Origin: a virus
Length of the DNA: 64,000 bases
Reading direction: 5' to 3' (one strand)
Virus record (IMG/VR): IMGVR_UViG_3300047552_000229
Span: 1-64,000 of that record
Numbering within the stretch: position 1 is the stretch's first letter; the number at the start of each line of letters is the position of its first letter. The notes under the pieces were generated by a model. The model saw nothing but the letters and a program-made list of their open reading frames with translations, made no database searches and had not been told where the DNA came from. Both the position numbers and the translations under genes were made by a program. Below, one piece after another: positions 1 through 64,000 of the stretch.

Positions 1-44
1 CCAAAATGTTCGGCTTCTTCCATTTGAATCATTAGGTCTTTCAT
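1..44 (-). CDS. 5' end of an unidentified gene, cut by window edge
   Basis: An ATG at 44 overlaps the stop codon of the preceding gene (ATGA junction) and opens a frame that runs off the window after 14 codons (MKDLMIQMEEAEHF). The overlap continues the tight operon style of this block, so it is probably a real gene start. Nothing can be said of its function. A von Willebrand A protein often accompanies the upstream ATPase type, but these residues do not show that. Confidence 0.5.
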   Translation of the reverse strand, partial: MKDLMIQMEEAEHF

Positions 45-244
45 TCGTCCCACGACGGTCCCCTGACGACGTTCAGATGATTCTCCCTTGTAATACATAA
101 AGGTACCGTAGTACCTGCAATACGCAGTTTAAATACAGCAAGTATTGCTTTTGCCATACTGGAATGGCTAGAAACAACTATGGTAGGACGCTTATGGCGC
201 TCGTACCATCTACGCACTATGTACTTTTCCTTATTTCGTGCCAC
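41..244 (-). CDS. small basic hypothetical protein, 67 aa
   Basis: GTG start preceded by AGGAGAGAATCG, a good Shine-Dalgarno placed in the tail of the upstream gene, which it overlaps by 14 nt. The protein is basic in its N-terminal third (RNKEKYIVRRWYERHKR) and has a short hydrophobic stretch around residues 29-46 with no clear membrane segment. No family is recognised. It belongs to the leftward operon downstream of the AAA+ ATPase group. Confidence 0.65.
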   Translation of the reverse strand: MARNKEKYIVRRWYERHKRPTIVVSSHSSMAKAILAVFKLRIAGTTVPLCITRENHLNVVRGPSWDE

Positions 245-521
245 CGATTCTCTCCTGTACTAAGTCACCCGCTGTTTCGACAATGGCTCGGTTAACGAAC
301 CCATGCATTTCTTCATGTGAGATCACCGGCCAGTCTCTACCACCATACTCGTTGATATGGCGTCCAGTAGTAGGACCCCATATATTCTTGAGCTTGTAGT
401 GTCCTTCCATGCATCGAACTGCTACGATAGTCTCGTAAGAGATAAGGAAGTCATAGTGTCCTATACGGAGTTCGTACGACTCTGTCCTACGGTTGGACGC
501 TTTGCTGAACCCTACACACAT
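231..521 (-). CDS. hypothetical protein, 96 aa
   Basis: The frame is open upstream to 656, but the start at 521 is chosen because AAGGAGA lies 8 nt before this ATG, while the longer version would overlap the upstream gene by 170 nt. The protein begins MCVGFSKASNRRTESY, has mixed alpha/beta composition and contains WGPTTGRHINEYGGRDWP in its middle. No domain is recognised. It overlaps the upstream gene by 35 nt and the downstream one by 14 nt, so translation is probably coupled. Confidence 0.65.
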   Translation of the reverse strand: MCVGFSKASNRRTESYELRIGHYDFLISYETIVAVRCMEGHYKLKNIWGPTTGRHINEYGGRDWPVISHEEMHGFVNRAIVETAGDLVQERIGGTK

Positions 522-1344
522 AGATCGTCTCCTTAATTCCTCGATATACTTGTAAAACCTGTGATTTAAGAGAGTCTGCCGTTTTAATCGAGAACGTGTC
601 GAGGCCGTCGATTGATTGGATAATTCTGTCGCAGACTTCATCGATGTCTTTGTCATGGAGCGTATTCAACCTCTTAACGAGTTTGGCCTTATCAAGCAGG
701 TTTGGTACTAACGTATCGTGAATACGCGCCTTGGGCGTTTCGAGCTTCTCGATGAAATGGGATACTGTTTCCTCCAGTTCTGCCCAGAGGTGCGCAGTTG
801 CTTCCTGTTTAATGGCATCGAGACTGTGCTCGTAGTGAGTCTTGAGGTCGGCAACTGTCTTGGCTTCCAGTTGGATTCGCCAGTCGCTAGCATTCGCAAT
901 AGGCATGAACACAGGCTCAACACGAAACCTTTTACGAAGCTCTTCCACAGAGGGGATATAGGATGCATCGAATTTACTCCCGAATTTTTGTTTGGCGTCT
1001 GCGATATATACCGGGAGTTGAGTGATGAACTCTTCAACCGCAGCGTCGAAGGCTACTCTCCGTTCCGAAAGGCCCTGTATATAATCGAAGTAGTTTGTGG
1101 AAGGAAGAAGACGAATGCCGCGATCAAGAAAAGGCAGCGTATTAGCTGAATGATACAAGCGAATGTTGCCTGCAACTGAACGAATACGGTCAAGACAATA
1201 CTCTGGAAGATGGATGCGCTTGACCTTGGTGTATTTTTCGACTTTATGCGTTGTTGCAAGTTCTTGGGCAGATTCATTGTCTACGCTTTCATTGTTCCAC
1301 ATGTATATTGCTACCTTACAAAGCATAGCATTTTCTTCTAGCAT
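487..1344 (-). CDS. DUF3150-like protein associated with MoxR ATPase
   Basis: Start supported by CAGGAGGGTAAT directly before the ATG. The 285-residue protein is largely helical: a short N-terminal strand (VAIYMWNN), an acidic helical middle and a long helical C-terminal half. Size, order and layout resemble DUF3150 proteins, which are encoded next to MoxR-type AAA+ ATPases in bacteria and phages. This assignment is from overall resemblance only. It lies two genes downstream of the ATPase at 1982-3010 and is likely an adaptor or substrate of it. No catalytic residues are apparent. Confidence 0.6.
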   Translation of the reverse strand: MLEENAMLCKVAIYMWNNESVDNESAQELATTHKVEKYTKVKRIHLPEYCLDRIRSVAGNIRLYHSANTLPFLDRGIRLLPSTNYFDYIQGLSERRVAFDAAVEEFITQLPVYIADAKQKFGSKFDASYIPSVEELRKRFRVEPVFMPIANASDWRIQLEAKTVADLKTHYEHSLDAIKQEATAHLWAELEETVSHFIEKLETPKARIHDTLVPNLLDKAKLVKRLNTLHDKDIDEVCDRIIQSIDGLDTFSIKTADSLKSQVLQVYRGIKETIYVCRVQQSVQP

Positions 1345-1345
1345 A

Positions 1346-1969
1346 TTACCCTCCTGCGAGTTTGCCTACCATTAGTGAAGTATTCATAGCAGCGATAGTT
1401 TCATCATCAAGAACGGTAGTCTCTTTCTTAGTCTTCTCCACAACTTCATCGTGTCGCTGCTTGATGCTGTTTGGGAGAATCTCGTAGAACTGAGGCCATG
1501 CCTTGATGCACATACCAACGGTACCGTTGTTGTCCATGATACGAGTGACTTGTTCGTACAGAACCTTCTGTCGATCTACGATAGCGGTGTACTCACGCAG
1601 GGGACCTTCGAATGCGTCCTTAAGAGCGATGTTCTTCGGGTCTTCCAGATCAAAGGTACGAAGCGGCAACAAGCCGTACGGACTGAATATCTTCGGAAGC
1701 AGCTTGGTTTCCGAAAAGCGTACAGTCCAGTTCTCTTCCTTGACGCCGTTGAGCTTGAGGTACACGGACGTGGACTGGTCCTGCTCGAAGTAAGATGCAG
1801 GAATCTTCGCCATGTGTTGCTGAATCTCAGGAGGGATCAGGTGTGAATACACCAGATCGCCTTGAGAACGAATCCTATCCTTCGCTTCTTGGATTGGTTT
1901 CTCGAACATCGAACTCACGTTGCGCTGAATTGCATGACGAATGTCACGCGTGATTCGTACGGTTGCCAT
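1346..1969 (-). CDS. hypothetical protein, possibly Nmad5-like
   Basis: The start follows AAGGAGAATAT. The 207-residue protein begins MATVRITRDIRHAIQRNV, an opening typical of phage proteins assigned to the Nmad5 group (putative nucleotide-modification-associated domain 5). The resemblance is confined to this N-terminal pattern and general size, so the assignment is tentative. It sits between the AAA+ ATPase and the DUF3150-like gene with 1-13 nt spacing, so the three should be co-translated. The gene at 8058-8453 opens similarly (MARVTKEQREYILRKF) and may be related. Confidence 0.6.
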   Translation of the reverse strand: MATVRITRDIRHAIQRNVSSMFEKPIQEAKDRIRSQGDLVYSHLIPPEIQQHMAKIPASYFEQDQSTSVYLKLNGVKEENWTVRFSETKLLPKIFSPYGLLPLRTFDLEDPKNIALKDAFEGPLREYTAIVDRQKVLYEQVTRIMDNNGTVGMCIKAWPQFYEILPNSIKQRHDEVVEKTKKETTVLDDETIAAMNTSLMVGKLAGG

Positions 1970-1981
1970 ATATTCTCCTTA

Positions 1982-3010
1982 TTAGAATAGGACAGATGCG
2001 TACTTAGCTGCCCATTTGTTAAACACTGTCGTTGTCAGAAGCTGACGATTACGAGCCATACAATCTCGTAGTGCGAGAATCTGGAAGTCAGCAGGACAAC
2101 GCTCGACATACTGCATAACGCTCTCGAAGTTAGCCTCGGTAGCACGAGATGCAATACCTGTCATCGTTGCATACAGAACACCGGGGTCTTCATCGACCTT
2201 AGCTGTCTTGGGAGACATGATGATCTCTTCAGGAGACTGAAGCTTACGATAAATCTTGAGATATCCTTGGAACATAGCGCCGGTAGACTCACCGATGATG
2301 CCGTTGATCATCTCACCTTCATCAACTGGGTCCATAGGCTCGTTATCAGCAAGAGCTTCACTGAGCATCTCCCACGAACGTGGTGTATTAAGAGCCATCT
2401 GCTCAGACATAGCCTGCTTCTGTGCATTCTGTTGATCGGTATGACCAAGTCCTGCTGCCATGTAGTGCAGTGCGCTAGGCTTGTAGCGGTTGAACGCTAG
2501 AATACCGTGGTGGAAGTTGCGGTCAATAGCGATCTTGCACCAATCGTCGAGATCAAGCGTGAACTCCACATGCCCCATACGGTTCTTCAGTGCGTCACCC
2601 ATGCGATGAGTAATAGACTTATCGATAGCACGGTTACCGGCCAAGAAGATGTTCCAACCATCTGGGAGAGTGTAATCACCAAGCTTCCGATCAAGAACCA
2701 ACTGATACATGGCGGCTTGGATTGATTGTGGTGCACTGTTTGCCTCATCGAAGAATAAGATGCCTGAACCGGATTTAGGGAGGAAGTCAGGTGTCTTCCA
2801 TACTGTCGTGTTGCCAGATACAACCGGGATACCGCGAAGGTCTACCGGGTCAAGTTGACTGAGTCGTACGTCAATCAGGCCTACATTTAGGTCCTTAGCT
2901 ACATTGCGTACAACTTCTGATTTACCCACGCCAACAGGTCCGTGAATAAACAACGGCCTTTTGATTCTGTAGAATTTCTTGACGAGGTTGGCTACTCCTG
3001 ATGCTTTCAT
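1982..3010 (-). CDS. MoxR-type AAA+ ATPase
   Basis: A 342-residue AAA+ ATPase. Walker A is at residues 24-31 (GPVGVGKS), Walker B at 84-89 (ILFFDE) and a sensor-1 asparagine near 126 (FLAGNR). The order and the short N-terminus fit the MoxR/CbbQ/NorQ clade, which remodels partner proteins, often with a von Willebrand A cofactor. A strong AAGGAGCCAAA precedes the ATG, and the start overlaps the upstream 54-codon gene (ATGA). With the two genes downstream it forms an apparent three-gene module. Its role in the phage is unknown: protein remodelling during takeover or virion assembly are both possible. Confidence 0.9.
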   Translation of the reverse strand: MKASGVANLVKKFYRIKRPLFIHGPVGVGKSEVVRNVAKDLNVGLIDVRLSQLDPVDLRGIPVVSGNTTVWKTPDFLPKSGSGILFFDEANSAPQSIQAAMYQLVLDRKLGDYTLPDGWNIFLAGNRAIDKSITHRMGDALKNRMGHVEFTLDLDDWCKIAIDRNFHHGILAFNRYKPSALHYMAAGLGHTDQQNAQKQAMSEQMALNTPRSWEMLSEALADNEPMDPVDEGEMINGIIGESTGAMFQGYLKIYRKLQSPEEIIMSPKTAKVDEDPGVLYATMTGIASRATEANFESVMQYVERCPADFQILALRDCMARNRQLLTTTVFNKWAAKYASVLF

Positions 3011-3171
3011 TTTGGCTCCTTGTTGAGTTTTATTAAAAATTCGTCGTATTTAGAATCGAACATCTCTATATGCGCTGCTGCCCATTCTTGAAACGCTCTA
3101 GATGTTACGAATGAAGGAAATCGTTTGCAGTATGCGTGCATATAATAGATTTCGAGTTCAAACGCATCCAT
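3007..3171 (-). CDS. small hypothetical protein, 54 aa
   Basis: An uninterrupted 54-codon frame from ATG 3171 ends in a TGA that overlaps the start of the ATPase gene (ATGA), and its first base is 3 nt from the upstream stop. It fills the gap exactly, which argues for a real gene. The protein is aromatic-rich and helical (MDAFELEIYYMHAYCKRF at the N-terminus). The Shine-Dalgarno is weak, so it may rely on coupling to the gene upstream. No family recognised. Confidence 0.65.
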   Translation of the reverse strand: MDAFELEIYYMHAYCKRFPSFVTSRAFQEWAAAHIEMFDSKYDEFLIKLNKEPK

Positions 3172-3173
3172 AA

Positions 3174-3458
3174 TTAATTAGGAAGAATGATCTTGCTGTG
3201 CGCTTCGAACTTGTCCTTCGCATAGTCGAACATCTCGTTGACCCATGCTTCATCTTCGTTGAGACGCATGAGGCAGGCTACGAGTACGATCTGCTGCGGG
3301 GACATGTCTGTATCGTCTGACACGCTAGGCATGATGATGCCAAACTCACGAGTCTCGCTGTCATAGATCAGTGCAGTCTGCGACGTAGCGAGAGCCGTCT
3401 GGTTGGTCATGTCTTCCTGCCCGCAGGACGGACAGGTGCCTTCGAATTTTTCAGTCAT
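3174..3458 (-). CDS. zinc-ribbon-like small protein, 94 aa
   Basis: Begins MTEKFEGTCPSCGQEDM, giving one CxxC knuckle at residues 9-12; a second cysteine pair is absent, so full zinc binding would need a partner or dimer. The C-terminal half is acidic and helical. It overlaps the upstream zinc-ribbon gene by 8 nt, and AAGGAACAAGATA supplies a Shine-Dalgarno. Function unknown; possibly a regulatory or adaptor protein of the leftward operon. Confidence 0.7.
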   Translation of the reverse strand: MTEKFEGTCPSCGQEDMTNQTALATSQTALIYDSETREFGIIMPSVSDDTDMSPQQIVLVACLMRLNEDEAWVNEMFDYAKDKFEAHSKIILPN

Positions 3459-3696
3459 TATCTTGTTCCTTAAAGTTGTGTTCTAGTAAGACAGCAACGG
3501 CTTCGCCATACTTAACAACTCGTTGAGTATGGTAGAAGCCGATGCGGGAGGGGGATGTTACGGTTTGCTGATTGAACTTCTTATCTGCGTGAGCTTGAAG
3601 CATCTTGTGCTCATGCTCACAAGTGATGCATATTTTGGATTCAGGGCGAAATTCGTTCTCGCTCTTGCACCTCGGACAATACCGCCACTCGTCCAT
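3451..3696 (-). CDS. zinc-ribbon protein, 81 aa
   Basis: The start at 3696 (MDEWRYCPRCKSENEF) is preferred to one 24 nt upstream because AAGGAAGG lies 8 nt before it. Two CxxC knuckles, CPRC and CITC, about 18 residues apart form a classical zinc ribbon in the N-terminal half; the rest is basic and unassigned. Such small ribbons in phages bind nucleic acid or transcription factors, but nothing here specifies a target. It overlaps the preceding 58-codon gene by 56 nt. Confidence 0.75.
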   Translation of the reverse strand: MDEWRYCPRCKSENEFRPESKICITCEHEHKMLQAHADKKFNQQTVTSPSRIGFYHTQRVVKYGEAVAVLLEHNFKEQDND

Positions 3697-3817
3697 GTTC
3701 GTATCCTTCCTTGTAGACATGCTTCATTGCGTAGAACAACGCACTGTCCAAGGACCCACGTGGATGATCTTGCATAAAGCTCGCCATGATCTGACGAATC
3801 TCATTCAGGTCTAACAC
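3641..3817 (-). CDS. small hypothetical protein, 58 aa, GTG start
   Basis: A frame of 58 codons begins with GTG at 3817, 5 nt after a perfect AGGAGG, inside the last codons of the upstream winged-helix gene. It reads VLDLNEIRQIMASFMQD and continues as a single amphipathic helical protein ending RERISP. The strong ribosome site is the main support. It overlaps the zinc-ribbon gene by 56 nt in another frame. No family recognised. Confidence 0.6.
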   Translation of the reverse strand: MLDLNEIRQIMASFMQDHPRGSLDSALFYAMKHVYKEGYEHGRVAVLSEVQERERISP

Positions 3818-4169
3818 AATAGCCTCCTAGCCAGTTAGTTGCTTTGGGTACTTCATTGGGTGCGCAAGAATTGCGGCGTACCTTGGGTACACCTGCGTTC
3901 TCGTTCTCTTTGCGGACCAAAGGCTTGACTGTTGAGCCAGTGCCTAGTGTCCAGTAGTAGACGATGCCACCATTCTTTCTGTTGCTACGTCCCTTGCGCT
4001 TGACGAGCTTCTTCTGCTCTAGCTGTGCAAGGTTCCAGTTCACAGACTGGCGAGTGACGCCGATGATCTCGGCCATTTCACTGCTTGTCAGTACGTCTGT
4101 ACTCAGTAGATACAGAATCCTGTCCTTGGGAGAGAGTCCCTCCAAGTTCGTGTATGTTTCCATGTCCAT
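3801..4169 (-). CDS. winged-helix DNA-binding protein
   Basis: The 122-residue protein carries an HTH at about residues 15-60: a helix (SPKDRILYLLSTDVLTSSEM), then MAEIIGVTRQSVNWNLAQLE as the recognition region, then a KRKGRSNRKNGG wing ending in the strand IVYYW. This is a MarR/ArsR-like winged helix. It is a probable transcriptional regulator within the leftward block. The C-terminal 50 residues are basic and carry no known domain. The start could be the ATG at 4169 or at 4163; the Shine-Dalgarno is weak and the upstream gene overlaps by about 90 nt, so coupled translation is likely. Confidence 0.75.
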   Translation of the reverse strand: MDMETYTNLEGLSPKDRILYLLSTDVLTSSEMAEIIGVTRQSVNWNLAQLEQKKLVKRKGRSNRKNGGIVYYWTLGTGSTVKPLVRKENENAGVPKVRRNSCAPNEVPKATNWLGGYCVRPE

Positions 4170-4305
4170 CTTTGATTATTACCGTGCAAAGTTCTATGGT
4201 AGGTCGCATATATCGACCCGTCAAATATCCTACTGCGAGGCAGATGAGGACGATGCTTGTGAAGATACTACAGGCGAATACTGAGTCTGAATGTCGGCAC
4301 GCCAT
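4078..4305 (-). CDS. predicted single-pass membrane protein, 75 aa
   Basis: CGGAGGTTCGAT before the ATG is a strong ribosome site. Residues 10-30 (FACSIFTSIVLICLAVGYLTG) form one transmembrane helix followed by RY and a polar tail of about 45 residues, so the protein is probably anchored in the inner membrane. The last 92 nt overlap the winged-helix gene in another frame, an unusually long overlap that lowers certainty about the C-terminal part. Possible roles include superinfection exclusion; the sequence does not decide. Confidence 0.55.
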   Translation of the reverse strand: MACRHSDSVFACSIFTSIVLICLAVGYLTGRYMRPTIELCTVIIKDGHGNIHELGGTLSQGQDSVSTEYRRTDKQ

Positions 4306-4421
4306 ATCGAACCTCCGGGTCTTGATCGTAGGTACAGCACAGATTTAATCCATTCACGTTGGTTGTGTCTGGATGTGGGATGGTTTTTGATTGCTCTACG
4401 GAGCAGGGTGAATTGACTCAT
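4230..4421 (-). CDS. small hypothetical protein, 63 aa
   Basis: The start at 4421 is chosen because CAAGGAGAAACCAG precedes it; the frame extends further upstream but would bury the previous gene. The N-terminal 45 residues are basic (MSQFTLLRRAIKNHPTSRHN, then a tryptophan-containing helix) and the last 20 are serine-rich (SSQASSSSASQ). The final 76 nt overlap the membrane protein gene in another frame. No family recognised. Confidence 0.5.
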   Translation of the reverse strand: MSQFTLLRRAIKNHPTSRHNQREWIKSVLYLRSRPGGSIWRADIQTQYSPVVSSQASSSSASQ

Positions 4422-4614
4422 CTGGTTTCTCCTTGAGAAAATGGCTTGATACCCACAAGGGTGAGCCGCAGTCGTGAAATACCCAGTACCTTGGTGGGTT
4501 ACCGTGGTCTTTGGAAACAATCTCAGCGTCTATCCACTTGTCAGTACGGATGGGACTGGCGAACAGAGGCGCTGTGTTGAGTAGGACTTCTTCACCGACT
4601 TTGAAATGTCTCAT
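4396..4614 (-). CDS. hypothetical protein, 72 aa, SH3-like beta barrel
   Basis: ATGA overlap with the upstream gene. The protein is short and beta-rich: MRHFKVGEEVLLNTAP, then TDKWIDAEIVSKD, then a PPRYWVFHDCGSPLWVSS segment. This spacing of strands, with VGEEVLL and DAEIV, resembles small SH3-like or KOW-like barrels seen in many phage accessory proteins. That is a fold impression, not a family match. No enzyme motif is visible. Confidence 0.65.
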   Translation of the reverse strand: MRHFKVGEEVLLNTAPLFASPIRTDKWIDAEIVSKDHGNPPRYWVFHDCGSPLWVSSHFLKEKPDESIHPAP

Positions 4615-4823
4615 TTCACACCAAGCGCAGTCTGTGCTTCAGTTACCATACGTTTTGCATAGGCACTAGCAACGGCAACGATTGCGGCGCGGTTCTCTGT
4701 TACGGCTTCCTTAACCAGTTTGCGAATCTCTTTGCCGATCTCTTCTTCGATTGCGGTCTTAATTGCGGCAGAGATGGTTTCTTCGTATGTCCACTCTTCG
4801 TCTAAATCTATTGTCAGTTTCAT
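4611..4823 (-). CDS. small acidic helical protein, 70 aa
   Basis: AAGGAGATACTGAA precedes the ATG and the start overlaps the upstream stop (ATGA). The N-terminus MKLTIDLDEEWTYEETIS looks like a beta strand followed by a long amphipathic helix (AIEEEIGKEIRKLVKEAV). No domain assignment. It is translated together with the coiled-coil protein upstream. Confidence 0.65.
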   Translation of the reverse strand: MKLTIDLDEEWTYEETISAAIKTAIEEEIGKEIRKLVKEAVTENRAAIVAVASAYAKRMVTEAQTALGVK

Positions 4824-5383
4824 TTCAGTATCTCCTTTGCCTTTTCAATCGCCTTTACCATAAGCTCCCATTTCAAACCATTGTCCCACTCATCAATAAT
4901 CTCACGGAGCATTGCTTCTCGTTCGTGCAATCGTTTCTGAAGGTAATCTACAAACTCACGGTTAAAGTCCGATGGCGTTGCCAACTTGCTCATCTTCTCT
5001 TGGTGCGCTTCCAGTTCCGCTACCTTGGAGTGGAGTTCTTCCGCCTCAATTTGATACTTCGTCCTAGCGGCGTCATGACCTTTAGCGCACTCGGTCATTG
5101 CTTGAAGGTCGCCTTCCAACTCCTTCACCTTGGCGCGGAGTATCGCCTGCTGTTCAGATGCAACACTCATGCAGTCTTTGTTTGCCTGATATATCAACTC
5201 GTTCTCTGCTTCCAGTTCCGCCACCTTGTCGCGGAGCTTGATGATTTCCGCTACCAGTTCCGTTATGTATCGCTCCCGCTCTGTAATGTACTCACGCAGT
5301 TCCGCGACCTTGGCGCGGAGGGATTCGTTCTCATCGCCAAGTGCTTTCACCTCTGCGGTAAGCATGATCACTTTGTTTGTCAT
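4820..5383 (-). CDS. coiled-coil protein, 187 aa
   Basis: Nearly the entire protein is heptad-patterned coiled coil with repeated units of the type LRAKVAELE / LRDKVAELEAE / LRAKVKELEGD spaced by about 40-50 residues, which suggests internal duplication. The N-terminal MTNKVIMLTAEVKALGDENE starts the coil directly. It overlaps its neighbours by 4 nt on each side. Proteins of this kind are frequent in phage early regions; function unknown. Confidence 0.75.
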   Translation of the reverse strand: MTNKVIMLTAEVKALGDENESLRAKVAELREYITERERYITELVAEIIKLRDKVAELEAENELIYQANKDCMSVASEQQAILRAKVKELEGDLQAMTECAKGHDAARTKYQIEAEELHSKVAELEAHQEKMSKLATPSDFNREFVDYLQKRLHEREAMLREIIDEWDNGLKWELMVKAIEKAKEILK

Positions 5384-6063
5384 ATTTGACTCGCATCTGT
5401 GTATAAGAACCTAGTTCGAATAGTCTCCCGCTTGAAGGGAGCCTTGGTACCGACGAGCATATTTACTTCAGGAATTTTCAGCCCTGCTGCATAGGCTGAA
5501 GGGACGACGCCATTCTTCATAGCCACTCGCATGTCCTGTATGGCTAGCTCTTCTGCAAAGTATGAATTAGGACTAAGTTTAGCAATAAATTTACCTGCTG
5601 CAAGGGCTTCCTTGAAGTATGCCTTTTCATCTACTGTCATAGTCACAGGCTTGGAGTATCTACAAGCAAAGCCAATAGGCAGGGCTTCTTCATTGGCCCA
5701 GTACACAGGGTACCCTTGTAGATTCATAGGGATGTACTGTCGTTCAGGTATGTCACTGCCACGCGTAGAGACAATCACGCCTTTGTGTACGTCATGGGCG
5801 AAGTATTGAATCTTGGGAATACCAAGCCACGAGTCTTTCAGCAGGCCGTCCTCTTTGGAGTACAGTTTCTTGGCCTCAGAAGATGAGATCAAAGAAATAC
5901 CTGAGCCTGTGTATAATCTGCGATCACAAGGGTCAGTTTCACGCGCTGTACAGACCATCGAGCCATTAACAAAGCGGACGAAATAACCATCAAAGTGGTA
6001 ATAGAACTGCCCGTACTGATCGATACGGGCTTTGTTCCTGTCGAAGTATTCACCATACTTCAT
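5380..6063 (-). CDS. hypothetical protein, 227 aa
   Basis: The start follows GGAGGTCTGGA. The protein is aromatic-rich at the N-terminus (QYGQFYYHFDGYFVRF) with no transmembrane segment. One CxxxxxxxxC pair lies near residues 38-46, and a helical C-terminal part follows. No conserved catalytic signature was recognised and no family can be named. Position and codon use match the surrounding leftward genes. Confidence 0.7.
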   Translation of the reverse strand: MKYGEYFDRNKARIDQYGQFYYHFDGYFVRFVNGSMVCTARETDPCDRRLYTGSGISLISSSEAKKLYSKEDGLLKDSWLGIPKIQYFAHDVHKGVIVSTRGSDIPERQYIPMNLQGYPVYWANEEALPIGFACRYSKPVTMTVDEKAYFKEALAAGKFIAKLSPNSYFAEELAIQDMRVAMKNGVVPSAYAAGLKIPEVNMLVGTKAPFKRETIRTRFLYTDASQI

Positions 6064-6085
6064 TCCAGACCTCCAGTCTTAGGTG

Positions 6086-7105
6086 TCATGATATGTGCAC
6101 CGTCCCATCTGGACTGATGGTGATTCTGGGCTTGCTACTAACTTCTTGAGGATACTGAAGCTCTTCAATGCGCTTCTCAAGAGAGATAACACGCAGGAGT
6201 AATTCAGATAATGATGTTACTTCTGCCGGTTCCTCGATGGGTGGGGCTGAGTCGTAGAATACTGGAATGGGCGATGGCATTTGATGCCCCTTCTCATTTA
6301 TATAGATAGTCTCGGATTTACCACGAGATGTGTTCTTGTGATACTTAAACTGGAACGGTGTACCTTTGGGTGCATCAAGTACATCGACTAGCCCCCTACG
6401 TACGACCTTCTGCATGTGGTACTTAACGCCAGACGGTGTAAGGTCCATAACCGAAGCAAGTTCATACAGCGTAAAACTCTTGCTCCAATTGTCGATGAGG
6501 TACTGAAGCAGTTGTTCTGTTTTGTTTGCCACGGTTATGTCTCCTTTGGTCATTTCGCTGCCGGTGTCTTCTCGCCCGCACGTCTCTGGCTGTCCACTGT
6601 GTGTGCCACTGTGTCTGCGTAGCGTGCCATCGAGCGATGCTTGCGTGATTCCCCCGGAGTCAACTCCGGCTTGGTTGTCAGGATGTTGAATTGCTTCAGT
6701 ATTTCTTTCTGCATTTGCGTTAACATTGGATAGGCTCCTTAGTTTGTTGTGGATAGATAAAACACGATTTGCTTCTACGACTACTTTAAGTAGCTCTTGT
6801 TGTTGTTCTTTCTTTTTCTGGGCGTAATAGCGATTTGTTTGTTTTTTGTATTCTTCGACTGTTATACCTAGAGACTGCGCCTTCTTCTCCATATAGCGTT
6901 TATCCGCAGCCTTGCTCTTTTCTTTGGCAATAGCTATTAGCTCTGGAGTTGCTCGTTTCCGTTCTCTGTATGCTGCATTGCGCTCTCTCAATCGTTCTTT
7001 TTGTTGAGGAGTCATTTTTGCGTACATTGTCGCTCTGTATTTTCTCCTACGAGCCTTTCCTGCTTCGGATTGCTCGTACGCTTTATAGTATGCTCTACTG
7101 CTCAC
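6086..7105 (-). CDS. helix-turn-helix regulator with basic N-terminal region, possible internal second start
   Basis: Start set at the GTG at 7105 because GGAGGTGATC precedes it; an ATG 36 nt further upstream has no ribosome site. The roughly 130 N-terminal residues are highly basic and helical (TPQQKERLRERNAAYRERKR). A low-complexity linker follows to about residue 190. The C-terminal part carries a winged helix: LLQYLIDNWSKSFTLYELAS, then VMDLTPSGVKYHMQKVVRRG as the recognition region. A second in-frame GTG at 6532 is preceded by AAGGAGACATAACC and would give a 148-residue HTH-only form. It is a likely transcription regulator; the target is unknown. Confidence 0.7.
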   Translation of the reverse strand: MSSRAYYKAYEQSEAGKARRRKYRATMYAKMTPQQKERLRERNAAYRERKRATPELIAIAKEKSKAADKRYMEKKAQSLGITVEEYKKQTNRYYAQKKKEQQQELLKVVVEANRVLSIHNKLRSLSNVNANAERNTEAIQHPDNQAGVDSGGITQASLDGTLRRHSGTHSGQPETCGREDTGSEMTKGDITVANKTEQLLQYLIDNWSKSFTLYELASVMDLTPSGVKYHMQKVVRRGLVDVLDAPKGTPFQFKYHKNTSRGKSETIYINEKGHQMPSPIPVFYDSAPPIEEPAEVTSLSELLLRVISLEKRIEELQYPQEVSSKPRITISPDGTVHIS

Positions 7106-7204
7106 GATCACCTCCGAATAAGGTGGGGGCAGGATGCGCATGGAGTCACATCCGATCGACTGCTAGGAGTCAGCCCAGCCCCCTGTAAAAAGTTTAGTCG
7201 TTCT

Positions 7205-7567
7205 TCACGAATCATTCGAAGAATTGCTATTCTTCTGTTCAGATCGTTTAACTGCAAATATGTATTGGTATGTAAATTCACGAAGGCATTCGTACTTAGC
7301 ATAACTTAATGACTCCTTCCATCGCTTAAACACCCCTAAATTAACTACATCGCCATTAGTTTGGATAGCAAAGTTCCAGAATAACGCTTGATGCATAGGG
7401 GATAACTTGTTAAATATGGTAGATAGTATCTGTTGCGTCTCTAGTAGTACTTGTGCGCGATACTTAATGCGGTCATACGTTTCTTTTAACTGCTCATGAT
7501 CATTAGTTAGATGTTCAAGCTCACTTTGGAGCCTGTTAAGCCGATGCCGCAATTCTTTTTTCTTCAT
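7205..7567 (-). CDS. coiled-coil hypothetical protein, 120 aa
   Basis: TAAGGAGCTATC before the ATG is a strong ribosome site, and the stop of the 32-codon frame upstream is embedded in it. The first 55 residues form a coiled coil (LRHRLNRLQSELEHLTNDHE), followed by an aromatic-rich helical part and a serine/asparagine tail. No family recognised. A roughly 100-nt spacer without an evident gene separates it from the HTH gene downstream. Confidence 0.65.
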   Translation of the reverse strand: MKKKELRHRLNRLQSELEHLTNDHEQLKETYDRIKYRAQVLLETQQILSTIFNKLSPMHQALFWNFAIQTNGDVVNLGVFKRWKESLSYAKYECLREFTYQYIFAVKRSEQKNSNSSNDS

Positions 7568-7576
7568 GATAGCTCC

Positions 7577-7675
7577 TTAGTGGAATGTCCTGCTTACCGC
7601 TTTTGCAGGATGCACCTTATCCAAGATGAGTTGGAGGTTGTTCGTCCACTCATGTGCACGGCAGGCCCGCCTCAC
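7577..7675 (-). CDS. possible micro-ORF, 32 aa
   Basis: A GTG at 7675, 5 nt after AGGA, opens 32 codons. The stop TAA forms the first bases of the next gene's TAAGGAG ribosome site, a junction typical of genuine phage genes. The peptide (VRRACRAHEWTNNLQLILDK to a basic C-terminus) has no recognisable domain. The gap it fills is otherwise empty. Short length keeps the call uncertain. Confidence 0.35.
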   Translation of the reverse strand: MRRACRAHEWTNNLQLILDKVHPAKAVSRTFH

Positions 7676-7690
7676 TGCTGTCCTGTAGCG

Positions 7691-7906
7691 TTAGAGTCCT
7701 TTGGCTATTGCATCGCCTAGAATCTTGTACATTATTGCTTGGAGTTGTTCATCGAACGAAGTATCGTTCTTACGAATGCCGAGCTTGATCTTAAGCTCGT
7801 TGAATGTGTACGATTTACCTTCAGCATTTACTGCTGCGACGATGCGCTTGGCGTTGGGCAGTGCACGTTGCACTGCCTCTTCATACTTCTGTTGCTTGGT
7901 CTTCAT
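7691..7906 (-). CDS. hypothetical protein, 71 aa
   Basis: ATCGGAGACATT precedes the ATG. The protein is helical and basic at the N-terminus (MKTKQQKYEEAVQRALPNAK) with a central YTFNELKIKLGIRKNDTSFD that could be a small winged-helix-like fold, though the motif is not distinctive. No family named. Confidence 0.65.
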   Translation of the reverse strand: MKTKQQKYEEAVQRALPNAKRIVAAVNAEGKSYTFNELKIKLGIRKNDTSFDEQLQAIMYKILGDAIAKGL

Positions 7907-7923
7907 AATGTCTCCGATCTCGA

Positions 7924-8061
7924 TTAGATTTTCTCAGACTGCGGTTGTGCGGACCGCCCTTGTGGCGGCGCAATTGCGCGGATAAGACGGCGGCGGCTGC
8001 CTCGTGGTACGTGTCCGTCTTTGGCTTTTCTCTTGCGGAACTCTTCATTTTTGTCCCTCAC
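7924..8061 (-). CDS. small very basic protein, 45 aa, GTG start
   Basis: The GTG at 8061 overlaps the TGA of the upstream gene and follows GGAGGAACT at good spacing. The 45-residue protein is rich in arginine and lysine (RKRKAKDGHVPRGSRRRLIR) with a proline/glutamine tail. It may bind nucleic acid, but charge is the only evidence. The frame fills the space between two clear genes and carries its own ribosome site. Confidence 0.6.
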   Translation of the reverse strand: MRDKNEEFRKRKAKDGHVPRGSRRRLIRAIAPPQGRSAQPQSEKI

Positions 8062-8453
8062 AGTTCCTCCAATTTGTTCATAAAGATTCTCAACATGTCT
8101 CCTAGGTCGGAGCCGCCGAGAATTGTAGTCTCGATCAGAGCTTCGCGCATCTCTGCAATCTTCACTTGAGCGAGTTCCACTCGCTCGATCTCGTTCAAGA
8201 ACTTGCGAAGTTCTGGGTTCTTGGATTTACGCACGCATGACTCAACATACTGAACGATATCTGATGAGTTATTGATGCGGTACGGCTGTTGACGCCAACC
8301 ACGTGCAAGCTTGACGATGATTGGGTCCTTGATAGTTACCGTGAGACTAATATCGTCTTTGGTATTAACAGACATGTCTTGAATCTTGTTATGCGCTGCC
8401 TGATCGAACTTGCGAAGGATGTATTCCCTCTGTTCTTTCGTTACCCTAGCCAT
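8058..8453 (-). CDS. hypothetical protein, 131 aa, possibly Nmad5-like
   Basis: Begins MARVTKEQREYILRKFDQA, matching the opening pattern of the 1346-1969 product and of Nmad5-type proteins, followed by strands (ISLTVTIKDPIIVKL) and a C-terminal helical region. The ATG lies within the end of the 41-codon upstream gene. Function unknown. If the Nmad5 relation is right, a link to modified nucleotides would be expected, but no modification enzyme is seen in the window. Confidence 0.65.
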   Translation of the reverse strand: MARVTKEQREYILRKFDQAAHNKIQDMSVNTKDDISLTVTIKDPIIVKLARGWRQQPYRINNSSDIVQYVESCVRKSKNPELRKFLNEIERVELAQVKIAEMREALIETTILGGSDLGDMLRIFMNKLEEL

Positions 8454-8566
8454 GATGTCGGCTTCCTTTCGAATGTAATGTGATACTTGTTGTAGATATG
8501 GGCTATCGAGAACTGAAGTTCCCGCATCTCATAGGTCCATCTAGCGGCTTTGATATCGGTATACAT
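8441..8566 (-). CDS. small hypothetical protein, 41 aa
   Basis: A 41-codon frame starts at ATG 8566, within the tail of the membrane protein gene, after AAAGGGACTACTAA, and stops at 8441 just inside the next gene, overlapping it by 13 nt. The peptide (MYTDIKAARWTYEMRELQFS and on) is helical and aromatic. Exact filling of the gap supports it; no domain is known. Confidence 0.55.
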   Translation of the reverse strand: MYTDIKAARWTYEMRELQFSIAHIYNKYHITFERKPTSWLG

Positions 8567-8837
8567 TTAGTAGTCCCTTTATATATACGCCGTTCTCCTT
8601 ATAGCCCCACATTTTACGCAGGGCTTGGAATGCGCCTGATCCAAGCAGGGCTGTGATTGTGGCTACAGCCATACCAGAAAAGGTGCCCCAGTGAATCCAG
8701 TACATGAGGATCGTGAAGAGCAAATCCGCGATGAACAGATTGCTCGTGATACTCAATAGAATCCACGGGGGCATCCGGGATAAGATGATGAACAGACCGA
8801 TGACGCCTCCTACTGATAGCAGCAGGAAGTCACCCAT
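8541..8837 (-). CDS. multi-pass membrane protein, 98 aa
   Basis: Three hydrophobic helices are visible: residues 3-20 (DFLLLSVGGVIGLFIILS), about 25-47 (WILLSITSNLFIADLLFTILMYW) and about 51-72 (GTFSGMAVATITALLGSGAFQA), followed by a basic cytoplasmic tail. CCGGAGCGATCTGATC precedes the ATG. Size and topology would suit a holin, but the gene lies far from the lysis cassette and in the opposite transcription block, so a role in membrane takeover or exclusion is equally possible. Confidence 0.65.
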   Translation of the reverse strand: MGDFLLLSVGGVIGLFIILSRMPPWILLSITSNLFIADLLFTILMYWIHWGTFSGMAVATITALLGSGAFQALRKMWGYKENGVYIKGLLNVYRYQSR

Positions 8838-8839
8838 GA

Positions 8840-9097
8840 TCAGATCGCTCCGGATTTGATGAGACGATCAAGAACATCTTGCTTGGCCGCTTCGACCATG
8901 ACAGGATGCATGTCTGCGTGAACAGCAAGCGTTGCCTGTACGTTCGTAGCAACCAAATGAGTTGCTGCAATGAATCCCATCTTGGGAGTTTCAGGCTCAA
9001 CTGCTTTCACAGATTCGCCCTTGATTGCAGCTACTCTTTCGGCATACGTAGCGTATGTGATTTCAGGGGTAGTCACTTCTTTGGTGTTAGCCTTCAT
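8840..9097 (-). CDS. hypothetical protein, 85 aa, paralogue of the 12941-13180 product
   Basis: AAGGAGAATATC precedes the ATG. The C-terminal 40 residues (HLVATNVQATLAVHADMHPV then a helix ending RLIKSGAI) align with the C-terminus of the 12941-13180 product (HVVATHVQANFNVHKFYHQE, ending RLARKNLIEV). The shared core is HxVATxVQAxxxVH followed by an MV-A motif. The N-terminal 45 residues differ. Function unknown; conservation of the core shows that both copies are maintained. Confidence 0.7.
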   Translation of the reverse strand: MKANTKEVTTPEITYATYAERVAAIKGESVKAVEPETPKMGFIAATHLVATNVQATLAVHADMHPVMVEAAKQDVLDRLIKSGAI

Positions 9098-9117
9098 GAT
9101 ATTCTCCTTACGATTAT

Positions 9118-9129
9118 GTCCATATGGAC
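9118..9129. repeat. 12-bp palindrome in spacer
   Basis: GTCCATATGGAC is a perfect palindrome in the short spacer between the 9139 and 8840 genes. The matching spacer upstream of the 9139 gene has another palindrome with the same CATATG centre (9918-9929). They could be protein binding sites or short hairpins. Confidence 0.5.
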
Positions 9130-9138
9130 GATAGTGGA

Positions 9139-9888
9139 TTAAGCTGCAAGTGCAGCGACATCCGGGTTGATGTTGACGTATCCGCCTGCCATGAGTCGTT
9201 CCTTACTGAACTCAATGCTCTTGGCACATGCTGCTTTGACGTATCCGTCGAGGTCCCAACCGAGGTTAGCCACGGTTGTTTCCAATTCCTGAGCCAGATC
9301 AGCCAAGTCCAACTGGCGACACTGCTCATAGTCCAACTTCCAGTTGGGGATAAGCGCTACGCGATCACGCAATGCTTGCTGTGCATCATCTGCTGCCTTT
9401 TGCGCATTTACTTCTTTCGCGGATTCCAACTGAGTATCGGTCATATGCCCGTTGATCTTCAGCACATTCATCTGTGTCAATGCATGGTCATTGGATGACG
9501 TAGCACGGAAGTTAACCGCGTCGACCAACACAGTACCAACAGTGCTGATGTGTGGTCGGCCAGACACATTCGATGCACCGGCGAGCCATGCGTGGGGCTT
9601 TGATTTGCGGCCCTGATCATCAGCTTCAGTGATATCGCTGAGATCGCGCAGTGCGCTAGTGCATAAATTGACTGCGTGAACAGCAACCTCCGGGTTGATG
9701 TCCTTGATTTCAGGCTCATCACCAACGCTGAGCAAAGCCTTCAGTTCATCGTCAAGTTCCTTAACGGGACGCAACTTAGCACTGAGTGCACGGTTGAGAT
9801 CAAGACCCGCGTCAAAAGCTACTTGACGCAAGACTGTGATGGCTACTTCCTCGCCATATACGCGAGATACTGCATCTTTCAAGTTCAT
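9139..9888 (-). CDS. hypothetical protein, 249 aa, paralogue of the 10666-11427 product
   Basis: GAAGGAGATTTACC precedes the ATG. The protein is helical and shares several blocks with the 10666-11427 product: TEADDQGRKSKPHAWLAG against TEADAKGRQHRPFAWLAE, the following TxG with a HISTV/KLRTI step, and the C-termini RLMAGGYVNINPDVAALAA against RLMKGEYVNIDPEVAAMAR. It has no transmembrane segment and no catalytic motif that I can name. It is a medium-sized protein unique to this block, encoded directly before the 85-aa paralogue at 8840-9097. Confidence 0.75.
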   Translation of the reverse strand: MNLKDAVSRVYGEEVAITVLRQVAFDAGLDLNRALSAKLRPVKELDDELKALLSVGDEPEIKDINPEVAVHAVNLCTSALRDLSDITEADDQGRKSKPHAWLAGASNVSGRPHISTVGTVLVDAVNFRATSSNDHALTQMNVLKINGHMTDTQLESAKEVNAQKAADDAQQALRDRVALIPNWKLDYEQCRQLDLADLAQELETTVANLGWDLDGYVKAACAKSIEFSKERLMAGGYVNINPDVAALAA

Positions 9889-9917
9889 GGTAAATCTCCT
9901 TCTAAGATTTCAGTTAT

Positions 9918-9929
9918 AGGCATATGCCT
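9918..9929. repeat. 12-bp palindrome in spacer
   Basis: AGGCATATGCCT is a perfect palindrome centred on CATATG in the 56-nt spacer between the 9945 and 9139 genes, equivalent in position to the one at 9118-9129. Confidence 0.5.
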
Positions 9930-9944
9930 GATAATGTGACGCTA

Positions 9945-10175
9945 CTAAGGGTTTTGAGTGAGGTGCGTCCAACCCCACCCAAATTCGGAGTCTTTATAGA
10001 CCCGGAATACATAAGAGTTAATCGAGACGATGTGCTTATTAGCAACTTTGTCACGAGTAAGTGTGTATGGCATACGAAGTCGATCCACTATCTGAGCGAT
10101 AGTTGGGTTTTCGTCAAATTCCATGCACGCATTGCCAATTGCGCGGGATAATTCGTCTTCTTCATAGATATTCAC
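9945..10175 (-). CDS. hypothetical protein, 76 aa
   Basis: GTG start at 10175 inside the end of the upstream gene, after AAAGGAGCAATTAC. The protein begins MNIYEEDELSRAIGNACMEF. Its middle resembles a small HTH (NPTIAQIVDRLRMPYTLTRD) and its C-terminal half is a beta-rich segment. The HTH reading is uncertain. It is translationally coupled to the 72-aa gene before it. Confidence 0.65.
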   Translation of the reverse strand: MNIYEEDELSRAIGNACMEFDENPTIAQIVDRLRMPYTLTRDKVANKHIVSINSYVFRVYKDSEFGWGWTHLTQNP

Positions 10176-10380
10176 GTAATTGCTCCTTTGTCATAAATCC
10201 GAGTTGATGTTGCTCAAGTGCTTCGAGCAACTGAAGCGCTGCGATGTGATCCTCAGCAGAGGCCGAAGTGAGTCCTTCGATAGCAGCGTCGCCGTGCCAA
10301 TCAGCAGGCAAGTCTTCGATAACCTGCTCCACTTCGAGCAGTACGCAGGCTTGGTTATCGGTATAAGAGACAGGTTTCAT
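10162..10380 (-). CDS. small acidic protein, 72 aa
   Basis: The start at 10380 is chosen because GGAGGTACAT lies directly before it, although the frame is open 36 nt further. The protein is acidic and helical with VEQVIEDLPADWHGDAAIEG and EALEQHQLGFMTKEQLREYL. No family recognised. Upstream lies a 285-nt spacer with several hairpins. Confidence 0.65.
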   Translation of the reverse strand: MKPVSYTDNQACVLLEVEQVIEDLPADWHGDAAIEGLTSASAEDHIAALQLLEALEQHQLGFMTKEQLREYL

Positions 10381-10665
10381 ATGTACCTCCATGTACATTG
10401 GTGAGAGAAGAGTCATTTCACAGTGTTCCTAGGCACTGAGAGGCATTAATAAGGCCTATATATGTATATAGGACTCTGAGAGATGGAAGTGCATAACGCG
10501 TAGCGTGTACCCGCAAGCGGGTGCAGTACTATGCGCTATGAGAGACAACTAACCGCGTAAGCGGTGGAAGAGATGGTAAAGCATACTACCCATCGAAAAG
10601 CCTACTACGATGTTCTGTAATAGGCTTCGTGCTAGGTATTACTTACTACACGATATATTTCTATA
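10381..10665 (-). other. structured non-coding spacer, 285 nt
   Basis: No credible gene. The spacer contains a perfect palindrome CCTATATA-TG-TATATAGG (10455-10472), the hairpins ACCCGC-AA-GCGGGT (10509-10522) and ACCGC-GTAA-GCGGT (10552-10565), and a longer stem-loop (10598-10627, listed separately). On the minus strand just after the upstream stop, TTGATATAGAAA resembles an extended -10 element and recurs before the 12061-12291 gene. It is probably the control leader of the downstream genes. Confidence 0.55.
10598..10627 (-). terminator. stem-loop with AGAACATC loop, weak terminator or RNA element
   Basis: On the minus strand an 11-bp stem (AAGCCTATTAC with GTAGTAGGCTT) encloses the octaloop AGAACATC and is followed by TTTTCG. 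One pair is G-U as minus-strand RNA but A-C as plus-strand RNA, so the functional strand is minus. The loop is identical to that of the stem-loop at 12905-12934 while the stems differ by compensating changes. The U tract is poor, so termination would be partial. Confidence 0.6.
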
Positions 10666-11427
10666 TCAACGAGCCATAGCAGCCACTTCAGGGTCGATGT
10701 TCACATACTCGCCTTTCATCAGGCGCTGTACGCTCATATCGATCGAAGAAGCAGCAGCTTCTTTGACAAGCGAATCACTGATGTTGCACGCTTTCGCTGC
10801 ACGATCAATGGTTTCGTATAAGTCATCCTTGGTCAACAGGCTCAGTGCTTTGAGTTCTGCCTTCCAGTCAGCCACATACGCAAGCTTGTCCTTGGCTTCG
10901 TCCTTCTGCTTTTGGAGTTCAGCAACTTTGCGAGCTTCCAAGATGTTCGCAGATTCTGCTTTCTTTATAGCGCCAACCCACGAGAGCGTTTCAAGCTGTT
11001 GCTTGATGTGCTCAAAGGATTGAGATGCGCGATATTCAGCAATATCGTCAAACAACTCAGGAATTGTGCGAAGCTTCTGTTTACCAGTAGTCTTGGACGG
11101 TTCAGCAAGCCATGCAAACGGACGGTGCTGTCTGCCTTTGGCATCAGCCTCGGTGTAACGCACCCACTCAACCAAAGCTACCAAAGTAGCGTTGTACAGA
11201 GTTGATGCATCCGAGATAGTCGCGGGCTTAGCAAGCTGCTCACCATCAAAGCCGAGCATATCTTGCAGAGCCATGTCCATAGGTGCGATAACCACACCAC
11301 GAATTTCACGACTAACCGCATCGTTGAGAGCATTGCCAGCCCTGAACAGCAACGACAGCAACACAGTGGTTGCGACATTGCCATTACCAGAACCAATGGC
11401 ACCCAACAGCGACGTAAGTTTTTTCAT
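10666..11427 (-). CDS. hypothetical protein, 253 aa, paralogue of the 9139-9888 product
   Basis: Start at 11427 after TAGGAGAACAAAG; a longer frame exists but has no ribosome site. The N-terminus MKKLTSLLGAIGSGNGNVAT is followed by a weakly hydrophobic stretch and then by the blocks shared with the 9139-9888 product (TEADxxGRxxxPxAWLA and RLMxGxYVNIxPxVAAxA). The middle contains a charged coiled coil (EARKVAELQKQKDEAKDKLA) absent from the other copy. Function unknown. A stem-loop follows its stop codon. Confidence 0.75.
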   Translation of the reverse strand: MKKLTSLLGAIGSGNGNVATTVLLSLLFRAGNALNDAVSREIRGVVIAPMDMALQDMLGFDGEQLAKPATISDASTLYNATLVALVEWVRYTEADAKGRQHRPFAWLAEPSKTTGKQKLRTIPELFDDIAEYRASQSFEHIKQQLETLSWVGAIKKAESANILEARKVAELQKQKDEAKDKLAYVADWKAELKALSLLTKDDLYETIDRAAKACNISDSLVKEAAASSIDMSVQRLMKGEYVNIDPEVAAMAR

Positions 11428-11528
11428 CTTTGTTCTCCTAGATAGATGAATTGTTGCTCTTACCCGAGCAGGGTTAGTGTACGTAGTGCACACTCCAAAG
11501 CCCTGCAAACAGGGCGATGGGCTATGTA
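11428..11528 (-). other. leader spacer with stacked hairpins
   Basis: About 100 nt between two genes, without coding potential. It holds the hairpin GCCCTG-CAAA-CAGGGC (11500-11515) and AGTGT/ACACT arms (11476-11494). On the minus strand it ends in the TAGGAGAA ribosome site of the 253-aa gene. The same arrangement precedes several genes of this block. Confidence 0.45.
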
Positions 11529-11990
11529 CTACTCTTCACCAGTCTCATAACTAAACACATACCCTTTGTTACTCAGGCGCGTGAGTTCGTCGATCTCGGT
11601 GTGAGTGAAATCACGATCAGTTGCAAATCGAATGTGAGTAGTGCCCTCTTGCTCTGCAATGAGAGCTATATACTTTCGAAGCAACAACTCATAATCTATC
11701 GTAGGGGTTACCAATCGAGATTCCAGATAGAAGTTCTCATTACCGCGATAATCCATATGCGACATCCAATTGCCTATAGCCTGTTCCAATGACCGTTGAC
11801 AGGTAGTAGCCTCATCAATGGTATTGAACTCATGCATACCAATGTCTTCAGCATTCTCAGCAGTCTGTTTGACAAAGGCGACGTACATAGTACGAAACAC
11901 CATAATCATGTCATTCATAGTCATACGGAATGTGACATAGTGATCATGCTTAGAAATAGCTTCTTCTAGCATTGTTTCTTGTTTCTTCAT
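11529..11990 (-). CDS. hypothetical protein, 153 aa
   Basis: Start at 11990 after TAGGAGAATCAAA, a ribosome site nearly identical to those of the neighbouring genes. The protein is methionine-rich in its first third (HYVTFRMTMNDMIMVFRTMY) and ends with an HTHTEIDELTRLSNKGYVFS-like helix and strand. No family recognised. No transmembrane helix is predicted by eye. Confidence 0.65.
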   Translation of the reverse strand: MKKQETMLEEAISKHDHYVTFRMTMNDMIMVFRTMYVAFVKQTAENAEDIGMHEFNTIDEATTCQRSLEQAIGNWMSHMDYRGNENFYLESRLVTPTIDYELLLRKYIALIAEQEGTTHIRFATDRDFTHTEIDELTRLSNKGYVFSYETGEE

Positions 11991-12060
11991 TTTGATTCTC
12001 CTAGTTACCCTACGCAAATGCGTAGTCCAAGGCCTAGCACGCTAGGCAATGGACTAAACA
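11991..12060 (-). other. leader spacer with two mutually exclusive hairpins
   Basis: CTACGCA-AA-TGCGTAG (12010-12025) and the nested TAGTCCA/TGGACTA (12023-12029 with 12050-12056) enclosing GCCTAGC/GCTAGGC (12032-12047) share three bases, so only one can be fully formed. The spacer leads into the TAGGAGA ribosome site of the 153-aa gene. It may be a regulatory RNA switch or simply a transcript stabiliser. Confidence 0.45.
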
Positions 12061-12291
12061 CTAGTATTCATAATGCTTCGCTATGACATTACGTGCGATA
12101 CGTCCTGCCATAGCATACGGACCCCATTTTCCTGATCCAACAACGTTGGCGGTATAAATAGGGATAAGGTCACCAATCGAGGAGCGAGCATAGACAATTA
12201 ACTTGACATACGAACGCGTCTGAATGCGAACGATTCTCGAATAGATGACCCCATTTATGACTTTGTCGAGGACTTTTGGGCGTGATTCCAT
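12061..12291 (-). CDS. hypothetical protein, 76 aa
   Basis: ATG at 12291 after a weak AGAAAG. The protein is basic and beta-rich (VINGVIYSRIVRIQTRSYVK, then LIVYARSSIGDLIPIY) and ends in a helix AGRIARNVIAKHYEY. No family recognised. TTGATATAGAAAG 15-20 nt before the start resembles an extended -10, which would place transcription initiation very close to the start codon. Confidence 0.6.
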   Translation of the reverse strand: MESRPKVLDKVINGVIYSRIVRIQTRSYVKLIVYARSSIGDLIPIYTANVVGSGKWGPYAMAGRIARNVIAKHYEY

Positions 12292-12633
12292 ATATTTTCT
12301 TTCTATATCAATGAGTTGTGAAGTGTTTTAGATGAAAACATACCGTGTAACAGAGGTATTGCTTAGCAATCAATAAGTTACAAGGAAAACGAGGCATTAC
12401 ACTGCCTGAAGCTCAGTTCCTATAAACGAGTAATTAGTGTGTTAGTAAATACTAACATCTAATTCTCTCCTATATCTGGGAGGATGATTTTAAGTGTAAC
12501 AGTGTTACAAACCTGTTTTATAAGGCTTTTTGGTGTAACAGAAGTGTTACGCGTTACACCTGTTTCCTCCCGGTAAACAAAGTTGAATGGCTGCAAAATA
12601 CCTCTGATATGCCCCTGACGAGGCATACCGCAG
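12292..12633 (-). promoter_or_regulatory. intergenic control region with TGTAACA palindromes
   Basis: A 342-nt stretch with no convincing gene. It carries a perfect 15-bp palindrome TGTAACA-G-TGTTACA (12495-12509), a second cluster TGTAACA-GAAG-TGTTAC (12534-12550) overlapping GGTGTAAC/GTTACACC arms (12532-12560), a lone half site near 12345 and the palindrome GTTAGTA-AA-TACTAAC (12441-12456). This looks like an operator array for a dimeric regulator. A 55-codon frame at 12459-12626 (minus) crosses it without a good ribosome site and is not counted as a gene. Confidence 0.5.
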
Positions 12634-12795
12634 TTATTTCTTGGGATAAGTCTCTGATAAATAAGACATTTCCCTCTGTGAAAAGCTATAAGCGGCCTCC
12701 AAGGACATCGACGTTCCCGTCACTGTATGTCCGTAATAGGAGACTTTAGTCTCCCAAAGGCCGGTTTTAGCGTTGAAGGTGATTAGTACACTCAT
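12634..12795 (-). CDS. small hypothetical protein, 53 aa
   Basis: TAGGAGAATTACCA precedes the ATG at 12795, the same ribosome site style as the clear neighbouring genes. The frame of 53 codons reads MSVLITFNAKTGLWETKVSY and ends in TYPKK. It is predicted as a beta hairpin followed by a helix. It lies in what would otherwise be a long non-coding gap. No family recognised. Confidence 0.6.
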   Translation of the reverse strand: MSVLITFNAKTGLWETKVSYYGHTVTGTSMSLEAAYSFSQREMSYLSETYPKK

Positions 12796-12895
12796 TGGTA
12801 ATTCTCCTAGGTTATTAGACGCATTCGGTGCGCCACCGTGCTACTACCACGCATCGTTGCGTGAGTCGATCCATCTAGTGGCCTAGATGCACCAA
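12796..12895 (-). other. leader spacer, three-way-junction-like fold
   Basis: GGTGC (12827-12831) can pair with GCACC (12889-12893) around two perfect hairpins, CACGCA-TCGT-TGCGTG (12848-12863) and CATCTAG-TGGC-CTAGATG (12872-12889). An alternative hairpin CGGTG-CGC-CACCG (12826-12838) competes with the closing stem. It lacks the conserved tRNA arms, so it is not a tRNA. Confidence 0.4.
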
Positions 12896-12936
12896 CAATA
12901 AAAAAGACCCTACACGATGTTCTGTGTAGGGTCTTG
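12896..12936 (-). terminator. rho-independent terminator with AGAACATC loop
   Basis: On the minus strand an 11-bp perfect stem AGACCCTACAC / GTGTAGGGTCT encloses the octaloop AGAACATC and is followed by a run of Ts. It stands directly downstream of the 12941-13180 gene. The same loop occurs in the stem-loop at 10598-10627 with a different stem. Confidence 0.75.
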
Positions 12937-12940
12937 TTGG

Positions 12941-13180
12941 TTAAACCTCGATGAGGTTCTTGCGTGCAAGGCGTTGGAACACCTGTTCTTCAGCGGTTGC
13001 TACCATCTCTTGATGGTAGAACTTGTGAACATTGAAGTTCGCTTGCACGTGCGTAGCTACCACGTGTGATGCATCCACTACGCTATTGGCTTGTTCGCCA
13101 ACATAGTTGAGGACTGTTACCAATACACTGTTAGTGGATTGGACGTGGCCGCGTGCGGCTTTGGCTTCTTTGAATGTCAT
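12941..13180 (-). CDS. hypothetical protein, 79 aa, paralogue of the 8840-9097 product
   Basis: Start at 13180 after TAGGAGAAAACAA. The first gene of the leftward block begins MTFKEAKAARGHVQSTNSVL, and its C-terminal 40 residues match those of the 85-aa protein at 8840-9097 (VATxVQAxxxVH, then a helix). Being first after the divergent promoter region and directly followed by a terminator, it should be made in large amounts early. Function unknown. Confidence 0.7.
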   Translation of the reverse strand: MTFKEAKAARGHVQSTNSVLVTVLNYVGEQANSVVDASHVVATHVQANFNVHKFYHQEMVATAEEQVFQRLARKNLIEV

Positions 13181-13319
13181 TTGTTTTCTCCTAGAAAAGA
13201 GGTTGAGAGACTCCTTATTCGGGTTGACAATCCCGAATCCGAAGTGGGGTGGGTCAGAGGCGACCCACACCCAGAGAGTCTAACCACGCCCAACGTACAA
13301 AAATTTTTATAAAAATTTA

Positions 13320-13328
13320 TGGTATGAT
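13320..13328 (+). promoter_or_regulatory. extended -10 promoter of the rightward operon
   Basis: TGGTATGAT is a good TGnTATAAT-type extended -10 element 41 nt before the first rightward start codon. No clear -35 is present, which is usual for this promoter type. A perfect inverted repeat AGACC-GTA-GGTCT (13352-13364) follows, just before the start codon, and could be an operator. Confidence 0.45.
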
Positions 13329-13351
13329 TTTTCCCATGCAAAATCACTATC

Positions 13352-13364
13352 AGACCGTAGGTCT
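13352..13364. repeat. inverted repeat before terS-like gene
   Basis: AGACC-GTA-GGTCT ends 4 nt before the ATG of the small terminase gene and covers its weak ribosome site. It could act as an operator or as a translational hairpin limiting terminase synthesis. Confidence 0.4.
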
Positions 13365-13368
13365 ATAA

Positions 13369-13890
13369 ATGCAAAAACAGTACACAAGACGCAAGCCTGT
13401 CACGTCTACCGCAAGGGAGCCTAGTTCCATCGTGCAAATGACCAAACCATTGAAGCCAGAGCAAGAACAGATCACGCATATGTTCGTGGACCAGAACCTG
13501 AGCAAGCATCAGATAGCGGCGAAGCTCGACATGAAGCCCGCGAGTGTATCGAGGGTGCTGAATCAAGAGAATGTGAGCTATGAGGTAGCGAAAAGGCGCG
13601 AAGATTTGCGCATCAAGATGAAGATTACGAAGGAGGATGTCGCAAACATCCTGCTTGACGGGGTAGAAATGGCGCGTGTTATGGCCGAACCTAGTACAAT
13701 GATACAAGGCGGCAGGGAACTGGGTAAGATGCTAGGTTACTACGAGCCTGAAGTGGTGAAACATGAGGTTAATGTACAGAGCGCTGACTTCCAGACGCAG
13801 TTGAAGACCCTGACTGATCAAGAACTGTACGCTTTGTTGGAAGAACACACCGTCGAAGGTGAGTTTAAGGAGATACAAGATGGCAGTTAA
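13369..13890 (+). CDS. terminase small subunit
   Basis: The first gene of the late operon, 173 aa. Residues 25-75 hold an HTH (LKPEQEQITHMFVDQNLSKH, then IAAKLDMKPASVSRVLNQE), the DNA-recognition part of small terminases. Residues 100-135 (EDVANILLDGVEMARVMAEP to GRELGKMLGYYEPE) are characteristic of small terminase subunits of head-full phages. It would bind the packaging site and regulate the large subunit encoded at 14488. The ribosome site is weak. The gene overlaps the next by 11 nt. Confidence 0.85.
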   Translation: MQKQYTRRKPVTSTAREPSSIVQMTKPLKPEQEQITHMFVDQNLSKHQIAAKLDMKPASVSRVLNQENVSYEVAKRREDLRIKMKITKEDVANILLDGVEMARVMAEPSTMIQGGRELGKMLGYYEPEVVKHEVNVQSADFQTQLKTLTDQELYALLEEHTVEGEFKEIQDGS

Positions 13891-14491
13891 TCTAAACAGA
13901 GAATTGTCAGCAAAAACTCCCGGCCTTCGGCACGTAGAGTTCAACATGTACAGAGGGCACGGAGCTTCTGGGTTAGAAGACCTCATGAAGACCGGTGTGG
14001 TTCAAGGAACGGAGGACTACCAAGGCAGGGCCTACTGGAGTAGAAACGCACCCCTCGCTCATTATGTAAGTCCGGACAGAAACGGATACGGCGCTGTTAT
14101 AGAACTGGAAACGAACGGAAACCCTAGGCCGTATGATAGGCGTATGCCAACCAAGAACGGCTATCCGGCTACTCACGGAACTCCAGAGAGTGCGCACATC
14201 AATAGATTCACTGACCCCATTCGAGTGTATACCCCTGATGCTCAGGGGAACTTCGCGCAGGTGTATGACAACGCAACCCCTTGGAAACGCGGGCTAAGGA
14301 CGATTGGGTACAACGCTATTGGTAACACAGGGATGCGTGCACTTGCTATGGGTACAGAAGCACTGGCGAATCCCGTACTTGGACTAGCAGGACCTGTGAT
14401 GGATATGTACGATATGGCCCATAACGACCCGGTTGCTAGGAATTACAACGCAGGTAACCCTGCATATAGTCGTACCATCGGACATAAATGA
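13880..14491 (+). CDS. ADP-ribosyltransferase-like protein between terminase genes
   Basis: Start at 13880 after AAGGAGATACAAG. The first 80 of 203 residues follow the layout of ART/PARP-type folds: an R/H strand (NMYRGHG, R25), a helix ending in TG (LEDLMKTGVVQG), a Y/S motif with helix (GRAYWSRNAPLAHYV, residues 49-63) and a strand IELE (E75, E77). The order matches the H/R-Y/S-E pattern of ADP-ribosyltransferases. The rest is glycine/alanine-rich and helical. Such an enzyme could modify host proteins, or be packaged and injected. The fold call is from motif spacing only, and an inactive derivative is possible. Confidence 0.5.
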   Translation: MAVNLNRELSAKTPGLRHVEFNMYRGHGASGLEDLMKTGVVQGTEDYQGRAYWSRNAPLAHYVSPDRNGYGAVIELETNGNPRPYDRRMPTKNGYPATHGTPESAHINRFTDPIRVYTPDAQGNFAQVYDNATPWKRGLRTIGYNAIGNTGMRALAMGTEALANPVLGLAGPVMDMYDMAHNDPVARNYNAGNPAYSRTIGHK

Positions 14492-16059
14492 ACCAAGTAG
14501 CCGTACAAAGTAGGATTAAGCAGGAGTTAGTCGCCAGAGAAATAAGGCGAAGACGACTCATCGAGTTTGTTAAGTACTTTCACGGCAGTTATCAACCGGG
14601 ATGGGTGCATATAGACATATGTTCGCGCTTAGAAAAGTTCTCAAAAGACGTAAAAGCCCGCAAGAGTCCACGCCTTATGCTTCTAATGCCGCCCCGACAT
14701 GGCAAAAGCGAGATTGTGTCGAAGATGTACCCTGCTTGGCACCTCGGGCAGTACCCCGACGACGAGTTCATCGGGACAAGTTACAACGTCTCATTGGCTA
14801 CGGACTTCTCTAGACGCATCAGAGACATCGTAAAGAGCGAAGAATACGCGGCGATGTACCCTGAAACGCGTCTACACCCCGATTTTCAGAGCGCAGAAGC
14901 GTGGAGATTGGACAAAAAGCGTGGTGGTTACGTAGCAGCAGGTATTGGAGGTGGTATTACGGGTAAAGGTGCCCATATTTTGACCATCGACGACCCTGTT
15001 AAGTCGCACGAAGAGGCGGATTCAGAGACAATTCGTGAAGCGAACTGGAATTGGTACACTTCAACGGCTTATACACGTCTTGCACCGGGCGGTGGAGTGC
15101 TTGTAGTGCAGACTTGTTGGCATGACGACGATTTGGCGGGTCGTTTGCAGCGGTATATGAAGGAAGACCCTGAATTTGACCAGTTTGAGGTCATAAAATA
15201 CCCCGCAATGGCCGTTGAGGACGAGTGGCACAGCTACGACGAGCGCACACAAGAGCTTCTTCGCTTCTCGAAAGGCCAAGACGACACCCGATTCCTTATA
15301 CGGAACGCGGGAGATGCGCTGCATGTGGACCGGTACGACATCAAGCAGTTGACGGCCATCAAGAAGACCCTCGGGCCTAGGCACTGGTCGGCTCTGTACC
15401 AACAAAACCCTGTACCTGACGATGGGAACTACTTCAGCAAGGACCACTTTGTGTTCAGGGACCCGCCCATGCAGCGGTACAACGTGTATCAGGCGTGGGA
15501 CTTTGCCATTACGGAGAAGCAGCAGAACGACTATACGGTAGGTACGACGGGGTACCACGACGAGACGGATGTGTTGCACGTGACGGACATGATACGGTTC
15601 AAGAGCGGTAACGCGTTCGAGATCGTGGAGGCTATGCTCAACCAAGCGGTGAAGCATCAGGTAGGCAACAACCTGCCGGTCATAGGTGTTGAGGATGGGC
15701 AGATATGGAAGAGTATCAGTGCTGTGTTCGACAAGCGCTGTCACGAGCGCCGTCTGTACCCAAGTGTAGAGCTTCTCAAACCACTTACTGACAAGGCCGC
15801 ACGTGCGCGTCCGCTTCAGGGGCGTATGCAGCAGCACATGATCGTGTTCCCTAGGGATACGGAGTGGACTATCACTGCACAACAGGAGTTGTTGCGCTTT
15901 CCAAGCGGTGTGCATGATGATATAGTTGACTCACTCGCGTGGCTCGCTAAGCTAGTGGTCGATAAAACCCCACCGGCGCGTGCGCAGGAGAAGCAGATAA
16001 AGAGTTGGAAAGATAGAATCTTTGCAGGCGGCGCTGCCGCTTCGCATATGGGAGCGTGA
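14488..16059 (+). CDS. terminase large subunit
   Basis: 523 aa with both motor and nuclease parts. ATPase: Walker A at residues 68-74 (PPRHGKS) and Walker B at 164-169 (ILTIDD). The RNase H-like nuclease has its first acidic residue in QAWDFAITEKQQNDYTVG (near 335) and later acids in GVEDGQ and HDDIVDSLAW. It packages DNA into the prohead through the portal encoded two genes later. ATGA overlap with the ADP-ribosyltransferase-like gene. Length and motif order are standard for the family. Confidence 0.95.
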   Translation: MNQVAVQSRIKQELVAREIRRRRLIEFVKYFHGSYQPGWVHIDICSRLEKFSKDVKARKSPRLMLLMPPRHGKSEIVSKMYPAWHLGQYPDDEFIGTSYNVSLATDFSRRIRDIVKSEEYAAMYPETRLHPDFQSAEAWRLDKKRGGYVAAGIGGGITGKGAHILTIDDPVKSHEEADSETIREANWNWYTSTAYTRLAPGGGVLVVQTCWHDDDLAGRLQRYMKEDPEFDQFEVIKYPAMAVEDEWHSYDERTQELLRFSKGQDDTRFLIRNAGDALHVDRYDIKQLTAIKKTLGPRHWSALYQQNPVPDDGNYFSKDHFVFRDPPMQRYNVYQAWDFAITEKQQNDYTVGTTGYHDETDVLHVTDMIRFKSGNAFEIVEAMLNQAVKHQVGNNLPVIGVEDGQIWKSISAVFDKRCHERRLYPSVELLKPLTDKAARARPLQGRMQQHMIVFPRDTEWTITAQQELLRFPSGVHDDIVDSLAWLAKLVVDKTPPARAQEKQIKSWKDRIFAGGAAASHMGA

Positions 16060-16060
16060 C

Positions 16061-16903
16061 ATGAGGCTATACACCCCACAACAGCAGTCGGATATTGCCA
16101 GTGCTCAGCAGCAGACAGAAGCGGCGATCTCCCCCTCCTTCATCGGTACTGCATGGGATACGGTCACAGCCGCAGACGCTTCTGTAGGGCGAGGGCTTTC
16201 CTCTTTGGGGAAGGCTACAGTCGGTGGATTCAACAGCGCGGTGCAGAGCACTGGCATTCCGAAGCTCTTTTCTCTGTCTAGAAACGACGTTAAGAACCGC
16301 AACGGAGTAGCTACCGCTCCTATGACGCCCGCTGCTCCGGAGCAGAAGCCGTTTCAGTGGTTGGCCGGTATGCAGCAGAATCCGGCACAAATGGCCGGAG
16401 CGGATACTGCCCTTCCCACACCGAACTTGGCAGGGGCTGTAGGCGCAGACCCCATGAATACCACCCCTCCACCTCTCCCCGGTGCGCTGTCGGCGCAACT
16501 TTCAGCGAACACAAGTCGCAACTGGGAGCAGAGTCAGTTGCCTGCCCTACAGGGGCATGGGAAGATGATAACTGGGTCGGACGGACAGCCTATGTGGCAG
16601 CGCGGTAGCGCGGACGTTGCGAACCCTAACATGACAATCGGCCCAAGTCGGAAGATGTCCAATGATGAAGTTATTGCGCACATGGACCAGTACAATAAGG
16701 CTCATGCTAGCCCGCAACCGCAAGAAAGCCTTATCAAGTTCAACAATGTAGACGCGAACTTGGCTAATCTAGGCCCAAAGGCTTCGACCACGAAGAACTT
16801 CCTGCCTAACGGCGGCGGGCTGCGACAGGATTACGGCTCTTTACAACCCCAGATGAATAGACAAGACGTTTCAGCTTCGCTGATTACAATGCCCAGAGGC
16901 TAA
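16061..16903 (+). CDS. hypothetical virion-region protein, 280 aa
   Basis: Start at 16061 after GGGAGCGTGAC, directly following the terminase stop. The protein is low in complexity: glutamine-rich at the N-terminus (MRLYTPQQQSDIASAQQQTE), then alanine/proline/asparagine-rich, with no membrane segment. Its position between terminase and portal is often used for minor head or ejection proteins with disordered parts. Function unknown. Confidence 0.7.
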   Translation: MRLYTPQQQSDIASAQQQTEAAISPSFIGTAWDTVTAADASVGRGLSSLGKATVGGFNSAVQSTGIPKLFSLSRNDVKNRNGVATAPMTPAAPEQKPFQWLAGMQQNPAQMAGADTALPTPNLAGAVGADPMNTTPPPLPGALSAQLSANTSRNWEQSQLPALQGHGKMITGSDGQPMWQRGSADVANPNMTIGPSRKMSNDEVIAHMDQYNKAHASPQPQESLIKFNNVDANLANLGPKASTTKNFLPNGGGLRQDYGSLQPQMNRQDVSASLITMPRG

Positions 16904-16913
16904 GGACTAGCAC

Positions 16914-19103
16914 ATGCCAGTAAATCCCGAACAAGCGCGAGTGACGTGGCTGCGCTATGTGTATTGCCGCGACAATGGACATATTGACTATGTTAAGAAG
17001 GCTCGCCAGTGCGAGGACTTCTTCGCGGGGGATCAGTGGGACCCGATGGATAAGGCGTATTTGCAGTCGGTAAAACGCCCTGCCCTGACAATCAACAAGA
17101 TTCTGTCTACTGTATCGAACGTATTGGGCGAACAGATACAGACACGCAACGAGATTTCCTTCCGCCCGCGCGGTCCGGGCGCAGATTCGCAGGTAGCTGA
17201 CACCTTAACCAAGGTTTTCAGCCAGATCAGCGACAACAACCAGTTGGATTGGCTTCGTAGCGACATGTTCGCGGACGGAATCATCACAAGTCGCGGATAT
17301 CTCGACATTCGCATGAACTATGACGATAACGAGCAGGGCGAGGTGAAAATCATCAAGCTCAACCCGAAAAACGTCCTAGTTGACCCGGATGCAGACGATT
17401 ACGACCCAAAAACGTGGAATGACGTGCTTATTTCGCGTTGGATGACCGCAGACGACATAGCCATCCTTTACAGCAAGGAAGATGCAGAATACTTGCGCCA
17501 TAAGAGCGGCGAGTTGTATACGTACGGGTACGATGCAGTGGACGTAAGGAGAGACTCTTTCGCTCAGGCCGTAGTGAGAGGGTATCCCGGTGCGCCTATG
17601 GATGGCACCGTACCCGTACGTAACATTCGTGTTATCGAGCGTCAGTACAAGCTGTTGGACAACGTGAAGCACTTCGTTGACCTTACCACGGGCGATATGC
17701 GCCCGATCCCCGACGATTGGAACCGTGACAAGATCACCGCCATTGCAGATCAGTACCGTCTGGGCGTTAAGAAGAAGCTCATCAAGCGTGTTAAGTGGGA
17801 AGTGGTAGCGGACAACGTGCTATTGCACGAGTCGTGGTCGCCGTACACCGACTTCACTGTCGTTCCGTACTTCCCGTACTTCCGGCATGGTCGGACCATT
17901 GGTATGGTCGAGAACCTGCTTGGACCTCAAGAATTGCTTAACAAGGTCAGTTCGCAGGAACTGCACGTTGTTAATACTAGTGCCAACAGCGGTTGGGTAG
18001 TTAAGACAGGCTCGTTGGTTAACATGTCGATTGAGGAGCTTGAACAACGTGGCGCGCAAACTGGCTTGGTGCTTGAGGTTAGGGACGATACGGCTCATGT
18101 GCAGAAGATTAATCCTAACCAAACTCCTACGGGCTTGGATCGGATTACATACAAAGCCGAAGAGCACATCAAGACTATCTCGGGTGTATCGGACAGCGCT
18201 CAAGGATTTGATCGTGAAGATGTAGCTGCCAAGGCCATCCAAGCGAAACAGATGCGTGGTGCTATCAATCAGGCCAAGTGCATGGATAGCCTGTCCCGCA
18301 CTGACTTCCTGATTGCCCGCCAGATTCTGAACCTCGTGCAAGAGTTCTACACTGGCCCTCGCGTTATGCAGATCATGACTGATCGGCTGACCCGTGAGAC
18401 ACAACAACTCGATTTGAATACACCTGATCCGGTGACAGGGGCTATCACTAATGACCTCACCCTCGGTGAATATGACGTTGTTGTTTCTTCGATGCCCTCA
18501 CGTGATTCCTTGGAGGACAGCCAGTTCGAGCAAGCAGCACGTATGCGTGAAATGGGCATCAACATCCCCGAAACTGTATTGGTCGAGAACTCTCGACTTC
18601 TCCGTCGAGGCGAGATAATGAAGCAGATGCAGGAGGCCCAAAACTCTCCGGAGGCACAGGCCCAAGCACAACTTCAGCAGCAGATGCAGCAGGCGGAACT
18701 TGCTAAGACTCAGGCAGAGGCGCAGAATAAACAGGCCGATGCGGGTCTGAAGCAGGCCAAAGCTCAGGAATTGCAGATGCCAGACCAGTCCGAACAGGTC
18801 AAGGTCGAGGCAGAGCAGATGAAGATGCAGCTTGAGCAGCAGAAGCATGAGATGGACATTGAGGCTGAGCAAGTCAAGCAACAGCAGTCCATGCAGGCTG
18901 AGGCAGCCAAGATGTCTATGGCCGATCAGAAGCTTCAGGCGGAGCTTGAGATGAAGAAGCAGATGCACGCTCTGGAGCTTGAGATGAAGCAGCAAGAGAT
19001 TGCTATGAAGAAGCAGGAAGCTGAGCAGAACGCTCAGATTAAGTGGGCTGAGTCCCAAGTGAAGATGTTAACCGCAAACAAGGAGTCTAGCGAAAATGAG
19101 TGA
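16914..19103 (+). CDS. portal protein, P22-like
   Basis: 729 aa. The portal core spans about residues 1-560: VTWLRYVYCRDNGHIDYVKK, KRPALTINKILSTVSNVLGE (the conserved N-terminal portal signature), NPKNVLVDPDADDYD, then the stem and wing region with GMVENLLGPQELLNKVSSQE. This is typical of P22-type portals. The last 150 residues are an unusually long Q/E/K/M-rich coiled coil, possibly a C-terminal barrel reaching into the capsid. The dodecamer is the DNA gate and docking site for terminase and tail. Confidence 0.92.
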   Translation: MPVNPEQARVTWLRYVYCRDNGHIDYVKKARQCEDFFAGDQWDPMDKAYLQSVKRPALTINKILSTVSNVLGEQIQTRNEISFRPRGPGADSQVADTLTKVFSQISDNNQLDWLRSDMFADGIITSRGYLDIRMNYDDNEQGEVKIIKLNPKNVLVDPDADDYDPKTWNDVLISRWMTADDIAILYSKEDAEYLRHKSGELYTYGYDAVDVRRDSFAQAVVRGYPGAPMDGTVPVRNIRVIERQYKLLDNVKHFVDLTTGDMRPIPDDWNRDKITAIADQYRLGVKKKLIKRVKWEVVADNVLLHESWSPYTDFTVVPYFPYFRHGRTIGMVENLLGPQELLNKVSSQELHVVNTSANSGWVVKTGSLVNMSIEELEQRGAQTGLVLEVRDDTAHVQKINPNQTPTGLDRITYKAEEHIKTISGVSDSAQGFDREDVAAKAIQAKQMRGAINQAKCMDSLSRTDFLIARQILNLVQEFYTGPRVMQIMTDRLTRETQQLDLNTPDPVTGAITNDLTLGEYDVVVSSMPSRDSLEDSQFEQAARMREMGINIPETVLVENSRLLRRGEIMKQMQEAQNSPEAQAQAQLQQQMQQAELAKTQAEAQNKQADAGLKQAKAQELQMPDQSEQVKVEAEQMKMQLEQQKHEMDIEAEQVKQQQSMQAEAAKMSMADQKLQAELEMKKQMHALELEMKQQEIAMKKQEAEQNAQIKWAESQVKMLTANKESSENE

Positions 19104-19947
19104 TACCACCCCAGTCGAAGAAGTAGTAGACCGTGGAGATGTGATCGAAGAACCGGTAGTAGAGGTAACGCCGGAAGAGATTGAGGCAGTAGTACCTGCT
19201 GCGGCGGAAGAGCCTGTAGCGGAAGCGCCTAAAGAGGAACTGACAATCCCCAAGGCTCGCTTTGACGAAGCTCGTGAGCAGGCCAAATTGCTTCAGGCAG
19301 AACTTGAAGCGGCTAAGCAGCAGTTGGCCGCACAAGTTCCTAGTGCCGACATTCAGGCAGCGGAACAGCAGATCGGTGCGCTGTACGATCAGTATGCAGA
19401 ACTCGCTGCTGATATGAAGTTCAAGGAAGCGGCCGCAGCCCTGCGCGAAGCCCGTCGCATTGAAGGCGAGATCGAGGTCTATAAGGCCGCTCAGTTCTCC
19501 GTTCGTGCACGTGACGAGGCGCTTGACCGCGTTAGCATGAACAGCGTGATCGATAAGATGGAAGCGCAGTATGATGTGATCAACCCCAACTCGGACAAGT
19601 ACGACCAGTCTGTAGTGGACGAGATCAAGGAGTTGCAGGGTTTGTACGCTTCTCGCGGCATTTCCGCCACAGCAGCACTGCAAAAGGCTTCCAAGTACGT
19701 TCTTGCCCCTTACAATCAGGTCGCTCCAGAGACTAAGAAGGAAGTTGGTCTTGAGCGTCAGTCCGCAGCTAAGGCGAAAGCAGCCAGAGCAGCTACGTCT
19801 CAGCCTGCTAGCGCAGACGCAGTTGGTCTGGGCAGCGACAAGAGCGGTCACACCCTCACAGCAGAAGCAATCATGAGCATGTCTCAGGATCAGTTTGCCA
19901 AACTTGGCGAGGATGCCCTCGCTAAACTGCGCGGAGATACTCTGTAA
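19096..19947 (+). CDS. scaffolding protein
   Basis: 283 aa. The N-terminal 50 residues are very acidic (VEEVVDRGDVIEEPVVEVTP), the middle is a coiled coil (EQAKLLQAELEAAKQQLAAQ) and the C-terminus is a short basic/helical region ending KLRGDTL. Position between portal and capsid and this composition are those of assembly scaffolds, which guide procapsid assembly through a C-terminal capsid-binding helix and then leave. It overlaps the portal gene by 8 nt. No protease domain is visible. Confidence 0.8.
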   Translation: MSDTTPVEEVVDRGDVIEEPVVEVTPEEIEAVVPAAAEEPVAEAPKEELTIPKARFDEAREQAKLLQAELEAAKQQLAAQVPSADIQAAEQQIGALYDQYAELAADMKFKEAAAALREARRIEGEIEVYKAAQFSVRARDEALDRVSMNSVIDKMEAQYDVINPNSDKYDQSVVDEIKELQGLYASRGISATAALQKASKYVLAPYNQVAPETKKEVGLERQSAAKAKAARAATSQPASADAVGLGSDKSGHTLTAEAIMSMSQDQFAKLGEDALAKLRGDTL

Positions 19948-20315
19948 TGGCACACAGCACCGGGAAAGCAGCGCAGTTCATCATGTTGATGTTTCATTCG
20001 CGCACTCTTGCGCATATGCAGCACCTTCAGACGCGCTCTTTCGCGGCGCACAAGGCCCTTAACGAGTACTACGACGGTATCATCGACCTTGTCGATGCCT
20101 TCGCAGAGGAATATCAAGGGCACTACGGCATTATCGAAGGGTATCCGACCACTTTTCACGTAACTAAGGACTCGGTAGAGATGCTTGAGGTCCTTAGAGA
20201 GTGGGTAGAGAAGAACCGGAAGGACATCACCGACAAGTCGTCGTTACAGAATCAGATCGACACTATTGTCGAGTTGATAAGCAGCACCCTTTATAAACTG
20301 AAGTTCCTAAAATAA
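19947..20315 (+). CDS. DUF5856-like helical protein, 122 aa
   Basis: TAATG junction with the scaffold gene. An all-helical protein with a ferritin-like pattern: FIMLMFHSRTLAHMQHLQTR, FAAHKALNEYYDGIIDLVDA, LEVLREWVEKNRKDI and a final helix. The histidine-rich first helix and EYYDGI in the second match the DUF5856 family found beside phage capsid genes. Possible metal binding is suggested by histidines and acids but is unproven. Role in the head region unknown. Confidence 0.7.
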   Translation: MAHSTGKAAQFIMLMFHSRTLAHMQHLQTRSFAAHKALNEYYDGIIDLVDAFAEEYQGHYGIIEGYPTTFHVTKDSVEMLEVLREWVEKNRKDITDKSSLQNQIDTIVELISSTLYKLKFLK

Positions 20316-20370
20316 GGAGGTGATCATGTCCGGTAAGTGTGGAAAAGGTAAGAAACCACCTAAGAAATAA
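20313..20370 (+). CDS. 14-aa basic microprotein with complete anti-SD match
   Basis: TAAGGAGGTGATC (20313-20325) matches the 3' tail of bacterial 16S rRNA over 13 nt and is followed at once by ATG at 20326. The frame encodes MSGKCGKGKKPPKK and stops at 20370. A terminator starts 3 nt later, so the gene closes a transcription unit. Lysine-rich with one cysteine. The strength of the ribosome site is the strongest in the window, which argues that the peptide is made. The listed range includes the ribosome site. Confidence 0.65.
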
Positions 20371-20372
20371 CG

Positions 20373-20397
20373 AAAGGGGCTTGACGGCCCCTTTTTT
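20373..20397 (+). terminator. rho-independent terminator before capsid gene
   Basis: AAAGGGGC-TTGACG-GCCCCTTTTTT forms a GC-rich stem with a T run. It ends the terminase to scaffold transcript and isolates the capsid gene. Its loop contains TTGACG, usable as a -35 element. Confidence 0.85.
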
Positions 20398-20410
20398 ATG
20401 CGCGTAAGAT
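20381..20410 (+). promoter_or_regulatory. candidate promoter of the major capsid gene
   Basis: TTGACG (20381-20386) and TAAGAT (20405-20410) are separated by 18 nt and lie 130 nt before the capsid start. The -35 lies in the loop of the terminator. A second TAAGAT at 20492-20497 lacks a good -35. The rest of the 143-nt spacer shows no gene. Confidence 0.35.
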
Positions 20411-20540
20411 ACACGTATCGCAATAGTGGATGCGACATATCCACCCGGCTCGTCCCCGTTAAAGGTCGTTTCCGCACTTACTGCGACAGTGTAAGATCGA
20501 AGCAAAAAACGACATCTTTTAATGGGAAAGGAGTGCCAAA

Positions 20541-21656
20541 ATGGCATTGACCAACTTCGCAGCACTGACCACGGAACAAAAAACCGTCTGGTCTATGGAC
20601 CTGTGGCGTCAAGCACGCAACATGTCCTTCGTAAACCGCTTTCTGGGCAAAGGCCCGAACAGCATGGTTCAACACATTACCGAACTGAAGAAGAGCGAAA
20701 AGGGTGCACGTGCAGTCATCACCCTGTTGGCTGATCTGACTGGTGACGGTGTCGCAGGTGATCGCGCACTGGAAGGTAACGAAGAAGCAATGAACACCTA
20801 CGATAACGTGATTCGCATTGACCAACTGCGTCATGCTAACCGTCACGAAGGTCGTATGGCTGATCAGAAGTCTATCGTCGAGTTCCGTGGTAACAGCCGT
20901 GACGTTCTGGCTTACTGGTTGGCTGATCGTATCGACCAACTGGCTTTCCAAACCCTCGGTGGTATCACTTATGATTTCACTCCCGGCGGTAAGGCTCGTA
21001 CCGGCTCTGACCTCATTAACCTTGAGTTCGCTGCTGATGTGTCCGCTCCTACCACCAACCGTATGTTGCGCGTGTCTGGTAACGGCACTACCGTCTCCGC
21101 AGACAACACCATCGCATCCCTGACTTCGAACGATACGCTGACTTGGGCAGCTATCATCCAGATGAAGGCGTTTGCTAAGGACAACTACATCCGTGGCGTT
21201 AAGGACAACGGCGGTGAAGAGACTTATCACCTGTTCGTTACCCCGCAAATGATGGCTAAGCTGAAGAAGGACCCAGACTGGCTCGCCGCTCTGCGTTACG
21301 CTCTGCCACGCGAAGCTAACAACCCGCTGTTCACTGGTGCAACCGTTAAGGTTGATGGTATTTACATCCACGAGTTCCGCCATGTGCCGAACAACAGTGG
21401 TATGGCTACCAAGACCGGTTGGGGCGCAGGTAACAACGTCAACGGTGGTTACGCTCTGTTCTGCGGTGCCCAAGCTCTCGGTATGGCCGACATCGGCAAT
21501 CCGGAGTGGGTCGAGAAGGAGTTCGACTACGGCAACCAACAAGGTATCTCGGTATCCAAGATTCTGGGCTTCAAGAAGCCGAAGTTCTGGACTCAATACC
21601 AAGCTACTCCTGCAACCGAAGACTTCGGCGTGATCCGCGTCGCTGTCGCACAGTAA
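20541..21656 (+). CDS. major capsid protein, N4-gp56 family
   Basis: 371 aa. The opening TNFAALTTEQKTVWSMDLWR, followed by ARNMSFVNRFLGKGPNSMVQ, is the signature of the N4 gp56 major capsid family (HK97 fold). Later hallmarks include the GxxxLAYWLADRIDQLAFQT segment and a C-terminal DFGVIRV strand. AAGGAGTGCCAAA gives high expression. No delta domain or protease is fused, consistent with the separate scaffold gene upstream. Codon choice here is the most optimised of the window. Confidence 0.95.
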   Translation: MALTNFAALTTEQKTVWSMDLWRQARNMSFVNRFLGKGPNSMVQHITELKKSEKGARAVITLLADLTGDGVAGDRALEGNEEAMNTYDNVIRIDQLRHANRHEGRMADQKSIVEFRGNSRDVLAYWLADRIDQLAFQTLGGITYDFTPGGKARTGSDLINLEFAADVSAPTTNRMLRVSGNGTTVSADNTIASLTSNDTLTWAAIIQMKAFAKDNYIRGVKDNGGEETYHLFVTPQMMAKLKKDPDWLAALRYALPREANNPLFTGATVKVDGIYIHEFRHVPNNSGMATKTGWGAGNNVNGGYALFCGAQALGMADIGNPEWVEKEFDYGNQQGISVSKILGFKKPKFWTQYQATPATEDFGVIRVAVAQ

Positions 21657-21668
21657 GGAGCTTGAATC

Positions 21669-22130
21669 ATGGCACTTTTGAAAGCTACTCGTGGCGCTCA
21701 GAACCCTCTGGTTGCTGAGTTTATCTTCAACTTCAACGACACCATGAAGGATGTCAACGGCGTAGAAAAGACCTTTGGTTCTGTCTATACCGACGCAGGC
21801 ACCTTCGAAGTAATCCCTCTGCCTGTCGGCGCAGTGATCACCGGTGGTGAAGTTATTGTGGAAACCCAAGGTGTCGGTCCTACCGCCTACACCGTGACTG
21901 TTGGTGACTCCGGCGACGGCGACATTCACACCAACAACACCACGGTGAGCTTGCTTGGATCGTCCGGTACTCGTACCGCGCTGACCTTGATCGGCTCGCT
22001 GCGTTCGCAGGATGGTAAAAACATCCGTATTACCATCGGATCGACTGTTGCTAACGCGACTGCCGGTAAGTTCCGCGTCCGTGTTGAGTACACTGTGGAT
22101 GGTCGTCAGACCGAAGCAATCGGCGCTTAA
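21669..22130 (+). CDS. probable capsid decoration protein, 153 aa
   Basis: Follows the capsid gene by 12 nt with AAGGAGCTTGAATC and is followed by a terminator, so it shares the capsid mRNA and should be abundant. All-beta and rich in T, G and V (VIVETQGVGPTAYTVTVGDS; TRTALTLIGSLRSQDGKNIR). It ends in RVRVEYTVDGRQTE. Position and composition fit a head decoration or cement protein; no named family is claimed. Confidence 0.6.
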   Translation: MALLKATRGAQNPLVAEFIFNFNDTMKDVNGVEKTFGSVYTDAGTFEVIPLPVGAVITGGEVIVETQGVGPTAYTVTVGDSGDGDIHTNNTTVSLLGSSGTRTALTLIGSLRSQDGKNIRITIGSTVANATAGKFRVRVEYTVDGRQTEAIGA

Positions 22131-22157
22131 CTTGCACTGATGGCTGTTTGATGTAGA

Positions 22158-22191
22158 ATAGGGACTACCTCGGTAGTCCCTATTTCTTTTT
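22158..22191 (+). terminator. rho-independent terminator after capsid genes
   Basis: ATAGGGACTACC-TC-GGTAGTCCCTAT is a perfect 12-bp stem followed by TTTCTTTTT. Genes continue 12 nt downstream without an obvious promoter, so partial read-through probably lowers expression of the tail genes relative to the capsid. Confidence 0.85.
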
Positions 22192-22202
22192 GGAGAACAC
22201 AA

Positions 22203-22586
22203 ATGCCAATGATGACCCTGAACCGCAACGCAAACTGTTTTGTGGGATGCGGTACAGTAACTTTTGTTAAGGGCGAGCCTACTTTCGTTCCTGACTACAT
22301 GGTATCAGCAGCAGTATCGCTCGGCGCACAACCTAGCGACGCAAAAGAAGCAAAGGCAGTAGAGAAGGCCATCGAAGTATCAGAAAAGCTGCCAGAACCG
22401 ATCGGTTCTGTCCGCGAACAGCAGATCAAGGCAGTACTGCTTGAAATCCAAGCAGTAAATAACCCCGAAGAGTTCACAGCTACTGGCCTCCCAAGTGAAG
22501 GTGCAGTAACTGCTCGTTTAGGGTATGCTATCAGCAAGAAAGAGCGCGAAACCGCTTGGAAAGCCATCATCGAAAAGGCTGAGTAA
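22203..22586 (+). CDS. hypothetical head-region protein, 127 aa
   Basis: TTGGAGAACACAA precedes the ATG, within the terminator's tail. The protein begins with a strand-rich segment (NCFVGCGTVTFVKGEPTFVP) and continues with an acidic alanine/lysine-rich helix (KEAKAVEKAIEVSEKLPEPI). No family can be named with certainty; small head completion proteins occupy this position. TAATG junction with the adaptor gene downstream. Confidence 0.65.
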   Translation: MPMMTLNRNANCFVGCGTVTFVKGEPTFVPDYMVSAAVSLGAQPSDAKEAKAVEKAIEVSEKLPEPIGSVREQQIKAVLLEIQAVNNPEEFTATGLPSEGAVTARLGYAISKKERETAWKAIIEKAE

Positions 22587-23263
22587 TGAACTCCAACGAA
22601 CTCCTAGATAAATTCCGTATCGAGGTCTTTGACTTCACCCAACCCTATCTGTGGTCGGACGAAGAAATCTATGAGTTCATGGACGACGCTCAGAAGATGT
22701 TCTGTCGTATGGGAGAAGGCATCCCTGACTCAACATCTTCTATTACACAGCTTTCGTACGCCGCAGGGGATGTATTTATCCCTATTGACCCTCGTATCCT
22801 CAAGATACGTAAGGTAACACGCGCTGCCGATCACAAGAACGTGCTTTTCGTGAACTTCGAAGATATTGGGCACAATATCACCGAAGATTATCGCAAACCC
22901 GTATATGACGAGCTTGACGACAGAACCGGCGAAGTGACAAGCATCATTCTTGGTATGGAGCAGGATCAAGTGCGCTTGGTCAAGATTCCAGAGACCACCG
23001 GCACGCTGAACATGATCGTGTTCCGCCTTCCCTCAGAGGATATCGTGGGGGCAGGGCAGGACTTCGAAATCCATCAGCAACACCACATTAACCTCCTACA
23101 TTGGATGAAGCACCGTGCTTACAGCAAGCACGATGCAGAAACCTTCAATGTAGGCAAGGCAGTTGAGTTCGAGCAGCGCTTTATGCAGTACTGCGAAAAG
23201 GCCCGAGTAGAAGCCGAGACTCGTAAGCACAAGCCTCGTACCGTTATCTACGGAGGATACTAA
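22586..23263 (+). CDS. head-tail adaptor, DUF6682-like
   Basis: 225 aa. The N-terminus LLDKFRIEVFDFTQPYLWSD, then EEIYEFMDDAQKMFCR, is the helical entry typical of DUF6682 and tail-tubular-A/gp4-type connector subunits. After this come a beta core and a C-terminal helical arm with HHINLLHWMKHRAYSKHDAE and FNVGKAVEFEQRF, a segment that is highly conserved in such adaptors. It would dock under the portal and start the tail. Confident as an adaptor, less so as to the exact family. Confidence 0.75.
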   Translation: MNSNELLDKFRIEVFDFTQPYLWSDEEIYEFMDDAQKMFCRMGEGIPDSTSSITQLSYAAGDVFIPIDPRILKIRKVTRAADHKNVLFVNFEDIGHNITEDYRKPVYDELDDRTGEVTSIILGMEQDQVRLVKIPETTGTLNMIVFRLPSEDIVGAGQDFEIHQQHHINLLHWMKHRAYSKHDAETFNVGKAVEFEQRFMQYCEKARVEAETRKHKPRTVIYGGY

Positions 23264-23880
23264 TGGCTGCTAAGCAAGATTTGACGATCAAACAGGGCAG
23301 CACCTTTACACGGGTGCTGCGGTGGGAGTCTCCCCCGTATATCTACAAGACGATCTCTGGTATCACCAAAGCAGCCCCCGCCGTCGTGACGGCTACGGGT
23401 CATGGCGTCCCTGATGGATGGCGTGTCGCCATCGCGTCTGTTAAAGGGATGACCCAGATCAACGCTGTGAACTCGCCTCCGAAGTCTACCGACTTCTACC
23501 GCGCTACTGTGATGAACGCCAATGAGATCGAGTTGAACGAGGTGAACAGCCTCGACTACGGTACACACACCGGCAACACAGGCACACTGATCTACATGAC
23601 GCCAGTGGACCTCGCAGGGTATACAGCCCGCATGACGATCCGTGACAAGATCGGCGGTACGGTACTGGCCTCTACGGAGATAGTGCACGACCCGTTGGAT
23701 GTCATCACGATCACACTGGATAACGCCGACAAGACCATCACCATCAACATCCCGTCTGACGACACCACAGCGTTTACGTGGGTGTCTGGCGTGTACGACT
23801 TGGAGATGGTGTCAGGCACAGGAGTAGTAACCGACCTGATCTACGGGAAGGTAACTGTTGAGAAAGAGGTGACGACATGA
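23263..23880 (+). CDS. structural protein with FCCH-like domain, 205 aa
   Basis: GGAGGATACTA precedes the ATG. Residues 30-110 (ITKAAPAVVTATGHGVPDGW, then VAIASVKGMTQINA) resemble the domain often labelled ubiquitin-activating enzyme E1 FCCH in phage proteins, a beta-barrel insertion without enzymatic function there. The C-terminal 90 residues are an Ig-like beta domain. Part of the tail or fibre base; reactions are not expected. Confidence 0.7.
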   Translation: MAAKQDLTIKQGSTFTRVLRWESPPYIYKTISGITKAAPAVVTATGHGVPDGWRVAIASVKGMTQINAVNSPPKSTDFYRATVMNANEIELNEVNSLDYGTHTGNTGTLIYMTPVDLAGYTARMTIRDKIGGTVLASTEIVHDPLDVITITLDNADKTITINIPSDDTTAFTWVSGVYDLEMVSGTGVVTDLIYGKVTVEKEVTT

Positions 23881-24080
23881 TGATGGCTCAGGGCAATCTG
23901 GTGATTGTCGATGCGCGTAAGGTGTTCTGGCGTGGTTGGGCAGTGCCCGGCATCGAGAGTCTGCGCGTCGTGTCTATCGGTGAAGATGTGACTGTGAAGC
24001 TACGCCTAGCCCACGGAGCCGACAAAGCCCTTGTGGCGGACTTAACTGCCGCAGGCATTCAAGTGAGGGTTAAGCGATGA
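23877..24080 (+). CDS. small hypothetical structural-region protein, 67 aa
   Basis: The start overlaps the upstream TGA; AGAGGTGACGAC serves as ribosome site for one of three consecutive ATG codons. A small beta-rich protein (GNLVIVDARKVFWRGWAVPG, then LRVVSIGEDVTVKLRLAH). Encoded between structural genes; no family recognised. ATGA overlap with the next gene. Confidence 0.65.
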   Translation: MMMAQGNLVIVDARKVFWRGWAVPGIESLRVVSIGEDVTVKLRLAHGADKALVADLTAAGIQVRVKR

Positions 24081-24307
24081 GTGAGTTTCTTCTGGTTGTG
24101 CCGGAGGGTTGGTCCCAACTCGACTGGCAGGTGATTACCAACAGTGTTCCCGGTATGGACTACGGCGGCACGATGAACATGATCAACAGCAACAACTACG
24201 CTGACATGAACGATAAGCTGAAGGAAGCAGGGATCATCCCCGCTGACTATTCAATCGCAGAAGCCAGACTTATCGACGATACGTACTTCTTAGTGCGTCT
24301 GGGGTAA
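24077..24307 (+). CDS. small hypothetical structural-region protein, 76 aa
   Basis: Begins MSEFLLVVPEGWSQLDWQVI, with an N/M-rich middle (GTMNMINSNNYADMNDKLKE) and a C-terminal strand DDTYFLVRLG. Same operon, 4-nt overlap upstream. No family recognised. Confidence 0.65.
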   Translation: MSEFLLVVPEGWSQLDWQVITNSVPGMDYGGTMNMINSNNYADMNDKLKEAGIIPADYSIAEARLIDDTYFLVRLG

Positions 24308-24310
24308 GCC

Positions 24311-26902
24311 TTGACGGCTTTCACGCTTGCCGCCAACGCAACGCTTCGGGATGTCGGCAACGCCGGTATCTGGGGTGTAGCTACGGCGCGAACCGGCGGC
24401 GATACGGTAGATACCAACGGCTTCAAGCTGACCATCGACCAAGACAGCCGCTACGGTCTGTCTGGCACCACAAGCACTACATGGGGCAACCTCACGATCA
24501 ACGCCGCCAAGGGCGGGGAAATCCACATAGACGGCACGAAAGTCTGGATGATCCCATTCACTGGCGGGTCGGGCACGCTCACTCTGGGCACGCAGATCAC
24601 CATAGGCGGCATTACATGTAACACCATCGGCATATACACCGCGCTGAACGTCGCTCCTGCGACCACAGGCGCGTCCGGATGGCTTAAGGTTACGAATGCA
24701 TCAGGAACGCCGGGAACGATCTCTAGCGGCACCTACGCAGGCTTTACACTCACAGCCAATGGCGCAGCCATCCGTGGGTTCATCGAGGTTGTGGGCGACG
24801 CAAACACTGCTCCGGCTACGTGTAACTGCAACCGACTCGGTACATTCCGCGTAACTGGTGAGTGGTTCGAGATTGGTACCACTTCCGGTACATCGAATCA
24901 GACCATGCAAATCCCCAGTAACGGTGTGGCTAGGTATGTAGCGGGTGTGTACATCGAGGCTACGTCCGGTGCGGGCGACTACGAGTTCTGGCCGAACGCG
25001 GGTACGACGACCACTACCGGTACAGAAGCCGCACGCGGCAAGGTAGTCTGGATCGACGCCACAGGACTGTGCCGCATCGGTAACTCCGGTGCTGCGACCA
25101 ACGGACACACCCCGACATCGGGGCGCAAGGTAGTCGTCCCGAACATCTTCTTCGAGAACGCGGACAGCGCGGCGCGCACGGCCAATGTGATTCCGCACGC
25201 AACGGTTACGAACCGCTACGACTTCACCACTACAGGCGCAGGCGTGTTGGAGATCGACAAGTGCAACATGGCTTGGTACCTATCAGTATCGCAGGCGTAC
25301 TCGTGCAACATCAGCAACTCGTGCTTCGTAGACGCCATCCTACTGGATGAAATTGCTACGCCGATGACCTTCACGAAGGTCGGTGTGGGTAACAAGCCTA
25401 CCACTGCCCTCTCCACAAACCCGCTGACCATCACAGAATGCTTCGCGGGCGGCACGTTCACGGACTGCGTGTGGGCACGGGTGACACTGGCCGCGTCAGG
25501 CAACAACATCAACGTGCTCACGGACGTGTCTGGATTTACGTTCGTCAGGAATATTGCCAGAGCGAACACCATCCGAGGTAACGCCACCACATACGCGTGG
25601 ATCATCACCCGCGCCTCGAACTGTACTTGGACAGATGCGACAAATATTGAAGGCGCCTTCAACATGTCGTCATGCACAGGTCTTACTTGGACAGGCACTA
25701 CAACACATGTGAGCGCAGTGTCTGGCACCACCGTGACTACGTACACCGGTTACGTGTGGATGGCGACGAACTTCTCGTCCAACATCCTTATCAACAGTAA
25801 CCTGTCGCTACCGGTTACGAACACACAGCCGTACACGTCCGTGCTTCAGGTGACTTCAGGCAGCTACAACATCAAGTTGCGCAACATCGGCACCCGCGCA
25901 GCGCCTGTGAGCCTTGGGTCTACCAACAACACTGGTAACGTCGTGGAACTTACCGCGTCCTGCTCGGACGTTAAGGTACAACGTGTGTATGTGTCCAACA
26001 CCCGTACTTCGTTCTCTAGCTGCGACAACTCTGTGTACCGCGTGCTTATCGAAAGCTGCGCCGGGGATTACGCCGACGCGGACGGTTGGGTAGGCAACAA
26101 CATGACCATACGGGCCTTGGGCAACACCGGCTCCGCTACGGCCTTCGCTGCTGTGTACGGTACGCACATGGGCGATGTGTTCACGTCCACCACCGCAGGG
26201 CGCATATACATCCGCCTCAACGAAGCGAATGCGGCTACTGCCAGTTACATCACGCTGACCGGTGGCGCGGCCTTCACCGGCGCAGGCGCTCTGTATATGC
26301 CTACCATCGGCATGTCCTGCACTTTCGAGATGCAGTACTACGCTCTGGGTCACACAGCCTTTGCGAATTCCGCCTTGATCATGGCGGGCGGTACTGCTAC
26401 GAACTACACATACGAGTACGCCATCGACAAGAACGACGGTAACGGCTACAGCACGATGACCTCATCGGCGTACACAGCCACTACCCTCGGTACTGCACTC
26501 AGCGGCATCACCGGCATCGACGCAAGCAAGGGCTTCAAGCTGAAGCTGAAGATGACCACTGGCACGACCAACACCACTGCCATCACGTCGGCGTACATCA
26601 CTACCGTGAGCACTACGACAGCGCAGGACTACCAGTACCCGCTCGACACGAACACAGTCACTTTCACCGGCCTGCCAACAGGCTGTGATGCCGTGACTCT
26701 TACTGCCGGAACAAGTACAATCCTAGACAGTAAAGACAGCATGGCGGGTACGAGTTATAGTTTCACGTATTCGGGAGCGCAGAACGTAGACGTAGGGTTC
26801 CTTAAGCCGGGGTATGTGCCGTTCTACATACGAAATCTGGCCCTTACAACTACTGACGCATCCATTCCTGTATCACTTACGGTAGATCGCAACTACGCCT
26901 AA
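24311..26902 (+). CDS. large beta-helical tail protein, 863 aa
   Basis: TTG start three bases after the previous stop; no ATG exists for a long way, and TGGGGTAAGCC provides a ribosome site. The composition is extreme (T, G, A, N, S). Repeated short strands such as ITIGGITCNTIGIYTALN and CNISNSCFVDAILLDEIAT are consistent with a right-handed parallel beta-helix as in tailspikes. The C-terminal 120 residues look like Ig-type domains. It is probably a tail appendage; no depolymerase active site can be assigned. Confidence 0.7.
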   Translation: MTAFTLAANATLRDVGNAGIWGVATARTGGDTVDTNGFKLTIDQDSRYGLSGTTSTTWGNLTINAAKGGEIHIDGTKVWMIPFTGGSGTLTLGTQITIGGITCNTIGIYTALNVAPATTGASGWLKVTNASGTPGTISSGTYAGFTLTANGAAIRGFIEVVGDANTAPATCNCNRLGTFRVTGEWFEIGTTSGTSNQTMQIPSNGVARYVAGVYIEATSGAGDYEFWPNAGTTTTTGTEAARGKVVWIDATGLCRIGNSGAATNGHTPTSGRKVVVPNIFFENADSAARTANVIPHATVTNRYDFTTTGAGVLEIDKCNMAWYLSVSQAYSCNISNSCFVDAILLDEIATPMTFTKVGVGNKPTTALSTNPLTITECFAGGTFTDCVWARVTLAASGNNINVLTDVSGFTFVRNIARANTIRGNATTYAWIITRASNCTWTDATNIEGAFNMSSCTGLTWTGTTTHVSAVSGTTVTTYTGYVWMATNFSSNILINSNLSLPVTNTQPYTSVLQVTSGSYNIKLRNIGTRAAPVSLGSTNNTGNVVELTASCSDVKVQRVYVSNTRTSFSSCDNSVYRVLIESCAGDYADADGWVGNNMTIRALGNTGSATAFAAVYGTHMGDVFTSTTAGRIYIRLNEANAATASYITLTGGAAFTGAGALYMPTIGMSCTFEMQYYALGHTAFANSALIMAGGTATNYTYEYAIDKNDGNGYSTMTSSAYTATTLGTALSGITGIDASKGFKLKLKMTTGTTNTTAITSAYITTVSTTTAQDYQYPLDTNTVTFTGLPTGCDAVTLTAGTSTILDSKDSMAGTSYSFTYSGAQNVDVGFLKPGYVPFYIRNLALTTTDASIPVSLTVDRNYA

Positions 26903-26914
26903 AGGAGATCAATC

Positions 26915-28309
26915 ATGGCGAAAATTACAGACAAAGACGACTTGATCGTCGGCACCAACCTGACAATCGACGAACCTAACAAGGTAATCACCCTCAACGT
27001 GGGCGGTACTCTGGTCGCTAAGGACGGCGTGACGCTTCAGGCGCTGTACTCCAAGCTAGTCGACCTCTGGGCTACAAGTACCTACCAAGACAGTCCGTTC
27101 CCCATGTACGCAATCGACGCGCTGTCTGGTCAGTTCCAGATCGGTACTGACGGCTCTACGTACTCAGGGTGGAAGTTCAGCGACACTGACTCGGATGCTA
27201 CGCGCAATATGCTGCGTGACGGTGGTTGGTCTGAATACTCCGCCGCAGGCGCGCTGTTGCAACAGTACGCGGGCTTCGTGGGCTTGGGTTCGATCACTCC
27301 GGCAACTACCTGTCAGCCGTATTACCATCTGGCATCGACAGATGACCCTACCGACTTCCCGTTTACTGATCAGTTCAACGTCGGTATTCGCGTCTTCGGT
27401 GATGCTACGCACGGCAGCTTCGACAAGCGTACCTATGCCAAGACCTTCATCCGTGAGTACGGCAAGAAGTTCAAGTCCTCCATCTTGGCTGATACCGGCG
27501 CTACCGGTACCGGCGCGAACAAGGTCAACTTCCTTGTCTCCAACGAAGACGACTTGAAGATCACCACGCTGCTCGGTGCAGTTCAGGCAACTGGTGACGC
27601 CGCCATGTCCGGTGCTCCGTACTCCGGCATTACCGTGTCCTACTACACTGCCAACCAGTCTCGCACCATCGCAGGCGTTGCTCGTGACTTCAAGATCATC
27701 ATTCAGGGCAACGGCGGTACGCTTGAGCAGATATACGCCAAGATTCAGTACCTGCTGCGCCAGAGCACGGACATCAACACAAGCGGCACTGCGGGCGTCA
27801 AGAAGGGCAAGATTCAGGACGAACTGCTGCGCTTCGTGGGTGACACTCTGGTAACTAGCCAGTCTGTCTACATCGACGGCGTGCTCCCGGCGGACTCCAA
27901 CCGTGTCGAGTTCTACGACGATACCAACACCCTGCGTGTTAACAACTACACCGCAGCCGGTACGCTTGAGTTCAACTCCGTTCTGGTGGGTGCAGGGTCT
28001 AGCTACCGCTTGATGTTCACTTCTCCTCCCGGAGCAGGTAACGACTACGGCGAATCCGGGGCCATCACTGTTAACAACGCAGCGGGTAGCCCGATCACCG
28101 GCACAGTCAGCGCAGGCGTCATCAACTTCGACTTCGACTGGAACGGCAATACACAGGGCGGATACTCAGGCAGCACAGAGCGTCCAGTGACTTTGATCGC
28201 AATTCGACCCGGATACGGTAAGTTCGCAGTTGGTACCGGTACGATTACGCAGTCCAAGTCCATCAAGATCACGGCAACCGCCGAAGCAGATCGTGTGTAC
28301 GCTGCATAA
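26915..28309 (+). CDS. tail structural protein, 464 aa
   Basis: AAAGGAGATCAATC precedes the ATG. The start MAKITDKDDLIVGTNLTIDE is followed by an N-terminal strand region, a central alpha/beta domain (FDKRTYAKTFIREYGKKFKS) and a C-terminal beta-sandwich ending in SIKITATAEADRVYAA. No transmembrane segment and no coiled coil. It shares the T/G-rich style of its neighbours. Probably part of the tail fibre or baseplate-like assembly. Confidence 0.65.
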   Translation: MAKITDKDDLIVGTNLTIDEPNKVITLNVGGTLVAKDGVTLQALYSKLVDLWATSTYQDSPFPMYAIDALSGQFQIGTDGSTYSGWKFSDTDSDATRNMLRDGGWSEYSAAGALLQQYAGFVGLGSITPATTCQPYYHLASTDDPTDFPFTDQFNVGIRVFGDATHGSFDKRTYAKTFIREYGKKFKSSILADTGATGTGANKVNFLVSNEDDLKITTLLGAVQATGDAAMSGAPYSGITVSYYTANQSRTIAGVARDFKIIIQGNGGTLEQIYAKIQYLLRQSTDINTSGTAGVKKGKIQDELLRFVGDTLVTSQSVYIDGVLPADSNRVEFYDDTNTLRVNNYTAAGTLEFNSVLVGAGSSYRLMFTSPPGAGNDYGESGAITVNNAAGSPITGTVSAGVINFDFDWNGNTQGGYSGSTERPVTLIAIRPGYGKFAVGTGTITQSKSIKITATAEADRVYAA

Positions 28310-28318
28310 GGAAGCCAA

Positions 28319-29005
28319 GTGGCAATCACCTTCGATGGCGTTACCAAGCTCGCCACGCTCTCCGCAGGTACGACTGCATTATCAGTAGTCGATCTGTGGA
28401 GTAGGTGGGAGGATTGGGTTGCGACTGGGGATAATAGCAAGTACCTGCCGATGTTCGTTTCAGTCGGCGGTAACACTATTGACGCCGGTGCAGGTACGTC
28501 AGTACCGCTGTATTGCTTCCTAGTCAACGGATGGAGAGTAAAGCCCCAAGAGGCTAACCACTCCCTGTCCGTGACCGGTGGCGTACTGCTAGTCGATGGT
28601 GGCGGCGACCCGTTCGTAAACACTACCGGCGTGTACAACGTGCGGATCAGCTATTCGCAGCCTGTGCAGGCCATCACTGTAGCCACAGGCGGCGGTGGCG
28701 GCACTACCGCAGCAGACGTGTGGGCGTACGCGAACAGGTCGCTCACATCGAGCCTTGACCCTACCGCAGTGGATGTCGCTCTGGCGATGCGCACGGAACT
28801 GGCAGCGGAACTGGCTATGCTCGACGCAGCCATCTCCACCAGACTCGCTACGCTTGGGTACACAGCACCTCCGGCAGCGTCGGCAGTAGCCGCAGAGGTT
28901 CTGTCCGCAGCGCAGGCAGCACCTATCCATGCAGACACCAAGAAGATGAACGGAGCGGCTGTAACCGGTACCGGTACGTCAGTCGATAAATGGCGCGGTG
29001 TTTGA
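28319..29005 (+). CDS. tail/fibre region protein, 228 aa
   Basis: GTG start after AAGGAAGCCAA. Begins with a beta domain (MAITFDGVTKLATLSAGTTA), includes a glycine-rich hinge (ATGGGGGTTAADVWAYANRS) and then a helical A/L-rich segment that may trimerise. DVWAYANRSLT is a common phrase of phage fibre-region proteins. Likely structural; precise role unknown. Its TGA overlaps the start of a following small frame. Confidence 0.65.
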   Translation: MAITFDGVTKLATLSAGTTALSVVDLWSRWEDWVATGDNSKYLPMFVSVGGNTIDAGAGTSVPLYCFLVNGWRVKPQEANHSLSVTGGVLLVDGGGDPFVNTTGVYNVRISYSQPVQAITVATGGGGGTTAADVWAYANRSLTSSLDPTAVDVALAMRTELAAELAMLDAAISTRLATLGYTAPPAASAVAAEVLSAAQAAPIHADTKKMNGAAVTGTGTSVDKWRGV

Positions 29006-29168
29006 TGACAACAGTTTCAGCACGGACTCTTTCGAGATATCCTCTTGGCTATTCGACGTTGTTGAGTCGGTTAAACGCTTTTTCCGACAGATTTTTGTCA
29101 AAACCGGCGATAAAGAGCATGTTATTACCCGATCAGAGAGTGATGTATGGGTGAACAGAAAGATATAG
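28998..29168 (+). CDS. small acidic fibre-region protein, 56 aa (alternative frame possible)
   Basis: The frame from GTG 28998 reads VFDDNSFSTDSFEISSWLFD, with a repeated xSFxxxSF pattern seen in other phage fibre-operon proteins, then a basic helix. Its codon use (GAC, AAC, TTC) is that of the surrounding genes. An alternative 49-codon frame from ATG 29005, coupled by TGATG to the upstream gene and ending at 29154, reads MTTVSARTLSRYPLGYSTLL with poorer codons. At least one is likely real. The 141-nt gap otherwise has no gene. Confidence 0.5.
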   Translation: MFDDNSFSTDSFEISSWLFDVVESVKRFFRQIFVKTGDKEHVITRSESDVWVNRKI

Positions 29169-30073
29169 TCAGCGTAGCGGTACCGGATCAGGTCGTCGTA
29201 ACGATCCCTGACGAGTCCGTTGTCGCCTTTACGCATGACGAACCCACCGTTGTAGTCGTCCAAGACCAAGACGCGATTGCTATTGAAGAGCAGTCCATAT
29301 ACGTAGTTACCATGGGGCAGGCCGGTCCCGCAGGCTACGGCGACTCGAACTACAACCGCGCCACTGCTATGGTCATTACGGTGGGCGGGGCTACACCGGG
29401 CACTACCTTCGCCGGTACAGTCCAAGACGCACTCGACAAAATTCTGTACCCGTACCAGAACCCCTCGTTCACTGCATTTAGTTTCCCACAGGGAAACTTG
29501 GAGGTGGGGGCGGTCATGTCTGGCGGTTCCAAGACCTTCACATGGAGTACCTCGAACTCAGGCTCTGTGCAGGCGAACACCATCAAGATCGAAGACATCA
29601 CCACCCCTACTGTGCTGCTTACCGGTGGGGCGAACGACGGCACGGAAGACCTGACCATCTCAGGCATCACGAACGTCACCAACACAAGCCACACATGGCG
29701 CATCACAGCTACCAACACCCAGAGTGGGCTGTTCACCCGTGACTTCACGCTGTTCTGGCAGTGGAAGCGGTATTATGGCGAGAGCACGCTGCCCTCACTG
29801 ACTGAGAACGACATCGAGGCTCTGCGCGTGGGCGGGCTAGTGTCGCAGGCCGGTGGCACCTACTCCTTCGTAGGCGGTGGGTACAAGTACTACGCCTACC
29901 CCACGGCACTTGGGCTGCGTACGGTGTTCCGGGACGTGAATACGAACTTTGCAGTGTCGATGGAGCCACCTACCACGGTGTCTGTGACTAACGTGTACGG
30001 CGTCACTACGGACTATTACGTGCACCGCACTACGAACATACTGGGAGGCGCAATCACGATTGCGATAAGCTAA
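29147..30073 (+). CDS. tail/fibre structural protein, 308 aa
   Basis: GAGAGTGATGT precedes the ATG. The N-terminal 55 residues form valine-rich strands (VSVAVPDQVVVTIPDESVVA). The rest comprises at least one Ig-like domain (VGAVMSGGSKTFTWSTSNSG) with QDALDKILYPYQNPSFTAFS, a phrase typical of phage fibre or baseplate Ig-repeat proteins, and a C-terminal compact beta region. No catalytic motif. It probably decorates or forms the fibre shaft. Confidence 0.65.
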   Translation: MGEQKDIVSVAVPDQVVVTIPDESVVAFTHDEPTVVVVQDQDAIAIEEQSIYVVTMGQAGPAGYGDSNYNRATAMVITVGGATPGTTFAGTVQDALDKILYPYQNPSFTAFSFPQGNLEVGAVMSGGSKTFTWSTSNSGSVQANTIKIEDITTPTVLLTGGANDGTEDLTISGITNVTNTSHTWRITATNTQSGLFTRDFTLFWQWKRYYGESTLPSLTENDIEALRVGGLVSQAGGTYSFVGGGYKYYAYPTALGLRTVFRDVNTNFAVSMEPPTTVSVTNVYGVTTDYYVHRTTNILGGAITIAIS

Positions 30074-30642
30074 TGCCAGTACCAGTCACAGACTACATCA
30101 GCACAACCGCTCCGTCCGACACCTTTGCCACGCACGACAGCACTCTGGGCAAGGGTGGATGGCGCGAGGTGGCTAGTAACGCTGCACGTGATGCCATTAC
30201 TACTGAACGACGCTCTGAAGGCATGGCCGTGTTCACCCGCGACACCGGTACGTTGTGGGTACTGGCCGCAGACCTCCTCACTTGGAACGAGTTCGCAGGT
30301 GGCGGCGGTGGGGCTACAGCCCTTACCCTCGAAGCAGGCGAGAACTTGACGGCAGGCACTCCTGTGAAGGTATCTGCCAACAAGGTGTACGCAGCTAACG
30401 CAGCAGTTGACCCCGGAGTGATTGGGCTAATAAAAACCGACGTGTTATCAACATTCATGGCGGAGATTGTTAACACCGGGAACATGACTTTAGCGGGGCT
30501 TTCAGCAGGCTCCCCATATTTTGTAGGGAATGGTACTATATCGCTAACGCCACCTAGTTCTGGCTATGTTATCCGGGTCGGTACGGCGGTAAAAAGCGAT
30601 ACTCTTGTCGTCAACATCGAGGAACCGATCCTCTTAGCTTAA
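30073..30642 (+). CDS. tail structural protein with cement-like domain, 189 aa
   Basis: TAATG start. N-terminal 80 residues: fibre-type segment (TDYISTTAPSDTFATHDSTL). Residues 85-189 form a domain (LEAGENLTAGTPVKVSANKV, then GVIGLIKTDV, then TVVN-like strands) that recurs in the next gene product and resembles DUF2190-like capsid cement domains. Three consecutive genes share pieces of this module. Confidence 0.6.
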   Translation: MPVPVTDYISTTAPSDTFATHDSTLGKGGWREVASNAARDAITTERRSEGMAVFTRDTGTLWVLAADLLTWNEFAGGGGGATALTLEAGENLTAGTPVKVSANKVYAANAAVDPGVIGLIKTDVLSTFMAEIVNTGNMTLAGLSAGSPYFVGNGTISLTPPSSGYVIRVGTAVKSDTLVVNIEEPILLA

Positions 30643-30652
30643 GGAGCACATC

Positions 30653-31129
30653 ATGGCAGTCCAAAAACCTCTGGTCATCATCAACGGTCAAGTTCAACAA
30701 ATCCCTTCCGGCGACACTCTGTCTGCTGCATCGTCTGAAGTTGATGTCGTCAGCATGACCAACGCCAACGCAGGCGCAATCACTGTCGGTATGCCGGTAT
30801 ATGTGTCCGCAGCAGGTTCTGTGAACAAGGCAAGCGCAGGCGCTGCCGGTACTCGTCAGGTTCTGGGTCTGGTCAAGGACGCGTCGATTGCCGCAGCAGG
30901 CTCTGGTTTCATCCAGACCGACGGTATTCTGGCGTCAGCAGACTGGACCGCAGTTGTTGGTACGACCACTCTGACAGCCGGTTCTGTCTACTACCTCTCC
31001 GCTACAGCCGGTCAACTGACCACCACCGCCCCCACTGGTTCTGGTAACTACGTGTGTAAGGTCGGTGTTGCAATCAGCACCACTGAGTTGGAGATCACCA
31101 CCGACCATAACGGCATTCTGCTCGCCTAA
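30653..31129 (+). CDS. tail structural protein with cement-like domain, 158 aa
   Basis: AAGGAGCACATC precedes the ATG. The first 25 residues (KPLVIINGQVQQIPSGDTLS) are repeated in the next gene product, and the remaining domain (TVGMPVYVSAAGSVNKASAG, VLGLVKD, ITTDHNGILLA) parallels that of the preceding one. Likely a small trimeric or cement-type virion protein. Confidence 0.65.
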   Translation: MAVQKPLVIINGQVQQIPSGDTLSAASSEVDVVSMTNANAGAITVGMPVYVSAAGSVNKASAGAAGTRQVLGLVKDASIAAAGSGFIQTDGILASADWTAVVGTTTLTAGSVYYLSATAGQLTTTAPTGSGNYVCKVGVAISTTELEITTDHNGILLA

Positions 31130-31311
31130 TGGCCGAACGCAGACCGCTAACGATCATTGGAGGGCAGGTACAAGAACTGCCCTCTGGTGATACTGTTGCC
31201 GGAGCACCCGGATCGTCTGCGTGGAAGGAACCCGTAACCGTGTATAACTCTGGGTCGCCCGAAGTGGTCTTTGACTATGATGGCGATGTGGTGATGGTAG
31301 ATGCTTCATAA
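31129..31311 (+). CDS. short structural protein, 60 aa, N-terminal copy of previous gene
   Basis: TAATG start. RRPLTIIGGQVQELPSGDTV closely copies the N-terminus of the 158-aa protein, after which a different 35-residue strand-rich tail follows. The N-terminal repeat probably attaches the protein to the virion. It looks like a partial duplication. Confidence 0.65.
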   Translation: MAERRPLTIIGGQVQELPSGDTVAGAPGSSAWKEPVTVYNSGSPEVVFDYDGDVVMVDAS

Positions 31312-31645
31312 GAACATAGCCGCAGGTAGTATCCATGTCCCGTACAACTGGTCTTACGCCAATGCCGCAGCACGTACCGGCGCTACTGGATTTGTGGCCG
31401 GTGATCTCGGCACTCTCGCTCGCCAGACTGACAACGACTCGCTGTGGATGCTTACTGCTACAACGCCTACTTGGGTTCAGGTGGGGGTGTCGAGTACGTT
31501 CACTTCAGGCGCGGCGGGGTTAGCGCCCGCTTCTGGCGGGGGAACTTCTAATTATTTGCGCGCCGATGGTACGTGGGCAGCGCCTTCCGGCGGCGGCGGT
31601 GGTTCTGTCCCGGACTTCTTACTTCAGAATGCAGGAATTATTTAA
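31301..31645 (+). CDS. tail fibre-type protein, 114 aa
   Basis: The ATG lies inside the previous gene after GGTGATGGTAG. It contains ATGFVAGDLGTLARQTDNDS followed by the fibre hallmark SNYLRADGTWAAPSGGGGG. The C-terminal VPDFLLQNAGII is short. Such segments normally sit in the distal part of long fibres; here they form a separate small protein. Confidence 0.65.
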   Translation: MLHKNIAAGSIHVPYNWSYANAAARTGATGFVAGDLGTLARQTDNDSLWMLTATTPTWVQVGVSSTFTSGAAGLAPASGGGTSNYLRADGTWAAPSGGGGGSVPDFLLQNAGII

Positions 31646-31657
31646 GAGGTACCTACT

Positions 31658-32041
31658 ATGTCATCTACAGCAAATTACGCAGCTACACCCGCACCGGCTC
31701 TGGGGCAAGTCTCTACGGCCAACACCGCCAGAGACGGAACCGGCACAATCGCTACAATCCTGACTGCGGGAGCTAGCGGGACACGAGTAGACGATATCAA
31801 CATCACTGCGGTTGGAACTACCACTGCCGGTATGATCCGATTGTTTTTGCATGACGGAACCAACACCCGGTTGTACAAAGAAATTCCGGTGTCGGCCATT
31901 ACTCCTAGTGCGACAGTCGCAGCATTCACTACTACGCTCGGCGCTCTGTCGCTAGTTCTGAAGAATGGGTGGTCGTTGCGGGCTACTACGCACAACGCAG
32001 AGACGTTTAACATCAACGTGACACGGGCCGGAGACTTCTAA
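31658..32041 (+). CDS. structural protein, 127 aa
   Basis: AAGAGGTACCTACT precedes the ATG. An all-beta small protein (TANTARDGTGTIATILTAGA; GMIRLFLHDGTNTRLYKEIP) resembling the 162-aa product at 40823-41311 in style and length: both have VTAAT/TIxTA openings, a central LIRQ/IRLFL strand and a C-terminal NINVT/VNCTAKI strand. Probably a virion component. Confidence 0.65.
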   Translation: MSSTANYAATPAPALGQVSTANTARDGTGTIATILTAGASGTRVDDINITAVGTTTAGMIRLFLHDGTNTRLYKEIPVSAITPSATVAAFTTTLGALSLVLKNGWSLRATTHNAETFNINVTRAGDF

Positions 32042-32859
32042 TGAACGAAGGGATAATCGCAGGAATCCCCTCATCTACTGCCGTAGGAAAGATAGTAGAA
32101 GTCTACATGTGGGGCGGCGGTGGCGGTTGCCACTCTGGGTCTAGTGGTCCGGGCGGGCCGGGCGGATACGCGTATGTAAAGCTAACTGGCGTATTCATCG
32201 GAACAATGCTTACTCTCAAAGTAGGCAGAGGCGGTGGAGCGTATGGCTCTAACGGTGGAGCATCAGGATACGGAGGTTGGCCTAACGGTGGCGGCTCTAA
32301 TGACGGCCCCGGAGGCGGTGGACGTTCGCAAGTGTCGCTCGCAGGTAGCACGCTAGGCGTAGCAGGCGGCGGTGGCGGTTCAGGACGTAATGGTTCATCC
32401 GGAGGTGGTGCAGGTGGCGGTAGCTCCGGCACAGTACCAACTGCTGCGGGCGGTGGCGCAGGTACTAGCGTCGCAGGTGGTGCAGGGCACGGTAACGGTA
32501 CAGCAGGTACTCAGTACGCAGGCGGTTACGCTACTTCGTACGGCGGTGGCGGTGGCGATGGTTGGTACGGCGGTGGCGGTGGCGGTGATGCAGGCGGATA
32601 TGCAGGCGCAGGCGGCGGTGGCTCAGGACGCATCGCTACTGACGGGCCTTTCAACTGCACAGGCACTACAACAGCAGGCGCAGCCGGTGGCGCTCCCCCG
32701 AACGTATCGAGCACGTATTACTCCGGCTCCGCAGGGTACGGAGGTGCGGCCTCTACCAACTCCAACGGTAATGACGGACGTATTGTCGTTGTGGTGGATG
32801 GGGTAGCTACGGCGTTTACCTATACAGGCGCAGATCAATCATTTACGGTGACATCATGA
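32041..32859 (+). CDS. glycine-rich tail-tip adhesin-like protein, 272 aa
   Basis: About 40% glycine: long runs such as GGGGGSGRNGSSGGGAGGGS separated by short polar segments, flanked by a conserved beta N-terminus (GKIVEVYMWGGGGGCHSG) and the C-terminus NGNDGRIVVVVDGVATAF. This architecture matches glycine-rich polyglycine-II tips of phage fibres and their adhesins. It would contact the host surface and be the main host-range determinant. The repetitive DNA is prone to expansion and contraction. Confidence 0.75.
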   Translation: MNEGIIAGIPSSTAVGKIVEVYMWGGGGGCHSGSSGPGGPGGYAYVKLTGVFIGTMLTLKVGRGGGAYGSNGGASGYGGWPNGGGSNDGPGGGGRSQVSLAGSTLGVAGGGGGSGRNGSSGGGAGGGSSGTVPTAAGGGAGTSVAGGAGHGNGTAGTQYAGGYATSYGGGGGDGWYGGGGGGDAGGYAGAGGGGSGRIATDGPFNCTGTTTAGAAGGAPPNVSSTYYSGSAGYGGAASTNSNGNDGRIVVVVDGVATAFTYTGADQSFTVTS

Positions 32860-33299
32860 GATACGTAGACAGCAACGGACTTGACGTACAAGGCGATGAC
32901 GCACTCGGTAACGTCGAACTCGCAGGGCAAGGCATATACCGGGTCATCGTATTCAAGCCGCCGTTGGAGAATGGGTACGAGTACGGAACCCCAATTCTGA
33001 AGAAAGAGGACTACAACTTTGTCGAAGAATGGCCTGTGGTGAAGCTGCCTAACACAGAAACTACTCCACCTCCGGCTCGTATCCTCACTCGGCTTGCGTT
33101 CCTTGACCGCTTCTCAGTGCAAGAATTAACCACGCTGTACACCGCTGCGCCTGCCTCCCCACAGATACAAGTGTGGTTGGACATGTACCGCGTTTCTGAT
33201 GAGATCAACCTAGATGACGCCCGCCTTATTGCGGGTGTAGAAGGGCTTGAGAATGCAGGAATTATTGGTGTTGGACGCGCTGCTCAAGTATTGGCATAA
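32856..33299 (+). CDS. fibre-operon protein, 147 aa
   Basis: ATGA overlap with the adhesin gene. N-terminal strands (GQGIYRVIVFKPPLENGYEY), a linker, then a helical C-terminus (RLAFLDRFSVQELTTLYTAA, VWLDMYRVSDEINLDDARLI), a combination common in proteins encoded just after fibres and used in fibre assembly. No enzyme motif. It is probably a fibre assembly factor or minor tail protein. Confidence 0.65.
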   Translation: MRYVDSNGLDVQGDDALGNVELAGQGIYRVIVFKPPLENGYEYGTPILKKEDYNFVEEWPVVKLPNTETTPPPARILTRLAFLDRFSVQELTTLYTAAPASPQIQVWLDMYRVSDEINLDDARLIAGVEGLENAGIIGVGRAAQVLA

Positions 33300-33327
33300 T
33301 ATCGAAAAATACCAACAAGGAATGGAT

Positions 33328-33672
33328 ATGGATTTATACGCCGTGTTGTGGAATGCCGGGCTAACAATCGGTGTAGGGTTCATGACCTTCATGGTTAACA
33401 GGGTAGCCAATACTCTGGACAACCTACAGAAAACAGACTCAGACATTAGCAAGGAAGTGCATAAGCTGAAGGCCGATACGATGACTCGTATCGAAGTTGA
33501 TAGGCTGATGGAACGCATGGAGAGTCGCATAGAGTCCTACCACTCTATGCACGTTGAAACCTCCAAGGTGATCTTTGCAAAGCTAGACCTCATCGTGGAC
33601 AAGGTGGCCGACAAGGTATCACGCGATGACTGCAACAACCGAATGGGCGATAGGCGAGCACTCCGTGACTAA
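33328..33672 (+). CDS. membrane-anchored coiled-coil protein, 114 aa
   Basis: Start at 33328 with AAGGA 6 nt before it. Residues 5-24 (AVLWNAGLTIGVGFMTFMVN) are a hydrophobic helix; the rest is a charged coiled coil (LDNLQKTDSDISKEVHKLKA onward). First gene of the lysis cassette. The topology would suit an inner-membrane spanin subunit or a lysis regulator, but proteins of this shape also occur as phage membrane anchors of unknown role. Confidence 0.6.
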   Translation: MDLYAVLWNAGLTIGVGFMTFMVNRVANTLDNLQKTDSDISKEVHKLKADTMTRIEVDRLMERMESRIESYHSMHVETSKVIFAKLDLIVDKVADKVSRDDCNNRMGDRRALRD

Positions 33673-33832
33673 AGAGAACATCACGCGCTTAGTCAGACCC
33701 TGCCTCACCTGCGGTGAGCCAACCCCCTACGCGGATCAATACTGTGAGACATGTGAACCCCCTGCAAAGGTTGATCCTCACCCGTTCCAACCGGCTTACA
33801 AAGACTACCATGCTCCCGATGAAACTAAGTGA
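33665..33832 (+). CDS. small zinc-ribbon protein, 55 aa
   Basis: The frame continues upstream to 33626, but a GTG at 33665 overlaps the previous stop and is preceded by GCGAGCACTCC. The two knuckles CLTC and CETC, 16 residues apart (RPCLTCGEPTPYADQYCETC), make a zinc ribbon of the type found in many short phage lysis-region proteins. The C-terminus is proline-rich. Function unknown. Confidence 0.55.
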   Translation: MTKENITRLVRPCLTCGEPTPYADQYCETCEPPAKVDPHPFQPAYKDYHAPDETK

Positions 33833-34265
33833 ACACTTCTCCCTCGCAGAAGCTACCTTCTCTGAGGCAGGCACGCGCAAAGGACTGATCAATGAACCCG
33901 ATGCAGCAGCACTGGTGCACATGTTGGAAGCAGCTAAAGAGATGGAGCGAGTTCGTGATCTGCTTGGTCGGGGGATTCACGTTAATAGTTGGTTCCGTAG
34001 TCCTGACGTTAATGCTGCGGTGGGGTCTTCGAGTACATCGGACCATCTCAAGGGCTTCGCCATCGACTTTACCTGCCCTGCTTTCGGAACCCCTCTGGAA
34101 GTCTGCAAAACGATTGTTGCATCAAGTATTGAGTTCTCCCAACTCATCTGGGAAGGTACTTGGGTGCATATCAGTTTCAACCCTGCGCGGATTCATAAGA
34201 GAGAAGTCCTGACTGCTCACTTCGCTCCGGGCCGTAAGCCGCACTACACAAAAGGCTTGCCGTGA
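33810..34265 (+). CDS. endolysin, peptidase M15A-type
   Basis: 151 aa counted from ATG 33810 (an ATG at 33819 is also possible; the ribosome site is weak). Zinc ligands of the M15A family are visible: the SDHLKGFAIDF motif gives H79 and D86, and WVHISF gives H120. EHFSLAEAT opens the domain as in D-alanyl-D-alanine carboxypeptidase-like endolysins. It cuts peptide cross-links of peptidoglycan. No signal peptide, so it should need the holin. Last nucleotides overlap the next gene. Confidence 0.85.
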   Translation: MLPMKLSEHFSLAEATFSEAGTRKGLINEPDAAALVHMLEAAKEMERVRDLLGRGIHVNSWFRSPDVNAAVGSSSTSDHLKGFAIDFTCPAFGTPLEVCKTIVASSIEFSQLIWEGTWVHISFNPARIHKREVLTAHFAPGRKPHYTKGLP

Positions 34266-34654
34266 AAGAGTTCGACATCTGGGACGCCATAGCCATCGCA
34301 GTGGCACTGCTGCTGTTCATCTATTCGTTCGAGGTGTTCGCTCTACCTGACCCTGCCAAGATAGAAACCCGCTGTTGCGTGCCTGTGGTTCGTGATGCCA
34401 ACGGTAAGATCGCACGCAGAGCCGACGTGCTCGTAGCGTTTCAGCAGATACACCCATGCCCCTCCACAGGGCTGACTACCGGCGCTTGCCCGAACTGGTA
34501 CAAGGATCACGTAATCCCTCTGGCCTGTGGTGGCACTGATACGATCCCCAACCTCCAGTGGCTACCGGGTCCGATCAAGAACGCAGCGGGTGTGTACCCG
34601 AAGGATAGGTGGGAGCGTAAGATCAACTGCCTGCCCAGAGAGATCGTAAAATGA
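34262..34654 (+). CDS. exported HNH endonuclease-like protein, 130 aa
   Basis: GTG start overlapping the endolysin stop. A hydrophobic segment at residues 9-27 (AIAIAVALLLFIYSFEVFA) followed by LPDPA is a signal peptide or membrane anchor. The mature part has five cysteines and an HNH core: KDHVIPLACGG (D82, H83), N97 in NLQWLP, then KDRWERK. This combination places a DNA-cutting fold in the periplasm or at the membrane. It might degrade host DNA released at lysis, or exclude other phages. Confidence 0.7.
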   Translation: MKEFDIWDAIAIAVALLLFIYSFEVFALPDPAKIETRCCVPVVRDANGKIARRADVLVAFQQIHPCPSTGLTTGACPNWYKDHVIPLACGGTDTIPNLQWLPGPIKNAAGVYPKDRWERKINCLPREIVK

Positions 34655-34860
34655 TGTGGCGCGATAAGAACGGCACGTTCAGTGCCAGTAAGTTCTGGGC
34701 TACGGTAGCCAACGCTACCGGCACGTTCGTAATCATCAAGGTGACATTGTTGGGCAACATCACTGCTGAGTTGCTGTTCAGCTACATGGCCGTAGTAGGC
34801 GGCGCGGACGTGGTTAAAAAAGGGCTGACGATGCACTATGGGGATAAAGAAACTAGATAG
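34651..34860 (+). CDS. holin-like protein, DUF2644 type
   Basis: ATGATG overlap with the HNH gene. 69 aa; the opening MMWRDKNGTFSASKFWATVA with two hydrophobic helices (about residues 15-34 and 38-53: TAELLFSYMAVVGGADVVKK) closely follows the DUF2644 family of small phage holin-like membrane proteins. It would form the inner-membrane lesion that releases the endolysin. Charged tail GDKETR. Confidence 0.7.
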   Translation: MMWRDKNGTFSASKFWATVANATGTFVIIKVTLLGNITAELLFSYMAVVGGADVVKKGLTMHYGDKETR

Positions 34861-35089
34861 GCGTGACCGTACCTCCCCATGCAGGGAGTGTGAGGTTGGC
34901 GTCAAGGAACGAGTCAAACAACATGGAAAGGTTTGGTGGCCTAAATGTTTAGATGCACACTCATTGCAGTACCCCTACTCCTTACAGGATGCGCCGGAGT
35001 CTTCAACGCAGCAGTGCAGAACCTGCCAAGCGTCAAAGATTGCAACCATGTGGCCTACGAACGAACCGGGAACCAAGTTAAAATCGTAG
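34838..35089 (+). CDS. possible small cysteine-rich protein overlapping lipoprotein gene
   Basis: ATG within the end of the holin gene. The first 37 residues carry CREC and a later KC (TSPCRECEVGVKERVKQHGK); QCRTCQ follows in the second half, suggesting a zinc ribbon. The last 145 nt overlap the lipoprotein gene in another frame, reminiscent of nested Rz/Rz1 genes, although no membrane helix is present. Without it an 84-nt gap is left. Confidence 0.4.
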   Translation: MGIKKLDRRDRTSPCRECEVGVKERVKQHGKVWWPKCLDAHSLQYPYSLQDAPESSTQQCRTCQASKIATMWPTNEPGTKLKS

Positions 35090-35148
35090 CTGACTGCCAG
35101 ATTCCCATGCAGAACAACGGCCTTCTTTCTATCCCCGGTGTACCGTGA
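34945..35148 (+). CDS. lipoprotein, probable outer-membrane spanin component
   Basis: 67 aa with a type II signal: MFRCTLIAVPLLLTGCAGVF contains the lipobox LTGC at residues 13-16. The mature part is short with two further cysteines (VKDCNHVAYERTG; VADCQIPMQN). Size and position at the end of the lysis cassette fit an o-spanin, but the low proline content is atypical. It implies a host with an outer membrane. Confidence 0.65.
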   Translation: MFRCTLIAVPLLLTGCAGVFNAAVQNLPSVKDCNHVAYERTGNQVKIVADCQIPMQNNGLLSIPGVP

Positions 35149-35558
35149 GCAAGATCAGATACAAGGAAGGGTACAAATATCAACTGGCGGAGACGTATCA
35201 GCATCAACTGCCTTTTGAAGTGCCGATGATAAAATTAGACCATGACTTTATTGAAATCGGCGCAAACAACCTACTCACGATTGCTCAAGGCTATGCGTAC
35301 GATGGTCCGTCAGGACCCACTGTTGATACAGCTAATTTTATGCGTGGCAGTCTGGTACACGATGCTCTTTATCAACTTATGCGCGATGGACGCCTTGACC
35401 GTGGAGTCTATAAAGACCTTGCGGACCGCGAACTCCAACGCATCTGTATTGAGGACGGTATGTCCAAAATGAGAGCATGGTATGTTTATATGGGTGTTAA
35501 ACTAGGCGGTAAGTCGGCTACTGAGCCGAGGACCAACGACGTTATCGAGGCCCCATAA
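35145..35558 (+). CDS. DUF1353 family protein, 137 aa
   Basis: GTG start overlapping the lipoprotein stop. It contains the DUF1353 core: a beta region ending TIAQGYAYDGPSGPTVDTAN, then FMRGSLVHDALYQLMRDGRL (S/T...HDALYQ). DUF1353 proteins are frequent in phage late regions close to lysis genes; their function is unsettled. The conserved H and D (VHDALY) suggest a metal or catalytic site. The C-terminus ends in a helical tail. Confidence 0.8.
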   Translation: MSKIRYKEGYKYQLAETYQHQLPFEVPMIKLDHDFIEIGANNLLTIAQGYAYDGPSGPTVDTANFMRGSLVHDALYQLMRDGRLDRGVYKDLADRELQRICIEDGMSKMRAWYVYMGVKLGGKSATEPRTNDVIEAP

Positions 35559-36748
35559 TGTTCCCAACACCCAAGCTATCTGTCGATAAGTTCCGTGGAC
35601 TGAACAATGTCCGTGATCCTATGCGCGGTTCGCCTGCTGATAGACAGCTTGGCAAGTGGGAGTGGCAGCAGGTTGCGGACAACATCAACATCACAGATGA
35701 CGGCCAGATCGTTACGCGTGACGGGTATATCCCGTTCCTTCCGATCCCTGTAGCATCTGCATACAGTACGTTCCACTACGATAAATTATTCGTCCTCTCA
35801 GGCACAGACCTTCTGGAGGTCTTTGATACGGGTTCTACGATAACTCGTGCTACGAATGTAGTCGGACCTGTGTACTGGGCCGAAGTGAACGACGAAGTGT
35901 ACGTGTCAGCCCGGAACGTGAAGCTACAGATACTCCCGGACGGTACTGTCCGTCCTTGGGGCGTTCCTACAGCCACTCAGCCAAGCATCTCTGGCATGAC
36001 CGGAAACCTTTACCCGGACGTATACAAAGTTTGCTGTACGTTCGTAGATGCATGGGGGCGTGAAGGTGGAGCTAGCCCTGCGACAGAATTTTATGCCATC
36101 GACGGCGGCATGACGATCTCGAACATCCCACAACTGGCGGGCTACACAACCAATGTGTATGTTACTGAAGGCGTAGTGTTCTACCGGGTCGAGATTCCAG
36201 TCGGTGCTACGAGCTTCAACTATCTGGTCGGTGCCTCGCAGCGCGAGCTAACCAACATGTTCTTGGATGAGCCGCCACTCAACGGCACATACGCTACGCA
36301 CTACAAGGGGCGCATGTATATGTCGGAGTACTTCCCACAATCGAACATGACGGTTGTGTGGGAGAGCGAGCCTCTGGCTTTCCACAACTTCAACTACAAC
36401 TCTGGGTACTTGTTGGTGCCCGGAGAGGTTACGCAGATGGTTGGTACAGAGACGGTTATGTGCATCTTGACGCGTAATCGTACCTACTTGTATGATGGAG
36501 AAGCTATTCAACAAGCGGCTGAATATGGGGCAGTGCCCGGTCAGCACGTTGATATTGGCTCGGATGGTAAGGCGTACTTCTGGACAACCAGAGGGTTATG
36601 CAGCGTAGCGCCTTTCGAAAACCTGACAGAGAAGAGTGTGAGCGTAGCTCCCGGAATCTCGGCAGGTGGTGGTATCATAGAGCAACACGGCTACAAGAGA
36701 TTCGTAGCTATCATTGAACAAGGCGGCGAGGCGTTTAATAGACGATGA
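35558..36748 (+). CDS. tail stabilisation protein, P22 gp10-like
   Basis: 396 aa. The opening FRGLNNVRDPMRGSPADRQL, then ADNINITDDGQIVTRDGYIP, is the typical entry of P22 gp10-like phage stabilisation/tail hub proteins, followed by repeated beta blades (AYSTFHYDKLFVLSGTDLLE, VDIGSDGKAYFWTTRGLCSV). It would close the portal channel and bind the tail needle or spikes. TAATG junction; the next gene starts inside its stop. Confidence 0.75.
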   Translation: MFPTPKLSVDKFRGLNNVRDPMRGSPADRQLGKWEWQQVADNINITDDGQIVTRDGYIPFLPIPVASAYSTFHYDKLFVLSGTDLLEVFDTGSTITRATNVVGPVYWAEVNDEVYVSARNVKLQILPDGTVRPWGVPTATQPSISGMTGNLYPDVYKVCCTFVDAWGREGGASPATEFYAIDGGMTISNIPQLAGYTTNVYVTEGVVFYRVEIPVGATSFNYLVGASQRELTNMFLDEPPLNGTYATHYKGRMYMSEYFPQSNMTVVWESEPLAFHNFNYNSGYLLVPGEVTQMVGTETVMCILTRNRTYLYDGEAIQQAAEYGAVPGQHVDIGSDGKAYFWTTRGLCSVAPFENLTEKSVSVAPGISAGGGIIEQHGYKRFVAIIEQGGEAFNRR

Positions 36749-36924
36749 TCTGTCCGAAGTGTGGCTTCTCATTCTGCGTATGTCAGAAGGAATGCCCGGA
36801 ATGCAAACGCAAGATTGAGTCGGTACCGGAAGCTGTAAGGCAGACGATAGCTGACATACAACAACGGTTATTTGGAAAGAAGGAGAAGCAACATGACTGT
36901 ACGTCTATCGACAGGTCTTCGTAA
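36745..36924 (+). CDS. zinc-ribbon microprotein, 59 aa
   Basis: ATGA overlap with the tail gene. The 59-codon frame encodes MICPKCGFSFCVCQKECPEC (cysteines at 3, 6, 11, 13, 17 and 20), followed by a charged helix. Six closely spaced cysteines form one or two zinc sites. It overlaps the next gene by 32 nt. Found in the middle of structural genes, it may be a non-virion helper or regulator. Confidence 0.65.
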   Translation: MICPKCGFSFCVCQKECPECKRKIESVPEAVRQTIADIQQRLFGKKEKQHDCTSIDRSS

Positions 36925-37345
36925 CAAGATGCTTGATGGAGGTGCCTCCGGTGGTATTAAGGCCGGTCTGAACCTCGGCTTCATCAACATCTACTCTGGC
37001 CCTCAGCCCGCTACTGCCGACTTGGCTGCTACCGGTACCTTTCTCGGAAAGGTTTCTGTAAACGCCGATGGAGTTACTGGTTTGACGTTCGACGCCGCTG
37101 CTGCGGGTACGATCTCCAAGGCTGCTATTGAAGCGTGGAAGTTCAACGGCGCTGCTGACGGTACCGCAGGATGGTTTCGTTTCTACGAACCTACCGACAC
37201 CCCGACATCAGGCTCTGCTGTTAAGGCACGTATTGACGGCTCTATCGCTACCTCTGGTGCTGACATGAACCTGTCGAACATCGCCATTACTACCGGTGCT
37301 CCCAACACTGTGGACGTGTTTACGTTCACCCTGCCTGCACAGTAA
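36893..37345 (+). CDS. structural protein, 150 aa
   Basis: Start at 36893 after AAGGAGAAGCAAC. TVRLSTGLRNKMLDGGASGG, then INIYSGPQPATADLAATGTF, is a widespread phage fibre/tail phrase (start with STGLRN...YSGxQPxxAD). All-beta, ending TVDVFTFTLPAQ. Likely a small virion protein of the tail complex. Confidence 0.7.
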   Translation: MTVRLSTGLRNKMLDGGASGGIKAGLNLGFINIYSGPQPATADLAATGTFLGKVSVNADGVTGLTFDAAAAGTISKAAIEAWKFNGAADGTAGWFRFYEPTDTPTSGSAVKARIDGSIATSGADMNLSNIAITTGAPNTVDVFTFTLPAQ

Positions 37346-37348
37346 TCG

Positions 37349-39493
37349 ATGTGGGGGCAACCTCTCCTACGATACACAGGCTTAAGCGAGAAAGAAACTC
37401 CCACCTACTTCCGTAGGGGGGAGCTTATTCTTAACGGGGCGCGTAGTAAGAAAGGCGGACCGGTATGGTTCTCTAAGAAAGAACTGTACCTGCGATCTGA
37501 CAAGACCGTACTTCTGATAGCAGAGATTCGTGGTACCGACGAGTTCATTACTCTGGTAGGCTCGTGCACAGGTAGCTACGTAGAGTACGGCGCGCTGTCC
37601 ATCGGCGGACATCACATAAACAATCCCGAAGCTGTAACCCCAAGCACTATCGACACTGGTAGCGTCATACCTTGGACAGCGGCGTTGCCTCCTGTCGAGG
37701 AGGCTCCCAACGGCACGTACACCTCGATGGTGTACAACTTCCCCGAAGGGAAAATCAAGCTAGAGCCTGACGACTACAGCATGTTAGCTGCCAAGAAGTA
37801 CACGGCATATCAGTGCAAGCCGTCGATGGCTACTGGTAAGATGCGGCTGTTCTTCCAAGCCATCCTTGGCTCATACCCAGAACGCCTTAGTCCCGTGAAC
37901 ACTGGGGTGTTCCACTACACTACCAACGGCAAGCACGTAAGTATCTCTTACAACAACATCATTTTTCGGGACGACAACGGTACGTACTGGCTCATCTCCG
38001 CTAGCGGTACGTCGGCAGGTGTCTGGCGCATGACGTTCTCGGAATGCGCGGCCCAGTACCTAGCTATCTTGAAGCGTGGGCGTATTAGCGAGGACGAGAA
38101 TACTACCGGCCTCACCAGAGAACAAGAAGCACAGCTAGAGACGATCCTGTTCACCTATTACGTGGTACCTGACTACGAGAATCGTGACAGGACCAAGGGC
38201 GCAGTTAACTTCTTCTCTGTACCGTTGTCGCCAGAATTGACTAGCATCGGCCACCACTGGCACGCGGCATATCGGTTAGCAGAAGCCGTGTCTGTCGGAG
38301 GGCTTCCGTTCTCTGTTACAAACGAGTTGTGCAAGCTCACTATATCTACTACTCAGTTGCCACAGCCCGGTGACGAGGACCAGACCATACGACCCCCGGT
38401 CCTTAATACATCCATACTGGATTCCGGCACGGCAGATCGTGCATGGAAGAAGGACTGGGTGTGGTCGCCCAACGAAGCTGTGCAAGCGCAGCAAGGAGGT
38501 ACCCCAGACGGTCCGGGCGTGGCAGGCACTAAGCCGCAGCTAGCTTTTTACGACTGGCAGGACGAGATGGTAGCGGTCTACTATTATCGTTCGGGGGTAA
38601 TAGCGACAGTTACAGATGAGGTACCTAGAAACTATTTCTGCGCTCCTGAAGGTACATGGCACGAACACACTAAAGTGAAATCTAACTTCGTCAATACCGG
38701 ATGGATAGTCACCGGAGGTGGTGGAGGGGTGGCCCCTATGGCGGACCAGTATACATCAGTGGACAACGTGACCGATGCATATACTGAGTTCAGTGGTGTA
38801 ACTGAGGAGATGATAGGCGATTTCACGTACTCTCCGGATGGATATTCCTTCCCACGACTTCCCGCAGGGTCTGTTATATGTCCGGGCGGCGTAGACGCTG
38901 CACCTACAATCTGCCCGCCCGGTGTCTGGAGAGCATTCTTTTACGACTCTGGTAGCACTATAGTAGAAAAGGTAAAGTCCCTCAATACTGGCGCGCAGCC
39001 GCGTACGCTGTATATGATCCCGTTCGATACTGTGGACGGGTGTTATGTAGGAGCAATGACTCAGACCTTCTCTGTAGGAGATATCTTTGAGAACAACTAC
39101 AAAGGATACAACACGTACTATGAAGAGTTCGGGTGCGGCTACAGGAAAGCTATTTACGAAACCATGAATAGCACGCCGTATCTTCACGAGAAGATAGGGG
39201 ATAACGAGGAAACTATTACTTGGGAAGTGTACGCTGTTACACAGAACGGAATATTCCCGGTCGACAGCGGGTCTGTTAGTAGGTCTTGGAAGGACGGAGA
39301 GCCTAAGCCGCCGATGCCGCCTCTTTCTGCATGGGGGGATATGCTAGCTACATCAGACGGGCAGTTCCCACAGTACAAGTTCACCATGCGCTTCGGTGTA
39401 ACTACCTTGGGGCAGTATACGGCGCAACCAAAAGAAGATATGATTCACATAGGCGGGCACATCGCCGGTGATCGGTTTATAGGGTGGGCATAA
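37349..39493 (+). CDS. large tail protein of unknown type, 714 aa
   Basis: Begins MWGQPLLRYTGLSEKETPTY. Aromatic- and glycine-rich all-beta protein without transmembrane or coiled-coil segments, with a glycine hinge VTGGGGGVAPMADQYTSVDN at about residue 455. Composition is unlike the T/G fibres before it, with many W, Y and C residues (VICPGGVDAAPTICPPGVWR). This would suit a receptor-binding or carbohydrate-binding protein, but no family is recognised and there is no catalytic motif that I can assign. Confidence 0.6.
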   Translation: MWGQPLLRYTGLSEKETPTYFRRGELILNGARSKKGGPVWFSKKELYLRSDKTVLLIAEIRGTDEFITLVGSCTGSYVEYGALSIGGHHINNPEAVTPSTIDTGSVIPWTAALPPVEEAPNGTYTSMVYNFPEGKIKLEPDDYSMLAAKKYTAYQCKPSMATGKMRLFFQAILGSYPERLSPVNTGVFHYTTNGKHVSISYNNIIFRDDNGTYWLISASGTSAGVWRMTFSECAAQYLAILKRGRISEDENTTGLTREQEAQLETILFTYYVVPDYENRDRTKGAVNFFSVPLSPELTSIGHHWHAAYRLAEAVSVGGLPFSVTNELCKLTISTTQLPQPGDEDQTIRPPVLNTSILDSGTADRAWKKDWVWSPNEAVQAQQGGTPDGPGVAGTKPQLAFYDWQDEMVAVYYYRSGVIATVTDEVPRNYFCAPEGTWHEHTKVKSNFVNTGWIVTGGGGGVAPMADQYTSVDNVTDAYTEFSGVTEEMIGDFTYSPDGYSFPRLPAGSVICPGGVDAAPTICPPGVWRAFFYDSGSTIVEKVKSLNTGAQPRTLYMIPFDTVDGCYVGAMTQTFSVGDIFENNYKGYNTYYEEFGCGYRKAIYETMNSTPYLHEKIGDNEETITWEVYAVTQNGIFPVDSGSVSRSWKDGEPKPPMPPLSAWGDMLATSDGQFPQYKFTMRFGVTTLGQYTAQPKEDMIHIGGHIAGDRFIGWA

Positions 39494-40125
39494 TGGCGAC
39501 ACTTACCAGAGCATACAACTCGTTCAACTACGGCCTCCTGCGGGGACGGTTCAACGTCACTAGCGACACGTACAAGCTCGCGCTGCTCTCGGCTTCTTAC
39601 GAGCCTGTCACTATTGCTTCGGTCCGCAACTCCCTGTTTGCATACAACCTGAACGATGTTGTGTACAACGCTACGTACGGTAAGTATTACACCGTGGTTC
39701 AAGCCGGTACTACTTCCTCCGGAACTCCTACCTTCACAGGCACCTTGAACGAGTTGATTACTGACGGCAGCGTTATCTGGCGCTGCGACGGCCCTACACC
39801 TCCGTCCGACCATGACGCATGGGCTGATGTTTCTGCGTACGAGGTGACTGATGTCACCTACCCAGTAGGCGGTGTGGCACTGGTATCCCCCGCTGCGTCG
39901 ATTCTGTATGGGCAAGGCGTACTGACTGCTACCGACATAGACGTAGCCGTTCAAGCTGTTACTGCCAAGTATGTAGTGATATACAAAGACGCAACTGTGG
40001 ATAGCGTGGTCAAGCCGTTGATCTGCTACTTTGCGATAAATGACACCGGAGCCACAAGCACTGTGAATTCCGGCTTCTTCCGGTTCCGCTTCGGTCCGGA
40101 AGGCATCCTGCATCTGGGGGTCTGA
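39493..40125 (+). CDS. tail structural protein, 210 aa
   Basis: TAATG start. Entry FNYGLLRGRFNVTSDTYKLA, then LLSASYEPVTIASVRNSLFA, with YEVTDVTYPVGGVALVSPAA, follows a common pattern of small phage structural proteins (DTYKLALLxxSYxP...YEV...YxxGGxAL). Beta-rich. Its C-terminal FFRFRFGPEGILHLGV ends a beta domain. Likely part of the tail tip. Confidence 0.65.
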   Translation: MATLTRAYNSFNYGLLRGRFNVTSDTYKLALLSASYEPVTIASVRNSLFAYNLNDVVYNATYGKYYTVVQAGTTSSGTPTFTGTLNELITDGSVIWRCDGPTPPSDHDAWADVSAYEVTDVTYPVGGVALVSPAASILYGQGVLTATDIDVAVQAVTAKYVVIYKDATVDSVVKPLICYFAINDTGATSTVNSGFFRFRFGPEGILHLGV

Positions 40126-40811
40126 TGCCTAAGCTTACTTGGGGTACAGCCGTAGCAGACAAGAACGCCAACCTAACGTCTTCCAACGGTGGGCTGACGC
40201 TTACCGCCGCTGCTTCTGCTAACCTCTCAGCCCGGATGATCAACGTAACATCCGTGGCTAGTCAGTACCTGTATCGCACTGCCGGTGCACCTAGATGGGT
40301 GGAGTGGGCCGTGACTTCAGCCGCTACCAGTGCTACGTCGCCTACTCTGTGTGCAGGATCGGGCACATTCGGTACAGGTACCGTACAAGCACAGCAGGCC
40401 AGTACCATAAGTATCCGCCCCTCCGGCGCAGCGTGGCAGGCGTACCTCGGTACCGGCGCCTCTGGGAGTACGTTCGGCACGTTTGCAGTAAGCACGTTGC
40501 ATCGCATAGGACTGGTTGTGGACTTCAACAACCTGAAAGCCAAGTTCTATGTCAACGGTACGCCCGGCGCTGAGATAACCATTACGTCCGCACAGCTTAC
40601 CGCGATGACTTTAACCATGTCATGCCTGATTAGCGGCGAGATCAACACCATCAACGTGGGCTACGATTCCGCAGGGGTATACACACCCGCTACACATCTG
40701 AGCGCGTACTTGACCGATTACCCGAACGCAATACCTTGGCAGGACGATTTGTTCCGGCCTACTATAACACCAGTAATTTCACCGCGCCCTCTGGCGCACA
40801 TTAGACTGTAA
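40125..40811 (+). CDS. concanavalin-like lectin-fold structural protein, 228 aa
   Basis: Start at the last base of the preceding stop. The strand pattern and phrases such as STISIRPSGAAWQAYLGTGA and HRIGLVVDFNNLKAKFYVNG (xxGLVVDxxxxxxxFYVNG) are typical of concanavalin-A/LamG-like sandwich domains of phage fibres, often sugar-binding. A helical tail and SPRPLAHIRL close the protein. Confidence 0.65.
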   Translation: MPKLTWGTAVADKNANLTSSNGGLTLTAAASANLSARMINVTSVASQYLYRTAGAPRWVEWAVTSAATSATSPTLCAGSGTFGTGTVQAQQASTISIRPSGAAWQAYLGTGASGSTFGTFAVSTLHRIGLVVDFNNLKAKFYVNGTPGAEITITSAQLTAMTLTMSCLISGEINTINVGYDSAGVYTPATHLSAYLTDYPNAIPWQDDLFRPTITPVISPRPLAHIRL

Positions 40812-40822
40812 GGAGATACATC

Positions 40823-41311
40823 ATGGCAGGCGTTATTGGCATAGCAACACCCGGAGCCGCGTCTGGCGGCGCGGCAGAAGTAGCGGTTGCAGCCGCTACC
40901 ACCAAGACCGTTCTTCAGCTTCAAGCTGTAACCCACCGCCTTAAGGTGCTTGGTTGGGGTATTTACTTCGACAGCACCAACACCGCGTACGAACCGGTTC
41001 TGGTGAAGCTCATTCGTCAGACTAGCGCGGGCACTATGTCTACCGGCGCAGCGTACTCGATTACTGACTCTAGTACGCCAGTAGCCGCTGCGACTTCGTT
41101 CAACGCTACCGCTGAACCGACTCCCACTGCGAGCTATTCTGTTATGGACGTGGTTGAAGTGCACCCACAGCAGGGCTACGAGGTGAAGTATCCGATGGGT
41201 CAGGAAATCATCGTCAACCCCGGCGCTTCGGAAAACCGTATCGGCATCGTGTGTACGACTGCCACAGGTGTAGCTGTTAACTGTACCGCGAAGATCATCT
41301 TCGAGGAGTAA
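40823..41311 (+). CDS. structural protein, 162 aa
   Basis: AAGGAGATACATC precedes the ATG. Begins MAGVIGIATPGAASGGAAEV, followed by ATTKTVLQLQAVTHRLKVLG and central VLVKLIRQTSAGTMSTGAAY. All-beta, of a type frequent in phage virions (small trimeric cement-like proteins). The style resembles the product at 31658-32041. Ends VAVNCTAKIIFEE. Confidence 0.65.
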   Translation: MAGVIGIATPGAASGGAAEVAVAAATTKTVLQLQAVTHRLKVLGWGIYFDSTNTAYEPVLVKLIRQTSAGTMSTGAAYSITDSSTPVAAATSFNATAEPTPTASYSVMDVVEVHPQQGYEVKYPMGQEIIVNPGASENRIGIVCTTATGVAVNCTAKIIFEE

Positions 41312-41317
41312 TAGCTC

Positions 41318-42466
41318 GTGAGCGTTCACGGCCCGCTAAGTAGACGAGTAGGATCGTGGTCTGCCTCGCTTGAGGTAGTCCCGATCATATACACCGACGT
41401 AACGTCGGCGGCTATTGTCGCCAACGGGTCGGCTATCTCTATCAATCAGACTCTTACAGCCAACCTAGTGCATGGTGGCTCGTATGGTCTGTCGTCCTAC
41501 GGCACGGTCCAAGAACCAAACGGCGTTGATGTAGAGCTACCCAAGCTAGCCCTTGCTGCGTTCACAGGACCGCAGGCTCGCCCAACACTCCCTGCATTAA
41601 CTCTCGAAGCTACCGGTACAGTACCTAGCATCGGACGGGTAGCTGCCGACCTCCCTGCGCTGTCGCTTGTAGCTACAGGTCGGGTAGGCAGCGTATCCGC
41701 CGCGCAGATCATACTGCCGGATGCTTTCGTTATCCGTGCGTTCTCTGGTGCACAGTTCCGTGGTCTGCTCCGTGACAGGTATTCTGTATCTTCGAACGGT
41801 CTGGTAGGTCAGGTAGGTGGCGCACAGCTTCTGCATCGCGGGTTCTATGTAATCAACGCGTCTGGCTCTACAGGCGGTGTGGCTACTGCGATACTCACAC
41901 TGCCTGCTCTAAGCATGGTGCCGAGTGCATCGGCCAACCTGACCATTGAACCGCTGTGGGCCTACGCAACTGGCTACGCTTCATCGGCTACCTACGAAGC
42001 CTACGCAGTCAACCTAGCCAACGGTGCTGTTACGCGCTACACGAACTTCCCGTTCCACAACATCGTGCGCCTGAAGGATCGTCACTTCCTTGTGTCGGAT
42101 ACTGGCATGTTCGAGTTGTCTGGCTCTGTAGACAAGGTGGACAACAACACCCAGTACAACATCGAGTCTACTGTTAAGTTCTTCGCGGTGGATATTGGGT
42201 CGGTCCTGCGCAAGCGCGTGTGGCTCGCCTACTTCTCCGGACGCATCGAGAACGGTGCGTACATCACGGTGCAGGCCGATGAAGGAACTGAATATACTTA
42301 CTCCATGCCTACTCTCGACCCATACGTGTCGATGGTGCATCGGGTACCAATTGGCAAGGGGATCAACGGGATGTACTATACGTTTACCTTCCAGAACATG
42401 AACAGCGGTAAAATGGAGCTTGATCGACTTGAAGTGATCACCGACATTACGACTAGGGGTATCTGA
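41318..42466 (+). CDS. repeat-containing structural protein, 382 aa
   Basis: GTG start 5 nt after the previous stop. The middle contains four repeats of about 35 residues built on LPxLxLxAxGxxG (LPALTLEATGTVPSIGRVAA; LPALSLVATGRVGSVSAAQI). The C-terminal 150 residues form a separate beta domain (WAYATGYASSATYEAYAVNL and LEVITDITTRGI). No catalytic signature. The repeats suggest a stacked spacer or fibre shaft. Confidence 0.65.
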   Translation: MSVHGPLSRRVGSWSASLEVVPIIYTDVTSAAIVANGSAISINQTLTANLVHGGSYGLSSYGTVQEPNGVDVELPKLALAAFTGPQARPTLPALTLEATGTVPSIGRVAADLPALSLVATGRVGSVSAAQIILPDAFVIRAFSGAQFRGLLRDRYSVSSNGLVGQVGGAQLLHRGFYVINASGSTGGVATAILTLPALSMVPSASANLTIEPLWAYATGYASSATYEAYAVNLANGAVTRYTNFPFHNIVRLKDRHFLVSDTGMFELSGSVDKVDNNTQYNIESTVKFFAVDIGSVLRKRVWLAYFSGRIENGAYITVQADEGTEYTYSMPTLDPYVSMVHRVPIGKGINGMYYTFTFQNMNSGKMELDRLEVITDITTRGI

Positions 42467-44370
42467 TGGCTGATATTGATGCAATTATTAATGGGGCACA
42501 GACCAGAGCTAGCGAGACAGTAGCAAGCGCTGATGCTGTTCTGATGGGTGCTATCTCGGCCCTTGGCGATCCCCCGACTCTTACTATCAGCGACTTCCCG
42601 CTAAGCGGTATCAACTCATCTGGTATGGGCGGGCTAGCAGCCCCTGACTTCGATGGTCAGCCGTACCAAGAGCCTCCGTTCAATGTACTAGAGCCTGTGA
42701 TGCAGGACGTGCCGTTGATCACCTTCGGTACCTCCCCTGTCCTCAACGCTACCAAGGAAGTGTTCATCTCTCCGGTCAAGCCTACAGAGATGGCTGCGTT
42801 CACTGGCGTGATGCCTACGGTTGAGGATGTAGTCATCCCGCCACCGCCTGCCGGGCTTGATGCTTTCAACGTCACACCCCCTACGATCAATGACGTTGTA
42901 CTGCCCCCGGCACCTACTGCGGTAATTCCCGACTTTACCGCAGTAGCACCTACGGTAAATCTGGCACAGCCCGGTGACTTCGCAGAAACGTACCGTCAGG
43001 ACTATGCGGCAATTAACCCAGTAATGCGAGAAGCCGTACGGCAATCAGCGGAAGATTATCTGCGGTTCATCAACCCAGAGTTCTTCAACGCGATGGCTCA
43101 GCTTGAGGCCAAGTACAACGAATTCCTTCAAGGCGGTACTGCGCTTCCTCCCGCTGTTGAGCAGGCCATCTATGACCGTGCCCGCGACAAGACCAACGAG
43201 GAATACATTAAGAATGTAGATGTAATCTATTCCGAAGGTGCCAAGCGGGGTTTCACAATCCCGTCTGGGGCGATGATGTCGTCCGTGCTTCAGGCTCGTC
43301 AGGGCGTGTCGGACAACAACACCCGTGTCGCCTTCGAGATCGCTATTAAGCAGGCGGAGCTTGAGCAACAGAATATGCAGTGGGCTATGACTCAATCCCA
43401 GAACCTCCGTCAACTGGCGGTGGGGGCTGTCATGCAGTGGGCAGGCCACTGTGTAACTCTCAACGGCCACTCCCTTGAGTACGCTCGTGACATCCTGCAA
43501 GCTATGGTGGCTGTGTACGACACTATGGTTAAGATCGTATCTGCACAGATCGAGGTCTACAAGGCAGAGGCTTCTGTCTATGGTGCTCGCGTGCAGGCCG
43601 CGCTTGCCATCTACGAAGTCTACAAGGCTGAACTCGAAGGTATCAAGACGCAGGTAGAGGTCGATGGCGCTCGCGTGCAGGCCTACACCGCACAGGTACA
43701 AGCGTATGGTGCTCTAGCCAACGCATACAAGGCGATCCTTGATGGCGTGGCTACCAAGGCAGAGATTCAGAAGCTGAAGGTGGATATGTTCGGTACGGAA
43801 GTGCAGGCGTACTCCGCACTTGTCGGTGCCAAGACCGCTGAATGGCAGGGGTACTCTGCTCAGATCAACGGCGAGGTTGCCAAGATCGGCGCATATAAAG
43901 CACAGGTTGATGCGTACAGCGCAGAAGTTGATGCGTACAAGGCACAGATTCAAGCACAGGCTTCGGGTATCGACGGCATCACCTCTGCGAACAACGGCAA
44001 GGCTCAGGTGTATAGCGCAGCGATACAGGCGTACCGTGCACGCGTCGAAGCTGCTTCGGCAGAGGCTCAGGCCTACGTCAGCCAGTTCAACGCAAAGATC
44101 GCTGCTTATGTGGCAGAGGTCAACGCAGCCGCAGAGAACGCTCGCGTACAGGCACAGACCTCTGCTACTGAAGCACAGGTTGGCGTGGCTGCTTATCAGG
44201 CTCAGATACAGGCGGTTGTCGCAGGCGCCCAGATGAGTTCTGCACATAGCAGAGGTGTGGCCGAGATCATGGTCAGTGCTGGAAATGCGTACGCGGGTAT
44301 GGCACAATCTGCTATGGCCGGTGTTGGTACACTGGCATCCGAGAATAAGTTCTACGAGCCTACGGCTTAA
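42466..44370 (+). CDS. long coiled-coil tail protein, 634 aa
   Basis: TATGATG junction. N-terminal 170 residues are extended and proline-rich (VVIPPPPAGLDAFNVTPPTI, PPAPTAVIPDF). Residues 190-610 are almost continuous alpha-helix with repeats of the AYKAQVDAYSAEVDAYKAQI kind (A-Y-x-A-x-V in regular register). This predicts a long rod, perhaps a trimer, such as an ejection conduit or needle. Last of the genes before the internal virion proteins. Confidence 0.7.
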   Translation: MADIDAIINGAQTRASETVASADAVLMGAISALGDPPTLTISDFPLSGINSSGMGGLAAPDFDGQPYQEPPFNVLEPVMQDVPLITFGTSPVLNATKEVFISPVKPTEMAAFTGVMPTVEDVVIPPPPAGLDAFNVTPPTINDVVLPPAPTAVIPDFTAVAPTVNLAQPGDFAETYRQDYAAINPVMREAVRQSAEDYLRFINPEFFNAMAQLEAKYNEFLQGGTALPPAVEQAIYDRARDKTNEEYIKNVDVIYSEGAKRGFTIPSGAMMSSVLQARQGVSDNNTRVAFEIAIKQAELEQQNMQWAMTQSQNLRQLAVGAVMQWAGHCVTLNGHSLEYARDILQAMVAVYDTMVKIVSAQIEVYKAEASVYGARVQAALAIYEVYKAELEGIKTQVEVDGARVQAYTAQVQAYGALANAYKAILDGVATKAEIQKLKVDMFGTEVQAYSALVGAKTAEWQGYSAQINGEVAKIGAYKAQVDAYSAEVDAYKAQIQAQASGIDGITSANNGKAQVYSAAIQAYRARVEAASAEAQAYVSQFNAKIAAYVAEVNAAAENARVQAQTSATEAQVGVAAYQAQIQAVVAGAQMSSAHSRGVAEIMVSAGNAYAGMAQSAMAGVGTLASENKFYEPTA

Positions 44371-44380
44371 GGAGTAAGAA

Positions 44381-46120
44381 ATGGCTATTTCCCCGTTGTC
44401 CGATCTTGCGTTTGATCCACGTAGCAACGCGCATGTGGGTGCCGCCCAGAGAGAAGCCGAACTGAATAATATTCTTAAGTCGAGCATCAACCCCAACCCC
44501 GCAGAGGCGGAGATTCTCGCGCAAGCAAAGCCGAGCGGCGGATACTGGGATAGCCCCGGCCCCCAATCAGCCACACGTGCCACTACTGCTAGTCAGGGTA
44601 GAGCGCCCTTGCGTAGTATTACTGCTCGCGCAGGGGATGCAGCTAAAGACTATCTCGCCCCCAAGGGTAGGGTGGGTAAGGCTGCACTTGGCGCTGCCAA
44701 GTGGGGCGGCAAGGGTCTGGCTAAGGTAATCCCCGGCGTAGGTGTGGCCTACGAAGGCACCGCAGCTTTGGGCGACCTGATGGATGGACAGTTCCTGAAC
44801 AAGCTCGACAAGAGCGGCAACATCGACAGGGGTTTCTTGCACCATGCAGCAGGCGCGGTAGCCAACGCATTCGGACCAGTAGGTACTGCCGTGGATATGG
44901 CATCCTCTACTGATGCAGCGGCTAAGCACTTGCTCAACGCAGAAGACCGTGCGGCCTTCGACGCGCAGGAAGCGGCCCGCGTGTCTGCTCAGTCTGCTCC
45001 GGGCGTATCCCCGGAAGAAGAGGCTGACATGCAGCAACGTCCGCAGGGTAACGGCGCACAGCCTGCGCAAGGGGTTGCTCCTGCACCCCGTACGCAGTAC
45101 GACGTTATCCAAGAGATGCTTGATGACGCGATGCTGTACAAGGGTGCTACCGACACGGAGCCTGCATGGCGTAAAGAACTAGTGAAGCAGGCAACTGACC
45201 CCAACGAGAAGTACACCCCTTACGCAATCCCGGACGAGAACGCCGGGATTCGTGAGAACATGCGCGAACGGTACATGAACTGGGCCAACTCTCGCCATCC
45301 TCGTAGCATCTTGGTAGGTGAGAAGCTGTCGCAAGGTCTGAAGGAACTGACCGATGCACGGAACCAACAGCACAACATCATGGCAGGGGATGTGCAGAAC
45401 ATCCGTGGGCAGCACGGCTATGATAAACAGCGTCTGCTTGAGCTTCATAACCAAGAGCAGGATGCTGATATCAGCCGCGAGCAGAACCGTATGCAGGGTC
45501 AGGCAAACCTCATCGGGCGTGCGTCTACTCTTGCGGGCGTCATGCGCGATACGCAGAAGGCGCTCTGGGATCGTAAGAGCAGCAACCGTGACCGCGCCAT
45601 GAAGCTTTTCGAAGCTCTGGGTGGCGAGGATAAGTCCGTGGGCGCGAAGATGCTCGCAGAGTTCGACCTTAAGAACTCTCAATTGAAGGACGAGAACGGT
45701 AACGTGATCGACGCCGCAGACTTGCCGCCGGGACAGTATGAAGCACTGATATCTCAGCACATCGATGCTATGAAGAACGTAGAAGGTCAGCGTAACGCGC
45801 TTCCCTTCTGGAGTTCTACGCCTGTGTCCCCTCTGGATGCAGACATCAGAAAAACTACTGCGTATCCGGGGTTCCTCCCGTCTATCGGAGGGGGCATGAG
45901 TCCATACACTGCCGCCAAGACTTCTCTCAAGGGATTGGTGGGCGGTAATACAGATATGGCTGTAGGTCGGGGTGGAGTATTGTTCCCGATAGGAGAAGCA
46001 TCGGATGTATCTCGTCAGCGTTTGGCAGAAGAAGCTGCATTGGCTCTGAAATCAGGTAAACTATCTGCTGAAGAAGCAAGAGCAATGGAACTTCAACTTA
46101 ACCAAGCGCTAGGAAGATAA
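44381..46120 (+). CDS. internal virion protein, 579 aa
   Basis: AAGGAGTAAGAA precedes the ATG. Helical, with an alanine/glycine-rich amphipathic stretch at residues 90-150 (GGKGLAKVIPGVGVAYEGTA) that could insert in membranes, and a long charged helical part in the second half (ENMRERYMNWANSRHP, QHGYDKQRLLELHNQEQDAD). Directly followed (ATGA) by the giant ejection protein. It is probably one of the DNA-ejection proteins that build the conduit across the cell envelope. Confidence 0.7.
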   Translation: MAISPLSDLAFDPRSNAHVGAAQREAELNNILKSSINPNPAEAEILAQAKPSGGYWDSPGPQSATRATTASQGRAPLRSITARAGDAAKDYLAPKGRVGKAALGAAKWGGKGLAKVIPGVGVAYEGTAALGDLMDGQFLNKLDKSGNIDRGFLHHAAGAVANAFGPVGTAVDMASSTDAAAKHLLNAEDRAAFDAQEAARVSAQSAPGVSPEEEADMQQRPQGNGAQPAQGVAPAPRTQYDVIQEMLDDAMLYKGATDTEPAWRKELVKQATDPNEKYTPYAIPDENAGIRENMRERYMNWANSRHPRSILVGEKLSQGLKELTDARNQQHNIMAGDVQNIRGQHGYDKQRLLELHNQEQDADISREQNRMQGQANLIGRASTLAGVMRDTQKALWDRKSSNRDRAMKLFEALGGEDKSVGAKMLAEFDLKNSQLKDENGNVIDAADLPPGQYEALISQHIDAMKNVEGQRNALPFWSSTPVSPLDADIRKTTAYPGFLPSIGGGMSPYTAAKTSLKGLVGGNTDMAVGRGGVLFPIGEASDVSRQRLAEEAALALKSGKLSAEEARAMELQLNQALGR

Positions 46121-49100
46121 TGAGCCTGCTTTCCGATTTCGCCCCCGGACCGTCGTTACTACGAAGCTTCACCCCCGAAACCGACACATCCGTAGCTGCT
46201 GACTTAGTAAAACAGACCGTAAACCCCCATGAGAATTATTTCTCGCAAGGGCTACGGTCTGCCTTTATGGGTCAAGGTGCAGGCGATCTGTTCCAAGAAG
46301 CTCTTGATGCCGAAAGCAAAGGTGATCGCGTCGGTGCGATGATCCTTAAGCATCGGGCGGAACAACTTCAGCAAGAAGCTAACCTCGAAAGAGGTGCGGT
46401 TCCTACTTGGGAACAAGCAAGCAACCTGACACAAGGCCTTCGCCCACTCACCCAGTACGCTATGTCAGGTATGGGTCAGGGTGCGGGTTCTATGCTTCCT
46501 TCTATCGCAGCCGCTGCGATTACTCCATTCGGGCCTCTAGCAAAGACCGTAGCAGCAGCAATCCCTGCCTATGGCATGAATCGCGGCGAGCAGGTAGGCA
46601 AGCAATACGCAGACCCTGAGCAAGCTATACTGCCTGTTGACGTACGTCAGAGCAACGCTTCCAAGTATGCAGCCACGGCCTCTGTACCTGACGCAATCGT
46701 ACCGGGAGCTATCGGTGCGCGTATGTTCGGCAAGAAGGTAGGCGGAGCACTAGACTCTGCCGCAGGTACTATGGGTTGGGAAGGTGCTACAGAAGCTATC
46801 CAGAACCGCATGAGCGACTACGCTCAGAAGCAACTGAACCCTGAGCATCAGTACGATAGCGCAGAGGATATGGAAAACTTCCGCCAAGGTGTGCTTGGTG
46901 GTGCCTTCGGTCACGCGCTTACCCTGCCCGGTCAGGCAATAGGTGCCGCAGGGGAGGCTTCCCTTACAGCAGGCAAGGACCTGTTCGGCAAAATTCAGGA
47001 GAGCAACGCTGTCAAATCTCTGGCTGACTCCTACGCCAAGAACGGCATCGTAGGTGTAGCCACCGACGCACTTGGTAGCGCCGCTGATAACATTGGCGTT
47101 TTTGCAGCCAATGTGCGGGCGATGCACAACGTGGCTAAGGTCTACGGATGGACTCCGATCATCAAGGATCAGATCGATGAGTTGTCCGGCCAGAACAAGT
47201 TTATCAATAGACTGGTCGCATCCTTCGGTACGTTAGGGGCTACTACCAACAAGGTGTTGTTTGGCAAGGATGGGTCAGCACAGACGCTGATGAGCAACCT
47301 TGCCAAGACTCCTGAGCGTATGCAAGGTCTTATCGCCGGTATGAATACCGCGCAGAAAGACGCGGCTGCTATTGAAGCAGCGCAATACGTACTTGGTAAG
47401 TTCCCTCCGCACTCCGACGCGAACAAGGCCGCACAGGCTGTGATGGAGCAGAAGAATCCGAGCAAGGAAGACTTGCAGGTAGTGCTTGCTGCTCATGCCA
47501 TCTACAAGACGGGCGTCGAAGACCTCGACTCTAGCAAGGCGTTCGATGATGCAGCCAACGCTGCTGAACTCCGCGCTAAAGACCCCGTCACTGCTCGCGC
47601 TGAGCTTGCTAACCGTATGCGTGACGCGATTAACAGCGCCATACACATCAACGATTCTATAGAAGGCAGCAAAGACGTTTCGGACAAGCTGATCGACCTC
47701 AGCAACATTCAAGACGATCAAGAACTGACCGGGCAGTATATGACTGCCAAAGAACTGGTACGAGGTGTAGAAGGAAGGGCCAAGGCAGGCTCTGAACTGG
47801 AAGCACTTAAAGGGCACATCAACAAGATCAACGAAGCTCGTAAGAACGCAGGCATAACGGAAGCGTTCTCCAAACTGACTGGCGCTAACATCAAAGGTGG
47901 GTTGGAAGGTGACGACCTTGCCGTTGCAGTGTACGAAGCTCTGTCCAAGAACGCGGATAAGACCGGCCTGTCCGAAGAGCAAATCAACGATGCGGTCAAG
48001 ACCATCGTAGGATACTACAACGGTAACAACGCGGCTTTGTTGGCTAAGGCAGGGAATGAGAAGGGGGGTGTGCTCTCTTCTATGTCTGACTTCGAGCGCA
48101 GTGTTAACTATCTGACTGGTGGCAAAAAGAAATACACCTCTGAGATTTACAAAGCTGTGTTTAAGAAGGTAGCGGGGGGTAATCCTACAGCCGTTCGCTT
48201 GTCCGACGCTGTTTTGAACGTACTTGGAGAGCGTGGGAATATAGAAGGACAAACAAAGAAGGGCGATACGGAACATCAGAAGGTGCTTACTGACGCAATA
48301 GAAGCAACCCGATTGATGTATGCTCCGCAGCATACCTCTGCCTTCGAATCGCCTATGCAGACGGCTGTTAAGAAACGCGAACAGCAACGTGTGTACGAGG
48401 AAATGGTCCAGAAGATATCGAACCATACAGGCACTAAGCCTGACATCGTTCGCACAGCCCTCTTGCTGCGGGCCAATCCGATGCACCACCAAGCAAAGAT
48501 CAAAGCCGGTCTGCTCAACCCCGCTGCTAACGTAGAAGGTAACTCTACTGATTCGTCTGTAACCGTGGCGATGATGAAGGACGTTCTACCACGAGAGGCA
48601 GATGACGAGGGCTACGGTGGGCAAGACGGAACTTTGAACTTGGTAGGTCAGGACGAAGCAGGTCTGTCTTATGATGCAGAAGCTACTCCTTACGAGTCCA
48701 AGCCGTTGTCGCCAGTAAACACCGAACAGTTTCGTAATCCGGGCGGTGAGTTTATCGCTGAGTTGAAGAAACTGCGCGCCATGTTGGAAGGCTCGCACAA
48801 CATCTCTACCGTTACGATGAACGACTGGGCGTCTTCCAAGCTGCCTTGGGGCGAGCGCGGAAATATCCATAGCCGCAACCGTATGCTGCAAGATCACATG
48901 GACAACATCCTAGCGGATGACGCCAAGCGCCTCTCCGAGTTGACCACTCGCTACGGTGACTTGAAAGTATCCATCGCTACCCTACAGCTTAAGATGCAGG
49001 AAGCGTGGGAGATGTATGACGAGGCCAACGCCGAGAACAAGATTCTTGATTCCGACGTATGGAAAGACTACTTCTCCGCTCGTGAGCGCCATCGTACATA

Positions 49101-52100
49101 CGTCAAGAGCGTGACTGAACAGACGGCTCGTGAGCTTCTTGAGTCGAGCGACACCGGTGACCTTCCCCTGATCGCAGAAGAAATCTACTGGATGAATGCG
49201 CGCAAGGGTACTGCGAGCAAGTCGTATAACACTCCATCTAGGTTCTTTGAGACATACGACCAGTACCGAGTTATCGTAGCTACGCCCAAGACAGCAGGGC
49301 TTGAGCAACTGGACCAGAGCGACTTCGAGAAAGTCAGCACGGCGTACATGCCGAACAACACTGATCTGCTGAATGAATGGCTGATGTCGGACGATGATAA
49401 CGCCCCGATGCCGGAGAAAGAATCGTCCGATATACCAAAGGGTAGCATCCTAGTTGGTACAGGAGAGGATGCATTTACTCTGGATATCGCCGCGCTGTTG
49501 GCTAAGCAGTTCCGAGGCAGCAACGGCGTCACCAAAGAAGACGTACTGCGCGAACTGACAGGGCTGTACTTCTCGCTGACTGCAACGGACAGTGATGGCA
49601 ATAAGATTTACGGCGAACTGCCAATCGAAACGGAGCGTATCCTTCTGGATGGGCGTGACCTTCGTCTGGCTGTATCCCAGAACCCGTCCGTAGCAAACAA
49701 GAAAGCTCTAGCTGCGTTTGTCAAAGAGCAGAGCGACTTCCCGCTACTCCGTTCTGAGGACGGTAAGGTCAACATCACCCTTGGTGACTTCCTCAAGGAA
49801 GAAACAAAGGATGGTTTCGCTGCTATCGACTTCAAGAATGCACCGGACATTGTCCTCAAGGACCCGTACGCTGTAGCCATCAAGCGCGCCAAGCAAGCTC
49901 GTGTTAATGCAGAGTTGGCGCGTGACCAAGCGGCGGTTGATAAAGCTAATCGTGACCTTGCTTATCTGGAGAAAGACAGAGCAGGCGAGATCACCACCGC
50001 CAAGGAAATGAAGCAAGGTATTCTGCGCATGACAGGTGCGGGTGGTGAAGTGTTCATTCATATGCCTAACCTCATAGCTGCATCTCTGGCTAACAGAGGA
50101 TTCAATGGCAATATGAGCCAGTTGTCCAAGGCCACCCAGATGGGCTTGTTCATGAAGGCTATGGAGCACCTCACTGGCAAGCGCAAGTACAAGCTTGTGG
50201 GTATGCAGATGGAGTCCGTGCCGGGGCTACAGAACAAGCTACGCAACCTTGTGGTATCGGAAGGCGCGGCAGTACGGGGCGGTATCGTTAACAAGGGGCA
50301 ATATGAGTCGTCCGTAACTTACGGCGATCTGGTGGATGCGTTCGCACTTAGCGGAAAGAAGCGTATATCGGATTGGGCATCGACTGACACCGACTATGTT
50401 GCTAATAAGATTGGCCGCTTTCTTTATTGGGCTAGCAAGTTAGACAAGATTTCGGAAGATCGTGTCGAGTTCAACACGCCTGTTACTGGTGACGAGCGTG
50501 CTAGTGAGTTAGAACGGCAGCTTACTGCGCTGAACGAGAAGATAGCTGACGAGCAGAGCAAGTCCCACACGATGCGCTTTGCACCCAAGGAAGAGATGCT
50601 CGTTTGGAAGAACGGGCTAAAGGGCCTGCTTACCGAGAAGCAGCGTCTTGAAACCCGCATCGCTCTGAACAACGGTACCCAGAAGGGTGTATCGCAGCAG
50701 ACTCGTGCCGAGTTGCAGCAGTTCTATAAGACCAACGTGGCGTATCTGCTCAGTCAAGAACTGGAGCGCGCTCTGGACAATGGTACGGAAGCAGATGTAA
50801 TGCATCTCTTGGTCAACGGTCCTGATGCACAGAAGGTAAAGGCGCTGTTCCAGTTACGGCTGTTGGACGAAGGACAGGGCGGTGAGTTCACGCAGACCCA
50901 AGCCTCGCAAGTCATAGGGGACATCGACACCACCGGCCCTGAGTGGCCTGCTGCTGTAGCAGAACTCCTGCGTGATGAAGTGGAAGCGCTTAAAGGTCTG
51001 TATGGCGTAAGTATGTCCGATGTGGAAGTCAGTCGTATGACTGAAATGAAGCAACGCCAAGCCCACGAGGCGGGTAACAGTAAAGTCCCGTTGGAAAAGC
51101 AATACGAGACAACCCCTTTGAAGGACGAAGGCGACGCACTTGCAGACGAAGGTACAACCTCTCCCGACGTGTATGGCTTTACTGATGGTCGGCCACAACA
51201 AAGTCCTACTCTGGAAGGAGATGCCGCGATCCGCGAAACCTTCCGGAACCAACTCACTGCGTTTGACCGTTCACTGGTTCGCCCCAAAGATTCAGAAGAA
51301 GGGTTCGGTGCCGGTGCAACACTAGAAGGAATCATTGCAAAAGACCCGGAGATGATGACGGACCTACAATCTGTTCCGGGCAAGCTCGAAGCACACATCA
51401 TGCTTATAGATCGACAGATCGCACGCAATGATCAGCCGGGCGTGGTGGCTAACGGAGGTACTTTGGGGCAGGTAGTGGCTATGCTCAAGCGAGCTAAGTC
51501 TATTCTTGAGCCTTTGGCTAAACCGTTCTCTGTAGCCAACCCTGCGTACAACGAACTGGTCGCTCCAACCGAAGGGGATGTCGGTAACGCACAGGAGAAG
51601 GCTACTCCTAGCGCTGACTTTAGCCACGAGTACAACCCTGATGCATACCAAGCATCAACGGGTACTGGCATGGGTGCGATAGACACGAAGTTAGACCCTA
51701 ACTTCCCGCCTAACAACGGGCACCCGCACGACGAACTGTTCGCCAACAGGGCCAAACGCGAGGCCGATCCTACGTACCGCTACTCCAAGATGAACGTCCT
51801 GCCGCCAGAAACTGTGGCGCATCTTCAAGGCAGTGCTGACGAACTGTTAGCCCAGTACAAGAAGATGATGAAGAATGTAGGCAGTGCCTATGTCAACACA
51901 TCAGGCCCTGTGCTAGACGAAAACGGCGATATGCAGCCGGAGAAGACTAGCGAATATACAGTGGCGATCAACAGCGCCTTGGCTCTACCTCAGATGTGGT
52001 CGTTCATGCACCACGGCGCTATCCATGCTCTGCTCAACGCTCTGCAACGTGACGGCGATGATCCTGCTAATAAGAAGGTGGCAGAAAAGATCATGCGTGT

Positions 52101-54216
52101 ATCTAACACCAAGCACATGCAGGCGAAGGTGAACGCAATCCTCAAGGCTCTTGGGCAAGAGGAAGAGATCGCACGCATTGAAGGCAAGCCTGACGAATAC
52201 GCTGCCTATATGTTCCAGTTCTCGCATCTGCATGGAGCAGATGGTAAGCCGATGCTTAGCATCGGTGAGGACACCAAGTCTGCATTCGAGATGGTGAAGC
52301 GCTTCCTCGCTTGGATCATTCGTGCGTCTACTGAAGCGCAGCAAGTGACTAAGTTCATAGATGCATGGGAACAAGGCAAGGTGGATATTGGGAGTCCGTA
52401 TGCAGCCAAGGAAGGTCTTGGTATGACCTACACCGATACTGCTCTGGACAACCTGAGCGAAACCCTGAAGCCGTTGATGGAAGTAGCCCACAAGTTGATG
52501 GATTCTAGCGTCACCCGTATGCGTAGGATGAACCATGAAACGGTTAATCAGATTGCTGACTGGTACTCTGGCTCTCACGGTAAGGTAGGCTTCGAAGCCC
52601 GCCACAAGATCGAAGCTTTCAAACTGGCGAACGATCTGAGCAAAACTATGGGTGGTATTGACTCCAAGGCTACTAGGGACGCGCTTGCCGAACTGCTGTC
52701 TGGTAGGGAAGTCACTTCCGATGCAGGCAAGAAGCTACAGAAGTGGATGAAGGACAACGGGATGTATACGCAAGACCGTCCTGAAGTCATCTGGAACATG
52801 GACGTTATCAACGACAACCCGGAAGCGTTCCTGTATGACGTTAAGGAGAGGGGTTGGGCTAAGCCACGTACTCTTACCGATGCTGACAGAGAGACGGCGA
52901 ATACCATAGTCAATGCGTTGATCAACGCTAATATGACCTATGCCGGTGATGTGAAGACGATGCATGACATCAACTCCATCGAAGGTATGTATGGGATCGA
53001 AGTTCGAGATATTGCCCCCGGCCACTGGGGTGATCTGTCCAAGTACATGGAGCACGATCCGACCATGTACTTCCCGCACTTGCTGATGCGCCATACGAAA
53101 TCCATCGCGCATGAGAAGGTGTTCGGTAAGGACCTCGGCGCACTGAAAGAGGCAATCGCCAAGATCGCACGCGATCCTAAGCTGTCTTCTGCACAGAAGG
53201 CTGAGGTCGGTGACTACATCTCTATGATGGAAGGACGCCTTGGTGCTTCAATGACCCCGGCCATGCGCACCGCGCAAAACTGGGCACTAACAGCTACCAA
53301 CATAGTGACCCTCCCTCTGGCTATGTTTAGTCAGTTAGTGGAACCCATGACAGTAGCTGCACGCAGCGGTAATTTGGGCGATGCTTTCAGCGCTATGGGC
53401 ACTGGCCTAGCAGGTATCCCCGCCGGATTGTTCGGTACTCCTATCGAAGACCACGAACATCAACTGGCCGAAGAGATCGGGGCTATTGAGCGTGACTCTG
53501 CTATCGACAATATGCAGTTCCTACAGAACGGCGTGCATATGTCCGGTATGCCGCACAAGATCAGCAAGATGTTCTTCAAGTACAACGGCATGGAAGGATG
53601 GCATCGTAGTCAACACGCCGCTGCTGCCGGCGCTGCCGAGCGCTTCATCATTGCCCACAAGTCAGGTGAGGGTGAGAGCGGTAGGTTCTTGGCAGACGTA
53701 GGTCTTACGCCCGAAGATATCAAGATCGACGAGCACGGGCATCTGGCGCGTGATGAGAATGGTAAGGTGCCAGAGAAGATCGCTAATGCGATTCACCTGT
53801 TCATGCATCAGGCGCTTGCGATCCCCTCGAAGAGCAACACTGCTATCTGGATGAACGACCCTCGCTTTGCTATCTTGGCACACATGAAGCGCTTCACCTT
53901 TGCGTTCCACGAGGACGTGTTGCGCAGGGCGTTTGATGAGTACAAGAACCACAAGAACGGCGTACCATTGTCGTTGCTGATGGGTGCAATTCCTGTAGCT
54001 CTAGCCGCAGGCGGTATGAAACATCTGCTTAAAGGGGTTGACGTAGGTTGGGATCAAGCTATGATGGGAGCAGTACAGAACTCGTCACTGATGGGCAAGT
54101 GGGAATTTATATACAGGGCGATGCAAGACGTAGGTTTCGGACATCCGGCAGGGTTTTCGATGCTAGGACCCGTTATCGGAACGGCTTCGGATGTAGCTAG
54201 CGGAAGAGGAATTTAA
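46120..54216 (+). CDS. giant internal virion / DNA-ejection protein, 2698 aa
   Basis: The largest gene of the window. The N-terminus has hydrophobic Gly/Ala-rich helices (MGQGAGSMLPSIAAAAITPF). A mainly helical, charged body follows, divided into several domains. The C-terminal 450 residues are conserved among large polyvalent phage proteins (THxx...NTAIWMNDPRFAILAHMKRF, then the hydrophobic LSLLMGAIPVALAAGGMKHL). It should be carried in the head and injected to form a trans-envelope tunnel, as T7 gp16 and P22 gp16/gp20 are. No lysozyme or protease active site was recognised; MWSFMHHGAIHALL near residue 1962 might be a decayed metallopeptidase helix. Confidence 0.8.
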   Translation: MSLLSDFAPGPSLLRSFTPETDTSVAADLVKQTVNPHENYFSQGLRSAFMGQGAGDLFQEALDAESKGDRVGAMILKHRAEQLQQEANLERGAVPTWEQASNLTQGLRPLTQYAMSGMGQGAGSMLPSIAAAAITPFGPLAKTVAAAIPAYGMNRGEQVGKQYADPEQAILPVDVRQSNASKYAATASVPDAIVPGAIGARMFGKKVGGALDSAAGTMGWEGATEAIQNRMSDYAQKQLNPEHQYDSAEDMENFRQGVLGGAFGHALTLPGQAIGAAGEASLTAGKDLFGKIQESNAVKSLADSYAKNGIVGVATDALGSAADNIGVFAANVRAMHNVAKVYGWTPIIKDQIDELSGQNKFINRLVASFGTLGATTNKVLFGKDGSAQTLMSNLAKTPERMQGLIAGMNTAQKDAAAIEAAQYVLGKFPPHSDANKAAQAVMEQKNPSKEDLQVVLAAHAIYKTGVEDLDSSKAFDDAANAAELRAKDPVTARAELANRMRDAINSAIHINDSIEGSKDVSDKLIDLSNIQDDQELTGQYMTAKELVRGVEGRAKAGSELEALKGHINKINEARKNAGITEAFSKLTGANIKGGLEGDDLAVAVYEALSKNADKTGLSEEQINDAVKTIVGYYNGNNAALLAKAGNEKGGVLSSMSDFERSVNYLTGGKKKYTSEIYKAVFKKVAGGNPTAVRLSDAVLNVLGERGNIEGQTKKGDTEHQKVLTDAIEATRLMYAPQHTSAFESPMQTAVKKREQQRVYEEMVQKISNHTGTKPDIVRTALLLRANPMHHQAKIKAGLLNPAANVEGNSTDSSVTVAMMKDVLPREADDEGYGGQDGTLNLVGQDEAGLSYDAEATPYESKPLSPVNTEQFRNPGGEFIAELKKLRAMLEGSHNISTVTMNDWASSKLPWGERGNIHSRNRMLQDHMDNILADDAKRLSELTTRYGDLKVSIATLQLKMQEAWEMYDEANAENKILDSDVWKDYFSARERHRTYVKSVTEQTARELLESSDTGDLPLIAEEIYWMNARKGTASKSYNTPSRFFETYDQYRVIVATPKTAGLEQLDQSDFEKVSTAYMPNNTDLLNEWLMSDDDNAPMPEKESSDIPKGSILVGTGEDAFTLDIAALLAKQFRGSNGVTKEDVLRELTGLYFSLTATDSDGNKIYGELPIETERILLDGRDLRLAVSQNPSVANKKALAAFVKEQSDFPLLRSEDGKVNITLGDFLKEETKDGFAAIDFKNAPDIVLKDPYAVAIKRAKQARVNAELARDQAAVDKANRDLAYLEKDRAGEITTAKEMKQGILRMTGAGGEVFIHMPNLIAASLANRGFNGNMSQLSKATQMGLFMKAMEHLTGKRKYKLVGMQMESVPGLQNKLRNLVVSEGAAVRGGIVNKGQYESSVTYGDLVDAFALSGKKRISDWASTDTDYVANKIGRFLYWASKLDKISEDRVEFNTPVTGDERASELERQLTALNEKIADEQSKSHTMRFAPKEEMLVWKNGLKGLLTEKQRLETRIALNNGTQKGVSQQTRAELQQFYKTNVAYLLSQELERALDNGTEADVMHLLVNGPDAQKVKALFQLRLLDEGQGGEFTQTQASQVIGDIDTTGPEWPAAVAELLRDEVEALKGLYGVSMSDVEVSRMTEMKQRQAHEAGNSKVPLEKQYETTPLKDEGDALADEGTTSPDVYGFTDGRPQQSPTLEGDAAIRETFRNQLTAFDRSLVRPKDSEEGFGAGATLEGIIAKDPEMMTDLQSVPGKLEAHIMLIDRQIARNDQPGVVANGGTLGQVVAMLKRAKSILEPLAKPFSVANPAYNELVAPTEGDVGNAQEKATPSADFSHEYNPDAYQASTGTGMGAIDTKLDPNFPPNNGHPHDELFANRAKREADPTYRYSKMNVLPPETVAHLQGSADELLAQYKKMMKNVGSAYVNTSGPVLDENGDMQPEKTSEYTVAINSALALPQMWSFMHHGAIHALLNALQRDGDDPANKKVAEKIMRVSNTKHMQAKVNAILKALGQEEEIARIEGKPDEYAAYMFQFSHLHGADGKPMLSIGEDTKSAFEMVKRFLAWIIRASTEAQQVTKFIDAWEQGKVDIGSPYAAKEGLGMTYTDTALDNLSETLKPLMEVAHKLMDSSVTRMRRMNHETVNQIADWYSGSHGKVGFEARHKIEAFKLANDLSKTMGGIDSKATRDALAELLSGREVTSDAGKKLQKWMKDNGMYTQDRPEVIWNMDVINDNPEAFLYDVKERGWAKPRTLTDADRETANTIVNALINANMTYAGDVKTMHDINSIEGMYGIEVRDIAPGHWGDLSKYMEHDPTMYFPHLLMRHTKSIAHEKVFGKDLGALKEAIAKIARDPKLSSAQKAEVGDYISMMEGRLGASMTPAMRTAQNWALTATNIVTLPLAMFSQLVEPMTVAARSGNLGDAFSAMGTGLAGIPAGLFGTPIEDHEHQLAEEIGAIERDSAIDNMQFLQNGVHMSGMPHKISKMFFKYNGMEGWHRSQHAAAAGAAERFIIAHKSGEGESGRFLADVGLTPEDIKIDEHGHLARDENGKVPEKIANAIHLFMHQALAIPSKSNTAIWMNDPRFAILAHMKRFTFAFHEDVLRRAFDEYKNHKNGVPLSLLMGAIPVALAAGGMKHLLKGVDVGWDQAMMGAVQNSSLMGKWEFIYRAMQDVGFGHPAGFSMLGPVIGTASDVASGRGI

Positions 54217-54218
54217 TC

Positions 54219-54770
54219 ATGGACGACAACTTATTCTACAGAGCAGCAGACTACTGGCGTCAACCTGATGCCGGTCTTCCGGGCGGTGCTTGGAACCCGA
54301 TCAACTCGTTCGGTCTGGGCATGGGTGCTGTACGTAATGGCATGGAAAATGGCGACATGGTCGAAGCAGGCTTAGGCGCTCTTAGTATGGCCGGTGGTGG
54401 TGCCAATGCGGCGGGCGCTCTGAGTATGGGTGCGAAGTACGCTCCCAAGATCGGACTGGCCGCTAAGCAGGGGGTTAAGGCTCTGGACAAGGCTCTGCTC
54501 CCACAAGTGCCGACATTACGTCAGGCTATGGCAACACCTCGTCCTGCTACTGCCCCTGTCATGCACCAGAATGCTGTGCAAGCCCAACAGGCCCGTAGCT
54601 TTATACGCGGTGGTCAGCCGGGCGGGTATATCAAAGAAGATCACATGAACCCTAGCCTGCTAGCGCAGATGACTTCGAACGCAGGGCGCGCTGTAGCCGA
54701 TGTGTTCAAGCCTCATACCTCTCTGCGCGGCCTAACACCGGGCAACGCGGGCATTGGCATAAGAGGATAG
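54219..54770 (+). CDS. last late-operon protein, 183 aa, probable ejection protein
   Basis: AGGAATTTAATC precedes the ATG, 3 nt after the giant gene. Begins MDDNLFYRAADYWRQPDAGL and contains an Ala/Gly/Met-rich helix (AGLGALSMAGGGANAAGALS) and basic C-terminal segments, close in style to the N-terminal parts of the two internal virion proteins. Probably a third ejection protein. A terminator follows after 36 nt. Confidence 0.65.
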   Translation: MDDNLFYRAADYWRQPDAGLPGGAWNPINSFGLGMGAVRNGMENGDMVEAGLGALSMAGGGANAAGALSMGAKYAPKIGLAAKQGVKALDKALLPQVPTLRQAMATPRPATAPVMHQNAVQAQQARSFIRGGQPGGYIKEDHMNPSLLAQMTSNAGRAVADVFKPHTSLRGLTPGNAGIGIRG

Positions 54771-54806
54771 TATATTTCAGGGCTATTCGCCGTGCTATAA
54801 ATCAAA

Positions 54807-54832
54807 AGGCCCCGAAAGGGGCCTAATTTTTT
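54807..54832. terminator. bidirectional terminator between convergent operons
   Basis: AGGCCCC-GAAA-GGGGCCT with TAATTTTTT after it on the plus strand and TTTTGAT after it on the minus strand. It can stop both the late operon and the replication block converging on it. Confidence 0.85.
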
Positions 54833-54859
54833 GTCAACATACGCCTAATGGCTATGATC

Positions 54860-54994
54860 CTACACAGAAGATAAGCTCGTTTGCTCAACTTCCAGAGTGC
54901 GGCCATCAGGGGTCTTGACCATAATCGTAGTTGGAAAGTGTCCGCGTGATACGACTTCAACGATAATGCCTTCGTATTTCTGATATTTGATCAT
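54860..54994 (-). CDS. small hypothetical protein, 44 aa
   Basis: Start at 54994 after GAGGTAATC; the frame is longer but lies within the preceding gene. MIKYQKYEGIIVEVVSRGHF, then TTIMVKTPDGRTLEVEQTSL, predicts a small beta barrel (KOW/S1-like). Last gene of the minus-strand block before the terminator. No family named. Confidence 0.6.
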   Translation of the reverse strand: MIKYQKYEGIIVEVVSRGHFPTTIMVKTPDGRTLEVEQTSLSSV

Positions 54995-54996
54995 GA

Positions 54997-55239
54997 TTAC
55001 CTCGTCAGTTTTACAGTGGTTAATGTGGACAGGATGAACGCCGATATATCCTCGTTGTGCGAACACACGAACAGGCGAGTTACGTCTGCTCGATGGTCGT
55101 AATACTCAATGATGTATCCGTTCTCCGCTTCCATGAAGTGAAACCCTTGTCTGCGGTGGAAAGAAGAAGCATTGACTGGGCCGCCCACGCATGTATCTTC
55201 GATTAGCCAGTTACGGAGCCATTTGCGGAGCCATCTCAT
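54997..55239 (-). CDS. small hypothetical protein, 80 aa
   Basis: AGGAGGGGGT directly precedes the ATG, which overlaps the upstream stop. A basic amphipathic N-terminus (MRWLRKWLRNWLIEDTC) precedes a beta core EAENGYIIEYYDHRADVTRL that resembles the middle of the 104-aa upstream product (HKAVNGYILKCNSEQYIMSN). Both end in a helix. A likely paralogous pair of small phage proteins; function unknown. Confidence 0.65.
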   Translation of the reverse strand: MRWLRKWLRNWLIEDTCVGGPVNASSFHRRQGFHFMEAENGYIIEYYDHRADVTRLFVCSHNEDISAFILSTLTTVKLTR

Positions 55240-55550
55240 ACCCCCTCCTGTTCGAATTTGTTCTTCACAAGAATGACCTTCAGTTGGTCGGATAAATCAT
55301 CTACGTTGCTCATAATGTACTGCTCTGAATTGCACTTGAGAATGTAGCCGTTAACTGCCTTGTGGATGGAGAACTGCAACACAAGCTTCGAGTCTTTCAT
55401 CTTGTTCTCCGCTTCCATCTGCGCCATCTGCATATTCAATCTGCGAATCTCCATCTCGTAGTTGTTCTGGTAGCTAGACAATTGGGCGGGATCGTAACCT
55501 ATTCCCATAGCAGAGTTGCTCATCGTCACCATTCCTTTAGGAACCGCCAT
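55236..55550 (-). CDS. small hypothetical protein, 104 aa
   Basis: Start at 55550 after AGGAGAGCGGAC. Residues 20-55 form a coiled coil (YEMEIRRLNMQMAQMEAENK), followed by strands (LVLQFSIHKAVNGYILKCNS) and a helix VDDLSDQLKVILVKN. The beta core parallels the 80-aa product. The ATG lies within the end of the DUF6378-like gene. Confidence 0.65.
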   Translation of the reverse strand: MAVPKGMVTMSNSAMGIGYDPAQLSSYQNNYEMEIRRLNMQMAQMEAENKMKDSKLVLQFSIHKAVNGYILKCNSEQYIMSNVDDLSDQLKVILVKNKFEQEGV

Positions 55551-55821
55551 GTCCGCTCTCCTGTATGCTCTGGTTAAGAATCTCGACATACCCACAAATA
55601 TCCGTAAGATTGTCGTCTTGATGCTTGTTAAGCTCACGGGCAATCTTTAGCTGAATCATACATAGCGCCACCTCCTCGTTGGTTACGTGCTTCTTCAGAA
55701 TCGGACCCCACAGGTCTGCGATGGTACGCAGGCTCTGTGCGGCATCTCCATATGCTTCACGTCGTGCACCATGTACGACGTGTAGTGCTTGTTCGCAGGG
55801 GGAGAATTGCGGCTCACTCAT
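55537..55821 (-). CDS. DUF6378-like protein, 94 aa
   Basis: Helical protein with RREAYGDAAQSLRTIADLWG, then VALCMIQLKIARELNKHQDD and LTDICGYVEI. The R..YG, W, KxAR and D..GY residues are the pattern of the DUF6378 family common in phage replication regions. Related all-helical folds hydrolyse nucleotides, but that is speculative. Overlaps the primase-helicase gene by 8 nt. Confidence 0.75.
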   Translation of the reverse strand: MSEPQFSPCEQALHVVHGARREAYGDAAQSLRTIADLWGPILKKHVTNEEVALCMIQLKIARELNKHQDDNLTDICGYVEILNQSIQESGHGGS

Positions 55822-58171
55822 TTCCTAGTCCTTTTAATGTTGTTGAATAGATGTTGCTTGCTTGAATCAGATCGTCGTCAGTGAATTTGAACTTCACATA
55901 GATGCCTCGTCCAACAGCGCCATCCCTGCGAACTACGTCCATGTACATACGGTGATGCTTGACCATAGAACTGAACTTTGCGGGATTTTCGGGGATGTTG
56001 CTGAACAGGTACATGAGTAGAATCTTGAGTTCGTCCCTGAATATAGCGATAGTCTGTTCCTTCATGTGAATCTTGCTGAACAGGAGCGCTACAACCTGTG
56101 CATATTCCTTGGTAGGCAGCTTGCCAACCTGAACGTCCGTTTCGATGTTCATAGGCAGCATGTCTAGCAGGTACATGAAGTTACCCTTCTTGACGATCTC
56201 TTCTGCAAACTCGTCCAGACCTGTGGCTGAGGTAGCCATGATCTTCTTACGAGCATCCGTCTGGATGATCTTTCGGGTAGCATCTGAGTCGTACTTGTAC
56301 TGGCGCAAGAAGCCATAGAACTCTTCGCAATCTTGCCTGATCTGGTCAATACCCTGATCGTCTGTGGTGAACTTGGAGCTTTGGTACTCAGCGCAGTTGA
56401 AGCGACGGTCTTCGTAGGGGATTGATACAGGAGCCGCGCTGTTGGCGGTCATCATTATCGAGCATCTCTTCTTGATAGAGCGAGGCTCTGTGTACATCTT
56501 GCGGATTGTGATTGTTGGTTCTGTGATGGAGTTCTTGAGGAAAGAACTTGCTGAAGCTGCGTTACGTATGATTGCTGCATCTACTTCTTCGTACACTACG
56601 ATCTGGGCATTCTCCATGTATCCGTTGTACGGTTCATTCATTACCATCGGCTTCTGGATGGAGATGTTTGTCTCTCCGAATACCCTTGGCAGTATCTCGT
56701 TGATGATAATGCCCTTACCTGTGCCTGTTGTTCCATGAAGTACCATACATGTATGCACTGGATTGCCTGTCTGCATGATGTAGGCCCATCCGTTAATCAT
56801 GTTCATAGCGAACTCTTCATGACCTCCACAAGCGTGCTTGATTACGTTCCAGATCGAGTCTGGTAACTGATACATCTTGGTTTCGTCGTAAGACTTGAGC
56901 AGCTTCGGTGGGATGTATAGGTTTATGGTACGAGCTTCGCCATCAATGCGGTTGAAAGCCTCTGGAGCAACGGGAGTTGGGTCATAGATGTGCTCCCAGT
57001 CTGTTGGTTCGCCGGTCCACGGCTTGTTGTACTGCGACATGAAATGTTCGAGTTGCGTGAGGCTGTTGGCTTTGGCGATCTGTATGTCGTGGGTGTTCTG
57101 ATCATATATAAGATTAAAGTACTGCGCCGTTGAAAACTGCCTGTACGCCATATGTATAACACCGGCAACTGGCTTATAGTCGATATCCTTCGATACTTCC
57201 TTCCAGTAGTCGGGACAGAGGTCTTTTGTGCGAAAGGGGCCATCACCCTTGAAAGACGAGATGACGCGTGGATCATCTTCCGGGTGATAGTATGCCCATG
57301 AATCTCCGTGGTTGAGATTGAGATACGTATACCCCCTCTCTGTTTTAACCCCAGTAACGAGTACAGCCGTTGGGTTAGGGACATAGTTGACGCTCCCGTC
57401 TTCCTTCATCTTCCAGAATCGTCTGGATGCTAGCCCCTTGTGCGCACGAAGCTCGTTAATCTTCTGGCGTCTGGCCTTCTCTGTGTTCTCTAAGTTTGGA
57501 GTATCGGATGGGATATCGAATACATCTGTAGATTTTTTTACGAGATGTATTCTGACCGGCATTGGGTCAGGGAATCCAACACACTCCGGCGCGGAGATGT
57601 AGATGAGCTTGTCGTTCTGAGCGACGGTTACATCAAGAGGCCATGACAGGGCTACGTCTGTAGCCGTCAGGGAAACCTGCTTGGACAGAATCGGGTTGGT
57701 CAGGTTGAGGTGCTGAAGATAGCATTTCAGCTTGACTGCTCCTACCGTCGTAGCCATAAGCATAATATGGCAGGACAGACCCGTTTTGGCGGGGTCAACC
57801 TTATAGGACGCGGAGTATTGAACCACGTAGCTGTGGTCGGCCAATCCTACGCTATCCATATAGTCTTGAGGGGTAGCGAAACCTTGGACATTGTCCAGAT
57901 CGAACACCACCAGTTCGGTGTCGTCTTCGGGGAGCGTGCTATTGGCGCGTGACTCCCAGTTGAGGTCACGGTGCAGTCTGCCCTTGAGCATACAGTGCCC
58001 AAGAGAAGAGTGCTTGATCATGGCTTTATACAGGTCGCTGATCGTGGTTATAGTCACACGATGGGACTTGAATTGTTTAGCCAGAGGGTACTGTGTTTTT
58101 TCTAAGACATTGTTTTTTAGGGCAAAAGTCTTAGTGAGAGGCATTTTTGCCTCAAGAAATACCTGCTCCAT
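55814..58171 (-). CDS. AEP primase - SF3 helicase fusion protein
   Basis: 785 aa. N-terminal AEP/PrimPol signature: DLD in VVFDLDN (residues 91-93), SxH in GLSCHIML (133-135), and a later hydrophobic-Asp strand (WPLDV). C-terminal SF3/D5-type helicase: Walker A GTTGTGKG (about 480-487), Walker B VVYEEVD (about 525), then MMTANSAAPVSIP as motif C. It would both prime and unwind at the replication fork, working with the family A polymerase at 60844. GGGAGCCAAGT precedes the ATG. No separate DnaB-type helicase or DnaG-type primase is present here. Confidence 0.88.
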   Translation of the reverse strand: MEQVFLEAKMPLTKTFALKNNVLEKTQYPLAKQFKSHRVTITTISDLYKAMIKHSSLGHCMLKGRLHRDLNWESRANSTLPEDDTELVVFDLDNVQGFATPQDYMDSVGLADHSYVVQYSASYKVDPAKTGLSCHIMLMATTVGAVKLKCYLQHLNLTNPILSKQVSLTATDVALSWPLDVTVAQNDKLIYISAPECVGFPDPMPVRIHLVKKSTDVFDIPSDTPNLENTEKARRQKINELRAHKGLASRRFWKMKEDGSVNYVPNPTAVLVTGVKTERGYTYLNLNHGDSWAYYHPEDDPRVISSFKGDGPFRTKDLCPDYWKEVSKDIDYKPVAGVIHMAYRQFSTAQYFNLIYDQNTHDIQIAKANSLTQLEHFMSQYNKPWTGEPTDWEHIYDPTPVAPEAFNRIDGEARTINLYIPPKLLKSYDETKMYQLPDSIWNVIKHACGGHEEFAMNMINGWAYIMQTGNPVHTCMVLHGTTGTGKGIIINEILPRVFGETNISIQKPMVMNEPYNGYMENAQIVVYEEVDAAIIRNAASASSFLKNSITEPTITIRKMYTEPRSIKKRCSIMMTANSAAPVSIPYEDRRFNCAEYQSSKFTTDDQGIDQIRQDCEEFYGFLRQYKYDSDATRKIIQTDARKKIMATSATGLDEFAEEIVKKGNFMYLLDMLPMNIETDVQVGKLPTKEYAQVVALLFSKIHMKEQTIAIFRDELKILLMYLFSNIPENPAKFSSMVKHHRMYMDVVRRDGAVGRGIYVKFKFTDDDLIQASNIYSTTLKGLGNE

Positions 58172-58340
58172 ACTTGGCTCCCGGCGGATTTTTTATACAG
58201 GGTTGAACCCAAATATTACTCCGGTTTTTTGGTTTTGCGTAAGGAAAATTGCTAGGGCCTCGCGTCGGTAAGTCGTGAAAAGCAGGTGCGATCCCTAGCT
58301 GCCGGAGTTATTACCGCCACCCCCGGCTTGGCGGAGAGTA
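58172..58340 (-). promoter_or_regulatory. spacer with candidate minus-strand promoter
   Basis: 169 nt without a gene. On the minus strand TTACGC and TAATAT lie 18 nt apart (58242 to 58213), 42 nt before the primase-helicase start codon. The preceding part is GC-rich and contains a frame extension of the upstream gene (see findings). Confidence 0.35.
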
Positions 58341-58571
58341 TTAAGCCTTACGCCAGATACGGACGCCAGTTTGTTGTTGCTCGAATACAAAGGAAGCGCC
58401 GATCTTTTTGCCAACGCCACGAGCGTTGTTGATGGCCTTCTTTTGGACAGCATCAGCGCCGTCGATCCACACGGAATCACCGGCTTCCATTTGACGGAAG
58501 GGGTAGGTTGCACGGATCAAAGTGCTAGTGGCTGACTGGGAAATTGCGATGCCTTTTTCGATCTGAAACAT
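58341..58571 (-). CDS. small conserved phage protein, 76 aa
   Basis: AAAGGAGCAACGCA precedes the ATG. FQIEKGIAISQSATSTLIRA, then TYPFRQMEAGDSVWIDGADA and a final VFEQQQTGVRIWRKA, is the standard layout of a widespread small phage family (EKGIxI...YPFxxMExGDS...RVWR). Function is unknown; it usually lies among replication genes. Predicted small alpha/beta fold, possibly DNA-binding. Confidence 0.75.
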   Translation of the reverse strand: MFQIEKGIAISQSATSTLIRATYPFRQMEAGDSVWIDGADAVQKKAINNARGVGKKIGASFVFEQQQTGVRIWRKA

Positions 58572-58663
58572 TGCGTTGCTCCTTTATTAAAGTTGAGGTT
58601 AAAACTACTGCTAGGACTATTTTGTAGACAGCGTGCGCCCCAAACGCTGTCTTGCTTAAAAAT

Positions 58664-59050
58664 TTAAGCACATTCATGGATGATCCATTCTGCTACCTCC
58701 TTATTGGTAAGTATGGTGTGGTCGTTGATCAACACCACACTGTCCCATTCAATAGGAGTGGTAAGCACAATAGCACCACCAGTGAACCCTACTATAACTG
58801 CTACGTTACGTCCTTCGTCATGCCTTGCACCAAGCCACTTGCTTTGCAGTTTGGACAAATCCGGCGTGAAGGACTTCACCGGCTTCTGTGCCAACCACTT
58901 GTATTCAATCCATAGGTCGCCCTTCTTGCCTGAGTACCATACGTCCGGAACACCCGCGCAATAGGGGTTGTTGTTCTTCATGTAGTACACAGCCGCAGGC
59001 ACGTACCTGTGGATAGAATGAGTAAATCCTGTTTCGGGTTTATGCGCCAT
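58664..59050 (-). CDS. PD-(D/E)XK nuclease, VRR/RecB-like
   Basis: 128 aa. Residues 33-51, GVPDVWYSGKKGDLWIEYKW, give P35-D36, E49 and K51, the PD-(D/E)XK catalytic triad; LSKLQSKWLGARHDEGRNVA follows as the conserved helix and V-strand. Matches small VRR-NUC or Holliday-junction resolvase-like nucleases, used in replication-recombination and host DNA degradation. The start overlaps the zinc-ribbon gene (59040-59321) by 11 nt without its own good ribosome site, so translation is probably coupled. Confidence 0.8.
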   Translation of the reverse strand: MAHKPETGFTHSIHRYVPAAVYYMKNNNPYCAGVPDVWYSGKKGDLWIEYKWLAQKPVKSFTPDLSKLQSKWLGARHDEGRNVAVIVGFTGGAIVLTTPIEWDSVVLINDHTILTNKEVAEWIIHECA

Positions 59051-59321
59051 CTTGCGGGTCAGGCTCAGGAAAGAATATAAGTTTACATGCCGGGCAGTCG
59101 CCGCTGACAGTTTGTAGTTCTCCGCATTCTTTGCATATATCTCTAGTGATGGTACCTTCGAAGTTACCTATCCGCGAGCCTGCCACGAACTCTCCGATGA
59201 TCGAACCATCATCCATCAATGCTAAAAGGGTAATGTCTAGGTAATCATACCCATCCCCAGTATTGAATACTGCTGTAGTACCAAAAGGGGCGTTTACTAT
59301 CTGAACGATTTTGTTACGCAT
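59040..59321 (-). CDS. zinc-ribbon protein, 93 aa
   Basis: CGGAGTTTCCC precedes the ATG. Beta-rich N-terminus (GYDYLDITLLALMDDGSIIG), then a C-terminal zinc ribbon CKECGELQTVSGDCPACK with two CxxC pairs 12 residues apart. Located between the nuclease and a terminator. Target unknown. Confidence 0.7.
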   Translation of the reverse strand: MRNKIVQIVNAPFGTTAVFNTGDGYDYLDITLLALMDDGSIIGEFVAGSRIGNFEGTITRDICKECGELQTVSGDCPACKLIFFPEPDPQDGA

Positions 59322-59330
59322 GGGAAACTC

Positions 59331-59372
59331 CGAAAAAGAAGGGGACAGGAGGGAGAGAGTTCCTGTCCCCTA
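59331..59372 (-). terminator. rho-independent terminator inside replication block
   Basis: On the minus strand a 10-bp perfect stem GGGGACAGGA / TCCTGTCCCC is followed by TTCTTTTT. It lies just after the 59380-59568 gene and before the 59040-59321 gene. It probably attenuates transcription toward the nuclease and primase genes. Confidence 0.8.
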
Positions 59373-59379
59373 AAAGTGA

Positions 59380-59568
59380 CTATGGAGAGTCACTGGAGCC
59401 AGACGGAATATTAGCAGACTTTTCAAGAAGATATAAGTCGCGCTCAAGACTTTTCATCTCAACCGTGGCTACTTGGATTGCTTGTCTCTTTTCCGCAACT
59501 TTGCGCTTGAGATCAAGGATCAAAGTAGTGATAGGGTTACGCTTAACGATAACACTAGGTTCGCGCAT
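59380..59568 (-). CDS. small coiled-coil protein, 62 aa
   Basis: AGAGAGAAGT precedes the ATG, within the end of the upstream gene. MREPSVIVKRNPITTLILDL, then a coiled coil KRKVAEKRQAIQVATVEMKS. Overlaps by 14 nt upstream. No family recognised. Confidence 0.6.
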   Translation of the reverse strand: MREPSVIVKRNPITTLILDLKRKVAEKRQAIQVATVEMKSLERDLYLLEKSANIPSGSSDSP

Positions 59569-59773
59569 ACTTCTCTCTTAGTTCTGCTACGTATCTTAGC
59601 TCATTCATCCTGACGAGACGGGCGATAAGGCGGTTGATGATGACAGTCCTACGCTTGGTTGAACTCTCAATCTCCAACGCCTTATGTATCTCATCCTCCG
59701 TCATGCGATTGACTACATCGCACAACGAAGCATAAGAATCTAACGCCCTGCCAATGTTCCAGTTAAGAGACAT
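59555..59773 (-). CDS. small helical protein, 72 aa
   Basis: The start overlaps the stop of the ssDNA-binding-like gene by 1 nt. All helical: NIGRALDSYASLCDVVNRMT, then DEIHKALEIESSTKRRTVII and LRYVAELREKYART. No family recognised; a coupled translation with its upstream neighbour is likely. Confidence 0.65.
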   Translation of the reverse strand: MSLNWNIGRALDSYASLCDVVNRMTEDEIHKALEIESSTKRRTVIINRLIARLVRMNELRYVAELREKYART

Positions 59774-60429
59774 TACGCATTAGTCAGGAGGCTGAGTGCC
59801 TCGCCCTTACGGCTGTACGCCTTCATCAGATCGTCCTGCTTGTTAGGCTCGACGAAGTTGAAGCGCAGAGACGGGAAGGTGTCATCGCTGAAGCTGATCT
59901 CGGTAACAACGCCCCAAGCAGGTACCTGAAACTTAGTACCGATGGATGCGATGTACTTGTCGAAGTGCTTGATACCGGTCGGGCTGACCTTGATGAGCAG
60001 AATCTCACCAGAGTCTTGCTTGTCTGGAGCAACGACTGCGAGGATACGGTTGTTGGTACAAGCCTTGCCGTCACCTGCGCCGGAACCCCATTGGTTCTGA
60101 GGACAAGTAGAACACTTGGCAGACTGCTTGTTAGGAGATGTATCCAGAGGCTCCATCTCGCTAGTCAGTTGACCAATAGCGTGACAAGCAGCTTCGGTGA
60201 TAACACCCTTCTTATACGGAGTATCGTAGTAAGAATAAGAGTTGATGAAGTCGATGATCACACAAGTGATGGGACCTGCGTGTTCAGTCTTGTCGGGGAA
60301 GGTGAACTTCTTGCCGGTAAGGTTAACAAACGAGGTCGGTGTAGCGTCAACACGTTGCGCCATGCTAGCAAGTTCTGCCTTCATAGCCTCCGCGATGTTA
60401 ACGATTGCAGTGCTTTCTTCTTTAGCCAT
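59773..60429 (-). CDS. probable ssDNA-binding/recombination protein, 218 aa
   Basis: AAGGAGCTATAG precedes the ATG. It matches a phage family that has a helical start (NIAEAMKAELASMAQRVDAT), a beta region with KKFTFPDKTEHAGPITCVII, then a cysteine knuckle CSTCPQNQWGSGAGDGKACT, and RILAVVAP strands. This family is usually encoded next to DNA polymerase and treated as ssDNA-binding. I infer that role from position and OB-like strands; no family member is known to me biochemically. Confidence 0.6.
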   Translation of the reverse strand: MAKEESTAIVNIAEAMKAELASMAQRVDATPTSFVNLTGKKFTFPDKTEHAGPITCVIIDFINSYSYYDTPYKKGVITEAACHAIGQLTSEMEPLDTSPNKQSAKCSTCPQNQWGSGAGDGKACTNNRILAVVAPDKQDSGEILLIKVSPTGIKHFDKYIASIGTKFQVPAWGVVTEISFSDDTFPSLRFNFVEPNKQDDLMKAYSRKGEALSLLTNA

Positions 60430-60814
60430 CTATAGCTCCTTGATCTTGTTTTGTGGTTAACCGGATACTTACCTTAGTGAACGGTACCATTCCGGGGATA
60501 GCGCCGTTCTTTTCAAACAACTCTCTACATGCAGCTTCGCTTAAGCGCTTATGCAGCAGGTGGAAGTAACCATTACGAGCGATGTACTTGTAGATGGCAT
60601 CCCAATCTTCTGCAACTGGTACTACGGATTCTTTGCGGGTGAAGGTCGCATACTGCCCGCGACCCATCTCGATACCCTGATTCTTCATTAGCTCCAATAA
60701 CTGAAGTTCAAGTGGAGCGATTTCCTTCTCAACTGCGGAAGCTTGTGCTTCAAGCTCTCGTTTCTTCTCACGAAGAAGCCACATTTGGTCTGATAATTCT
60801 CCAACAGTTGACAT
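60422..60814 (-). CDS. coiled-coil replication-region protein, 130 aa
   Basis: Start set at ATG 60814 after AAGGAAAGGTGTATACT; an in-frame GTG lies 9 nt upstream. The first 50 residues form a coiled coil (QMWLLREKKRELEAQASAVE), followed by RGQYATFTRKESVVPVAEDW and a helical end. The pattern (coiled coil, then a beta hairpin with K/R and W) resembles Gam/Siphovirus Gp157-type nuclease-inhibitor proteins only loosely. Function unknown. Confidence 0.6.
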   Translation of the reverse strand: MSTVGELSDQMWLLREKKRELEAQASAVEKEIAPLELQLLELMKNQGIEMGRGQYATFTRKESVVPVAEDWDAIYKYIARNGYFHLLHKRLSEAACRELFEKNGAIPGMVPFTKVSIRLTTKQDQGAIDG

Positions 60815-60843
60815 AGTATACACCTTTCCTTTACGTTTTACAA

Positions 60844-62673
60844 TTATTTGCTATATTCGCGTGCCCATCCACCCTCCGCTTGAAGGGGAAGATCGGCACA
60901 CCAATCCGGTGGCGTAGTCATACATTCATACATGTACTGGAAGCCTGCATCGGCTTCGTCTTCTGGTATCAGGCACACGATCTCGTCATGCGTCATGGTC
61001 AGAACCTTGTACCGCTTGGATATCTCGGTCATCTGCGTAGATACGATGATCCTCGCAAGAGCCTGCACGATATTCTCAAGCATCAGGCCACCGTAGATAC
61101 CGCGTGGCACGCCTTGGACCTTAAAGGTTTTGTGATCACGACCAGTCCTCGGGTCTGTTTCAATGTCGAGATCGGGATAGTCAAGATACATACCGTTAGG
61201 CAGGAACACACGCTGTCCCTTCCACTTGATGCACTTGTACTCGCCCTGCACATTGCGGTTCATCTCGTTGAGCATACCCTCGCATCTAGCCCACATATCT
61301 ACGATGAAGGGGTTGTTGGTCCGATACATATTAACGATTTGGTAGGCATTGTTGATGTCGATGTCAACCTTGGGACCCATAGCGCCAGAAGCGAGTGTAG
61401 CCTGATACTTCGCAGCCCCCATTTGGAATCCAAGGCCAAGAACTGCAATTTTTCCGATGAACCGCTTAATGCTGTCCACATCGTCAACGTCAATACCGTA
61501 AGCAGCGGAAGCCATTCTTCGGTAGGGATCGAATGATTTGTCGCCCGCATCGTATTGCTTAAACCTGTCCAAGAGGTCGGTCTGCCCGGAAAGCCACGCG
61601 TTAACTCGACATTCGATCTGTCCTGAGTCAGCGACGCCAATAACAAAACCTCGCGGAGCGATAAGACACTTTCGAAGCTCTCCACCCCGCTTGAGGTTTT
61701 GAAGATTAATCTTGTTGCCACCCGACCATCGTCCTGTGTGTGCTCCATAATATGAAAGATACACGGGGAGTGGTCCAAGGCTACCTTCATCAACAAAGCG
61801 TTTGGCTCTAGATTCATTCCCGGTTGACTTTGCTCCAAGTCGCGCCTCAACTCCAAATCGAACCACCTCATTCTCATGCTCCAATAATGCAGTGAACTCC
61901 AGATCGGTCTTAGCGAAGGCGTAGACGGCTTTGTTCTGCTTGGCTGACATCTTCATAGGTGGGACGATGCCTTGATTGCGTAACCATGCTGCGAACTTCT
62001 CGCTACTGCCTAGCGTATCTTTGGTAAGACCGGCTTGCAGCATCTGTGCAGCCTTCAGTCCCACTTCTTTCTCGTACTCCGCTTGCGCTCTTGGTACGTC
62101 AATCTCGAATCCGGGTTGCGTAAACATCCGTACAGTAAGATCAATAAGGTCAAGTTCAGCGCTAGGAAAAGGAAGAAGCCTTTGAAACAGAGCATAAGTA
62201 ATCTCAACGTCATTCGCATTGTATTCAACCATGCGGTTGAGAGCATCGCCTTCAAGTTCATGTATGCCTTTCGCAAACTCTACGTCATCGGACTTATGAG
62301 CCATGCCCAAAAACTGAGTAATATGATCCAGAGCACTACTGCTACGGCTACCAAACTTTGCACGAGCCATAGAAAGAGTGTCGAGATAGTAGTTCGGTAT
62401 GATGCCATAGTGATGCGCAAGGATAAGCCCGTCGAATTGAGTGTGGTGTGCGAGAACAGAGGTATCGTCCCAGTCTATTTGGGCTAGGTACGACTTAATC
62501 TCGTCATCACCAACACGTACTTCAACAGGACCATCGTCCTTCTTGAATGCACACGTATGTACTTTGAACCTAGCGTCTTTGACGTATAGGCTTGTTGGTA
62601 TCTTACGCAAGGAGTAGTCCTTGTCGTAGAAAGTTTCCATATCCAAACATAGAATATGCTTAGAAGGATGCAT
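60844..62673 (-). CDS. DNA polymerase I-like (family A) with 3'-5' exonuclease
   Basis: Start at 62673 after GAGGAGAGACATATC; 609 aa. Exonuclease: DMETF (D11, E13), AHHTQFDGLIL with D in motif II, and YNANDVEIT for motif III. Polymerase: motif A VADSGQIECRV, motif B RFIGKIAVLGLGFQMGAAK, motif C MTHDEIV. In motif B the residue equivalent to E. coli F762 is Leu and that to Y766 is Phe. No 5' nuclease domain. It is the replicative enzyme of the phage, downstream of an HNH gene and followed by ssDNA-binding and primase-helicase genes. Confidence 0.95.
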   Translation of the reverse strand: MHPSKHILCLDMETFYDKDYSLRKIPTSLYVKDARFKVHTCAFKKDDGPVEVRVGDDEIKSYLAQIDWDDTSVLAHHTQFDGLILAHHYGIIPNYYLDTLSMARAKFGSRSSSALDHITQFLGMAHKSDDVEFAKGIHELEGDALNRMVEYNANDVEITYALFQRLLPFPSAELDLIDLTVRMFTQPGFEIDVPRAQAEYEKEVGLKAAQMLQAGLTKDTLGSSEKFAAWLRNQGIVPPMKMSAKQNKAVYAFAKTDLEFTALLEHENEVVRFGVEARLGAKSTGNESRAKRFVDEGSLGPLPVYLSYYGAHTGRWSGGNKINLQNLKRGGELRKCLIAPRGFVIGVADSGQIECRVNAWLSGQTDLLDRFKQYDAGDKSFDPYRRMASAAYGIDVDDVDSIKRFIGKIAVLGLGFQMGAAKYQATLASGAMGPKVDIDINNAYQIVNMYRTNNPFIVDMWARCEGMLNEMNRNVQGEYKCIKWKGQRVFLPNGMYLDYPDLDIETDPRTGRDHKTFKVQGVPRGIYGGLMLENIVQALARIIVSTQMTEISKRYKVLTMTHDEIVCLIPEDEADAGFQYMYECMTTPPDWCADLPLQAEGGWAREYSK

Positions 62674-63145
62674 GATATGTCTCTCCTCGTTTAATAAGAC
62701 TAATAACGCGTTGCGACACACCGTACTCCTTAGACAACGGGATTTGCAGTTCTCCGGCGCGTAGCCGTGCTCTTATTTCAGCAGCTTGTGCGTTTGTAAG
62801 TTTGGAATTGGAATGGTACTGCCCTTTTGGTTGCGCCCTTCGCTTCTTTGCATATGCATCTATTTGATTGTCCGAGTAATTTCCTACAAAGAAATGGTCC
62901 GGATTGCAGCACTTTCTGTTATCGCACTTATGTAAGACATACCCTTTTTCTAACGGGTCTTGGGGAGCGGATGGGTGCGATACCATACCTGATATCCATG
63001 CCGCTATGCGGTGCGCGGTATACACGTTTCCATCCCAACTAACGGTCCCATATCCAGAAGAATTACAAGCTCCTGTCCATTCCCAACATAAGTCTGTTTT
63101 ATTTACTCTAGCCCAAAAACTAGCGGCGGTTTGTTTTCTCGACAT
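62660..63145 (-). CDS. HNH homing-type endonuclease
   Basis: 161 aa. N-terminal CWEWTGACNSSGYGTVSWDG, AHRIAAWISG, then VLHKCDNRKCCNPDHFFVGN gives the HNH zinc finger (H72, C74, C79/C80, N81, H84). The C-terminal HTH (KLTNAQAAEIRARLRAGELQ, YGVSQRVISLIKRG) binds target DNA. Free-standing HNH genes next to DNA polymerase genes often home into polymerase genes of related phages. It overlaps the polymerase start by 14 nt. The ribosome site is very weak, suggesting low expression. Confidence 0.85.
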   Translation of the reverse strand: MSRKQTAASFWARVNKTDLCWEWTGACNSSGYGTVSWDGNVYTAHRIAAWISGMVSHPSAPQDPLEKGYVLHKCDNRKCCNPDHFFVGNYSDNQIDAYAKKRRAQPKGQYHSNSKLTNAQAAEIRARLRAGELQIPLSKEYGVSQRVISLIKRGETYHASF

Positions 63146-63174
63146 GATAATGATTTAATAGGTATAAAGTCTAT

Positions 63175-63183
63175 AGTATATCA
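63175..63183 (-). promoter_or_regulatory. candidate extended -10 promoter
   Basis: On the minus strand TGATATACT has the form TGnTATAAT and lies 30 nt before the HNH start codon. No clear -35. Same promoter type as TGGTATGAT at 13320. Confidence 0.35.
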
Positions 63184-63187
63184 CGGA

Positions 63188-63421
63188 TCATAGGTTCGCT
63201 AGTTGCTCAAAGCGCACAAGGGCTGCTCGTTTGGTTTTGTAGAGAAGCTGCTTATCCATATCGGCAAAGATTAAATGATCTACTACCCATCGATCTCTAC
63301 GATGACAATAAGCAATAAAAGTACCGCCCGCTTGAAGTTCTTTGGTCTTTTTGAAGTGCTCTATCTTAGCAAGAGTAATCTTGTTAGACAGAAGTAATCT
63401 AGTTAAGATTGCTTTGATCAT
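63188..63421 (-). CDS. small hypothetical protein, 77 aa
   Basis: ATGA overlap with the helicase gene. Basic and mixed: MIKAILTRLLLSNKITLAKI, then GGTFIAYCHRRDRWVVDHLI and KRAALVRFEQLANL. The central strand-turn-strand is unassigned. No family recognised. Confidence 0.6.
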   Translation of the reverse strand: MIKAILTRLLLSNKITLAKIEHFKKTKELQAGGTFIAYCHRRDRWVVDHLIFADMDKQLLYKTKRAALVRFEQLANL

Positions 63422-64000
63422 TCCAACATCCCTAACAAACTCTGCATATTGACGTTCTTGTTCATCAGAGAAGCGTATACCTTCTCTTCTATCGTGTCTT
63501 TGGCGACAACGATGATAGTCTCGGTCTTGTGCTTCTGACCTGTACGGTAGATACGTCTGTTACCTTGTACGAACCAATCGAGGTTGTGGGGAGGACTGGC
63601 CCAGATTGTTGCTGTACCTTTAACCAGAGTAAGACCGTGAGCAGCACTTGCAGGATGGGCAAATAGAACACGGTAAAAACCCATTTGATATTGTGCGACG
63701 ATCTCTTCTCGCTTTGAGTCAGAAGTGCTGCCGTCAATAACGGCATAAGTGAGACCGCTAGCCATAGCATGTTTAATGAGTTCATCGCGTTGATGTGTCC
63801 ATAAGAAGAATACTATAGAGTGCTGCCGTGCGTTCGCAAGATCGGTAACAAGCTCGTATCGATCTGAGTCAATAAGGAAGTACTTATCGGTTGCTGAAAT
63901 AGCCTCTCCGTAAGCAGCACCTGAAGCGACCTGTAGTAGCTTAGTAGCAAGGCTCGCTGCATGAACTGCGCTAACGTCGCCTCTGGCAAGCTCAAGTACG
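63418..64000 (-). CDS. SNF2/DEAD-type helicase, C-terminal part, cut by window edge
   Basis: The frame is open to the window end. The visible 193 residues include a RecA-2 domain: SIVFFLWTHQRDELIKHAMA (motif IV region), VIDGSTSDSKREEIVAQY, motif V region LFAHPASAAHGLTLVKGTAT and motif VI WFVQGNRRIYRTGQ. This is the second half of SNF2-type helicases, frequent in phage replication modules. The ATPase half lies outside the window. Confidence 0.88.
   Translation of the reverse strand, partial: VLELARGDVSAVHAASLATKLLQVASGAAYGEAISATDKYFLIDSDRYELVTDLANARQHSIVFFLWTHQRDELIKHAMASGLTYAVIDGSTSDSKREEIVAQYQMGFYRVLFAHPASAAHGLTLVKGTATIWASPPHNLDWFVQGNRRIYRTGQKHKTETIIVVAKDTIEEKVYASLMNKNVNMQSLLGMLE

Follow-up and report, generated by a model that had tools for sequence, protein, structure and literature searches.

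The window, that is, the whole stretch of 64,000 nucleotides analysed here, belongs to a virus record that is a 66,629-base genome. Sequence comparison shows this virus to be distantly related to Pseudomonas phage KPP25. The closest relatives, among which the named phages are Pseudomonas phage KPP25 and phiR18, have a terL with 47-52% identity to that of this virus. An open reading frame scan shows, between the genes terS and terL and on the same strand, a frame of 203 codons plus a stop, encoding a 203-aa protein, here called P0001 (Table 1). This is a real gene. The Shine-Dalgarno sequence AAGGAG (13,867-13,872) lies 7 nt upstream of its ATG at 13,880, which overlaps the end of terS by 11 nt (terS stop at 13,888-13,890), and its own stop overlaps the ATG of terL at 14,488 by 4 nt. 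The codon score of P0001 is -0.09, compared to -0.16 and -0.21 for frames +1 and +2 and -0.04 for the reverse strand, a low value, so that codon usage tells the frames apart weakly. This score is the lowest among the 22 genes compared, and GC3 is 0.50 versus 0.54-0.71; both values are compatible with a recent acquisition, for which they are weak evidence at a length of 203 codons.

Table 1. Features of the terS-terL region and motifs of P0001 (positions in the window)
Feature	Position	Strand	Basis
terS (small terminase-position gene), 173 aa	13369..13890	+	HTH similarity; homologue precedes terL in ~40 relatives
P0001, orphan 203-aa candidate ART gene	13880..14491, incl. stop	+	ORF, SD AAGGAG, overlaps with both neighbours; no family match
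YRGHG, residues 24-28	13949..13963	+	sequence; aligned on YRG of Nina gp6
GRAYWSRNAPLAHYV, residues 49-63; S54 candidate motif Ser, then A60/Y62 helix	14024..14068	+	WS on Nina WS
VIELE, residues 73-77	14096..14110	+	Ser-to-strand spacing equals that of VIFEFK of T4 ModA
PESAHINRFTDPIRVY, residues 102-117; E103 candidate	14183..14230	+	suggested by by-eye comparison with ModA/ModB/Nina
P0001 C-terminal region, residues 133-203, lower polarity	14276..14488	+	
terL (large terminase), 523 aa	14488..16059	+	PHROG 38 E 2.6e-110; PF03237 E 2.4e-10

On the 3' side of terL follow an orphan gene and then genes for a P22-like portal, a scaffold-like protein, and a capsid protein. The orphan, at 16,061-16,903 (+) between terL and the portal gene, encodes 280 aa of low complexity without a family match, and its slot is occupied in the relatives by unrelated small ORFs. 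None of the approximately 40 relatives' loci with a recognisable TerS has an ART-like gene between terS and terL; at these loci the two genes are adjacent or have an open N-terminal extension of TerL between them, and one locus, L016, has another short ORF of 100 aa there. The absence of an ART-like gene at this place in the relatives suggests that P0001 is an accessory insertion in its own lineage. In ~19 loci of KPP25-like relatives, the N-terminal extension of TerL carries CxxC-x(n)-CxxC, which is zinc-finger-like (L008, L009, L010, L019, L024, L028-L034, L042, L044, L046, L047, and L049 among them); the TerL of the window starts without it. This extension was considered as the origin of P0001 and rejected, as the CxxC-CxxC stretches have no resemblance to it that is visible by eye. 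Elsewhere in the window, two pairs of paralogues are found in the left arm, 9,139-9,888 (-) with 10,666-11,508 (-) (alignment score 275, p about 1e-26) and 8,840-9,097 (-) with 12,941-13,270 (-) (score 84, p about 1e-7). The gene at 46,120-54,216 (+) encodes a 2698-aa protein without a Pfam match, of which residues 2293-2640 match PHROG 30152, a virion structural protein (E 3.7e-42), which suggests that this giant protein probably belongs to the virion, either as an internal or as an ejected component. A derivation of the C-terminal region of P0001 as a copy of the phage's own putative ejection proteins was unsupported (p 0.04-0.4).

The motifs from which the earlier note proposed an ADP-ribosyltransferase (ART), namely YRGHG, L..L.KTG (L32..L35.K37TG, residues 32-39), GRAYWSRNAPLAHYV, and VIELE, are each present in P0001 as it described them. 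With respect to the R-S-E type of ART, the arginine in strand 1 within YRG corresponds to Y24-R25-G26, which aligns on the YRG of Gordonia phage Nina gp6, and at the place of the S-x-S/T-x-S motif of the next core strand P0001 has a single serine, in YWS (S54), aligned on the WS of SSWSS in the same protein. Among 2028 other ORFs of 120 aa or more, the loose pattern YRG...[YFW].?[ST]...A.[YF]...strand occurs twice, in neither case convincingly. It fits T4 ModB and fits neither ModA nor Nina gp6, indicating that the pattern is rare yet not a sharp test.

Database searches place P0001 in no family. It has no match up to E=10 in Pfam, PHROG, NCBIfam, and PDB, except for a weak one to PHROG 36046 (E 0.073, for a fragment of 69 aa), a family without a match in the virus's own genome. 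The earlier note had named a profile search against ART families as a check of its proposal, and this search does not bear the proposal out: no curated ART profile of Pfam, PHROG, or NCBIfam matched at E up to 10. Homologues of the whole protein and of its ART-like half were sought among phages, plasmids, IMG/VR and GTDB contigs, 20 relative virus records, and 399 Pseudomonadota genomes, where only an identical contig or noise was obtained. The sole other contig with P0001 matches at 100% identity wherever the two were compared and consequently says nothing about selection. Two weak plasmid matches, H1 and H2, were discarded as homologues because their frames are not plausible genes, and scans of IMG/VR and GTDB with the DNA pattern for YRG-gap-YW[ST]-x5-A.Y returned the same virus or chance matches.

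Direct comparison with known ART families gave likewise negative results. A profile of ART-PolyVal (116 sequences) scored P0001 at -0.7 bits, a rank of ~280 among 1001 sequences including shuffles, and a PSSM from the first 85 ART-PolyVal positions was equalled or exceeded by 674 of 1000 shuffles of P0001; ART-PolyVal is ruled out as its family by these tests. With a profile of ModA and ModB, P0001 scored -3.3 bits, and 409 of 1000 shuffles did as well or better. Single-sequence AlphaFold models of the whole protein and of residues 14-128 reached pLDDT values of 31 and 36, respectively, which are too poor for judging the fold, and Foldseek with the low-confidence model had no match in the PDB at E<=0.001.

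The one sequence similarity in favour of an ART is to a single phage protein. A tblastn search with residues 14-120 against 50,697 phage records returned one match at E<=10, Nina gp6, with E=6, which taken alone is chance level for that database. Without composition correction, 19 of 47 aligned residues are identical (40%), and YRG falls on YRG and WS on WS. The pairwise score of 68 is not reached by any of 5000 shuffles (maximum 54), for which a Gumbel fit gives p about 2e-6, and 3e-6 on repetition. Beyond residue 68, the two proteins have no similarity. The weight of the match lies in the identity of the target and in the register, and part of this weight is the motif that prompted the idea. 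Nina gp6 has an N-terminal VG15 head-protein domain, and its C-terminal domain contains LYRG, SSWSS, and EEKEII. This C-terminal domain scores 15.4 bits with a ModA and ModB profile built without Nina, whereas the best of 1000 shuffles reaches 7.3, and its best alignment with ModB spans all three motifs. The profile score and this alignment indicate that the sequence resembling P0001 belongs to an R-S-E ART carried by a phage head protein. In the record of Nina, gp6 (L211:2936-4492) is described only as a capsid maturation protease, and the C-terminal ART domain is unannotated; a similar domain is found in no other phage record of the collection. The proposal that P0001 is an ART is therefore upheld in part: the Nina ART domain aligns with it in register, but the ART-PolyVal and ModA/ModB profiles score it no better than shuffles. 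The N-terminal half of P0001 is, on this comparison, suggestive of an ART.

The assignment of catalytic residues is a separate matter. For T4 ModA, we take the motif to be S96-A-S98, the following strand VIFEFK at 117-122, and the catalytic EQE at 163-165; VIFEFK lies 19-24 residues past the motif serine, and the catalytic ExE follows another 41 residues on. VIELE of P0001 lies 19-23 residues past S54, at the position of VIFEFK rather than of EQE, suggesting that E75 and E77 are probably not the catalytic pair. The earlier note had expected R25, S54, and E75/E77 in the cleft of an ART fold, an assignment rendered doubtful by this spacing, which equals that of the non-catalytic strand of ModA; VIELE is probably the strand after the helix and not the catalytic glutamate strand. 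In a by-eye alignment, the EQE-equivalent place, ~9-10 residues before the last strand, falls near H106 in PESAHINRFTDPIRVY. No ExE is present there in this weak, manual alignment, ESAH occupying residues 103-106, and E103 is the nearest candidate for a catalytic acid if P0001 is an ART. The sole ExE-like element of the protein, E75-L-E77, lies on the earlier strand. Without a clear ExE, ART activity is doubtful, and an inactive ART fold is, as far as the motifs allow judgement, a real possibility.

Collectively, P0001 may be a very diverged stand-alone member of the ART superfamily, or what is left of one, of the R-S-E (Alt/Mod/MuF-ART) type known from phages; we assign this reading a probability of roughly 0.45. 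That it has an ART fold at all, the inactive variant included, is about as likely as not or slightly favoured, and that it is an active ART is a tentative candidate reading, clearly short of even odds. The first competitor, a serious one although it too falls below even odds, is that P0001 has some other fold and is a small orphan, for instance a packaging accessory or a minor virion protein, in which the ART-like motif is coincidental. The lack of profile support from any library and the negative ART-PolyVal and ModA/ModB shuffle tests agree with it, as does the orphan beyond terL (16,061-16,903), which implies that fast-evolving small genes are normal here; however, the best phage match of P0001 is an ART domain that aligns in register, and the motif is rare among the 2028 other ORFs. 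Less probable, and on the whole unlikely, is an ART fold that has lost transfer together with the catalytic glutamate and serves as a binder of NAD or ADP-ribose or as a structural packaging accessory. It would account for the lack of ExE where ModA, ModB, and Nina carry EQE or EKE and for ESAHINRFTDP preceding IRVY in P0001, but the second half of the protein is too diverged for alignment, so the glutamate may still exist. That the frame is spurious and the DNA between terS and terL non-coding is highly improbable, since the low codon score, weakly separated frames, and reverse-strand value are opposed by a strong Shine-Dalgarno sequence, an overlap with each neighbour, and 203 stop-free codons on the operon strand.

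Under the preferred reading of P0001 as a diverged phage ART or relic, the gene would have been acquired into the packaging operon of a KPP25-like phage. Expression would be late, and translation would be coupled to that of terS and terL, as presumed from the observed overlaps. By analogy with T4 Alt, and from gene context only, the protein could then travel in the head, be injected, and modify host proteins by ADP-ribosylation at an early stage of the following infection. NAD would be bound by R25 and S54, E103 would be no more than the nearest candidate for the catalytic acid, and transferase activity may have been lost. The full proposal, in which P0001 is a head-loaded, stand-alone ART without the canonical ExE, from a highly diverged clade not described before, and is coupled in a podovirus to both terminase subunits, is doubtful.

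The location of the gene was regarded by the earlier note as unusual for an ART, which is contradicted by a survey across 21,191 viral proteomes in which phage ARTs are often near terminase subunit and portal genes (PMC9503650). The same survey finds ~44% of phage ARTs in a genomic context that points to head packaging, and ART genes in only ~3% of podoviruses (PMC9503650), a rarity that weighs against the ART reading. Among the protein-modifying domains found in phage polyvalent proteins, ARTs are the most common (PMC5512222). P0001, lying between terS and terL, has the position near terminase and portal genes that is seen in head-packaged phage ARTs; given the survey pattern (PMC9503650), this position is unsurprising and gives mild support to both ART and packaging. 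If the reading is true, this podovirus lineage, in which ARTs are rare (PMC9503650), gains one, and one that is coupled to both terminase genes while standing free of any head protein; phage ARTs would then also diverge past the reach of standard profiles, and ART counts would be too low. If it is false, P0001 is another fast-evolving orphan of a packaging operon.

P0001 can be compared with four known systems. ART-PolyVal/Tox-ART-HYD2 (PF18760) has a similar motif order, YHG, YFT, and NP, but a histidine in the active site where the matching residue of P0001 is arginine; its active site is H-Y-D (PMC5512222). In KPP25 and its IMG/VR relatives, terS and terL are homologous to those of the window, whereas they are adjacent without an ART-like gene and many TerL proteins are extended, so that the window differs in both respects. 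T4 ModA, ModB, and Alt have WRG or YRG, the motif serine, an A-containing helix, and a VIxE strand in the same order as P0001, and in ModA the order and spacing of YRG, S-x5-A, and the VI strand agree with P0001, the serine-to-strand spacing included. In contrast, ModA and ModB have no detectable sequence similarity with P0001, which has no ExE. ModA and ModB are early genes outside the packaging operon, and Alt is head-packaged. Nina gp6, a VG15/MuF-like capsid maturation protease, resembles P0001 from YRG through the helix behind it to the WS motif, and its gene likewise lies in a head-packaging module; its ART domain is fused to the head protein and keeps EKE, whereas P0001 stands alone between terS and terL.
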